Source: a virus. From it: a DNA stretch of 31,324 nucleotides. Under the pieces are notes generated by a model. That model was not told where the DNA came from, searched no databases, and was given only the letters and a program-made list of their open reading frames with translations. Location: the IMG/VR virus record IMGVR_UViG_3300043468_001223, positions 1 to 31,324 of that record; one strand, given 5' to 3'. Shown here one piece after another: positions 1 through 31,324 of the stretch; position 1 is the first letter of the stretch; the number at the start of each line of letters is the position of its first letter. Made by a program: the position numbers and the translations under genes.

Positions 1-2
1 CC

Positions 3-2243
3 ATTACAATTGCAGCAACTGTCACAGGGCAAAGTGATGGATCGCTGGGCTGGTCATCTGTCAATTTAAATACCACTTACAAAACCATTCCGTTGCTTGT
101 TGCTTATATCAACAGCATACCAGGATGGTCTTGCTATGCTGATGTTGCGTTGCCTAGTGATGCACCTAGTAATGCGTTAATTAACCAAACGCTGAATTTA
201 GTTTTTTCATCAACAGGGACTCCGACATTTTCCGGCGGCAAATGCACGGCAACATTTACTAACCATGGTTTTTGGGCTGGTGATACAGCCAATAGATCAG
301 GTGGGCAAACTGGCGCAACCTTTATAACCGATATTGTAGATGGCAACACAATCAAATATTCGGCTACAGGTGCCCCGTCAGGCGTTGTAAATCTTAGCAA
401 TATCTATAGGCCAATGAGCTGCGGCGCGGGAATTGTGCTGGAAAACAAAGCTGATTTATCTGGCACATCAGGCACAACCGGGCATAAAAATGTTTGGTGC
501 TTGTACGGACGCACAGGCACAACATTTAACATCTTGGCAGACGGCATTAATATTTACTCGGTCAATTTAGCTTCCGCTTCTTATGACACGCTGGTTGAGC
601 TGGTAGCAGACATTAATACTCAGCTCAACACAAAGGGTATTTTTGCAAGACTAACAGACGATAGGCGCTCATCAGGGGTTTTAAACGGTTCGTTTCCGTG
701 GTGCCACGGTGGCGAGGCGTCAGTTAGGATAATGCATTGCAACGCTAAGCAGGTGCTCGATCAGACTGCGCTATTTGCTGGCATGTCACAGCATCAAATC
801 GTCTATAACAAGCTTAAAAAATGCTATGACACGGCGTTAGCCAACGGGATTACGCTTGACGGATTTGCAAGCCCTGGAAGCAATTTTACAGAAAATTTGC
901 TTAATGCTGTAAGACGATTGCACAAAGAAATTAGATTTAATCCAGTCAGATCAACCGATGTTGGAAACGGTGCGCCGGAAATCATTAGCAGCCAATATCC
1001 GAACGCGCATGGCGATTATGAGCCAAACGCTGGAACTGGCGTAACTGATGAAGCGCACATGATAGCGCTTGCTGATGCATTAGCTGACTCTACCGGATTT
1101 ATTCTAAACTTTTTATGTCACGGTGTAACGCCAGACGGGTCAAGCGGTTATCAACTTGGCGCGGCTAATACGACTATCGATTTAACAGAGTCTCAGTTAG
1201 TAGCCTTTTTGACGCGCGTTGCTTATCACGTAAACAACGGTGACATAACCCCGGCTGAATTTTCTAACGTTGCTTCATTGAAGCAGATCGCAGTTAAAGC
1301 AAATAATTTGTTGTTTAACCCACGCTTTAAAAATGCTGGTCATGATCACATGGCATTGATTGCATCCGGGAACATGAAAAGCGGCTCAGTTTGCGCCGAA
1401 GTACCGGGTATCAACGTGTCGCTGCAAAACAGCGGTACTGGCGTAACGGGTGTGACTGCATCTAGCATCGACTCGCAAGGCCGCTGGACTATTACAGCTA
1501 ATTCTGGCGTTGAAGCCAATCCGGTTAGACTGACTTGGAACAAGGTGCCGATTGAATACGGCAAGCAATACATTTTGTCCGTGTCGGTTGAGGTGCTTGA
1601 TTTTACTGCGCCGGTTGATGCATCTCTTGGTCGTTGTTATTTCAGGGTTCAATCTGAAAAACAAGGTTTTCAGGATGTTTGGCAAGGGTCAAACTGGTTC
1701 TGGAGACACTCAGAGCAGATTTTTGATGTATCTGGTGAAATCTGTATGCCTCTCAGCATTGCGATTCCAGCTATCCCAAAACCTGAATTAATTTCAAAAA
1801 TCGGGCCGTTTACACTAACTGCCGCCCACACTGTCAATATCAGCGTCGGACAAGCAGCAAACGTCATTACAAACCTGGATTTATCAGGCGGCGCTGGTGG
1901 GTCACAAACTGCAAACGCTATCGCAGCCCGGATTAATACCGCAATGGACACAGCAATTGCGGCTGGTACGGTTGATGCTGTGTACAAAAACTTTGCTACA
2001 GTGAAAAGCAATCGTTTGGTGCTAACTGATCCGTATGAAATTAATGATACAGGAACAATGTTAAGCGTCCGGGATAACACTGGCACAACGCAAACAACGG
2101 CTTTGTTTAACAGTGGATTTCCGACCGCAGAAAGGTTTTTTGGAGCGCCTCATTTGCCCGCGACTCAGCCGATTGTCGTGCAGTTTGTTTCTACAATCAC
2201 AGGAACGATCAGGATTAGCAACCCTGTTTTAAGGCCGTTATGA
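3..2243 (+). CDS. Large virion-associated protein, 5'-truncated; weak NodB-like (polysaccharide deacetylase) resemblance
   Basis: The reading frame is open from the first bases of the window, so the true start lies upstream; the TTG at 93 is internal. About 746 residues are visible. The gene ends 4 bases inside the connector gene, so it belongs to the late head/tail operon. Two stretches (about nt 510-660 and 1790-2020) share a pattern of short beta strands followed by an 'INT' helix and a basic or Leu-rich strand ending in T-D, resembling the loose repeats of flagellin-IN/adhesin-like structural proteins. The middle (nt 790-1260) has a 'FASPGSNFTENLLNAVRR' strand-helix and later a 'LCHG' followed by a helix, which resembles the second half of NodB polysaccharide deacetylases. 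The C-terminus looks like a beta-sandwich carbohydrate-binding module. Function is inferred: a capsid or neck decoration or glycan-active protein. I do not recognise the family with confidence. Confidence 0.6.
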   Translation: MTIAATVTGQSDGSLGWSSVNLNTTYKTIPLLVAYINSIPGWSCYADVALPSDAPSNALINQTLNLVFSSTGTPTFSGGKCTATFTNHGFWAGDTANRSGGQTGATFITDIVDGNTIKYSATGAPSGVVNLSNIYRPMSCGAGIVLENKADLSGTSGTTGHKNVWCLYGRTGTTFNILADGINIYSVNLASASYDTLVELVADINTQLNTKGIFARLTDDRRSSGVLNGSFPWCHGGEASVRIMHCNAKQVLDQTALFAGMSQHQIVYNKLKKCYDTALANGITLDGFASPGSNFTENLLNAVRRLHKEIRFNPVRSTDVGNGAPEIISSQYPNAHGDYEPNAGTGVTDEAHMIALADALADSTGFILNFLCHGVTPDGSSGYQLGAANTTIDLTESQLVAFLTRVAYHVNNGDITPAEFSNVASLKQIAVKANNLLFNPRFKNAGHDHMALIASGNMKSGSVCAEVPGINVSLQNSGTGVTGVTASSIDSQGRWTITANSGVEANPVRLTWNKVPIEYGKQYILSVSVEVLDFTAPVDASLGRCYFRVQSEKQGFQDVWQGSNWFWRHSEQIFDVSGEICMPLSIAIPAIPKPELISKIGPFTLTAAHTVNISVGQAANVITNLDLSGGAGGSQTANAIAARINTAMDTAIAAGTVDAVYKNFATVKSNRLVLTDPYEINDTGTMLSVRDNTGTTQTTALFNSGFPTAERFFGAPHLPATQPIVVQFVSTITGTIRISNPVLRPL

Positions 2244-2824
2244 AGCACACCCTAACCACGCCCCCCGCGATAGAGCCCATATCGCTAGCCGAAATGCGCG
2301 AATATCTCGGCATCACCCAAGCCGACGACACCGCCCGCGATGCCATCATCACCGCGCGGATTACCGCCGCGCGGCAAATGGTGGAGGATAAAACCGGGCG
2401 GGCGTTGATTAATCAAACGCTTACCGGATGGGCTATGACGTTTGAACAGGAGATGCTGCTAATAGGCAACCTGCAATCCGTCACATCCATCCAATACACC
2501 AACACCGCTGCGCAGATTGTTACGCTAGATCCATCGGCATATATCGTCGACACAGTTGGACATTGTGTGCTGCCGTCTTACGGAAACGCCTGGCCCAGTG
2601 TGTTAGACGTGCCCAGCGCGGTCAGGGTGCAATATGTGTCCGGTTACGGGCCGACAGCAAGCGACGTGCCGCAGATATTGCGGGAGGCGATCAAGTTTAT
2701 TGTGGGGCAGTGGGAAAACTACCAAGCCACCATCGAAGGCGGATTGCGCCCGATGACCATACCCGCAGCCGCATGGCAGCTCATGCAACCCGAGGTGGAT
2801 TATCGAGGGTTAGCCCGTGCATAA
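2240..2824 (+). CDS. Head-tail connector protein (phiE125 gp8 / HK97 gp6-like)
   Basis: A 194-residue protein starting 'MKHTLTTPPAIEPISLAEMR', the usual opening of the phiE125 gp8 / gp6-like adaptor family: an N-terminal helix bundle with 'LGI...DDTARDAIITARITAARQMVEDKTGRAL', a central beta region, and a C-terminal helix 'ILREAIKFIVGQWENY'. Family members form the dodecameric adaptor ring under the portal to which the tail or stopper docks. The ATG overlaps the stop of the preceding virion gene by 4 bases and the gene overlaps the next by 8, showing translational coupling. Length is normal for the family. Its presence implies that portal and capsid genes precede it, outside the window. Confidence 0.88.
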   Translation: MKHTLTTPPAIEPISLAEMREYLGITQADDTARDAIITARITAARQMVEDKTGRALINQTLTGWAMTFEQEMLLIGNLQSVTSIQYTNTAAQIVTLDPSAYIVDTVGHCVLPSYGNAWPSVLDVPSAVRVQYVSGYGPTASDVPQILREAIKFIVGQWENYQATIEGGLRPMTIPAAAWQLMQPEVDYRGLARA

Positions 2825-3236
2825 ACGTCGATCACTGCTGGAAGCACTCCGCACCCAGCTTAAAACCGTTTACTCGGGCGTGTGGATTCAACGTGTCGCC
2901 CCAGTGCGCAATCAATACCCGTGCATCACGTTATATGCCGAATCCGAAACCACCGAAACACCCAGCATCAACGCCCAGCCGCGCCCGCAGCTGCGCACAG
3001 TGTCGGTATCGGTTACGGCCTGGATTCGCGGATCACCAGACGACGAAAAGCCGGAAGCCGATTTGGACGCCAACGCGCTGCAAATCGAGCAAGTTTTAAC
3101 CATTCCAGCCACCGCCAAAAACCTGGTGCTCACAAGCACCGATTTTGATATTGCCGAAGACGACCCCGAATTGCACGCCGTTCGGCTCACGTACCAAATG
3201 ACCTATACCACCCAATCAGAATTTAATCCAACTTAG
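2817..3236 (+). CDS. Tail terminator / tail completion protein (lambda gpU-like)
   Basis: A 139-residue protein with a GTG start overlapping the connector stop by 8 bases. It begins with the helix 'RRSLLEALRTQLKTVYSGVWIQRV' followed by a strand rich in small residues ('YPCITLYAESETTE'), then beta strands 'TVSVSVTAWIRG' and 'VLTSTDFDIAEDDPELHAVRLTYQMTYTT'. This helix-plus-sheet pattern, the size and the position directly before the tail tube gene fit the gpU / DUF3168-type tail terminators, which cap the growing tail tube and join it to the head. The assignment rests on fold pattern and synteny, not on a motif unique to the family. Confidence 0.65.
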   Translation: MHKRRSLLEALRTQLKTVYSGVWIQRVAPVRNQYPCITLYAESETTETPSINAQPRPQLRTVSVSVTAWIRGSPDDEKPEADLDANALQIEQVLTIPATAKNLVLTSTDFDIAEDDPELHAVRLTYQMTYTTQSEFNPT

Positions 3237-3244
3237 GAGTTAAC

Positions 3245-3889
3245 ATGGCTAACATTTCCACCTGGACAGACGTTGACGTATTTATGCAGTCTGCCATAGC
3301 CGCTGCCGTGCCCGTCAGCGCCATTACCAAAGCCTCAGAGGGCGTGATGACCACCGGCAGCGCTCACGGCATCACTGCCGGCGAGTATTTTTTGCTAAAA
3401 GCGCAGGGCATGCCCGAGGTTAACGGGCGGATTTTCCGCGCCAAAGCTGCCAGCGGATCAACGCTGACTATCGAAGGCGAAAATACCACCAACTACGGCA
3501 CATTCACTAGCGGAACAATCGAAAAAATCACGCTCGGCACAAGCTTGGCAACTTTAACCTCAGTCGACGGATCGGGCGGCGAATTTGATAGCATCGACAC
3601 CACGCTAATTCACGACAAAGCAAAATCCAGTATCCCCGGCCTAGCTTCCGCTACTGAGTACAAGTTCGAATCCGTGTGGGACATCGCCGACGCGGGCTTG
3701 ATTGCCGCAAAAGCCGCATCATCCCAAAAAGCGCAGCGGGCGTTTATGATCGTATTTAGCAACGGTCAGCGGGTGCTTTTTTACGGTTACATCGGTGCGC
3801 AGTTAATCCCCGGCGGCTCAACCGGTAACATGGTCACAACGTCGATCACGATCAGTGCCCAGGGCGAATTAACCGCATACGCCAGTTAA
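3245..3889 (+). CDS. Major tail tube protein
   Basis: A 214-residue protein with a good Shine-Dalgarno (TAGGAG) 7 bases before ATG. It opens with 'MANISTWTDVDVFMQSAIAAA', followed by 'GVMTTGSAHGITAGEYFLLKAQGMPEVNGRIFRA', 'FDSIDTTLIHDKAKSSIPGLAS', and the closing strand 'NGQRVLFYGYIGAQLIPGGSTGNMVTTSITISAQGELT'. These features are typical of lambda gpV / TTP-family tube proteins, which stack as hexamer rings to form the non-contractile tail tube. It sits between the terminator and the G/GT chaperone, the canonical place. The strong ribosome-binding site fits a highly expressed structural protein. Confidence 0.88.
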   Translation: MANISTWTDVDVFMQSAIAAAVPVSAITKASEGVMTTGSAHGITAGEYFLLKAQGMPEVNGRIFRAKAASGSTLTIEGENTTNYGTFTSGTIEKITLGTSLATLTSVDGSGGEFDSIDTTLIHDKAKSSIPGLASATEYKFESVWDIADAGLIAAKAASSQKAQRAFMIVFSNGQRVLFYGYIGAQLIPGGSTGNMVTTSITISAQGELTAYAS

Positions 3890-3893
3890 CCGC

Positions 3894-4112
3894 ATGGACA
3901 TCGCCACTAATCAAGACGTGCTAAAAGCATTGGGCTTGGATAAAATCCCCGGCTTGCGCAGCGTCGAGCTGCACTTAACCGGTGACAAGCCCATCCCCAT
4001 CGCCACGCTAACAGTTTATTTGCCCAAAAAACAAACCGACCATCTAGCTGTTTTAAACAGCGGCATCAGCCACGGCAAAGCCTTGGCCATCATTCAGCAG
4101 GCGGAAATATGA
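3894..4112 (+). CDS. Small tail-module protein of unknown function
   Basis: A 72-residue ORF starting 4 bases after the tail tube stop and overlapping the next gene by 4 bases (ATGA), so it is most likely a real member of the operon although no clear Shine-Dalgarno is visible. The protein 'MDIATNQDVLKALGLDKIPG' continues into two predicted beta strands ('RSVELHLTGDKPIPIATLTVYLP') and a C-terminal helix. I recognise no motif. Its position between tube protein and assembly chaperone suggests a part in tail assembly, which is inference only. Confidence 0.6.
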   Translation: MDIATNQDVLKALGLDKIPGLRSVELHLTGDKPIPIATLTVYLPKKQTDHLAVLNSGISHGKALAIIQQAEI

Positions 4113-4465
4113 GCCAGGCACTTATAGACAAAATCCGCGCTCAACGTCAAACCGACATCGAGGCCGCTGGGCTGGCGTTTATCGTCAGCCGCCCTACTGA
4201 TTTGGATGTGCAGGAAATGCGAGGAAAAACACTGCCAGCGCTGGATCTGTTAAAAAAATATGTGAAGGGTTGGCGGGGCGTTAAAGAGTCTGATCTGATC
4301 AACGGCGGGGTGCCAAAGCTGGTTGAATTTACCCAGGAGCTGTTTTCAGAGTGGGTAGGCGACAGGCCTGATATATTTAACCCGCTAGTTTCCGGCATCA
4401 TCGCCGCTTATGAGCAGCACGCACAACAGCAGGCCGACACGCTAAAAAAGCCCGACGCTGGCTAG
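4109..4465 (+). CDS. Tail assembly chaperone, short form (lambda gpG-like)
   Basis: A 118-residue helical protein: 'DKIRAQRQTDIEAAGLAFIVSRPTDLDVQEMRG' then 'GVKESDLINGG...VEFTQELFSEWVGDRPDIFNPLVSGIIAAYEQHAQQQ'. Similar proteins before tape measure genes are tail assembly chaperones, which coat the tape measure protein while the tube polymerises around it. It lies after the tube gene and before the tape measure gene, as in lambda. Near its end the frame contains the A-AAA-AAG slippery heptamer (4444-4450), so a fraction of ribosomes should make the longer GT form. Unframeshifted translation ends at the TAG at 4463. Confidence 0.8.
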   Translation: MSQALIDKIRAQRQTDIEAAGLAFIVSRPTDLDVQEMRGKTLPALDLLKKYVKGWRGVKESDLINGGVPKLVEFTQELFSEWVGDRPDIFNPLVSGIIAAYEQHAQQQADTLKKPDAG

Positions 4466-4671
4466 AGCAAAGCCGACTGCCGGGAGGTAGTGCCGACCCG
4501 CAGCCGGTCATGCTAGCGCTGGCAACGCATGTTTGGAATATGCTGGGCGGCCTGGATTGGGCTGGTTTGCCGGTTGCCGCCGAGCTTTACGGCATCACAG
4601 ACATAGACAGCCTGGTCAGGCATTTAATCGTTATACGGGATTATCGGCATGAGCACAGTCAGCGGGGTTGA
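4109..4671 (+). CDS. Tail assembly chaperone, frameshifted long form (lambda gpGT-like)
   Basis: A minus-one shift at A-AAA-AAG (4444-4450) makes the -1 frame read 73 further codons to the TGA at 4669, giving a fusion of about 187 residues. I translated the extension by hand: it begins A-R-R-W-L-E-Q-S and contains 'MLALATHVWNMLGGLDWAGL' then 'PVAAELYGITDIDSLVRHLI', ending in a basic, His-rich tail. The 'DW.GLPV.AEL.GI.D...L...L..IR' pattern is that of the T part of G/GT chaperones (DUF1799-like). The extension has no suitable start codon near its beginning and fills an otherwise gene-free 180-base gap, so it is almost certainly expressed only by frameshifting. In lambda the T part contacts the tube subunit. 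Confidence 0.85.
4444..4450 (+). promoter_or_regulatory. Programmed -1 ribosomal frameshift site, A-AAA-AAG
   Basis: In the zero frame this reads ctA-AAA-AAG, the strongest known E. coli-type slippery heptamer. A weak hairpin (ACTGCC 4476-4481 with GGTAGT 4486-4491, tetraloop) lies 25 bases downstream, farther than the usual stimulator distance, so its role is doubtful. Confidence 0.85.
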
Positions 4672-5221
4672 TAGTCTAAAAGCCGCACTCAAAAAACTAC
4701 CGCCCAACATCGCCGAAAAACTGATCAAGCAAACCCTACGCAAAGCCGCCAACGATATGGCGCGCCAAGCCCGCGCCAATGCGCCAGTTAAAACAGGTCG
4801 CTTGCGTAAATCGATTCGGGTAGCCAACAGCCGGATAAACCGACTCAACAAAAACGGCAAAATCGGCCTGTATCTGCGCGTCAATCCGGGCCGATCTCGA
4901 AAAGACCCTAAAGGCGCATGGTATGGCCAGTTTGTCGAATCCGGATATAACAAAAACAGCCAGTTAATCGGCGGGCGTGAGGCCATGGCGAGGGGGATCA
5001 TAACCCGCGATCAACTACAAGCCAAGCGCGCCAAAGTGGCCGCGCGTCGTCGCTTCGGGCAGGTCAAGCAAGGCATCCGCTACCGCACGGGCGGCAACAA
5101 AGTCGAGGGCCAGTATTTTTTAAGGCGGGCTTTTGATGCCAAAAAAGACAGCGCCGCGCAATTGATTTTAGTCGATGGGCAAAAGGGCGTGGAAAAGGCG
5201 GCTAAAGAGTTGGGTTTTTAG
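4649..5221 (+). CDS. HK97 gp10-family tail/neck protein
   Basis: A 190-residue basic protein with the signature of the HK97 gp10 family: 'LKKLPPNIAEKLIKQTLRKAANDMARQARANAPVKTGRLRKSIRV', in which 'AP.KTGRLR.SI' is the hallmark, followed by a strand and 'WYGQFVESGY'. Family members act in head-tail joining or tail completion. The ATG at 4649 lies inside the frameshifted chaperone extension, which ends at 4671, so its translation is coupled to that gene. In HK97-type phages this gene usually lies before the tail tube gene; here it sits between the chaperone and the tape measure gene. Its last 20 bases overlap the convergent small gene on the other strand. Confidence 0.85.
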   Translation: MSTVSGVDSLKAALKKLPPNIAEKLIKQTLRKAANDMARQARANAPVKTGRLRKSIRVANSRINRLNKNGKIGLYLRVNPGRSRKDPKGAWYGQFVESGYNKNSQLIGGREAMARGIITRDQLQAKRAKVAARRRFGQVKQGIRYRTGGNKVEGQYFLRRAFDAKKDSAAQLILVDGQKGVEKAAKELGF

Positions 5222-5384
5222 CCGCGTTATTCAGGGTTTTGCGTACCCAGTCAGCCACATATCCGCCTGCCGCATGCACCCAGTTTGCTTTCTCTTCTGG
5301 GGTGCAGCGCATGTGCAAATGACTGGTTGCGCCGTCGTCTTTGGCGGCGTTTTTGTTGTTTTTGGGTGCGCCTTGTTTATTCAT
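5202..5384 (-). CDS. Small ribbon-helix-helix-like protein, second gene of antisense cassette 1
   Basis: A 60-residue protein on the minus strand. An N-terminal 'GAPKNNKNAAK' tail, similar to DNA-contacting arms, is followed by 'SHLHMRCTPEEKANWVHAAGGYVADWVRKTLNNAA', which has the strand-helix-helix periodicity of ribbon-helix-helix (Arc/CopG/MobC-like) DNA-binding proteins. The start overlaps the end of the upstream 91-residue gene by 8 bases, so the two form one operon. It converges on and overlaps the gp10-like gene by 20 bases. The role is inferred: autorepressor or antitoxin-like partner. Cassette 2 (10107-10570) has the same architecture. Confidence 0.6.
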   Translation of the reverse strand: MNKQGAPKNNKNAAKDDGATSHLHMRCTPEEKANWVHAAGGYVADWVRKTLNNAAKNPTL

Positions 5385-5652
5385 ATTCGTTAATTATGTC
5401 GTTTTGAATATCTCTAACAGCATCCCAAATGCTATCGCCTTCTTCAATTTGTTCTGTTTGAGGTCTGTTGAATGGGTCGCAATCTTGCCAAACATAATTT
5501 TCAAGCATTTCTTTCGAGTCAAAACGTGCGTCTAGTGCCTGGAATAATTTGTTTTTGATAAACTCCAAAGTTTCAACATCAATTGTTTCAACATACTTAT
5601 CTAATTTGCATATTTGCTCTGCAATTACTGGATTATTTAATAATGTTTTCAT
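5377..5652 (-). CDS. 91-residue acidic protein of unknown function, first gene of antisense cassette 1
   Basis: The protein starts 'MKTLLNNPVIAEQICKLDKY', has a helical central part ('VETLEFIKNKLFQALDARFDSKEMLENYVWQDCDPF') and an acidic C-terminus ('GDSIWDAVRDIQNDIINEYE'). I recognise no family. It is preceded by GGAGAG 7 bases before the ATG and by a near-consensus promoter at 5718-5745. It is transcribed against the tail operon, so it probably has its own expression, including from the prophage. DNA here is more AT-rich than the flanking tail genes, which suggests recent acquisition. An antitoxin/toxin pair or other lysogenic-conversion genes are possible but unproven. Confidence 0.65.
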   Translation of the reverse strand: MKTLLNNPVIAEQICKLDKYVETIDVETLEFIKNKLFQALDARFDSKEMLENYVWQDCDPFNRPQTEQIEEGDSIWDAVRDIQNDIINEYE

Positions 5653-5717
5653 GATTGCTCTCCGCTTGTCTCCAAGTTCCGCCGGGTCGGTTTAGGTTCT
5701 CTCTGAACTTGTATAAA

Positions 5718-5745
5718 AGTATATCAGCTTTATTTGTTTTGTCAA
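5718..5745 (-). promoter_or_regulatory. Sigma70-type promoter of antisense cassette 1
   Basis: On the minus strand: TTGACA (5740-5745), a 16-base spacer, then TATACT (5718-5723). It lies 65 bases upstream of the ATG at 5652. The -10 plus flank (TATACTTT) is identical to that of cassette 2 and both spacers are 16 bases. The bases 5650-5664, holding ribosome-binding site and start, are also identical to 10568-10582. Confidence 0.8.
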
Positions 5746-5776
5746 CACAAAACAAAAAAATAATTAAGGGGTTTTT

Positions 5777-7924
5777 ATGGCCTACGGCATCACCGTTGAC
5801 TTTACCGCCAACGTCGTCAAATTCGCGTCTCAATTAGACAGCGTCGAAAAGCGCTTGAGCACATTCCAAGCCAAAGCTGAACAAGGCGCGGCAAAATTTA
5901 ATGCGTCCATGGCTAAGCTGGGCGTGGGTTTGTCCGCTGCTGGGTTGACCGCCTTTGTCAAATCCGGCATCGACGCCGCCGACGCGCTGAATGATCTAGC
6001 GGATCGGTCTGGCATCGCTGTTGAAAAGCTGGCAGGGCTACAATATGCGGTCAAAATCGGCGACACGACCATGGAAGCGTTTGTTGCATCGTCCAATAAG
6101 CTGTCGATCAACATGACTAAAAACGCGGCGGATTTCGCCGCGTTGGGCATCAGCGCCAAAGACCCGGTTGAGGCATTTAAACAGCTGGCAGATCGGTTTA
6201 AAAGCATCGACGACCCGCAAAAACGCGCAGCATTAGGCGCGGCCACGCTGGGTAAATCCTATGCAGAAATGGCCCCGTTATTAATGCAGGGCGCTGACGG
6301 CATACAGGCGCTGATCGACAAAGGCCGGGAACATAACAGCATCACCACCGAGCAAGCTAAAAAAGCCGGGGAGTTTAACGATAAACTGGATGAGCTGGCC
6401 AACCGATCCGCCGCGTTTCGCAGCAGCTTTGCGCTGGGTATTTTAGAGCCGCTGACGATGTACGGCGAAGAGATTGATAAAGCCATTGCTAAAAGCGGCA
6501 TTTTAATGGGTACGCTAGAGGGTTTATCCAACGGCTTCGAGCGTATCACCTTGAGCCAGCTAGGCGCGGGCGGCGGATTGAGTCAAGAGCTGGATGATAT
6601 CAATTTCAAAATTGCCAAAGCTAAGCAAAATTTAGCAGACAACCGCACCACAAAAGGCGATAAAGCTCCGGTCGAGATCCAGGCAGAGCAAACCCTGAAT
6701 GATTTGCTTAATCAGCGCAGCAAAATTATCGACGATATCCAAGCCAAACGCTCCAAAACCCTCACAACGACCAGCGCCGAGGCGCAGGCTTTTGATGCGT
6801 CGCTGGCTAAGCTAATCGGCGGGCAAGAAAAGCTAGAGCAAACCACCACGCAGACCGCCGCAAAAACCAAAACGGCGGTCGACTCGTTGCAATCTGCATA
6901 TGACTCAACTATTAAGAGTCTCGAAAAAGAAATCTACCTGCACGGCGAAAACAGCGCTGCGCTAAACATGGAATACGAAATCCAGTTTGGCGCGTTTCAA
7001 ACCCTCAACAATCAGCAAGCGCTCAAACTGTTAAATCTGGCTGCCGAAAAAGATTACATCGACGCCAACATCAAAAAATGGCAGGAATACGATGACGTGA
7101 TCGAGCAAGGCTTACAGCTAGCCAGCCAGCAACGCCAAGCCGCCGACGCCGATTTTGCTAGGCTGTCTAATCAATACAACGGCATCGATCCCAACAAACA
7201 AACGCAATACGATGATGCATTCCAGGCCAAAAACATGGGCATCATCAACGGCGATCAGCTAGCCCGCGAGTTAGAGCGCATATCCGGCGCGGGCAAACAA
7301 ACCACCGACCAACTCAGCGTATTTGCCGAACAAGGTGCGCGCAACATGCAAAGCGCCTTTGCTGACTTTTTGTTTAATCCGTTCGAGCAAGGCATGGACG
7401 GCATGCTCAAATCGTTTGCCGACACAATCAAGCGCATGGCCGCCAACGCCGCCGCCGCGCAAATCATGGAGGCGCTATTTGGTGCAGCCGGGAGCGGCTC
7501 GGGGGCGCTGGGTGGCATTGTGGGTTCTATTTTTGGGGCCGGTGGTGCAGCTGCGGGGGCGGGTAGCGCTGCCGGGGCTATTGGTGGCTCAGTTGCTTTT
7601 CATACCGGGGGGGTGGTAGGCAGGGGCGGGACGCCGGTATCGGCACCCGCCGCCCTGTTTTCCGGTGCGCCACGTCTGCACACGGGCGGCTTTTTAAAAT
7701 CAGACGAAGTGCCCGCCATTTTGCAAACCGGCGAAATGGTCTTGAGCCGCAAACAAGTGGCGGCTATGGGCAGCGGCTCGGGCGGTGTGCAGGTTAACAC
7801 CACCGTCACAGTCAACGGCTCAAGCAATAACCCAAGCGATATGCAAAAACTAGGCGGAATGATTAACGCCAAAGTGCGGGAAGTGATCGTCAACGAAAAA
7901 CGCGCGGGAGGGTTGCTGGCATGA
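5777..7924 (+). CDS. Tail tape measure protein (lambda gpH-like)
   Basis: A 715-residue protein with a clear Shine-Dalgarno (AAGGGG). The N-terminus ('GITVDFTANVVKFASQLDSVEKRLSTFQAKA') and 'FVKSGIDAADALNDLADRSGIAVEKLAGLQYA' are typical of TP901/lambda tape measure proteins. Long helical, Ala/Gln-rich stretches follow, then a hydrophobic Gly/Ala segment at about residues 570-615, and the usual C-terminal 'HTGG...VPAILQTGEMVLSRKQVAAM' and 'VNTTVTVNG' strands. Tape measure proteins set tail length and are ejected with the DNA. By the usual rule of about 0.15 nm per residue the tail would be near 100 nm; that is a rough inference. The gene is split from its chaperone genes by the antisense cassette, and it overlaps the next gene by 4 bases. 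Confidence 0.92.
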   Translation: MAYGITVDFTANVVKFASQLDSVEKRLSTFQAKAEQGAAKFNASMAKLGVGLSAAGLTAFVKSGIDAADALNDLADRSGIAVEKLAGLQYAVKIGDTTMEAFVASSNKLSINMTKNAADFAALGISAKDPVEAFKQLADRFKSIDDPQKRAALGAATLGKSYAEMAPLLMQGADGIQALIDKGREHNSITTEQAKKAGEFNDKLDELANRSAAFRSSFALGILEPLTMYGEEIDKAIAKSGILMGTLEGLSNGFERITLSQLGAGGGLSQELDDINFKIAKAKQNLADNRTTKGDKAPVEIQAEQTLNDLLNQRSKIIDDIQAKRSKTLTTTSAEAQAFDASLAKLIGGQEKLEQTTTQTAAKTKTAVDSLQSAYDSTIKSLEKEIYLHGENSAALNMEYEIQFGAFQTLNNQQALKLLNLAAEKDYIDANIKKWQEYDDVIEQGLQLASQQRQAADADFARLSNQYNGIDPNKQTQYDDAFQAKNMGIINGDQLARELERISGAGKQTTDQLSVFAEQGARNMQSAFADFLFNPFEQGMDGMLKSFADTIKRMAANAAAAQIMEALFGAAGSGSGALGGIVGSIFGAGGAAAGAGSAAGAIGGSVAFHTGGVVGRGGTPVSAPAALFSGAPRLHTGGFLKSDEVPAILQTGEMVLSRKQVAAMGSGSGGVQVNTTVTVNGSSNNPSDMQKLGGMINAKVREVIVNEKRAGGLLA

Positions 7925-8154
7925 CATGGTTAACCACCGATCCGCCCATTGATGGCAGTTCATTTTTGGCCGATGTAGGGCTGCCCTTTGCCGTTGTCGC
8001 TTCGTGGAACGTTTGCGATTGTTGTTTTGTTTATGCAAGTTTGAATTGCAATATGGTAAACGGCGTTTACAACGACTTTTATTTCGAAAACGAATACGAG
8101 AAACCTAACGGCGTCAAGCGCTGGATGCCCTTGCCGGAGTTACCGCCCACATGA
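7921..8154 (+). CDS. Small cysteine-containing tail-module protein, unknown
   Basis: A 77-residue ORF coupled on both sides by 4-base overlaps (ATGA with the tape measure stop, ATGA with the next gene), which argues strongly that it is translated. The sequence 'SSFLADVGLPFAVVASWNVC' continues as 'DCCFVYASLNCNMVNGVYND' and holds four cysteines in a short stretch, then an acidic and aromatic part ('FYFENEYEKPNGVKRWMPLPE'). I know no family for it. A structural or tail-assembly accessory role is inferred from position only. Confidence 0.6.
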   Translation: MTWLTTDPPIDGSSFLADVGLPFAVVASWNVCDCCFVYASLNCNMVNGVYNDFYFENEYEKPNGVKRWMPLPELPPT

Positions 8155-8495
8155 CCGCATTACCTCTGGCCGATCAAATCCACGTCTCCAGCCAAAAAAC
8201 CGTCCAACACCGTACCCGCGTAGCGCAATTTGGCGACGGTTACAGCCAGCGCGTTGCGGATGGGCTGAATAGCCGCGTCGAAAATTGGCAGTTTGTCTGG
8301 GCAGGGCTAACAGAGTCAGACTATCAAACCCTAACAGATGCCCTGGATGCCGGGGGGGCTGTCACGCCCTACACCTACACCCCGCCAGGCAGCAGCACAG
8401 CCAAAACCTACGCAATGACCGCCGACGGTTACACCGTGCAGCACCACGGCGCGGATCTGTATAGCGTATCAGCCAATTTTAAACAGGTGTTTTAA
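8151..8495 (+). CDS. Minor tail protein M (lambda gpM-like)
   Basis: A 114-residue protein with the hallmark 'RVAQFGDGYSQRVADGLN' near residues 23-40, followed by 'WQFVWAGLTESDYQTLTDAL' and a C-terminal beta region ending 'YSVSANFKQVF'. This is the signature of the phage minor tail protein M family, which in lambda forms part of the tail tip baseplate hub that ends the tube. It is directly followed by gpL, in lambda order (H-M-L-K-I-J). Confidence 0.9.
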   Translation: MTALPLADQIHVSSQKTVQHRTRVAQFGDGYSQRVADGLNSRVENWQFVWAGLTESDYQTLTDALDAGGAVTPYTYTPPGSSTAKTYAMTADGYTVQHHGADLYSVSANFKQVF

Positions 8496-8497
8496 TT

Positions 8498-9181
8498 ATG
8501 ACTTTGGCTATCGAAACACGCAAACAAGCACCAACTGGAAAAGTTGATTTATACATACTTGATTTAAACCCCATCGGCGTATCGCAAATCTATTTTTTTT
8601 ATCCGGGCACAGGCGCGGATAACCTGCCGCTGAATTACCTGGGTCAAACCTACAACCCGTGGCCGGTGGTGATGAGCGGCTTTGTCCGTAAAGGCGACGG
8701 CTCAGAAAACCGCCCAAAAGCCTCAATCAGCAATATCAACGGTGCGATTACCGGAGAAGTGGATTTGTATGATGACCTAGTCGGCGCAACCCTCACCCGC
8801 CGGCGCACGCACAAAAGTTTTATAGATGCTGATATATCAGAGTTTTACGATGAGAGCTATGAAATAGAGCAAAAAACCGCCGAAAATTCCACATTCATTA
8901 ATTTTGATTTATCCAGCCCGCTGGATTACATCGACAAACAATTACCGGGCCGCTTGGCGATTGCCAACGCCTGCCCATGGCGCTACAAATCCACCGCCAA
9001 CGGCTCGGGCTGCAGCTGGCCCGGGATTGATTCGAACAAATGGTTTGATCGCAACGGCGACCCGGTCATGTCGTCAACCCTGGACGAATGCGGAAAAAGA
9101 TTGAGCGATTGCAAATTGCGCTTTGGTGCGAATAACGAACTGGATTATGGTGGGTTTCCTTCATTGGGGCGTAATGGATGA
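8498..9181 (+). CDS. Minor tail protein L (lambda gpL-like), Fe-S tail tip protein
   Basis: A 227-residue protein with the gpL pattern: N-terminal 'VDLYILDLNPIGV' and 'NYLGQTYNPWPVVMSGFVRKGDG', central 'DLVGATLTRRRTH', and a C-terminal Cys-containing part with C159, C172, C198 and C205 ('ANACPWRY', 'GSGCSWPG', 'DECGKRLSDCKLRFG'). In lambda, four conserved cysteines of gpL bind a [4Fe-4S] cluster; all four appear to be present here. It overlaps the following methyltransferase gene by 4 bases, so in this phage the normal L-K neighbourhood is interrupted. Confidence 0.9.
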   Translation: MTLAIETRKQAPTGKVDLYILDLNPIGVSQIYFFYPGTGADNLPLNYLGQTYNPWPVVMSGFVRKGDGSENRPKASISNINGAITGEVDLYDDLVGATLTRRRTHKSFIDADISEFYDESYEIEQKTAENSTFINFDLSSPLDYIDKQLPGRLAIANACPWRYKSTANGSGCSWPGIDSNKWFDRNGDPVMSSTLDECGKRLSDCKLRFGANNELDYGGFPSLGRNG

Positions 9182-9822
9182 TCGAGCTGTTGAACATGGA
9201 TTGCATGGAATATATGCAAGGTCTGCCGGATAAGGCGTTTGATTTGGCTATTGTTGATCCGCCGTATGGGATTGATATTTGCAAGCAATCACAGGGCAAG
9301 GGCGGGAAAAGAACTGGGGCAACGCCACGAAATTATAAGAAAGGTAATTGGGATAGCAGTGCGCCAAACAGTGAATATTTTGCAGAGTTGTTTAGGGTTT
9401 CTAATGACCAAATAGTTTGGGGGGCTAATTATTACCCGCAGTATTTGAAAAGTTCGCCAGGTTGGATTTTATGGGACAAGGGGCAAAGGCTAGATCAAGC
9501 TGATGGTGAGTTGGCTTACAGCTCAATCAAAAAGCCTCTTCGCGTATTTACATTGAATAGAGTTGCTCTATTAATTGAGTCAACGATTCACCCTTGCCAG
9601 AAGCCCATAAAACTCTATCAATGGCTCCTAGAAAACTACGCCAAACCCGGCCAAAAAATATTGGATACGCATTTGGGCAGCGGTAGCAGCGCCATTGCCG
9701 CGCATTATTTCGGCGTCGATTTTGTCGGCACGGAGTTAGATAAAGATTATTACGACGCAGCTTGCAAGCGTTTCGAATTGGCTACCGCTCAAACGACATT
9801 ATTTGACTTTGATGGTGCATAA
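9178..9822 (+). CDS. DNA methyltransferase (N4-cytosine/N6-adenine type, beta-class motif order)
   Basis: A 214-residue protein with the catalytic motif IV 'DPPYG' at residues 27-31, a C-terminal 'IHPCQKP' (138-144) and an AdoMet-binding motif I 'ILDTHLGSGSSAIAA' around residues 161-175. Motif IV before motif I is the beta-class order. The usual 'DPF.GSGT' is altered to 'DTHLGSGSS', a variant seen in small phage methylases. No cognate endonuclease lies next to it, so it is an orphan. It starts inside the gpL stop (ATGA), is more AT-rich than gpL, and sits between L and K of the tail tip module. Likely roles: protecting phage DNA from host restriction, or changing methylation in the lysogen. 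The target sequence cannot be read from the gene. Confidence 0.92.
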   Translation: MIELLNMDCMEYMQGLPDKAFDLAIVDPPYGIDICKQSQGKGGKRTGATPRNYKKGNWDSSAPNSEYFAELFRVSNDQIVWGANYYPQYLKSSPGWILWDKGQRLDQADGELAYSSIKKPLRVFTLNRVALLIESTIHPCQKPIKLYQWLLENYAKPGQKILDTHLGSGSSAIAAHYFGVDFVGTELDKDYYDAACKRFELATAQTTLFDFDGA

Positions 9823-9831
9823 ATCAAACCG

Positions 9832-10110
9832 ATGACGGATATTGTCGCCAAAATCGAAGCATTGGCTCAAAAATCCCTGGACCGCTCAGCAACAGACAAA
9901 CAAGCCGCCGCAAATCAACGCAAAGCCGCCTGGTCAACAATACAAACAAAAGCCCCTGAGCTTGCGCAGTTCATGACCGATTTTAATCAAGCTTTTGGTA
10001 AACCGGCGGCTATTACCATCGAAATCGATAAAGAAGTGATGGTTAGCCAAGGCGCTCAAGCAGACCCTAAGCCGTACTGGGATGGCAAGCTAAAAATAAA
10101 ACAGTTTTAG
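9832..10110 (+). CDS. 92-residue protein of unknown function
   Basis: It starts 9 bases after the methyltransferase stop. The N-terminal half is a charged helix ('VAKIEALAQKSLDRSATDKQAAANQRKAAWSTI'), the second half is mixed ('APELAQFMTDFNQAFGKPAA', 'ITIEIDKEVMVSQG'). No motif is recognised. It converges on the antisense cassette 2 and overlaps its second gene by 4 bases. It was probably acquired together with the methyltransferase, since gpK should follow gpL in a lambda-type tail tip module. Confidence 0.6.
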   Translation: MTDIVAKIEALAQKSLDRSATDKQAAANQRKAAWSTIQTKAPELAQFMTDFNQAFGKPAAITIEIDKEVMVSQGAQADPKPYWDGKLKIKQF

Positions 10111-10295
10111 TCATCCTGGCGCTGTGGTTGAGTTAAATACTGATCAACCGCCGCTTCAATTTGTTCGGATAATCCGCCGCGCGCCTTGAGTTGCTCTATC
10201 GTATCCGGCCAAAGCCGGATGGCCACGGTTTTTTTAGTCACATCCAGCTTTGGGCGCCCAGCCCCTGGCCGGACGCCGCCTTTTTTGTTGATCAT
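10107..10295 (-). CDS. Ribbon-helix-helix DNA-binding protein, second gene of antisense cassette 2
   Basis: A 62-residue protein: the N-terminal arm 'GGVRPGAGRPKLD' (AT-hook-like GRP) is followed by 'KTVAIRLWPDTIEQLKARGG' and 'LSEQIEAAVDQYLTQ', a clear strand-helix-helix of the CopG/Arc type. It overlaps the upstream 92-residue gene by 4 bases (ATGA). The closing 'QPQRQDD' is polar. By family it should bind DNA as a dimer of dimers and may repress its own promoter. Architecture, strand, size and promoter match cassette 1, although the protein sequences are not obviously homologous. Confidence 0.72.
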   Translation of the reverse strand: MINKKGGVRPGAGRPKLDVTKKTVAIRLWPDTIEQLKARGGLSEQIEAAVDQYLTQPQRQDD

Positions 10296-10570
10296 GCGTT
10301 TTTTGACTCTTCGATAAATCGGCTTAGTAAAGTTTTTGGACGTGAAATTATTCCGTATGTGTCTCCGCTATCTAAAAAATTATGCGTAATTACAGCGCCC
10401 AAAGTTTGCAAGGCTTGCATAGTTTCTCTTAAAGATTGACCTTCTATTCCAATCTCGACATTTTTTTGATTAAGGATTTTTTCTTTCAGATTCTCAGCCG
10501 ATTGCGCGTTAGGCATGGCTGGTAAAAAAACTGAAACGCCGTTTTTAAAAGTGATTTTGTTTGTAAACAT
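10292..10570 (-). CDS. 92-residue protein of unknown function, first gene of antisense cassette 2
   Basis: The protein 'MFTNKITFKNGVSVFLPAMP' continues with helix-rich 'SAENLKEKILNQKNVEIGIEGQSLRETMQALQTLGAVITHNF' and ends 'LLSRFIEESKNA'. I recognise no family. It is preceded by GGAGAG and a good promoter (10610-10637), transcribed against the tail operon, and translationally coupled to the ribbon-helix-helix gene. It has the same length and place as the 91-residue gene of cassette 1, but I see no convincing sequence identity between the two. A toxin or host-modifying protein paired with an RHH regulator is possible; nothing in the sequence proves it. Confidence 0.65.
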   Translation of the reverse strand: MFTNKITFKNGVSVFLPAMPNAQSAENLKEKILNQKNVEIGIEGQSLRETMQALQTLGAVITHNFLDSGDTYGIISRPKTLLSRFIEESKNA

Positions 10571-10609
10571 GATTGCTCTCCGGGTTGGTTATTTGCTTTG
10601 TTGGATTAA

Positions 10610-10637
10610 AGTATACGCTATTTATTGATAAATGCAA
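10610..10637 (-). promoter_or_regulatory. Sigma70-type promoter of antisense cassette 2
   Basis: On the minus strand: TTGCAT (10632-10637), a 16-base spacer, TATACT (10610-10615). The -10 is followed by TT as in cassette 1. It lies 39 bases upstream of the ATG at 10570. The start region 10568-10582 is a 15-base exact match to 5650-5664. Confidence 0.75.
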
Positions 10638-10691
10638 TACATAAATCAAAATAAACTTGATGTGAGTCACAGAAAATAAGGACTATTAATC

Positions 10692-11405
10692 ATGCTCGAC
10701 CCAATCATAGACGCCATCACCGCGCACGCCGCCCGCGATTACCCAAACGAGGCATGCGGTTTGATTGTCAACTCTCACGGCAACACCTACGTTAAACCCT
10801 GCGAAAACCTATCGCATACGCCAGACCGGGCATTTTTAATCGACCCGTTGCTGATCACCCAACACGACGGCCACATCACCGCGATTTATCACAGCCACCC
10901 CAACGCCCCCGCCACGCCATCAGTCGCCGATATCGCCGCGTCTGAGCGCTGCATGATCCCCTATTTAATCCTAAGCTATCCGGGCGGGGAGTTGCAAAAA
11001 TATACCCCACAAAACCAACTGCCAGCACCCTACGAGCGTAGGCCGTTTGTTTATGGCGTGTTGGATTGCCTGAGCCTGGTGGCTGATTACTATCAGCATG
11101 AGCTCGGCATTAAATTGATCGACAACGACCGCAAAGCATGGGAGTGGTGGCTAGACGACGACAACGCCGCCGCGTTTGTGGATGGCTTTAAAGCCCAGGG
11201 CTTTTATCACGTCAACGCGCCGCAAAAAAATGACGTCATTATCATGCAACTGCAAAGCCGCTGCCCCAATCATGCCGCTATTTATGTTGGCGATAACGTC
11301 ATGCTGCACCACCCATCACAAAACAATTTAAGCCGTTATGAGCTGTATGGCGACTACTGGCGGAAAAATACCGTGTGTTTTTTAAGACATCAAGATTACG
11401 TATGA
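10692..11405 (+). CDS. Tail tip assembly protein K (lambda gpK-like): JAMM + NlpC/P60 peptidase
   Basis: A 237-residue two-domain protein. The N-terminal Mov34/JAB domain has E20 and a perfect JAMM metalloprotease motif H67-S-H69 ... S77 ... D80 (HxHx7Sxx D). The C-terminal NlpC/P60 domain carries the likely catalytic Cys at C126 ('YGVLDCLSLVADYY') and His in 'NHAAIYVGDN'. Both catalytic sets are intact. In lambda gpK acts in tail tip assembly; the NlpC/P60 domain is thought to cut peptidoglycan during entry or process tail proteins. It overlaps the next gene by 4 bases. The promoter region of cassette 2 lies directly upstream, so expression still depends on readthrough of the late transcript. 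Confidence 0.92.
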   Translation: MLDPIIDAITAHAARDYPNEACGLIVNSHGNTYVKPCENLSHTPDRAFLIDPLLITQHDGHITAIYHSHPNAPATPSVADIAASERCMIPYLILSYPGGELQKYTPQNQLPAPYERRPFVYGVLDCLSLVADYYQHELGIKLIDNDRKAWEWWLDDDNAAAFVDGFKAQGFYHVNAPQKNDVIIMQLQSRCPNHAAIYVGDNVMLHHPSQNNLSRYELYGDYWRKNTVCFLRHQDYV

Positions 11406-11974
11406 AAACAATCAGATTGTACGGCGATTTAAAAGAATTTAAGCCCGAATGGCAATTGCACGTCGACACCGTCGCCGAGGCGCTGCGGGCTATCGAAGCC
11501 AACCGCCCCGGATTTATCGACAAAGCGGACAGCGCTGATTATGTGCTGATACTGCTGGACGAAGCCAACCCGGATAACACCCGGCAAGTCACGCGGGCTA
11601 ATGCGCTGGGAGCGTGGCAGGATGAGATATTGTTAGTTGTGCCTAAGCCTAGCGGGGAAATTGGGGCCGCTATCGTGGCCGCTATATGGAGCGCCGCCTA
11701 TGCAGCAACGACGGCAGGCATCATTATCGCCGCTGTGATTAATATCGCGGTGGTGGTCGCTGTGTCTTTTATCGCGCAACTGATATCCGGCAGCAACGAC
11801 GGCATGAAAGCCGCTGATCAAGAAAACCCAGAAAACAAACCCAGCTACCTCATGAATGGGGTTGTCAACACCTTGCGCCAAGGCCACCCCATACCGCTAT
11901 TGTACGGCGGGCCGCTGCTGGTGGGCAGCATGGTGCTGTCGGCTGATATCCACGTCGAGGCGGTTAAAGTATGA
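11402..11974 (+). CDS. Tail assembly protein I (lambda gpI-like)
   Basis: A 190-residue protein starting 'MKTIRLYGDLKEF', typical of gpI. I chose the ATG at 11402 over the upstream GTG at 11375 because it overlaps the gpK stop as ATGA, the coupling used throughout this operon. The N-terminal ubiquitin-like part ends near 'ILLVVPKPSGE', a hydrophobic Ala/Ile-rich stretch follows ('AAIVAAIWSAAYAATTAGII'), and the C-terminus has the conserved 'GHPIPLLYGGPLLVGSMVLSA'. In lambda gpI is needed for tail tip assembly together with J but is not found in the finished tail. Confidence 0.9.
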   Translation: MKTIRLYGDLKEFKPEWQLHVDTVAEALRAIEANRPGFIDKADSADYVLILLDEANPDNTRQVTRANALGAWQDEILLVVPKPSGEIGAAIVAAIWSAAYAATTAGIIIAAVINIAVVVAVSFIAQLISGSNDGMKAADQENPENKPSYLMNGVVNTLRQGHPIPLLYGGPLLVGSMVLSADIHVEAVKV

Positions 11975-14900
11975 CGATTATTGGAGGCAGCAAAGGCGGG
12001 GGCGGTGCAGCGCCACGCACGCCGGTTATTCAGCCGGATACCTTGCGATCTCTGGCGGTTGTTGAAATCATCGAGGCATTTTCCGAGGGCGAAATTGAGG
12101 GATTCGCCACCGCCGATCCTTACGAGTCCATCGAGCTAGACGGCACGCCGCTTAAAACAGCAGGCGTGGAAAACTTTAAAGGCTTGTCTGTGGATTGGCG
12201 CCCTGGCACCCAGTCACAAACCTACATGCCCAGCGACTTTGAGGATGCCGCCGCCGCGATTGTCTCTGTTAATGCGGAGGTGCGCAAAGAGTCCCCCGTC
12301 GTCCGCACCATTACCGACGCCACCACCGACGCAGTGCGGATCGTATTACGCTTTGCTGCGCTGTATCAAACCGATCAAGAGACTTATGATCGAGTGGGAA
12401 TTACTGTTACTGTACAGATCGAGGTACGGGTAGACGGTGGCGCGTGGTTGCCTGCTGACTTGGGCGGGCGTCAACATGTACGCGGCAAAACCGAGTCAGA
12501 ATACCAGCGCGAATACGTCATCGATCTCAAACAGTTTGGCAATGGCACATCCTATGATGTGCGCGTAACCCGCGTGTCAGGCAATCCCAACAGTTATCAG
12601 GTTTCTGAGTTTAGCTGGGAAACATACAGCCGACTGAGCTATACCAAACTCCGTTACCCTAATACGGCTTGCGCCCGGCTGACATTCGACGCCCGGCATT
12701 TCCAAAACGTCCCATCACGCGGATACCGGCTCAAAGGCATCAAGGTTAAAGTGCCGCCGCCAAGCGTCTATAACCCCGTTGCTCGCACCTACACAGGCGC
12801 GGATTGGGATGGCAGTTTTGTGGTAGCCTGGACACGCTGCCCGGCCTGGATATTTTACGACCTGATTACAAATGCCCGCTATGGTTTAGGCGACAGGGTA
12901 GACGCCGCTTATCAAGACAAATGGTCGCTGTTTCAAATCGCCAAGCGCTGCGATGAATTAGTCCCAGACGGCAAAGGCGGTCAAGAGCCGCGCTATTCAC
13001 TGGATATTTACATCCAGGAATCCGCCGCCGCCAAGCAATTATTAAAAGACCTGGCGTCCGCGTTTGATTCAATGAGCTATTGGAATGGTCGGGCGATTTA
13101 CGTCACCCAGGACGCACCAAAAACGGCTAACGAATTGTATGTGCCGGGCAACGTAGTCAATGGCCGGTTTGAATACGTGGGCGCTGCCAGGCAAACCCGC
13201 TACACCGCCGCCCTGGTGCAGTGGAACGACCCTGATGACGGCTTTAAAATTGCCACCGAATACGTCGAGGATCGCGACGGAATAGCCCGCTACGGCTACC
13301 AAGAAAAGCAAATCGCGGCTATCGGCTGCACCTCACGTGCTCAAGCGCATAGACTCGGTAAACGGATTTTATACACCGGTCGGCTGGAGCATCAGATTGT
13401 TAATTTTTCCGTAGGCCTGGAGGGTTTGCGGTCGCAAGTTGGCAACATCTGCCGAATTGCCGATCCGCTTAAAACACAAAACGTCAGGCTGGGCGGGCGA
13501 TTAAAACCAGGCTCAACGGTCAATACGTTGTATTTAGATGCTGAGACGACTATACCGGGATCAGGGTATAAAATTGCGGTTATTTCAGAGTACGGCGATG
13601 TCATAGAGGGCAACATCACCGAAACGCCAGGCGTCTATGATGTTGTGACGGTGTTCCCTGACCTGCCCGCCGCGCCAGAGCCGGATCTAGCCTGGATCAT
13701 CTACAACCCGGCAGACAGCGAGCGCCTGTATCGCATCATTGCTATTACCGAAAACGAGGACAGCGAAAACGGCTTTTACTCCATTTCAGCCACCCGCTAC
13801 GCGCCCGAAAAATACGACGCGATTGACGATCTATCAGAACTGCCAGAGCTGCCAGCGAATCCGTTTATCAATAATAGCGTTGTTCCGCCTAGCGGGCTAA
13901 TTGCTATTGAGGGCGTTTATTTGGCGCTGGAAGGTGTCAAACGGTACATTGATCTAAGCTGGGTTGCCAGCACGGATAGATTTATCCGGGGATACAAACT
14001 GATCTTTAGAAAAGACGGGGCGATTATTCGCGATATCGAATTAGATACCGTGTCATACCGCGTTGAAAACCCGTCAATTGGCGCGTGGGAGTTTACCCTA
14101 TCGGCCATTACCACCTTTGGAAAAGTCTCTACATCGATCACGGCAAATTATACGCTCGGTGAGATGTTTGATATTACCGCCATGGCTATCAGCAGCTTGC
14201 AAACTCCGGCGGGGAGTGGTGCGTTTAGTGGGCGTGATGTCGAAATCAGATGGGCGGATAATGCTACCAGCGTTTTAGGGTATCCGGCAGGCTACGCAGC
14301 CAGCGAGGGCGGACAAAAACCCTGGTTCAGGGATTTTGAAATCACGGTTAAAAACGGCTCAACAGTTTTACGGCGCGATTATGTCACCGAAAACCGCTAC
14401 ATCTACAGCTACGAAAAAAACCTGATAGACGGCGGGCCGCGCCGGTCTGTGGCGTTTGAGGTCAAAGCGCGGGATTATTTCGGTCGCTACAGCCAAGCCG
14501 CCACGCTCACGGCCAGCAACCCACAGCCGCCCGCCATTGCCACGGTCACAGTCAACGCGGGCATGAGTGAGTTGATTGTCCAATACCTTCCGCCCACCGA
14601 TAACGATTTTGCCGGGGCGGTGCTGTTTTTGTCGACCGCATCCGGCATCACGCCAAGCCCAGCAACACAGGTGTATGCTGGGCCAGACCGAACCATAACC
14701 ATCGGCGGATTGCTACAAGACACCCCGTATTATCTGCGCATTGGTGCTTATGATGCTTTTGGCGGGCCGACTGATTACGTGCTAACCAGTGCGGAATACA
14801 CCAAAACCATCAGCAGCCTGCCAACCGACACCCCGCAAGAAATAAAAGACAAGCTACAAACCGCGCTGAATGATCCCGAAAATCAGGCGCTAGTGTTTGA

Positions 14901-16356
14901 GGCTAGCATGTTTGGCATGCGCCTGGAGGGCACGGAGTTTACCCCGTTTATAATCGGCATGCACAACAACGCGCCCGCCGTGCTGTTGGATGCTGATGTG
15001 TATGTCACGGGCGACATATCAGCCAGCCAAATCAAAACCGGGCGCATGGCCGCCACAGAGCAAGTTATCATCGGTAACGGCAACGCGTTGATTAGCGGCG
15101 ATGGGTCGATGATTGTCTACAACGGCGCAGAAAGCCAAGCTAACCGGGATTTTGCATTATTCAACGGCGGCAATTTGTCGTTTCAGCGTTACCGCAATGG
15201 CCAATATTTCGAATATAAAAGTTTGAGGCGTGTTGAGTACGGGGTTGCAAACTCCGGGCAAACCGTCACGCTGCCCGGCTATTGGGACACCCAGCCCCGC
15301 GTCATCGTCTCACCGTCATCACTGCGCAGCTACGACGCCACCTGGTCAAGCAGTAGCCAAACCTGGATCGTGCGCGGCGACAACCTGAATGAATACCCTG
15401 CAGGATCTGGCATTTGGGAGTTTGACGCGGTAGCTGAATTACATTACGCCAGCGCTGCAGGCATGCAGCAGGTCAATAGTTATTCTGGGGATTTAGCTGT
15501 TGAGTCGTGGGATTCTGCCGAATCTACATTGCCAGCGGGCACAGTGAGCACCACGGTCACGATGGGATTTAGCTCGGTAAAAGGCGACGGCATATCAACC
15601 CATGGCTATTATTACCGATCGGTCAGCTACACAGTGCAGGGTTTTAACGGCTCTATCTGGTTTGACCTAAGCGGCGGATCGGGCAGCCGGGCCATTGCTG
15701 CCGGGGAACATGGTATGCAAATCACCGCCACGGTGGCGGTGGCGATCCCCGCTTCAGTGTATAAAATCCGGGTGCGGTTTGTAGCGTTTAACACCAACGG
15801 CACGAAATATACGCGGGCTGTCAATGAGTATAACTATCAGCAAAATGCGCCAAGCCCATCACCGACCACAAACAACGAAATCAGCACTAATGTAACCAGC
15901 ACGACCATTAACAAAACAGCGCATATGCCCGCCTACACGCCGCCAAGTGGTTGGGAGATTTACGGGGTTAAATATGTTGCCGATTGGGTTATATCATCAA
16001 GCAATCGATTAGGCACGGGAACGCTGTTTGCCGATGGCGTTGCTGTTGTAAGCAAGCAGGTCGGGGTTAGTGTTGGTGTTTATAGCTACAGCGGAAATTA
16101 TAATACCGGTATTTTGGCTGCTTCCGCATACAACCATGATTATTGGTCGATTAGGATGGTTACTGGGTCAACAACATCGGGTGGGATTCGTTCAATAACC
16201 GTCGATCCACAATCAATCACAATCTATCTTAGACAAATGATCGTCAATAGCACAGCAAGCAAAAACAATTACACGTTTAAAGATTTTGCCTGGTCAGCAG
16301 CAGGGGCTTCCGCCATTGCGCAGGGGTCAATCAATTGGATGGCGGTGGGGGATTGA
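11971..16356 (+). CDS. Tip attachment / host specificity protein J
   Basis: A 1461-residue protein, a little longer than lambda gpJ. It starts with the J opening (Gly-rich, then 'TLRSLAVVEIIEAFSEGEIEGFA', 'IELDGTPLKT'). 'RYPNTACARLTFDARHFQNVPSRGYRLKGIKV' and 'AWIFYDLITNARYGLG' are conserved gpJ hub motifs. Fibronectin-III-like domains follow at about residues 636-730 and 850-940, then a 'ASQIKTGRMAATEQVIIGNG' region as in central fibres. The C-terminal 400 residues are rich in beta strands, Ser, Thr and Tyr and probably hold the receptor-binding part, the region that varies most between relatives. It forms the tail tip hub and fibre and sets host range. It overlaps gpI (ATGA) and the next gene (TGATG). 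Confidence 0.93.
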   Translation: MTIIGGSKGGGGAAPRTPVIQPDTLRSLAVVEIIEAFSEGEIEGFATADPYESIELDGTPLKTAGVENFKGLSVDWRPGTQSQTYMPSDFEDAAAAIVSVNAEVRKESPVVRTITDATTDAVRIVLRFAALYQTDQETYDRVGITVTVQIEVRVDGGAWLPADLGGRQHVRGKTESEYQREYVIDLKQFGNGTSYDVRVTRVSGNPNSYQVSEFSWETYSRLSYTKLRYPNTACARLTFDARHFQNVPSRGYRLKGIKVKVPPPSVYNPVARTYTGADWDGSFVVAWTRCPAWIFYDLITNARYGLGDRVDAAYQDKWSLFQIAKRCDELVPDGKGGQEPRYSLDIYIQESAAAKQLLKDLASAFDSMSYWNGRAIYVTQDAPKTANELYVPGNVVNGRFEYVGAARQTRYTAALVQWNDPDDGFKIATEYVEDRDGIARYGYQEKQIAAIGCTSRAQAHRLGKRILYTGRLEHQIVNFSVGLEGLRSQVGNICRIADPLKTQNVRLGGRLKPGSTVNTLYLDAETTIPGSGYKIAVISEYGDVIEGNITETPGVYDVVTVFPDLPAAPEPDLAWIIYNPADSERLYRIIAITENEDSENGFYSISATRYAPEKYDAIDDLSELPELPANPFINNSVVPPSGLIAIEGVYLALEGVKRYIDLSWVASTDRFIRGYKLIFRKDGAIIRDIELDTVSYRVENPSIGAWEFTLSAITTFGKVSTSITANYTLGEMFDITAMAISSLQTPAGSGAFSGRDVEIRWADNATSVLGYPAGYAASEGGQKPWFRDFEITVKNGSTVLRRDYVTENRYIYSYEKNLIDGGPRRSVAFEVKARDYFGRYSQAATLTASNPQPPAIATVTVNAGMSELIVQYLPPTDNDFAGAVLFLSTASGITPSPATQVYAGPDRTITIGGLLQDTPYYLRIGAYDAFGGPTDYVLTSAEYTKTISSLPTDTPQEIKDKLQTALNDPENQALVFEASMFGMRLEGTEFTPFIIGMHNNAPAVLLDADVYVTGDISASQIKTGRMAATEQVIIGNGNALISGDGSMIVYNGAESQANRDFALFNGGNLSFQRYRNGQYFEYKSLRRVEYGVANSGQTVTLPGYWDTQPRVIVSPSSLRSYDATWSSSSQTWIVRGDNLNEYPAGSGIWEFDAVAELHYASAAGMQQVNSYSGDLAVESWDSAESTLPAGTVSTTVTMGFSSVKGDGISTHGYYYRSVSYTVQGFNGSIWFDLSGGSGSRAIAAGEHGMQITATVAVAIPASVYKIRVRFVAFNTNGTKYTRAVNEYNYQQNAPSPSPTTNNEISTNVTSTTINKTAHMPAYTPPSGWEIYGVKYVADWVISSSNRLGTGTLFADGVAVVSKQVGVSVGVYSYSGNYNTGILAASAYNHDYWSIRMVTGSTTSGGIRSITVDPQSITIYLRQMIVNSTASKNNYTFKDFAWSAAGASAIAQGSINWMAVGD

Positions 16357-16994
16357 TGGCTAGTTATCGCGCGGGGTATGTCACAGTCACAGCGGGCAGT
16401 GATCAAGTGGTCGGCAAAGGCACGCGGTTTTTATCGTATGTAAAAGCGGGCGATCAATTAAGCATCGGCTCTGACACGGGCGAAATCGAGTCGGTAGACG
16501 ACAACGAGTCGCTGACGTTGACGGCAAACTGGGCGGGTGCGTCGGCGGTTAATGCAAAATACAGCATCGACGTTTATTCAGCTGCTAGCAAACAGGCCGC
16601 GTTTGATCGACGATTAAAAGAGCTGCAGGATCAAATCAGAAATTTAAGCAGGGAGCCAGTTGTATCAATAAGCTCTGACTCTCCAGCTTTGGCATTGTAT
16701 TATGCAACTGACGGATTTCGGGAAAAGCTAAAAAATCCAGAGTCGCTAGGGGTTGACAGCATGGGCGGGGTTAGATTTTGGGGGGCCGATGGTTACGAGC
16801 ATACTGTAGGCATAGGCTGGTTTGACATTTACAACCCGCTATTCAGTATTTTTACCCGCGACCGGCTTTTAGATACTCAACTTTATGACGCCAGGCAAGC
16901 GTTGTTAACCTTGTTGGCCGACAGTGGCGCCAATGTCGATGACATTTTGACTTATGATCCGGGGTTTACTTTGCCGGTTTATCCGTATAGTTAG
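16356..16994 (+). CDS. Tail tip/fibre-associated protein downstream of J
   Basis: A 212-residue protein. I chose the ATG at 16356, which overlaps the J stop (TGATG), over the upstream TTG at 16335. The N-terminal 'YRAGYVTVTAGSDQVVGKGT' then 'FLSYVKAGDQLSI' is a small beta domain common in phage proteins encoded after J and in tail fibre bases. A short coiled coil follows ('AFDRRLKELQDQIRNLSRE', about residues 80-98), then an uncharacterised C-terminal domain with 'VDSMGGVRFWGADGYEHTVGIGW'. Probably a structural tail tip or fibre protein. It is the last gene of the late operon and is followed by the terminator at 17099. Confidence 0.75.
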   Translation: MASYRAGYVTVTAGSDQVVGKGTRFLSYVKAGDQLSIGSDTGEIESVDDNESLTLTANWAGASAVNAKYSIDVYSAASKQAAFDRRLKELQDQIRNLSREPVVSISSDSPALALYYATDGFREKLKNPESLGVDSMGGVRFWGADGYEHTVGIGWFDIYNPLFSIFTRDRLLDTQLYDARQALLTLLADSGANVDDILTYDPGFTLPVYPYS

Positions 16995-17070
16995 GCCATA
17001 AATCCGCTGACAAGCAACAAAAAACATCAACAAAATCAAACACCGATTTATAGTGTCTGCTGGCAACATA

Positions 17071-17084
17071 GGGAAACGTTTCCC
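17071..17084. repeat. 14-bp palindrome GGGAAACGTTTCCC, putative integrase arm site
   Basis: A perfect 14-base palindrome on the late-operon side of the attP core. The half-site GGGAAACG recurs twice on the other side of the core (17247-17254 as CGTTTCCC, and 17315-17322). Repeated short motifs flanking an attP core are expected for arm-type binding sites of lambda-family integrases. Confidence 0.55.
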
Positions 17085-17098
17085 CATTCATGCATAAA

Positions 17099-17122
17099 AA
17101 AACCGACTATTGAGCCGGTTTT
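17099..17122 (+). terminator. Terminator of the late structural operon
   Basis: AAAACCG (17099-17105) pairs with CGGTTTT (17116-17122); inside is an A-C mismatch and one further C-G pair, followed by TTTATTT. It has A-rich sequence upstream too, so it may act in both directions and also insulate the late operon from leftward transcripts that run past integrase. Confidence 0.75.
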
Positions 17123-17146
17123 ATTTAACGTAAGTCGTTGAAATAA

Positions 17147-17205
17147 TGGCGGAGAGCTAGGGATTCGAACCCCAGGAAGGGATAAACCTTCAACGGTTTT
17201 CAAGT
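17147..17205 (-). other. attP: attP core: 3' half of tRNA-Ser(UGA)
   Basis: On the minus strand this reads as a tRNA-Ser from the anticodon loop CTTGAAA (anticodon TGA at 17200-17202), through a long variable arm, T-arm with GGTTCGAATCC, and acceptor end CTCTCCG plus CCA. The sequence 5' of the anticodon loop cannot pair with the 3' anticodon stem and no D-arm exists, so it is not a functional tRNA gene. Tyrosine integrases commonly use such a tRNA 3' segment as the core, which restores the host tRNA after insertion. It lies 125 bases from integrase and between late and early genes, as expected for attP. Confidence 0.85.
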
Positions 17206-17246
17206 CAGTTTATAAAATGTTGTTTTTCATCGGTTTATATTGTTTT

Positions 17247-17254
17247 CGTTTCCC
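17247..17254 (-). repeat. Putative integrase arm-type site, GGGAAACG (minus strand)
   Basis: CGTTTCCC on the plus strand. In the minus-strand orientation the shared word extends to GGGAAACGA, identical to the copy at 17315. Confidence 0.45.
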
Positions 17255-17314
17255 GATGCTTGTGAATTTGTTGCAGATTAACTTGCTGTTTTAGCTAGTT
17301 TTAATTTTTTCGCA

Positions 17315-17322
17315 GGGAAACG
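17315..17322 (+). repeat. Putative integrase arm-type site, GGGAAACG
   Basis: The copy nearest integrase, 8 bases from the end of the gene, extended to GGGAAACGA. Together with 17071-17084 and 17247-17254 it flanks the attP core. Confidence 0.45.
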
Positions 17323-17329
17323 ATTTTTG

Positions 17330-18373
17330 TCATTTTACCGGCTTAACCGTGTTACCGATCCGGCGATAAACACGCTCGGTTAGGCTCTTGTCACTGTGGC
17401 CTAGCAGCTTGCTAGCGGCTTCTAAATCGATTTCGCTGGCGGCTTTGGGGCGTGTATCGCGGAATTGAAACTCTTTTATTTTTAATGCCAGTTGGGCGTT
17501 GCCTTCGCTGAGTGCGTATTGTGCCGCTTGTTTTCGGGCCTTATCGAAGCGTCCGCGCAACATACCCGGTGATAGTGGATAGCCTTCCGCGTTGTGAATG
17601 ATGCTGAAGCTCTTGATTTTTGTCGGCCTGGATTTGATGCGTTCGACCAGCTGGCCTAAAGCGTTTAATTTGTCATCGCTGGCAAGCAGGATGCGCAGCT
17701 TTTTTTGGGTTTTGTTTTGGCGAATTTCTAAAGCGCCGTCGCGAATGTCGTTAAATTTCATTTTCATCACATCGGCGGGGCGCTGACCGGTCAGGTAGGC
17801 CAGGTCTAAAGCGTCGCGTAGTTCTTGGCATGCGCATTCATAGACGGCAAACCAAACCGCGTCATCCGCGTAAAAATCGCGTGGCGTTTCTTTGTTTTTG
17901 CGTACACCTTTAACCGGATTCTCTTTAGCTGTGTAGCCCCATTCGCGGGCCATGTTCCAGACGTGAGACAGTAGCGAGATTTCGCGGTTGGCTCTGATCG
18001 GGGCTTTTTTGCCGCGTAGGTCGCGGTATTGGGCGATCATTTGCGGGGTAATGTCGTCGATTGCGACTTGTTCAAATACTTTGCGCAGCCATGCGGCATA
18101 GCTGAGATTGTCTTTTTGAGTGCGCGGGGCTTTGGTGGGGATGATGTCTTTTTCGTAGCGGTCTAGGATAGCGCCGAATAGGCGGATGTCCTTGGGTGGC
18201 TCGCCGCCTTCCAGTTCTGCCCATTTCAGCTTGGCTTGATTAAGATCCGAGCCAAGCGGTATTTCTTTAGTTTTGCCGTTGACCGTGGACGCGTAAAAAT
18301 AATACGTCCACACCTGGCCTTTTTTGCCGGTGCGTGTGCGTTTTTTTAGGCGTGGTGGTAGGCGGGATTTCAT
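17330..18373 (-). CDS. int: Tyrosine integrase (site-specific recombinase)
   Basis: A 347-residue protein with an N-terminal basic arm-binding part, a core-binding SAM-like domain at about residues 65-155 ('DRYEKDIIP', 'YRDLRGKKAPIRANREISLLSHVWNMAREWGY'), and a catalytic domain with R198 ('TGQRPADVMKM'), the box II segment R305-D-T-R308, 'LLGH' H326 and the nucleophile in 'ERVYRRI' (Y336). The usual box II His is Arg here (RDTR instead of HDLR), a variant known in HK97-type phage integrases ('RD.R.KAASD'). It inserts the phage into the tRNA-Ser(UGA) gene by recombination at attP, which lies just beyond its 3' end. It is the last gene of the leftward operon. Confidence 0.95.
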   Translation of the reverse strand: MKSRLPPRLKKRTRTGKKGQVWTYYFYASTVNGKTKEIPLGSDLNQAKLKWAELEGGEPPKDIRLFGAILDRYEKDIIPTKAPRTQKDNLSYAAWLRKVFEQVAIDDITPQMIAQYRDLRGKKAPIRANREISLLSHVWNMAREWGYTAKENPVKGVRKNKETPRDFYADDAVWFAVYECACQELRDALDLAYLTGQRPADVMKMKFNDIRDGALEIRQNKTQKKLRILLASDDKLNALGQLVERIKSRPTKIKSFSIIHNAEGYPLSPGMLRGRFDKARKQAAQYALSEGNAQLALKIKEFQFRDTRPKAASEIDLEAASKLLGHSDKSLTERVYRRIGNTVKPVK

Positions 18374-18394
18374 TGGATGTAATTCGTCGGCATT

Positions 18395-18724
18395 TTACAA
18401 TTCAATTGGTTTTTGCTTTTTCCTGCCGTTTTGTACGCCGAATTTTTCATACAAAAATTTGTCTCTTATATCTCTCCTGATTAGTACGGTATATATATAA
18501 CCTAGGTTAATGTAGTGATATTTTTTTTTGTCAAAAAATGAATGCGGTTTTTCTGGATATTTATTCCTATTTTTTGATCTTGTTATTGTTGCATTAAGTT
18601 TTCGTGTTTTTTTTGCAATAAACCATGCCTGTTTTTTTGTTGGTTTTTCACCTATTTTTTTAAAAATAGCAATATGATAATCCGCTTGTTTTTGTGTTGA
18701 GCTGTGACCCCTTAGTATTTTCAT
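18395..18724 (-). CDS. Small AT-rich, very basic protein, unknown
   Basis: A 109-residue protein with a plausible ribosome-binding site (CAGGA, 9 bases before ATG). It is strongly basic ('KKIGEKPTKKQAWFIAKKTRKLNATITRSKNRNKYPEK', C-terminal 'GRKKQKPIEL'). The DNA is far more AT-rich than the flanking int and DUF4224 genes, a sign of separate acquisition. I recognise no family. A nucleic-acid-binding accessory protein is possible. It lies between the excisionase-like gene and integrase, where accessory genes are often inserted. Confidence 0.6.
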   Translation of the reverse strand: MKILRGHSSTQKQADYHIAIFKKIGEKPTKKQAWFIAKKTRKLNATITRSKNRNKYPEKPHSFFDKKKYHYINLGYIYTVLIRRDIRDKFLYEKFGVQNGRKKQKPIEL

Positions 18725-18742
18725 TTATTATTTCCTGATTAT

Positions 18743-18958
18743 TTATTGCAACGCCGCAAAATTAGGCAGTCCGCCGACAACCGGCTGAGGTTGATAGCCG
18801 CCGAGTTTGGCGCGGGCGTGGTCGCGGCTGATGATCGGGCGGCCTGCGGCATTGGTTTCGTAGATCCAGCCTTTGGATGACAGCCAGGCGATTTGAGCTG
18901 AGGGGCGTTTTTTGCCGGTCAGTTCGGTGATTTCTTCGGTTGATAGAAATTCACTCAT
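18743..18958 (-). CDS. DUF4224 protein, excisionase-like
   Basis: A 71-residue protein: 'FLSTEEITELTGKKRPSAQIAWLSSKGW' then 'NAAGRPIISRDHARAKLGG'. This is the DUF4224 pattern ('LS.EEI.ELTG.KR...Q..WL...G......A.GRP...R'), a small winged-helix-like domain usually encoded beside phage integrases. It is the best candidate for excisionase or recombination directionality factor here; that role is inferred from fold and neighbourhood. Its ATG overlaps the preceding gene's stop (TAATG). Confidence 0.82.
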   Translation of the reverse strand: MSEFLSTEEITELTGKKRPSAQIAWLSSKGWIYETNAAGRPIISRDHARAKLGGYQPQPVVGGLPNFAALQ

Positions 18959-19416
18959 TATTCGATGCCGTGGGCTTTTTCAACAGCGCGTGCAAATTTA
19001 ATAGCAAGCTGTTCAACCACAGTCCACCCTAGAATTTTTTTACATACGTCATCCGTTATTTCATCAACAGTAAGCGGCTTGCGGGGTGTTGGTGATGTGT
19101 AAAGCGGAAATTCTAGACAGTCAGATCTATCAGCCAAGTCAAGCAGTCTATTTTTAAAGAGACCTATTTCCCCACCGTCATCCCACTTATACAAATATGC
19201 AACCGGCTTAGGCTCAGGCTCTGGCTTTGATGGTTCGGTTTCAATTCTTGCAATCATGTTTTTAATAGATTGCAAATCAAGCTCGGCATTATCAATATTG
19301 TATTTTCTGAATGATTCGCTATATAAGCGCTGCGCCTCATTTAAACATTCAAGCGCATTTTCAATACAGACTTCGTTTAATAACATTAAAACATCTTTCA
19401 ATAATTCACGAGTCAT
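18958..19416 (-). CDS. Phage early protein of unknown function
   Basis: A 152-residue protein from the ATG at 19416, chosen because it overlaps the preceding gene as ATGA; an in-frame start at 19488 would overlap that gene by 76 bases. The N-terminal half is helical ('LLKDVLMLLNEVCIENALECLNEAQRLY'); a Pro-rich linker ('PSKPEPEPKP') leads to 'VAYLYKWDDGG' and 'LEFPLYTSPTPRKPLTVDEI', a pattern often seen at the C-terminus of Ead/Ea22-type early phage proteins. Function is unknown. It probably interacts with host processes during early infection. Confidence 0.7.
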   Translation of the reverse strand: MTRELLKDVLMLLNEVCIENALECLNEAQRLYSESFRKYNIDNAELDLQSIKNMIARIETEPSKPEPEPKPVAYLYKWDDGGEIGLFKNRLLDLADRSDCLEFPLYTSPTPRKPLTVDEITDDVCKKILGWTVVEQLAIKFARAVEKAHGIE

Positions 19417-19601
19417 TTTTTTGCCTTTTTGTTTTGTCGATGTAAGCGCGATGTCAGGTTTTTCTTTTTCTTGGCACAGGCTGGGCATCGTTCTTGATTA
19501 CGAGCTTTGACGGTGTAATCTTGCCCGCATTCGCATGGTCTGATGCTGCCAACTATAAAATCATTTCTAAAGTCGATACCTTTGCGGGGTGCGGTATGCA
19601 T
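19413..19601 (-). CDS. Small zinc-ribbon protein
   Basis: A 62-residue protein with two Cys pairs, C23-E-C25 and C39-P-A-C42 ('PCECGQDYTVKARNQERCPACAKKKK'), followed by a basic tail. A zinc ribbon is likely. It is coupled to both neighbours (1-base overlap with the peptidase gene upstream, 4-base overlap downstream). Probably a nucleic-acid or protein-binding accessory factor. Confidence 0.65.
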   Translation of the reverse strand: MHTAPRKGIDFRNDFIVGSIRPCECGQDYTVKARNQERCPACAKKKKNLTSRLHRQNKKAKK

Positions 19602-19933
19602 TAGCGGTATCCGTTGTGCTCAAAACTAAAGTGATTCATATCGTTTTCAATGCGTTTTGATCCGCCTAAGTCGTCCCAATAGTCGTGTAATTTTGCGTAA
19701 GCTTCGGGCGGGGCTAGTTGGCCGTTTTGCACGATGTTGAGATCGACGGCCAAGCGCAATTTGTGGCAACTATTGGCTGAGCCGTAGCCGCCTTTTACAC
19801 CCATGGCACCATGTGCGCGGGGGTCGCGGTAGGCATCGCCGAATGTTACGGGTGTGCCTAGGTGCTCGGCGTGGATGATCAGGCTGGCGACGGCACGGGC
19901 AAATTTTTGTTGTTTGGTGAGTAGATGGCTCAT
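19601..19933 (-). CDS. M15-family peptidase, candidate endolysin
   Basis: A 110-residue protein with the zinc-binding pattern of VanY/M15 peptidases: 'GSANSCHKLRLAVDLNI' (H57, D64) and 'DMNHFSFEH' (D98, H101), preceded by 'VTFGDAYRDPRAHG'. Phage M15 enzymes such as the T5 endolysin cut the L-Ala-D-Glu or D-Ala-D-Ala bond of the peptide stem of peptidoglycan. There is no signal peptide, so a holin would be needed for release. It is encoded in the leftward early operon between the exonuclease and a zinc-ribbon gene, away from the expected lysis cassette after Q. It may be the phage endolysin, or have another cell-wall role. Confidence 0.82.
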   Translation of the reverse strand: MSHLLTKQQKFARAVASLIIHAEHLGTPVTFGDAYRDPRAHGAMGVKGGYGSANSCHKLRLAVDLNIVQNGQLAPPEAYAKLHDYWDDLGGSKRIENDMNHFSFEHNGYR

Positions 19934-20493
19934 AGTGTCGTTGATGTGTAGTTTTTGATCAGTTGATAGGCATGGCTGACGTATTGCGCCTGGTGCATGG
20001 CGTCGGCTAGGGCGTCGTGTTGGGTGCCGTTGAATGGGGTGGTTTTTTTAGCGTTGATGCCGGTTAAGCGTTCGGCGATATCGACGATTGTTCGGGTGTC
20101 GCGTTCTTGCCAGTATTGCCAGGGGATATTGTAATTGTTGCTATTAAAAGCGCTGCGCAGTATTACTAGGTCAAATGATGCGCCGTTTGACCATATAGTT
20201 TTTGGTTTGTATAGACGTATAAAGCTGGTGATTTGGTATATTACATTAGCAAGAATAAATCTATTTCCGCTTAATAGGCTTTCTTGTGTGGGTTTTAGTT
20301 GTTTTAGCCACCATTCTACCGTTGCTGCGCTGATGTGTCCGGTGTGGCTTAATGTGTCATTAAAGCTGGTTTTGACGTGTAAATTTTCGCCAATTTGCCC
20401 GGTTTCCAGGTCAAAATAACACGCGCCAATGCTTAAAATGTACGCGTCGGGGGCTGTGCTGAGGGTTTCCAGGTCGATCATTAGGTCATTCAT
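19930..20493 (-). CDS. DEDDh 3'-5' exonuclease (DnaQ / DexA / Rv2179c-like)
   Basis: A 187-residue protein with all acidic residues of the DEDDh family: D7 and E9 ('LMIDLETLS'), D108 ('WSNGASFDLVILRSAF'), and H159 with D164 ('GTQHDALADA'). The 'IDLETLSTAPDAYILSIGA' opening is characteristic of T4 DexA-like and Rv2179c-like phage exonucleases, which act on single-stranded DNA or RNA ends. It probably works in phage recombination, repair or RNA turnover. Overlaps of 4 bases on both sides show translational coupling. Confidence 0.9.
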   Translation of the reverse strand: MNDLMIDLETLSTAPDAYILSIGACYFDLETGQIGENLHVKTSFNDTLSHTGHISAATVEWWLKQLKPTQESLLSGNRFILANVIYQITSFIRLYKPKTIWSNGASFDLVILRSAFNSNNYNIPWQYWQERDTRTIVDIAERLTGINAKKTTPFNGTQHDALADAMHQAQYVSHAYQLIKNYTSTTL

Positions 20494-21188
20494 GCGCTTT
20501 GCTCCAGTTGCTGGTAATCGTTAATCATGTCTGCAAACAGGTTGCCGACATCAGTATTGATCAGCGCGTAATGCTCTTTTGCGTAGCGCAGCATCATGAT
20601 TTTTTCTTTGGGCTGTTTGACGATAAAAGCGGGCTTTGGCCTGGGTAGTTTTTCGACCATTTCAGCGGCTTTTTGCAGTCCGTTGTAGATGTCTTTAAAA
20701 GGGTCGTAACTTACGGCAGGCTGTGGAATTTCATCACTTTGAAGAGGCTGATCCTGCGCAGTTTCCAGGGTTTCTGATTGTTCCAGCGGCTGCGGTTGAG
20801 TATCCATATCCATGCGGGCGTCCATACTTGACGCTGCCAAGTTTTCATCGGTTTCGATATCGGACTCCTGCCCACTATCCAATGCCAATTGTGGCGCGGG
20901 ATTGCTTTCGGTCTCCGGTTGAACGGTAGATGCCTGTTGATCCGCATAAAATGCCTCCAGTGCTTCAATGCCTTTTTTAGTGATCTGGTGGATGTTTTGA
21001 CCGCCACTGACTGAGCTGGTGGCATATTTACTTGCCCGCAGGGTGTAAACCATCGCGCTGGCGTTTCTTAGGTCGGCAATCAGACTGTTTTTAATCTCAT
21101 CCGCTTTTTTTAATATGTCGCGGGTTTTTAAGCCTTGCGGGTTGTCGCGCAATATTTGCAGCATTTCAGCATGGGATGCAGGTATCAT
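20490..21188 (-). CDS. Winged-helix protein with long acidic linker, unknown
   Basis: A 232-residue protein. The N-terminal 80 residues ('ASHAEMLQILRDNPQGLKTRDILKKA ... QITKKGIEALEAFY') have the pattern of a winged helix-turn-helix, with a basic wing around 'ASKYATSSVSGG'. Residues 85-160 are a disordered acidic Gln/Glu/Pro-rich linker, and the C-terminal helices ('YNGLQKAAEMVEKLPRPKPA', 'MMLRYAKEHYALINTDVGNLFADMINDYQQL') may mediate protein contact. The 3' gene at 29643 has a similar wHTH-like ending, but they are not obvious homologues. Probably a DNA-binding regulator or recombination accessory. Confidence 0.65.
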   Translation of the reverse strand: MIPASHAEMLQILRDNPQGLKTRDILKKADEIKNSLIADLRNASAMVYTLRASKYATSSVSGGQNIHQITKKGIEALEAFYADQQASTVQPETESNPAPQLALDSGQESDIETDENLAASSMDARMDMDTQPQPLEQSETLETAQDQPLQSDEIPQPAVSYDPFKDIYNGLQKAAEMVEKLPRPKPAFIVKQPKEKIMMLRYAKEHYALINTDVGNLFADMINDYQQLEQSA

Positions 21189-21418
21189 TTTTTTTGCTCC
21201 GAATTGTCTATGCGCCTGTCTATCGTAAACGCGGTGGGCAGATGGTGGCTGTCTTGTTTGCTGATGTCGTCTGGATCAAATAGCCGACGGTTTGCGGTAT
21301 CTCGGGCTTGTTGCAAACAGGGTGCTGACTCGGTCAGGTCGCGCAGCCGAGAGCCGTATTTGTTGTAATACGTGATGATGTAATCACCGGTATTAATGTG
21401 TTGTTCGTTTACTACCAT
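21185..21418 (-). CDS. 77-residue protein of unknown function
   Basis: The ORF overlaps the preceding gene by 7 bases and the following one by 4, so it is probably translated. The protein is polar ('INTGDYIITYYNKYGSRLRD', 'PCLQQARDTANRRLFDPDD') with no motif I recognise. It is one of the small accessory genes of the leftward operon. Confidence 0.55.
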   Translation of the reverse strand: MVVNEQHINTGDYIITYYNKYGSRLRDLTESAPCLQQARDTANRRLFDPDDISKQDSHHLPTAFTIDRRIDNSEQKK

Positions 21419-21840
21419 TGCGATGCTACCGTTACAACTGTTGTTTTAGGTTTCACGCGACGAGCGTGGGCGCGTTTTTGGTTGTAGCTGTCTTGTTGTT
21501 GCTGGGTAGCAAAGTTGCCGCGTAAAAAATCAAGTGATAGCTTTCTTGTCGGGTCTATGTAAGCCGGTTCTGATGCGGGCCTTGGCGTGTGCAACGCAGG
21601 CCTTTCCATTTTGCAGCGGGCCTGTCTAAAAATCGTGATCGGCTTGGTGTCTGCAGGCAAATTTTTTAACCAAGCGACAACATCATCTTTATCCCATTTT
21701 GGTTTTAGTCTGTGCAGGCCGGGAATAGGTCGCGGAAAGTCGGGGATCTGTTTCCATGCCCGCATAAAAGACGTGTAAGGCATTTTGTATAATTCGCAGA
21801 TTTCAACCGATGTCAGTAGTTTTGGTTTTTGTGCTGTCAT
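21412..21840 (-). CDS. AlpA/MerR-like helix-turn-helix protein
   Basis: A 142-residue protein whose first 60 residues, 'LLTSVEICELYKMPYTSFMRAWKQIPDFPRPIPG' then 'PKWDKDDVVAWLKNLP', match the AlpA / MerR-like pattern (helix-turn-helix, 'FP.P', then 'W...DV..WL'). The remainder is basic and probably disordered ('NQKRAHARRVKPKT'). AlpA-type proteins regulate phage early genes or integrase/excisionase. It follows the 14-bp hairpin at 21880-21916, which separates it from the DUF2303 gene. Confidence 0.75.
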   Translation of the reverse strand: MTAQKPKLLTSVEICELYKMPYTSFMRAWKQIPDFPRPIPGLHRLKPKWDKDDVVAWLKNLPADTKPITIFRQARCKMERPALHTPRPASEPAYIDPTRKLSLDFLRGNFATQQQQDSYNQKRAHARRVKPKTTVVTVASQW

Positions 21841-21864
21841 TTAAACCGTCCATTTTTTGATAAA

Positions 21865-21916
21865 TGCCGCCGCCGTGAGCCTGGGCAGTGAGCCTATAGG
21901 TAGCTCACTGCCCAGG
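21865..21916 (-). repeat. Intra-operon hairpin, copy A of a dispersed repeat
   Basis: A perfect 14-bp inverted repeat: CCTGGGCAGTGAGC (21880-21893) with GCTCACTGCCCAGG (21903-21916), loop of 9. It starts 5 bases after the DUF2303 stop. Bases 21865-21895 match 23216-23246 at 28 of 31 positions. There is no T-run on either side, so it is not a classical terminator; an mRNA-stabilising or processing hairpin is likelier. Confidence 0.7.
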
Positions 21917-21921
21917 GTGGG

Positions 21922-22731
21922 TTATGACAGGGTGCTGTGATAAATGGCAACGCTACTGCCAACGCTGGTTTTGATCAGTTCCTCAGTCTCTGTCAGGTTG
22001 GCCTGTACGGTTTTGTGCGGTCTGATCAGTTCATACCACAGCGCCAGATTGCCCTCTTTGATGCGATAACGCAGCCGCGCTTCGATCTGATAAGGTGCGC
22101 CGCCTTCATACAGTCGCAAGCCGATCTTGAATGTTTGCGGTATTTTCAATTGACCTTTTGTACCGGCGCTGCCGTTAACTTCTTCGTGGTAGGTCAGTTG
22201 CATCTGGCCGTTGTCCAGTCGCTGCGCCTGGCTGAATTTCACTTCGGTTTTAGCCTGGATGGACAGGGCAATTTCCAGCATTTCGGCGCCGGTTGGCTCG
22301 ATGATTTCTTCTAGGTTGGTTTCGATAAATTTACCGAATTCGGATTGGTTCATGGCCTTGCTGTCAGAGGCTTTCCAGTTGTTCCATTCCACGGTGGGTT
22401 TTAAACTAAACACGGCTTTATGGTCGCCCCATTCGGCGGCGTCCGGGCCGTGGTAATCGAAAATGGCTGTAAAACAATTGTTGACATCGTCGATCATGAT
22501 GACCGATGTATCCCGCGCAAACTGTTTGCAGTAATCGATAAAGCTGGCGGCGGTGGTGTGTTTGACGGTTTGCTGGATGCGTGATGGATGTTCGCGTAAT
22601 CCATTGAGCTCATGCAATTTGTGGTGTTCAGGGATCACAAGAAACGGTGTGCCGTTGATCTCGAAGGGTTTAGTAGCCAGCGCTCGACCTGCATCAATGG
22701 CGGCCTGAATGTTGTTGTTAGTTTCTGACAT
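21922..22731 (-). CDS. DUF2303 (YfdQ-like) protein
   Basis: A 269-residue protein from the ATG at 22731, preferred to the in-frame TTG at 22764. Features of the DUF2303/YfdQ family: 'PFLVIPEHHKLHELNGL', 'TVKHTTAASFIDYCKQFA', 'IMIDDVNNCFTAIFDYHGPDAAEWGDHKAVF', 'MNQSEFGKFIETNLEEI' and C-terminal 'IEARLRYRIKEGNLALWYELIRPHK'. In prophage CPS-53 of E. coli the homologous gene lies in a similar early operon. Biochemical function is unknown; the position suggests DNA metabolism or host takeover. It is followed by a strong hairpin. Confidence 0.87.
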   Translation of the reverse strand: MSETNNNIQAAIDAGRALATKPFEINGTPFLVIPEHHKLHELNGLREHPSRIQQTVKHTTAASFIDYCKQFARDTSVIMIDDVNNCFTAIFDYHGPDAAEWGDHKAVFSLKPTVEWNNWKASDSKAMNQSEFGKFIETNLEEIIEPTGAEMLEIALSIQAKTEVKFSQAQRLDNGQMQLTYHEEVNGSAGTKGQLKIPQTFKIGLRLYEGGAPYQIEARLRYRIKEGNLALWYELIRPHKTVQANLTETEELIKTSVGSSVAIYHSTLS

Positions 22732-22764
22732 GGTTTGGTCTCGGTTGTTGTTAAAGAATGCCAA

Positions 22765-23115
22765 TTACTGATTGACGGCGGTTTTAAATTCGGTCGGGCG
22801 TTCCTCGCTGACACTGCGAATGCATGGTATGGTGGTTTGTCGCGGGTCTTCGCGCTGTAAGTTGCCTTCCTCAGTGGGGAATAGGATGGTGGCTTCGCGC
22901 TGGAATTTGGGCACCTTGGCCTTGATGTCGTCTGAAATAAAAATCTGCGCACCGTTGGCTTCCGGCTTAAATTTCAGTTTGATAGTCAACTCTGCGACTT
23001 TCATGGTGTCGCGGGCGGCGTTGACGCAGTCTGCGACGTGTTCGCTGAGTTCTTCTGCGGTTTGTCCGTAGCGCAGCTGGTTAATAGTGTGGGTGAATAG
23101 GTCGGGTCTTTTCAT
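22765..23115 (-). CDS. Early phage protein, partner of the DUF2303 gene
   Basis: A 116-residue protein preceded by GGAGAC 7 bases before the ATG. The N-terminal 'LFTHTINQLRYGQTAEELSEHVADCVNAARDTMKVAELTIKLKFKP' is an alpha-beta unit that resembles the small proteins often encoded directly upstream of DUF2303/YfdQ in phages. The C-terminal half is polar. Function is unknown; the pair probably works together. It is separated from the next upstream gene by 141 bases holding copy B of the dispersed repeat. Confidence 0.68.
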   Translation of the reverse strand: MKRPDLFTHTINQLRYGQTAEELSEHVADCVNAARDTMKVAELTIKLKFKPEANGAQIFISDDIKAKVPKFQREATILFPTEEGNLQREDPRQTTIPCIRSVSEERPTEFKTAVNQ

Positions 23116-23215
23116 GGGGGTCTCCTGTTAATTTAAAGTTTGCCGCGTATCGTGCGACTAACGGCGGTTTCACCGGGCTGCTTATGGTGAGGTGCCGGGC
23201 CGCTGGCTCTGTTAT

Positions 23216-23246
23216 TGCCGCCACCGTGAGCCTGGGCGGTGCGCCT
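23216..23246 (-). repeat. Dispersed intra-operon repeat, copy B
   Basis: 28 of 31 bases match 21865-21895 (mismatches at three positions). The surrounding sequence can form only an imperfect hairpin (GGGC..GCGC with GCGC..GCCC), so the perfect stem of copy A is degenerate here. It lies between the 23257 and 22765 genes. Confidence 0.6.
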
Positions 23247-23256
23247 GGAGGGAGCG

Positions 23257-23475
23257 CTAGCCCGGCGGTCGCTGGGCTGTGAGTATCTTTTGCAGCAGGT
23301 TGACCGCGGTTTGTACGTCTTCTGCAATCATTTTGGTTTTTTGCTCAAGCCGTTGCGGCGGTAGCCTACCAAAGACTTTATCCAGTTCGGCTTTGCGGGC
23401 GTCTTGCAGGTAACGGATGGCGTTATCAATCGCTGCCAGTTGGTTTTCTGGTGCCCATGTTTGATTAATGATCAT
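23257..23475 (-). CDS. Small helical protein, unknown
   Basis: A 72-residue protein from the ATG at 23475, which overlaps the previous gene by 11 bases; an in-frame start at 23502 is possible. It is predicted helical ('QLAAIDNAIRYLQDARKAELDKVFGR', 'MIAEDVQTAVNLLQKILTAQ'), perhaps a short coiled coil. No family recognised. It is the second gene of the leftward operon. Confidence 0.55.
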   Translation of the reverse strand: MIINQTWAPENQLAAIDNAIRYLQDARKAELDKVFGRLPPQRLEQKTKMIAEDVQTAVNLLQKILTAQRPPG

Positions 23476-23803
23476 GACGGCGGGCCTGGATTTTTTCAGC
23501 ATGGGGTTTGATGACGTTGAGCGCTTTGAGTTGCGCGGGTGTCATGTCGGATTGTGCGCAGATGGGCACCGGTTGGGCCTGGGCGGTGTCTATGCTGTGC
23601 CAGATAACCCAAAGTGTTGAGCAGATAGCCAGTATCGCAATAAGGCTGGCTATGGATACGCCGATGATGGCGCGGGCGTCGGCTTCGCTTTCTGTGATAA
23701 AAGTGGATTTGCGGCTGTATTTGGTTTTGCAGCAACTGGCCGCGTCGTTTTTCATGTTTGCCAATATTTCATCTAGCGGTATGGCTTGTCTGATGGTTCG
23801 CAT
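23465..23803 (-). CDS. Single-pass membrane protein, first gene of the leftward operon
   Basis: A 112-residue protein with GGAG 8 bases before the ATG. One transmembrane segment at about residues 45-68 ('AIIGVSIASLIAILAICSTL'), a cytoplasmic basic N-terminus and a polar C-terminus with 'PICAQSDMTPAQLKALNVIKPH'. I recognise no family. As the first gene after pL and its structured leader it is in the place where lambdoid phages carry N or host-interaction genes; it does not look like N, being neither short nor arginine-rich. Confidence 0.6.
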   Translation of the reverse strand: MRTIRQAIPLDEILANMKNDAASCCKTKYSRKSTFITESEADARAIIGVSIASLIAILAICSTLWVIWHSIDTAQAQPVPICAQSDMTPAQLKALNVIKPHAEKIQARRHDH

Positions 23804-23821
23804 AGATCACACTCCAGTTAT

Positions 23822-23885
23822 AAAAAAGTGCCACCCCCACGCGGGCGGATTAAACCATTTAAGAAAAATAGCCCGCGTCGGTGGC
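23822..23885 (-). terminator. Terminator-like hairpin in the pL leader, next to the first gene
   Basis: On the minus strand GCCACC (23880-23885) and ACGCGGGC (23871-23878 region) pair with GCCCGCGT (23839-23846) and GGTGGC (23830-23835), then ACTTTTTT (23822-23829). The loop is long and contains its own small hairpin. The GC-rich stem followed by six U is terminator-like and lies 19 bases before the first start codon. Confidence 0.55.
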
Positions 23886-23891
23886 TGGGTT

Positions 23892-24190
23892 AGATGTTTT
23901 GGCAACCCGGTTTTTCCAGACCCCAGATTTTTCTAGTAGCACTACTCGGGCCGTTTTACGACTCCCGAGGACGTCGGCCAAAACATCTTGAATAACCCCG
24001 CCAGGGTGTTGCTAGTGGTGTGTGAGGGCTAATATCACTACCTAGCAGGGTTATTCAGGATGTCTTTTTAGCTTTCAAGGATTGGTGGCCGGATGCGATC
24101 CCGGCATGCAGCGGTTATCACTACGTGCGCATAAATTTTCGTACGCTGCTAGTAAATCTATGCGTATCGCCTACGCATTCACCAATTCTT
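23892..24190. ncRNA. Highly structured 300-base region in the pL leader (candidate structured RNA)
   Basis: This gene-free stretch contains three adjacent structures. Structure 1: 23892-23903 pairs with 23977-23988 (12 bp perfect), with an inner CTCGGG/CCCGAG hairpin (23945-23950/23964-23969). Structure 2 begins at the next base: 23989-23998 with 24048-24057 (10 bp) and 24010-24020 with 24036-24047 (11 bp, one bulge). Structure 3: 24077-24087 with 24180-24190 closes a four-way junction whose arms are GCCGG/CCGGC (24088/24101), GCAGCG/CGCTGC (24108/24144) and ATGCGTA/TACGCAT (24160/24172). It lies inside the predicted leftward leader, but two wobble positions (24080-24187 and 24017-24039) pair as G-U only in the plus-strand RNA. 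So the transcribed strand is uncertain. No known RNA family is recognised. Confidence 0.6.
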
Positions 24191-24204
24191 CAAAACTCAA
24201 CCCC

Positions 24205-24232
24205 AAAAAAGACCGGCTAACTAAGCCCGGTC
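24205..24232 (-). terminator. Intrinsic terminator 40-70 bases downstream of pL
   Basis: On the minus strand GACCGG (24227-24232) pairs with CCGGTC (24211-24216), with a further AGC/GCT possibility inside, then six T (24205-24210). It follows the predicted pL start (about 24272) by 40 bases, so it would stop most leader transcripts unless antitermination occurs. A second hairpin, CCAACAG..CTGTTGG (24250-24273), sits at the 5' end of the same transcript. Confidence 0.75.
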
Positions 24233-24278
24233 AGGCTTTGGGAGAACTACCAACAGGCACGCTGTGCTGTTGGTAAAG

Positions 24279-24307
24279 AATATAACAAGTTGTTACTTTG
24301 AGGTCAA
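24279..24307 (-). promoter_or_regulatory. Leftward early promoter (pL)
   Basis: On the minus strand: TTGACC (24302-24307), 17-base spacer, TATATT (24279-24284). Two operator copies overlap it: 24283-24295 covers the -10 edge and spacer, 24308-24320 abuts the -35. It drives the leader and the long leftward operon ending in int. Confidence 0.85.
24283..24295. promoter_or_regulatory. Operator OL1 (TAACAA-G-TTGTTA)
   Basis: A perfect 13-base dyad covering the pL spacer and edge of the -10. Closely similar sites are found at 24308, 25605 and 25639. Confidence 0.8.
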
Positions 24308-24320
24308 TAACAATTTGTTA
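24308..24320. promoter_or_regulatory. Operator OL2 (TAACAA-T-TTGTTA)
   Basis: A perfect 13-base dyad directly upstream of the pL -35, 25 bases from OL1 centre to centre. Confidence 0.8.
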
Positions 24321-24336
24321 TTTGTGCAGGCATAAA

Positions 24337-24356
24337 AAAACCGCCGAAGCGGTTTT
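24337..24356 (-). terminator. Terminator of the repressor operon
   Basis: AAAACCGC (24337-24344) pairs perfectly with GCGGTTTT (24349-24356), loop CGAA. On the minus strand it is followed by TTTTTTT, 19 bases after the end of the HIRAN gene. It insulates the CI operon from pL. Confidence 0.88.
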
Positions 24357-24374
24357 GGTGAGCAAGAAAAAAAG

Positions 24375-25175
24375 TCAGGCAATATAAGTAAATAAGTAAT
24401 AGGCCATAACAATCACAATAAAAACGAACATTGGAATGGTGAATGTTAATTTTTGAGTTTTTATTTCTATTGGCGCGTGGTTAATTTTTTTTCTGAAAAA
24501 GTGTCCTTTAATAACTGGTATTGGGTAGTTGTATCCAATTATTTTTTTAACATAGCATTCATAGTCATAACCTTGATCAAGAAGATTGGCTATTTCTTCA
24601 GCCTCAAACTCAGGAACAAAACCAAATTGAATATGATTTTTTGTAATCATTTTCACTGCGTTTTTGCTAAATTTATTATTTAGGTCTCTTTCAAAATAAA
24701 CCGTGTCATCTTCATCAAGATAACGGTCAATAATAGGAGCTCTGTTCTCAAATTTTGTTCCGGCCGTCATGAAATCAAACGTCATGATTGGCGCGTCAAG
24801 TTTAGCCTGATGTTTTTCTAATGCTTTTTTAGCTTTCCTTTCTTCCAATGCTAATGTTTTTGTTGCATGCTCTTTGTCTGTTCTATTTTTTCTAGCTGCC
24901 TTCCTGTCATTAACTGGCAAGACTGATTCAATGGCTTTATATAGTTCTTTATCAGATTTTGAGCGTTGTATTGCTTCTAATAAATAATTAAAAGCAGGTA
25001 ATTCAGAAAGCGTGTGCTCAGAAATAAGCTGCGTGAGATTTGACAGCTCTTCCTGTGATATTTCGCCGTCGTTTGTGATTTCTACGCACAAGTTTAAAAG
25101 CTTTTGGCCTTCATCTGTGGTTAGTTGTGATTTTGTAAGTGAAATCCTTTTATTAATTTTTTCTTGATTTTCCAT
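24375..25175 (-). CDS. TerB-like + HIRAN domain protein with C-terminal membrane anchor, cotranscribed with the repressor
   Basis: A 266-residue protein with three parts. Residues 20-90 ('LLNLCVEITNDGEISQEELS', 'ELPAFNYLLEAIQRSKSDKE') resemble a TerB-like helical domain. A charged helix (92-127) leads to a HIRAN-like domain at about 132-220: 'TVYFERDLNNKFSKNAVKMI', then 'HIQFGFVPEFEAEEIANLLDQG', matching the HIRAN pattern of 'rE..N..d.nAV....g..iGy.P...a..la.ll..G'. A single hydrophobic helix, 'KLTFTIPMFVFIVIVMAYYL', ends the protein. HIRAN domains in helicases and nucleases bind DNA 3' ends. The gene starts 17 bases after the CI gene, so it should be made in the lysogen, like rex genes of lambda. 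A superinfection-exclusion or defence role is inferred. Confidence 0.78.
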   Translation of the reverse strand: MENQEKINKRISLTKSQLTTDEGQKLLNLCVEITNDGEISQEELSNLTQLISEHTLSELPAFNYLLEAIQRSKSDKELYKAIESVLPVNDRKAARKNRTDKEHATKTLALEERKAKKALEKHQAKLDAPIMTFDFMTAGTKFENRAPIIDRYLDEDDTVYFERDLNNKFSKNAVKMITKNHIQFGFVPEFEAEEIANLLDQGYDYECYVKKIIGYNYPIPVIKGHFFRKKINHAPIEIKTQKLTFTIPMFVFIVIVMAYYLFTYIA

Positions 25176-25192
25176 AATTTTTGTATAAAAAG

Positions 25193-25579
25193 TTAAGCGG
25201 AATTTCGTTTGACTATGTAACCAGGGCTTTTTTCTGCAATGATTTGTTGATAGCGCGTGTCAATGTGCGCTTTAAAAATAGCCTTTTCTTCGTCAGGCAG
25301 TAATGAGATATCTAGGCAATCATTGCTTATTGGCTGAGGCCTCATTGGGCCGCGTCCCGTTAGCAGCCATTCAACACAGCAATTAAACTCCATTGATATT
25401 GCTATAGCCTGCTGCATTGTCGGCAATCTATCGCCGTTCCACCAGTATGTTACTGCTGGCCCTTTTACGCCTAGCTGTTTTCCGATGTCTTCCCGTCTGT
25501 GATGTGCGCGTCCTTCTTCATTTAATAATCTTCGGAATCGCTGCGAAAAATCAATTAAGCGATCTTCTTTTTCAGTCAT
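25193..25579 (-). CDS. cI: CI-type repressor (HTH, no LexA-like peptidase domain)
   Basis: A 128-residue protein from the ATG at 25579; an in-frame ATG at 25627 would begin inside the operator region. Residues 8-70 hold an XRE-type helix-turn-helix: 'FSQRFRRLLNEEGRAHHRRE' then 'DIGKQLGVKGPAVTYWWNGD' and 'QQAIAISMEFNCCVEWLLTGRGPM'. The C-terminus is short ('LPDEEKAIFKAHIDTRYQQI'), with no Ser/Lys peptidase residues, so induction cannot be by RecA-stimulated self-cleavage as in lambda; an antirepressor or other signal would be needed. Divergent from Cro across two operators, it is the likely immunity repressor. Confidence 0.82.
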   Translation of the reverse strand: MTEKEDRLIDFSQRFRRLLNEEGRAHHRREDIGKQLGVKGPAVTYWWNGDRLPTMQQAIAISMEFNCCVEWLLTGRGPMRPQPISNDCLDISLLPDEEKAIFKAHIDTRYQQIIAEKSPGYIVKRNSA

Positions 25580-25604
25580 GCAAGTAGCATGATCTAAACT
25601 CAAG

Positions 25605-25617
25605 TAACAATCAGTTT
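25605..25617. promoter_or_regulatory. Operator OR2, degenerate (TAACAA-T-CAGTTT)
   Basis: The left half matches the other operators exactly; the right half is degenerate, so it is probably a weak site. It is positioned between cI and the pR -35. Confidence 0.55.
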
Positions 25618-25626
25618 CTAAAATCA

Positions 25627-25655
25627 TTGCATGTTAAGTAACAAACTGTTATTTT
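25627..25655 (+). promoter_or_regulatory. Rightward early promoter (pR)
   Basis: TTGCAT (25627-25632), 17-base spacer, TATTTT (25650-25655). The operator at 25639-25651 lies over the spacer and -10. Expected start of transcription is near 25662, almost exactly at the Cro ATG. Confidence 0.6.
25639..25651. promoter_or_regulatory. Operator OR1 (TAACAA-A-CTGTTA)
   Basis: A 13-base dyad with a single mismatched pair compared with OL1, located in pR. Confidence 0.75.
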
Positions 25656-25660
25656 ATGGC

Positions 25661-25864
25661 ATGGAAAAATTAATCGCTTTTTTTGGGGGCCGTAAAGCTG
25701 CTGCTGATGCAATTGGGGTTACTCCCAGTTATTTGACAATGATAAAGAATGGTCAGCGCAAGTTTTCCCCTGAAAAATCAATAGAGATTGATCGTTTAAC
25801 AAATGGACGAATAAGCAAAAGCTTTTTAAGGCCTGACATTTTTACAGAGCAACAAAATTTATGA
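25661..25864 (+). CDS. cro: Cro-like HTH protein (YdaS family-like)
   Basis: A 67-residue protein: 'MEKLIAFFGGRKAAADAIGV' then 'TPSYLTMIKNGQRKFSPEKSIEIDRLTNGRI'. This is a Cro/YdaS-type HTH ('G....A..IGV....V..W..G...' with 'A..IE..T.G.I'). I chose the ATG at 25661 because the in-frame ATG at 25631 would lie inside pR and its operator. No Shine-Dalgarno precedes it. It starts the rightward early operon and faces CI across the operators, the classic lambdoid switch. Confidence 0.85.
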   Translation: MEKLIAFFGGRKAAADAIGVTPSYLTMIKNGQRKFSPEKSIEIDRLTNGRISKSFLRPDIFTEQQNL

Positions 25865-25947
25865 TTTTTATGACTTGCTCAGGCGCTGTTCAAGGCTGCT
25901 GCTAATTATCGACTCAAAACTATAAATCACAATCGGAGCAACTACCC

Positions 25948-26307
25948 ATGAACCAGATTCAAGCCAAAATCATCGAGCCCGGCGCATTGACGCCGAAAGA
26001 AACCGAGGTTTTAGCGCTGATCTGCGAGGGTAAGCCCGACAAGCTGATTGCTCGGCAATTGGCTATATCCATCCGCACGGTAGAACATCACTGCGACCAC
26101 ATCTACGAAAAACTTGCTGTTAGGTCTAACAGTGTGAATGCCCGCTGCGCTGCCATTGCTGCAGCTGTGGCGCGGGGCATGGTGTTGTTGTCGACTCGGT
26201 TGCTGTGCCTGGTGTTGATGTTGGGGTCTGTCGATCCGGATCAAGCTGCCCGCGTGGGCCGCTTGCGGTTGCCGCGTGTGCATATTTCAAGAGCCAGAGA
26301 GGGCTAA
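25948..26307 (+). CDS. LuxR-type (GerE) HTH protein with hydrophobic C-terminus
   Basis: A 119-residue protein with GGAGC 9 bases before ATG. Residues 14-66 form a textbook LuxR C-terminal HTH: 'LTPKETEVLALICEGKPDKL' then 'IARQLAISIRTVEHHCDHIY' and 'EKLAVRSNSV'. There is no receiver or ligand-binding domain. After it comes a hydrophobic stretch 'GMVLLSTRLLCLVLMLG' that could be a membrane segment, then a short basic tail. In place it takes the position of cII in lambda, so a regulator of the lysis-lysogeny choice or of the rightward operon is plausible but inferred. Confidence 0.85.
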   Translation: MNQIQAKIIEPGALTPKETEVLALICEGKPDKLIARQLAISIRTVEHHCDHIYEKLAVRSNSVNARCAAIAAAVARGMVLLSTRLLCLVLMLGSVDPDQAARVGRLRLPRVHISRAREG

Positions 26308-26311
26308 AAAA

Positions 26312-26530
26312 ATGGAATGGTTTTTCGTGTTGCTGCTGATGTATGCGGTGTATGAGCGGGATTCGGTCGGGCAAATGCTATTAGGGTTTGTGATGTTTGC
26401 CGCGGGTTGTGTGGCGCTGGCATTGTTACTGATCGCGCTGTTTTTTGTCTGGTTGGCGGATGAAGGACTTAAGGCTTTGTCTGGCTGGGTGGATAAGCGG
26501 TTTAACGCGCTGTTTGGGGGGTGGGTGTGA
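26312..26530 (+). CDS. Small membrane protein with two hydrophobic segments
   Basis: A 72-residue protein from the ATG at 26312, 4 bases after the LuxR-type gene. Residues 1-10 ('MEWFFVLLLMYAVYERD') and 17-45 ('LLGFVMFAAGCVALALLLIA') are hydrophobic, followed by 'EGLKALSGWVDKRFNALFGG'. It may be a small inner-membrane protein. Function unknown. It overlaps the next gene by 4 bases (GTGA). Confidence 0.6.
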   Translation: MEWFFVLLLMYAVYERDSVGQMLLGFVMFAAGCVALALLLIALFFVWLADEGLKALSGWVDKRFNALFGGWV

Positions 26531-26781
26531 GTATACGCGCTGATGAGTGGTGTGAGTTTGCCCAGGCCGTTGTTGACCATATCGAGCTTTACACCGTGCC
26601 GCAGTATGGGGACAAAGGCGCTGATTTATGCAGCGATTACACGGTGGAAAAGTGCGTCGATCAGGCTAAAAAGTATTTGGCTCGACATGGCCGCAATAGT
26701 CGCCCTGGGCAGGATAAGCAGGATTTGCTGAAAGCCGCGCATTATCTGCAAATGGCTTGGCGGGAGTTAAGCCATGGCTGA
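26527..26781 (+). CDS. 84-residue hypothetical protein
   Basis: I chose the GTG at 26527, overlapping the previous stop as GTGA; a GTG two codons upstream is possible. The sequence 'EWCEFAQAVVDHIELYTVPQYGDKGADLC' then 'VEKCVDQAKKYLARHGRNSR' and 'DLLKAAHYLQMAWRELS' is helical and resembles small proteins often encoded before phage replication genes (a nucleotide-modification helper has been suggested for some). I can claim only conservation of position. Overlaps the next gene by 8 bases. Confidence 0.6.
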   Translation: MSIRADEWCEFAQAVVDHIELYTVPQYGDKGADLCSDYTVEKCVDQAKKYLARHGRNSRPGQDKQDLLKAAHYLQMAWRELSHG

Positions 26782-27028
26782 TAAACGTGAGCGGGTGTGG
26801 GGCTTGCGGGATGTGGGCGAATACAAAGCGTACCGACGCGGAGCCGTGCATTATGTGGGGCATAAAAACGCTGAGCGTTTGCGCAGGGTGCAATTAGGTA
26901 AATTTGAGGTTGAATTAATTGTTAAGCAAACGCCGTCCGGCTTTGCCGATGCAATTGAAGCGATGTTGCAGCACTTTAAAAAAATAGGCTCGCCACAGTA
27001 TTACGAGGTCAAGCATGGACGCGTTTGA
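26774..27028 (+). CDS. 84-residue hypothetical protein before DnaB
   Basis: A basic protein, 'RVWGLRDVGEYKAYRRGAVH' then 'VGHKNAERLRRVQLGKFEVELIVKQTPSG'. It overlaps both neighbours (8 and 14 bases). No motif recognised. Position suggests a replication accessory role. Confidence 0.58.
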   Translation: MADKRERVWGLRDVGEYKAYRRGAVHYVGHKNAERLRRVQLGKFEVELIVKQTPSGFADAIEAMLQHFKKIGSPQYYEVKHGRV

Positions 27029-28409
27029 TTCTGTGCCCAGCGGCTTAGTCCCGCCGCAAAACCTGCAGGCTGAGGAATCGGTGATTGGTGGTTGTTTGAT
27101 CGATCCGCACGGTTACAGCAAAGTCTCTCACATGCTGCAGGTGGATGATTTTTATGATCATCGCAATAAGATCATTTTCAACGCCATCGGCGCGCTGGTG
27201 GCGGATGGCTCGGCGGTGGATATTTTGCTGGTTGATGAATATCTGCGCTGGAAAGGGCTATCTGAAAAAGTGGGTGGATTAGCGCATTTGGGCGGGATTG
27301 CCCGTGATACGCCAAGCGCTGCAAACATCGCGCATTACGCCGCGATCATCCGCGAAAAATCCATGTTGCGGGCGGTGTTAAAAACTGCAAACGAAATGAC
27401 CGCCGCCGCGATGGACGCCAACGGCGCGGGGGCAAAAGCCATCATCGAGCTGGCAGAGAATCAAATTTTTGCACTCGGCCAGATGGGTTTGCGGGGGAAG
27501 CAAGGTTTCTCACGGATGCGGGAGATTTTGGGCGCGGTGGTCGATGAAATGGAAAGCAATCTGGACAATCCGCCTAAAGACGGTGTGCGGGGGTTATCGA
27601 CCGGGTTTGATGATTTGGATCAGTTGACCGGGGGATGTTCTCCGGGTGATTTGGTGCTGATTGCTGCACGGCCATCGATGGGTAAAACGTCTTTGGCCAT
27701 GAACATGGCGGAGCATATCGCCCTGGTTAAGCAAAAGCCTGTGGCTATTTTTTCCATGGAAATGCAAAAGCCTGCTATCGCTCAACGTTGTTTATCGTCT
27801 ATTTCAGGCGCTGGTTTGAGAAAAATCCGCGACAGCTGGACGCTACAAGATCCTGACTGGACGTTGTTATCCGCTGGGATTTCGCGTTTGAACCAATCAC
27901 CGCTGTTTATCGACGATACGCCAGCATTGACGATCAGCAGCATACGGAGCCGGGCTTTACGGTTGGTGTCTGAATTGTCGGATGAATTCCCCGGCGGGCT
28001 GGGTGCCATTGTGGTCGATTATATCCAGTTGATGGGGGTGGATGGCCGCAGCGATGACAACCGCAACGGTCAGATTGAGGTGATCAGTCGCGGGCTCAAG
28101 CAGCTGGCTAAAGAGCTTGGGATACCGGTGTTTGCTTTGTCACAGCTTAATCGTAATTGTGACAGCCGACCGAATAAACGCCCGGTGATGTCTGATTTGC
28201 GGGATTCCGGATCGTTAGAGCAGGACGCGGATTTGATTTTGTTTTTGTATCGAGATGAGGTTTACAACAAAGAGTCTGTTGACAAGGGCGTTGCGGAGCT
28301 GATCATCGGCAAGCAGCGTAATGGGGCCCTGGGAACGGTTCGGTTAATGTTTGATGGGGCTTGTACCCGATTTAGAAACCTGGCGCGGGGTGGGTATGTT
28401 GGGGAGTAG
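27015..28409 (+). CDS. dnaB: Replicative DNA helicase, DnaB family
   Basis: A 464-residue DnaB homologue of normal length. N-terminal domain with 'PPQNLQAEESVIGGCLIDPH' (residues 13-32) and 'DFYDHRNKIIFNAIGALV'; RecA-like C-terminal domain with 'GLSTGFDDLDQLTGGCSPGDLVLIAARPSMGKTS' (Walker A at about 217-226), Walker B 'IVVDYIQLM', and 'LSQLNRNCDSRPNKRPVMSDLRDSGSLEQDADLILFLYRDE'. It is the phage's own replicative helicase, loaded at the phage origin, probably by the DnaT-like protein two genes downstream, so the host helicase need not be recruited. It overlaps the preceding gene by 14 bases. Confidence 0.96.
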   Translation: MDAFDSVPSGLVPPQNLQAEESVIGGCLIDPHGYSKVSHMLQVDDFYDHRNKIIFNAIGALVADGSAVDILLVDEYLRWKGLSEKVGGLAHLGGIARDTPSAANIAHYAAIIREKSMLRAVLKTANEMTAAAMDANGAGAKAIIELAENQIFALGQMGLRGKQGFSRMREILGAVVDEMESNLDNPPKDGVRGLSTGFDDLDQLTGGCSPGDLVLIAARPSMGKTSLAMNMAEHIALVKQKPVAIFSMEMQKPAIAQRCLSSISGAGLRKIRDSWTLQDPDWTLLSAGISRLNQSPLFIDDTPALTISSIRSRALRLVSELSDEFPGGLGAIVVDYIQLMGVDGRSDDNRNGQIEVISRGLKQLAKELGIPVFALSQLNRNCDSRPNKRPVMSDLRDSGSLEQDADLILFLYRDEVYNKESVDKGVAELIIGKQRNGALGTVRLMFDGACTRFRNLARGGYVGE

Positions 28410-28411
28410 GT

Positions 28412-28666
28412 ATGTGTAAAAAATTGATTACATCACGAGAAGCAGAAATTCTAGCCAAGCAGGCTATGACAGATTACGTCAACTCATGCCATTGCCAAAA
28501 TCAAGTGGATGTTGCCAACGTGCTGATGAAATTAGTAAGCGTTTGTGGTGTTGGCATGGTGGCTACTGTTGGACATTCTGACGCTGTTGCAAGAATGCAA
28601 GGAGCGACGGATTACATTTCTGAAAACGTGTCGCCTACGCCCTGGAAAGTTACAAGGGCTAACTGA
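28412..28666 (+). CDS. 84-residue hypothetical protein between DnaB and the initiator
   Basis: Starts 2 bases after dnaB with GGAG upstream and overlaps the next ATG by 1 base (TGATG), so it is likely real. 'ITSREAEILAKQAMTDYVNSCHCQNQVDVANVLMKLVSVCGVGMVATVGH' is helical and small-residue-rich. I recognise no family. A replication accessory role is inferred from location. Confidence 0.58.
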   Translation: MCKKLITSREAEILAKQAMTDYVNSCHCQNQVDVANVLMKLVSVCGVGMVATVGHSDAVARMQGATDYISENVSPTPWKVTRAN

Positions 28667-29634
28667 TGAGAGTGCTACCAGAAGAGCTGGATATTTTGTG
28701 GCAAATGAAGGTAGTCGACAGGGAGGTGTTTTTTTATCTTGCGCAGCGTACGGATTATAAAACCGGTGTGATAGGTCGCCGGTGCCGTGTGTCTAGGGGT
28801 GGTATTGCGTTGGATATATCGGAACGGATGGAGCCAGGGAGGCGGGATAGTGTTTTGGTGTTTGATTGTGACGATATTAAAAACAGCATCAGGCGATTGA
28901 TTAAGGCTGGGTTGTATCAATGTTTAAGTAAGAAAGTAAAAGGTAGCGATCTTGTTTTATCGCGTGTTTTTCTAGTGGAAAAGCTGGCTGCGCATCAATC
29001 CGACCAAAAACAGGTTACCCAGGGGTTACCCGACATGTTACCCAGTATTAGCACTGAAATTGATAATAAAAACAGTGAGATAGAAAAAGAATCGCTGGTA
29101 GGTTATCCGAGCAAAACCGGAGAGGTTACCCGAACTAATATACATCAATATCAACAGAGTGACGACAAGCCGTTTGCTATGGCACTGGATTGGAAGCCTG
29201 TTGACGATGAATTAAATTTGATTTTGTTTAGATCGGGGTTAGGCCATTTGCTTGATAAGGTCGATCCAGCATGGTTAGGGGAGTTTGTCAGCTATTGGTG
29301 GGGGCAGTCAGGACGACAGCACACTAACCGGCAATGGACATCTAAGCTGGCCACACAAATCATCGGCTATCTACGCAACCCTGGCTTGTTTGAGCAGCAA
29401 CGCGGTCAACGTGTGCAGCAAGAACAATCCAAGCAGTATTTTGAAAAAAACAGCCGTGCTTTGCCGGGCTGGGCAAAGCCGCCCAAGGACGATAACGCGC
29501 TGTCTGATTGGTTACGGGCGAATGAGTTTGGCGATGCGCCTGCCGGGTATGACTACCAGCAAACGCGGGGCTGGTTGCGTCGTGAGATTGATAAGCGCAT
29601 GTCTGCAGCAGGCATGCCGAAATTAGTGCATTAG
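28666..29634 (+). CDS. Replication initiator/loader: winged-helix N-terminus and DnaT-like C-terminus
   Basis: A 322-residue protein. The N-terminal 100 residues ('KVVDREVFFYLAQRTDYKTG' and 'DDIKNSIRRLIKAGLYQC') form a winged-helix like that of phage replication initiators. A polar linker at about residues 110-165 is encoded by the DNA that carries the iterons (29013-29131). The C-terminal domain, 'FAMALDWKPVDDELNLILFR' then 'WLGEFVSYWWGQSGRQHTNR' and 'QWTSKLATQIIGYLR' (about 168-245), matches the DnaT single-strand-binding domain. It would bind the origin inside its own gene and bring in the phage DnaB. Confidence 0.85.
   Translation: MRVLPEELDILWQMKVVDREVFFYLAQRTDYKTGVIGRRCRVSRGGIALDISERMEPGRRDSVLVFDCDDIKNSIRRLIKAGLYQCLSKKVKGSDLVLSRVFLVEKLAAHQSDQKQVTQGLPDMLPSISTEIDNKNSEIEKESLVGYPSKTGEVTRTNIHQYQQSDDKPFAMALDWKPVDDELNLILFRSGLGHLLDKVDPAWLGEFVSYWWGQSGRQHTNRQWTSKLATQIIGYLRNPGLFEQQRGQRVQQEQSKQYFEKNSRALPGWAKPPKDDNALSDWLRANEFGDAPAGYDYQQTRGWLRREIDKRMSAAGMPKLVH
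29013..29131 (+). other. Candidate phage replication origin: GGTTACCC iterons
   Basis: Five copies of GGTTACCC or one-base variants: 29013-29020, 29024-29031, 29036-29043 (TGTTACCC), 29101-29108 (GGTTATCC) and 29124-29131. The first three are spaced 11-12 bases, one helix turn. Between them and the last two is an AT-rich block (about 29046-29098). Iterons plus an AT-rich element inside the initiator gene is the lambda O/ori layout. Confidence 0.7.
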
Positions 29635-29642
29635 GAGGGTTT

Positions 29643-30023
29643 GTGGAAAACGGTAGTGGATCGGCGATTAATGCGCTGAGCAAAAGTAAAACACGGTATC
29701 AGCATCAAGACCAACTGTTGTTGGGGTTTTTGCGCATGCCTGACAGCACGGCTAAAGAAGTGGCTGCGGAGTACCACAACTGGATGTATGAAAAATATGC
29801 CGATGCTTCCAAGCGGGCTACGGATTTGTCTAGTGATCGGTTGGGGTATTTAGAGTTAGTCGGAAATCGAGCCTGCCGCCGGTCTGGCAAGGATGCGCAT
29901 ATTTATCGCATTACTGAGCGTGGTATACAGCATTTGCAGGATGTGGGGTTGATGGGTTCGGCTGCGCCGGTTATGGGTGGTCGGTCTGGGTTTGCGTCAA
30001 TGCGTGAAGCATTGGCCGGTTGA
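29643..30023 (+). CDS. Winged-helix-like protein, unknown
   Basis: A 126-residue protein with a strong Shine-Dalgarno (AGGAGGG) before a GTG start. 'HQDQLLLGFLRMPDSTAKEVAAEYHNWMY', 'SSDRLGYLELVGNRACRRSGKDAHIYRITERGIQHLQDVGLM' fits a winged helix-turn-helix (helix, helix, 'GYLE', beta wing, final helix). It lies between the initiator and Q. A DNA-binding regulator, or replication/recombination accessory (lambda Nin-region type) is possible. Confidence 0.65.
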   Translation: MENGSGSAINALSKSKTRYQHQDQLLLGFLRMPDSTAKEVAAEYHNWMYEKYADASKRATDLSSDRLGYLELVGNRACRRSGKDAHIYRITERGIQHLQDVGLMGSAAPVMGGRSGFASMREALAG

Positions 30024-30037
30024 TAGGAGGATTTGGC

Positions 30038-30589
30038 GTGGCGTGTGTTGAGGTGTTGGGTAGGTTGTGTGCGGGGACTGCAAATTATGCCGGGGTGGTT
30101 GGTGGCGGTGTGTCTGAGTTGCAGGCGGTTGAGGTGTCTGGATTTTTAGCGGGGCTGCAGCGCGGTCCTATGTTGGTAGCCATGGCAAAGTATATGGGCG
30201 ATCAAGAGTCTAGGCGCTGCTTGTTTGTGGATGTGAGGGCTTATTTGCTGGGTGTTGGTCTGACATGGAAAGGTGAGCGTTGGGATGTCATTGACAGGTG
30301 CAACCGGATGGCGGCTCTTTCCGTGTCTGAGTTTATTAATGACAAGTGTGTCAAGTGTCACGGGACTCGGTTTGTTAAAGCCAAAGCCTGCTCATGCTGT
30401 GGCGGGACTGGGTTTAAACGATTGAGCGGGCGTGAGGTTGCTAAGACTGTGGGCGTTGATGAGTCTAACTATCGCAGGGTCTGGAAGGCGCGTTATCAAT
30501 CCGCAACGGATCGTTTGCGGGATTATGACGCTGAGGTTAACAGGGCTGTCAGTCGTTACAATTGGGACGTGTTTTTACAAAACACTTGA
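30038..30589 (+). CDS. Q: Late antiterminator Q
   Basis: A 183-residue protein. I chose the GTG at 30038 with AGGAGG 7 bases upstream over the TTG at 30020. A zinc finger of the Q family, C104-x2-C107 ('CVKCHGTRFVKA') and C118/C120/C121 ('CSCCGGTGF'), is followed by a basic helix-turn-helix segment ('GREVAKTVGVDESNYRRVWK'). Q proteins load onto RNA polymerase paused just after the late promoter and make it ignore terminators. pR' (30586-30614), a pause element (30619-30624) and tR' (30631-30664) follow at once, which makes the call strong. Confidence 0.88.
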   Translation: MACVEVLGRLCAGTANYAGVVGGGVSELQAVEVSGFLAGLQRGPMLVAMAKYMGDQESRRCLFVDVRAYLLGVGLTWKGERWDVIDRCNRMAALSVSEFINDKCVKCHGTRFVKAKACSCCGGTGFKRLSGREVAKTVGVDESNYRRVWKARYQSATDRLRDYDAEVNRAVSRYNWDVFLQNT

Positions 30590-30614
30590 CACCGCCGCAA
30601 TATTGCCCTTTAAT
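30586..30614 (+). promoter_or_regulatory. Late promoter pR'
   Basis: TTGACA (30586-30591), 17-base spacer, TTTAAT (30609-30614). CATAAT at 30619-30624 would lie at about -1 to +4 of the transcript and resembles the -10-like sigma pause element used by Q in lambdoid phages. The -35 overlaps the Q stop codon. Confidence 0.85.
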
Positions 30615-30630
30615 TTCCCATAATTGCACC

Positions 30631-30664
30631 AAAGCCCGGTTATTGATTTAACCGGGCTTTTTTT
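30631..30664 (+). terminator. Late terminator tR'
   Basis: AAAGCCCGGTT (30631-30641) pairs perfectly with AACCGGGCTTT (30650-30660), then the T-run continues to 30664. It ends about 40 bases after the pR' start and must be passed with Q for late gene expression. Confidence 0.92.
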
Positions 30665-30686
30665 ATGTCTGTCGTTTGGGGTTTGG

Positions 30687-30929
30687 ATGCCGATTGAAAA
30701 TGTTAATTCTTGGTCACAATATGGGTTGTCTGGCTTGGTGATTGCTGCGTTGTTTGCCTATCTTGTGTTCCTGATCAAAGAGCATCGGGCAGAGCGTCAA
30801 GAGTGGCTGCAAGCTTACCGGGATAGTGTCAGGATTGCAGACGATAGAGCTCAGGAAACTAATCAGGTCATGCGTGAGCTGGTCGCCGTTGTACGTGCGC
30901 AGAATGACAGGCACAAGGTTATTGATTAG
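30687..30929 (+). CDS. Single-transmembrane holin-like protein
   Basis: An 80-residue protein from the ATG at 30687; upstream in-frame codons (from 30624) would start inside tR'. It has one membrane segment, 'YGLSGLVIAALFAYLVFLIK' (about residues 12-31), followed by a charged helix/coiled coil ('EHRAERQEWLQAYRDSVRIADDRAQETNQVMRELVAVVRAQ'). This is like BhlA/UviB-type holin-like peptides. It is the first gene after pR'/tR', where lambdoid phages place the holin. No endolysin follows; the M15 peptidase at 19601 could be its partner. Role inferred. Confidence 0.65.
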   Translation: MPIENVNSWSQYGLSGLVIAALFAYLVFLIKEHRAERQEWLQAYRDSVRIADDRAQETNQVMRELVAVVRAQNDRHKVID

Positions 30930-31309
30930 TGCCGGTATCAGCGCCCAGACCGTGCAGGCATTCAGGCTGCCGGGTGTTAGTACACGGGCGTGGCGGGTTT
31001 TGTGATGCACATCAAAAGCAAACGCATCAGCAGTATAACAATAGACGCCAAGCAACTGGGCAGCGTAACAAGCTGTATGATTCGGCGGTTTGGAAGCGGA
31101 CAAGACTGCAGCATCTAAGCAATGAGCCGATGTGTCGGGCTTGTCGGTTGGCTGGCAAGCTGGTGTCCGCCGAGGTGGTTGACCATATCATACCCGTTAG
31201 AGATGGCGGATCTGAGCTGGACGATAGTAATCTGCAATCGCTTTGCAAGTCTTGCCACAACAGCAAGACCATCACAGCAGCCCCCAGGGGCGGGTCAAAA
31301 CCCAAATAA
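30929..31309 (+). CDS. HNH endonuclease (packaging-associated)
   Basis: A 126-residue protein with a GTG start overlapping the holin-like stop by one base. It has an N-terminal zinc-binding stretch ('CRHSGCRVLVHGRGGFCDAH') and an HNH domain: C69-x2-C72, D85-H86 ('VVDHIIPVRDGG'), N101 ('LDDSNLQSLC'), C106-x2-C109-H110 ('CKSCHN'). Such HNH proteins directly precede the terminase genes in many cos phages (HK97 gp74 type) and assist terminase in cutting DNA. It implies that terminase genes and the packaging site lie just beyond the window end. Confidence 0.92.
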   Translation: MPVSAPRPCRHSGCRVLVHGRGGFCDAHQKQTHQQYNNRRQATGQRNKLYDSAVWKRTRLQHLSNEPMCRACRLAGKLVSAEVVDHIIPVRDGGSELDDSNLQSLCKSCHNSKTITAAPRGGSKPK

Positions 31310-31324
31310 ACCCCCCTTGCCGTG

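What the first reader, a model, noticed from the sequence alone, without database searches (positions are those of the whole stretch)
23892..24190. Three adjacent multi-branched structures in a 300-base gene-free leader
Perfect stems of 12, 10 and 11 bp and a four-way junction closed by an 11-bp stem (one G-U) lie end to end with almost no unpaired spacer between structures 1 and 2. No ORF explains this. The region is inside the predicted pL leader, but two wobble positions favour a plus-strand RNA. It could be a put-like antitermination RNA, a regulatory ncRNA or an antisense RNA to the early transcript. The structure is seen in the sequence; the function is inference.
Basis: partly seen in the sequence, partly recalled or inferred. 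Interest (0 to 1): 0.78.

Follow-up and report, generated by a model that had tools for sequence, protein, structure and literature searches.

The report
Modular folded leader of phage transcript
The start of this phage's leftward early transcript carries a chain of elaborately folded RNA modules, one with a pseudoknot, whose shape evolution has kept in four related phages by matching pairs of mutations; it looks like a new regulatory RNA, but its function is only inferred.

Summary
The structures are real, but the RNA lies on the MINUS strand, not the plus strand. They sit in the ~470-nt leader of the leftward early (pL) operon of a lambda-like phage: pL with operator-like repeats, a 5' hairpin, intrinsic terminator T1, units U1-U2-U3, terminator-like hairpin T2, then the first genes.

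Three related IMG/VR phages carry the leader. Noncoding U2-U3 diverges 2-5% between the near relatives, against about 19-21% at third codon positions of the next two genes. With a distant fourth phage (L109), all 36 tested pairs hold in all four phages and ten show changes on both sides (0/500 shuffles). G-U cells favour the minus strand 11:2. U3 is a 12-bp closing stem around an H-type pseudoknot. The other units are modular: U1's interior is swapped, further units come and go, and the order changes in L109.

No Rfam family matches. A put model finds HK022 putL and putR but nothing here; no boxA or recognisable N gene was found. A cis-acting, put-like (but not put) antitermination RNA is my best guess, about 0.35; RNase-processed or trans-acting RNAs are rivals. 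Overall: a new structured leader-RNA family, function unproven.

The parts
24279..24307 (-). pL promoter-like site TTGACC-17-TATATT with TG before the second hexamer
   Evidence: best promoter-like match (10/12) on the minus strand of the region; equivalent sites seen in relatives
24282..24321 (.). pair of operator-like inverted repeats ATAACAAGTTGTTA / TAACAATTTGTTAT overlapping pL
   Evidence: repeats D3, I4; conserved in L020
24250..24273 (-). hp0: hairpin CCAACAGCACAGCGTGCCTGTTGG at the expected 5' end of the transcript
   Evidence: present in L019, L020 and L109
24205..24232 (-). T1: intrinsic terminator GACCGGGCTTAGTTAGCCGGTCTTTTTT
   Evidence: conserved in L019 and L020, different sequence but same position in L109
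24070..24197 (-). Unit U1: base stem AGTTTTGAAGAATTGGTG/CACCAATCCTTGAAAGCT with a G.G mismatch, closing a multi-hairpin head; head differs in every relative
23989..24057 (-). Unit U2: 17-bp stem P2 (24041-24057/23989-24005) with two U-G pairs, capped by a small hairpin
23892..23988 (-). Unit U3: 12-bp closing stem P3 (23977-23988/23892-23903) around an H-type pseudoknot
23945..23976 (-). H-type pseudoknot of U3: S1 23973-23976/23959-23962, S2 23964-23969/23945-23950, A-rich L3 23951-23958
   Evidence: the competing hairpin is broken in two phages
23822..23885 (-). T2: terminator-like hairpin GCCACCGACGCGGGC...GCCCGCGTGGGGGTGGC followed by ACTTTTTT, just before the ribosome-binding site of the first gene
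   Evidence: stem invariant in three phages while its loop varies
23465..23803 (-). first gene downstream of the leader, 112 aa, unknown function, one likely membrane segment
23257..23502 (-). second gene, 81 aa, unknown function, conserved in all four phages

Best explanation
SHOWN: 23822-24273 specifies, on the minus strand, a structured leader with the order 5' hairpin - terminator T1 - folded units U1, U2, U3 (U3 with an H-type pseudoknot) - terminator-like T2 - first gene. U2-U3 and its pairing are kept by selection in four phages. INFERRED: it is transcribed from pL as the leader of the leftward early operon and acts mainly in cis on the RNA polymerase that makes it. Once U2-U3 has emerged and folded (two abutting helices plus a pseudoknot), it makes the elongation complex resistant to termination, so that T2 and later terminators are read through and the early genes are expressed without an N protein. 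It would thus work like HK022 put while being a different RNA. U1 and the extra units of relatives (U0, UA) would be exchangeable accessory domains. How T1 is passed (leakiness, or the 5' hairpin) is not explained.
For: Pairing conserved by compensatory change: 144/144 cells paired, 10 of 36 pairs changed on both sides, 0/500 shuffles, slid registers 0-1. Strong purifying selection on noncoding U2-U3. Sense strand is the pL strand. The units lie between a promoter-proximal terminator and a terminator-like hairpin just before the first gene in all four phages. No N-like protein was recognised among the early gene products scanned and no boxA in the leaders. U2-U3 can lie next to T2 or some 700 nt upstream of it (L109), as expected of an RNA that loads on the polymerase rather than of a local switch. 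The rightward early region shows no comparably strong intrinsic terminator before the one after the Q-like gene, so a rightward copy is not demanded.
Against: T1 lies upstream of the units and cannot be suppressed by an RNA not yet made. No put match by covariance model. Terminator function of T1 and T2 is predicted only. Host, transcription and RNA polymerase contact are all untested. U1's strongly conserved stem base and the near-invariant U0 of relatives suggest further, unexplained ligands. Absence of an N-like gene is a failure to recognise one by profile, and N proteins diverge fast.
Confidence: 0.35

Rival explanations
1. 5' mRNA processing and stability: the leader is a structured 5' end, cut by RNase III in its long stems and protecting or gating translation of the early mRNA, much as the lambda N leader is processed (that precedent from my own knowledge).
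For: P2 is a near-perfect 17-20 bp helix in four phages, long enough for RNase III. T2 ends just before the ribosome-binding site. Pairing is kept while the sequence of P3 changes freely.
Against: U2-U3 lies far from the first homologous gene in L109, with two ORFs and other units between. A protective role alone does not ask for a conserved pseudoknot or conserved loop sequences.
Confidence: 0.25
2. Trans-acting RNA modules: pL makes an array of independently folded RNAs, released by processing or ended at T2, that bind host or rival-phage targets (decoys, sponges or inhibitors); the downstream genes are a separate matter.
For: Each unit is self-contained behind its own closing stem. Units are gained, lost, reordered and re-headed between phages. 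T1 and T2 could bound discrete RNAs. One distant relative (L003) holds a tRNA-like element of 41.8 bits with an enlarged middle in the corresponding leader.
Against: No target, no processing site and no transcript is known. The units always lie in the leader of the same operon.
Confidence: 0.2
3. Local attenuator or riboswitch: alternative pairing of U3 with the 3' arm of T2 (AGUGCUACU/GGUGGCACU) switches T2 on and off for the first gene in answer to a ligand or protein.
For: RNAalifold on three close relatives picks this pairing. T2 stands directly before the first gene.
Against: The alternative is 3-6 kcal/mol less stable in all three phages and complementarity that good arises in about 10% of shuffles. 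In L109 U3 is not next to the T2-like hairpin at all.
Confidence: 0.06
4. Plus-strand or antisense RNA, or a DNA-level structure or recombination linker, as the first reader partly suggested.
For: Both strands fold better than shuffles. Structured stretches coincide with points where phage modules are exchanged.
Against: G-U cells 11:2 for the minus strand, one U-G pair invariant in four phages. No + strand promoter-like site at the feature. Better z on the sense strand in the relatives tested. Compensatory change with G-U pairs kept argues for RNA.
Confidence: 0.06

Closest known systems
HK022 put RNAs (putL, putR)
   Same: Structured, gene-free RNA in the early leader of a lambda-like phage, just behind pL; two abutting stem-loops (PMC9378689); phage without a recognised N gene; terminators ahead of early genes.
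   Different: put is about 70 nt, conserved in sequence and recognised by a covariance model that finds nothing here. Here U2-U3 alone is about 165 nt with a pseudoknot, a terminator (T1) lies upstream of it, there are 1-3 further exchangeable units, and no second copy on the rightward side was found.
lambda N leader / nutL (from own knowledge)
   Same: Structured leader of the pL transcript ahead of the first early gene, with long stems.
   Different: No boxA, no recognised N gene, several tandem units and a pseudoknot here.
EAR element of Bacillus eps operons (Rfam epsC; from own knowledge)
   Same: Large structured cis-acting RNA that promotes read-through inside an operon, with a pseudoknot.
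   Different: No Rfam match here; different host group and position; no antitermination shown.
GOLLD and ROOL RNAs (PMC12286853, found)
   Same: Large multi-domain structured RNA carried by phages, function unknown.
   Different: No Rfam match; smaller, modular, and inside an early mRNA leader.

Membership tests
HK022 put antitermination RNA | match to a covariance model of put sequences | tested here: not met
   Model R1 from eight put sequences finds HK022 putL (94.7 bits) and putR (39.3 bits, not in the training set) but no match in the leaders of the window, L019 or L020
HK022 put antitermination RNA | two stem-loops end to end in the early leader | tested here: met
   U2 and U3 abut with zero spacer in the pL leader; the put description is from PMC9378689
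HK022 put antitermination RNA | located just behind the early promoter, ahead of the terminators | tested here: not met
   T1 lies between pL and the units in all four phages; T2 lies after them
HK022 put antitermination RNA | suppresses termination by binding the zinc-binding domain of RNA polymerase beta' | not testable with these tools
   needs a reporter or in vitro transcription
lambda nut/N antitermination | boxA and boxB in the leader and an N-like gene | tested here: not met
   no boxA within one mismatch in five leaders; one boxB-like hairpin in U1 of the window only; no N-like match among nine window proteins scanned, four of them leftward early genes
Any Rfam 15 family | score at or above the family's gathering threshold | tested here: not met
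   none in the window; only sub-threshold chance-level hits at relaxed E-value in 23500-24700 and in the leaders of L019 and L020
tRNA or tRNA-like structure | tRNA covariance-model or ARAGORN match | tested here: not met
   none in the window; seen only in the unrelated leader of L003

The most novel reading that the evidence does not exclude
The leader is an evolving cassette array: interchangeable, self-contained RNA modules between two terminators of the early operon, gained, lost, reordered and re-headed between phages, which act in trans on host or competitor machinery (decoys or inhibitors), the RNA counterpart of an accessory-gene locus.
Probability: 0.15. Interest if true: 0.82.

Novelty: new variant of a known kind. 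Interest (0 to 1): 0.58.

Why it matters
It adds a covariation-supported, pseudoknot-bearing RNA family with no match among the Rfam 15 families to the few known structured early leaders of temperate phages. If it is an antiterminator, it would be another RNA that modifies RNA polymerase without resembling put, which a reporter can test directly. The module swaps show that folded noncoding units can be traded between phages much as genes are. Phage genomes from metagenomes may hold many such leaders that annotation overlooks: L065, L009 and L003 show analogous but unrelated ones.

Tried and rejected
Plus-strand or antisense RNA: rejected on G-U asymmetry and folding z-scores. put membership: rejected by covariance model with a positive control. 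nut/N: no boxA, no N-like gene recognised. U3-T2 attenuator switch: less stable, complementarity not unusual, not conserved in L109. Rfam families: none at threshold in the window; relaxed-threshold hits in the window, L019 and L020 leaders were far below threshold, and none in the L009 leader. tRNA mimicry in the window units: no signal, though L003 has one. Pattern hits L023, L025, L026 and L027 were judged chance matches from the unrelated sequence around them. More homologues: none in the phage collection for the window leader or, beyond a weak 38-base hit, for L109; none in plasmids for L109; none by an exact 22-mer scan of genome contigs; none convincing in samples of 399 genomes of the order of G001 or 369 of its class. 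G001 is the genome in which L029 lies. Those samples say little, since the host is unknown.

Full report
WHAT WAS CHECKED. The finding describes three adjacent multibranched structures at 23892-24190. Folded as RNA, 23880-24200 is far more stable than dinucleotide shuffles on both strands (minus -117.8 kcal/mol, z -6.1; plus -109.9, z -4.0). Among 780 windows over the whole record, those covering this leader are among the most structured.

CONTEXT. The record is a lambda-like phage: integrase-like gene at 17330-18373, early leftward genes up to 23803, a HIRAN-domain gene at 24375-25175, CI-like repressor 25193-25627, Cro-like gene 25631-25864, DnaB-like helicase 27015-28409, and a Q-like gene 30020-30589 followed by a late-promoter-like site and a strong terminator. 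A sigma70-type promoter-like site on the minus strand at 24307-24279 overlaps a pair of operator-like inverted repeats. It would start a leftward transcript near 24272, so the structures lie in a leader of about 470 nt. Along that RNA the order is: hairpin hp0 (24273-24250), intrinsic terminator T1 (24232-24205), unit U1 (24197-24070), U2 (24057-23989), U3 (23988-23892), terminator-like hairpin T2 (23885-23822) ending ACTTTTTT, then a Shine-Dalgarno sequence and a 112-aa gene.

STRAND. On minus, P2 is a continuous 17-bp helix with two U-G pairs. Over the pairs counted in four phages, 11 cells are G-U on minus and 2 are G-U on plus (binomial p 0.02; the cells are not independent). In three phages the sense strand has the better z-score (-6.0 against -3.9; -5.3 against -2.3; -7.9 against -6.4).

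RELATIVES. Three other phages with this leader were found, all in IMG/VR: L019/L022 and L020/L021 and, through the conserved second gene, the more distant L109 (67% protein identity). A record identical to part of the window also exists (L018/L024). In the near relatives U2-U3 differs at 4-9 of 177 positions, while third codon positions of the next two genes differ at 35-38 of 182-183 (Fisher p 4e-5 to 1e-8). This noncoding stretch is under strong purifying selection.

COVARIATION. L109 decides the structure. Its U2 stem is ATCTGGAAAACCCCTGC.../...GCGGGGGTTTTCCAGAT and its U3 stem AGATGCATAAGC/GCTTATGCATCT, against AGATGTTTTGGC/GCCAAAACATCT in the window. On the four-sequence alignment, the structure P2 + P3 + pseudoknot has 144 of 144 cells paired and 10 of 36 pairs changed on both sides, against a shuffled mean of 2.6 (0/500 as high); registers slid by 1-3 columns give 0-1. 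The competing hairpin inside U3 is broken in two phages. U3 is therefore best read as a 12-bp closing stem around an H-type pseudoknot: S1 CGAC/GUCG (G-C for A-U in L109), S2 CUCGGG/CCCGAG (AA/UU for UC/GA in L019), a one-base L2 and an A-rich L3. The structure was read from these same sequences, so the slid controls flatter it; the changes on both sides do not depend on that. Each both-sided change is seen in a single phage. The U1 stem is conserved in sequence and gives no significant covariation of its own.

MODULARITY. Window: T1-U1-U2-U3-T2-gene. L019: T1-U0-UA-U1-U2-U3-T2-gene. L020: T1-ORF(84 aa)-U0-UA-U1-U2-U3-T2-gene. L109: T1-U2-U3-U0-two small ORFs-UA-U1-a different T2-like hairpin-gene. 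U1 keeps its base stem, with a G.G mismatch that UA of L019 and L020 shares, while its interior differs in all four phages. U0 (GGGGAGAAACRCCTAAGCCAGYCGGGTAAGWGCTGGC) is nearly invariant in the three phages that have it. The window seems to have lost U0 and UA (inference from the junction).

ANALOGUES. Other phages of the DUF2303 group have unrelated but similar-looking leaders: L065, where three long stems abut directly after a pL-like promoter (z -9.7); L009, a multibranch closed by a 15-bp stem and absent from its sister L010; and L003, a 15-bp-stem unit followed by a tRNA-like element of 41.8 bits with an enlarged middle. This is a resemblance of architecture, not homology.

MECHANISM. No function is shown. 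The position between two predicted terminators, the absence of a recognised N gene or boxA, conservation of shape over sequence in P3, and the freedom of U2-U3 to move relative to the gene point to action in cis on transcription, hence put-like antitermination at about 0.35. Against it stands T1 upstream. It is not a put: a covariance model from eight put sequences finds HK022 putL (94.7 bits) and the untrained putR (39.3 bits) but nothing in this leader. The features of put are taken from PMC9378689. Rivals are mRNA 5' processing or stability and trans-acting modules. A local switch through U3-T2 pairing was examined and set aside.

VERDICT. This is a new, selection-maintained, modular structured leader RNA of an early phage operon, with no Rfam match and no proven function.

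Noticed in passing
L003:4383-4490 (IMGVR_UViG_3300027265_000053): tRNA-like element (RF00005, 41.8 bits) with normal acceptor, D and T arms but a much enlarged middle, in the early leader of a related phage; ARAGORN does not call it and the default Rfam filters missed it.
   Followed up: partly
L065:3586-3784 (IMGVR_UViG_3300029640_000017): Three long stems directly abutting after a pL-like promoter, z about -9.7; no sequence similarity to the window leader and no match in the phage collection.
   Followed up: partly
L009:3506-3674 (IMGVR_UViG_2744054915_000001): Multibranched unit closed by a 15-bp stem ahead of the early genes, absent from the corresponding place of the sister phage L010.
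   Followed up: partly
window 21865-21904 and 23216-23255: 40-nt element repeated at 85% identity between early genes; the first copy forms a 15-bp perfect hairpin on the minus strand (z -4.9). The second copy lies near the point where L019 lacks the phrog_204 and DUF2303 genes.
   Followed up: partly
L019:4466-4515, L020:4520-4575, L109:3024-3072: Unit U0, GGGGAGAAACRCCTAAGCCAGYCGGGTAAGWGCTGGC, nearly invariant in three phages whose other leader parts differ; missing from the window; no Rfam match in L019 or L020.
   Followed up: partly
window 30590-30660: Late-promoter-like TTGACA-17-TTTAAT right after the Q-like gene, followed by a strong terminator; same promoter-then-terminator layout as pL-T1.
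   Followed up: no
L022:7250-7523: Cluster of long inverted repeats, including a 29-nt arm GTCCCACTTTTTTAAAAAAGTGGGACGGC with several partial copies.
   Followed up: no
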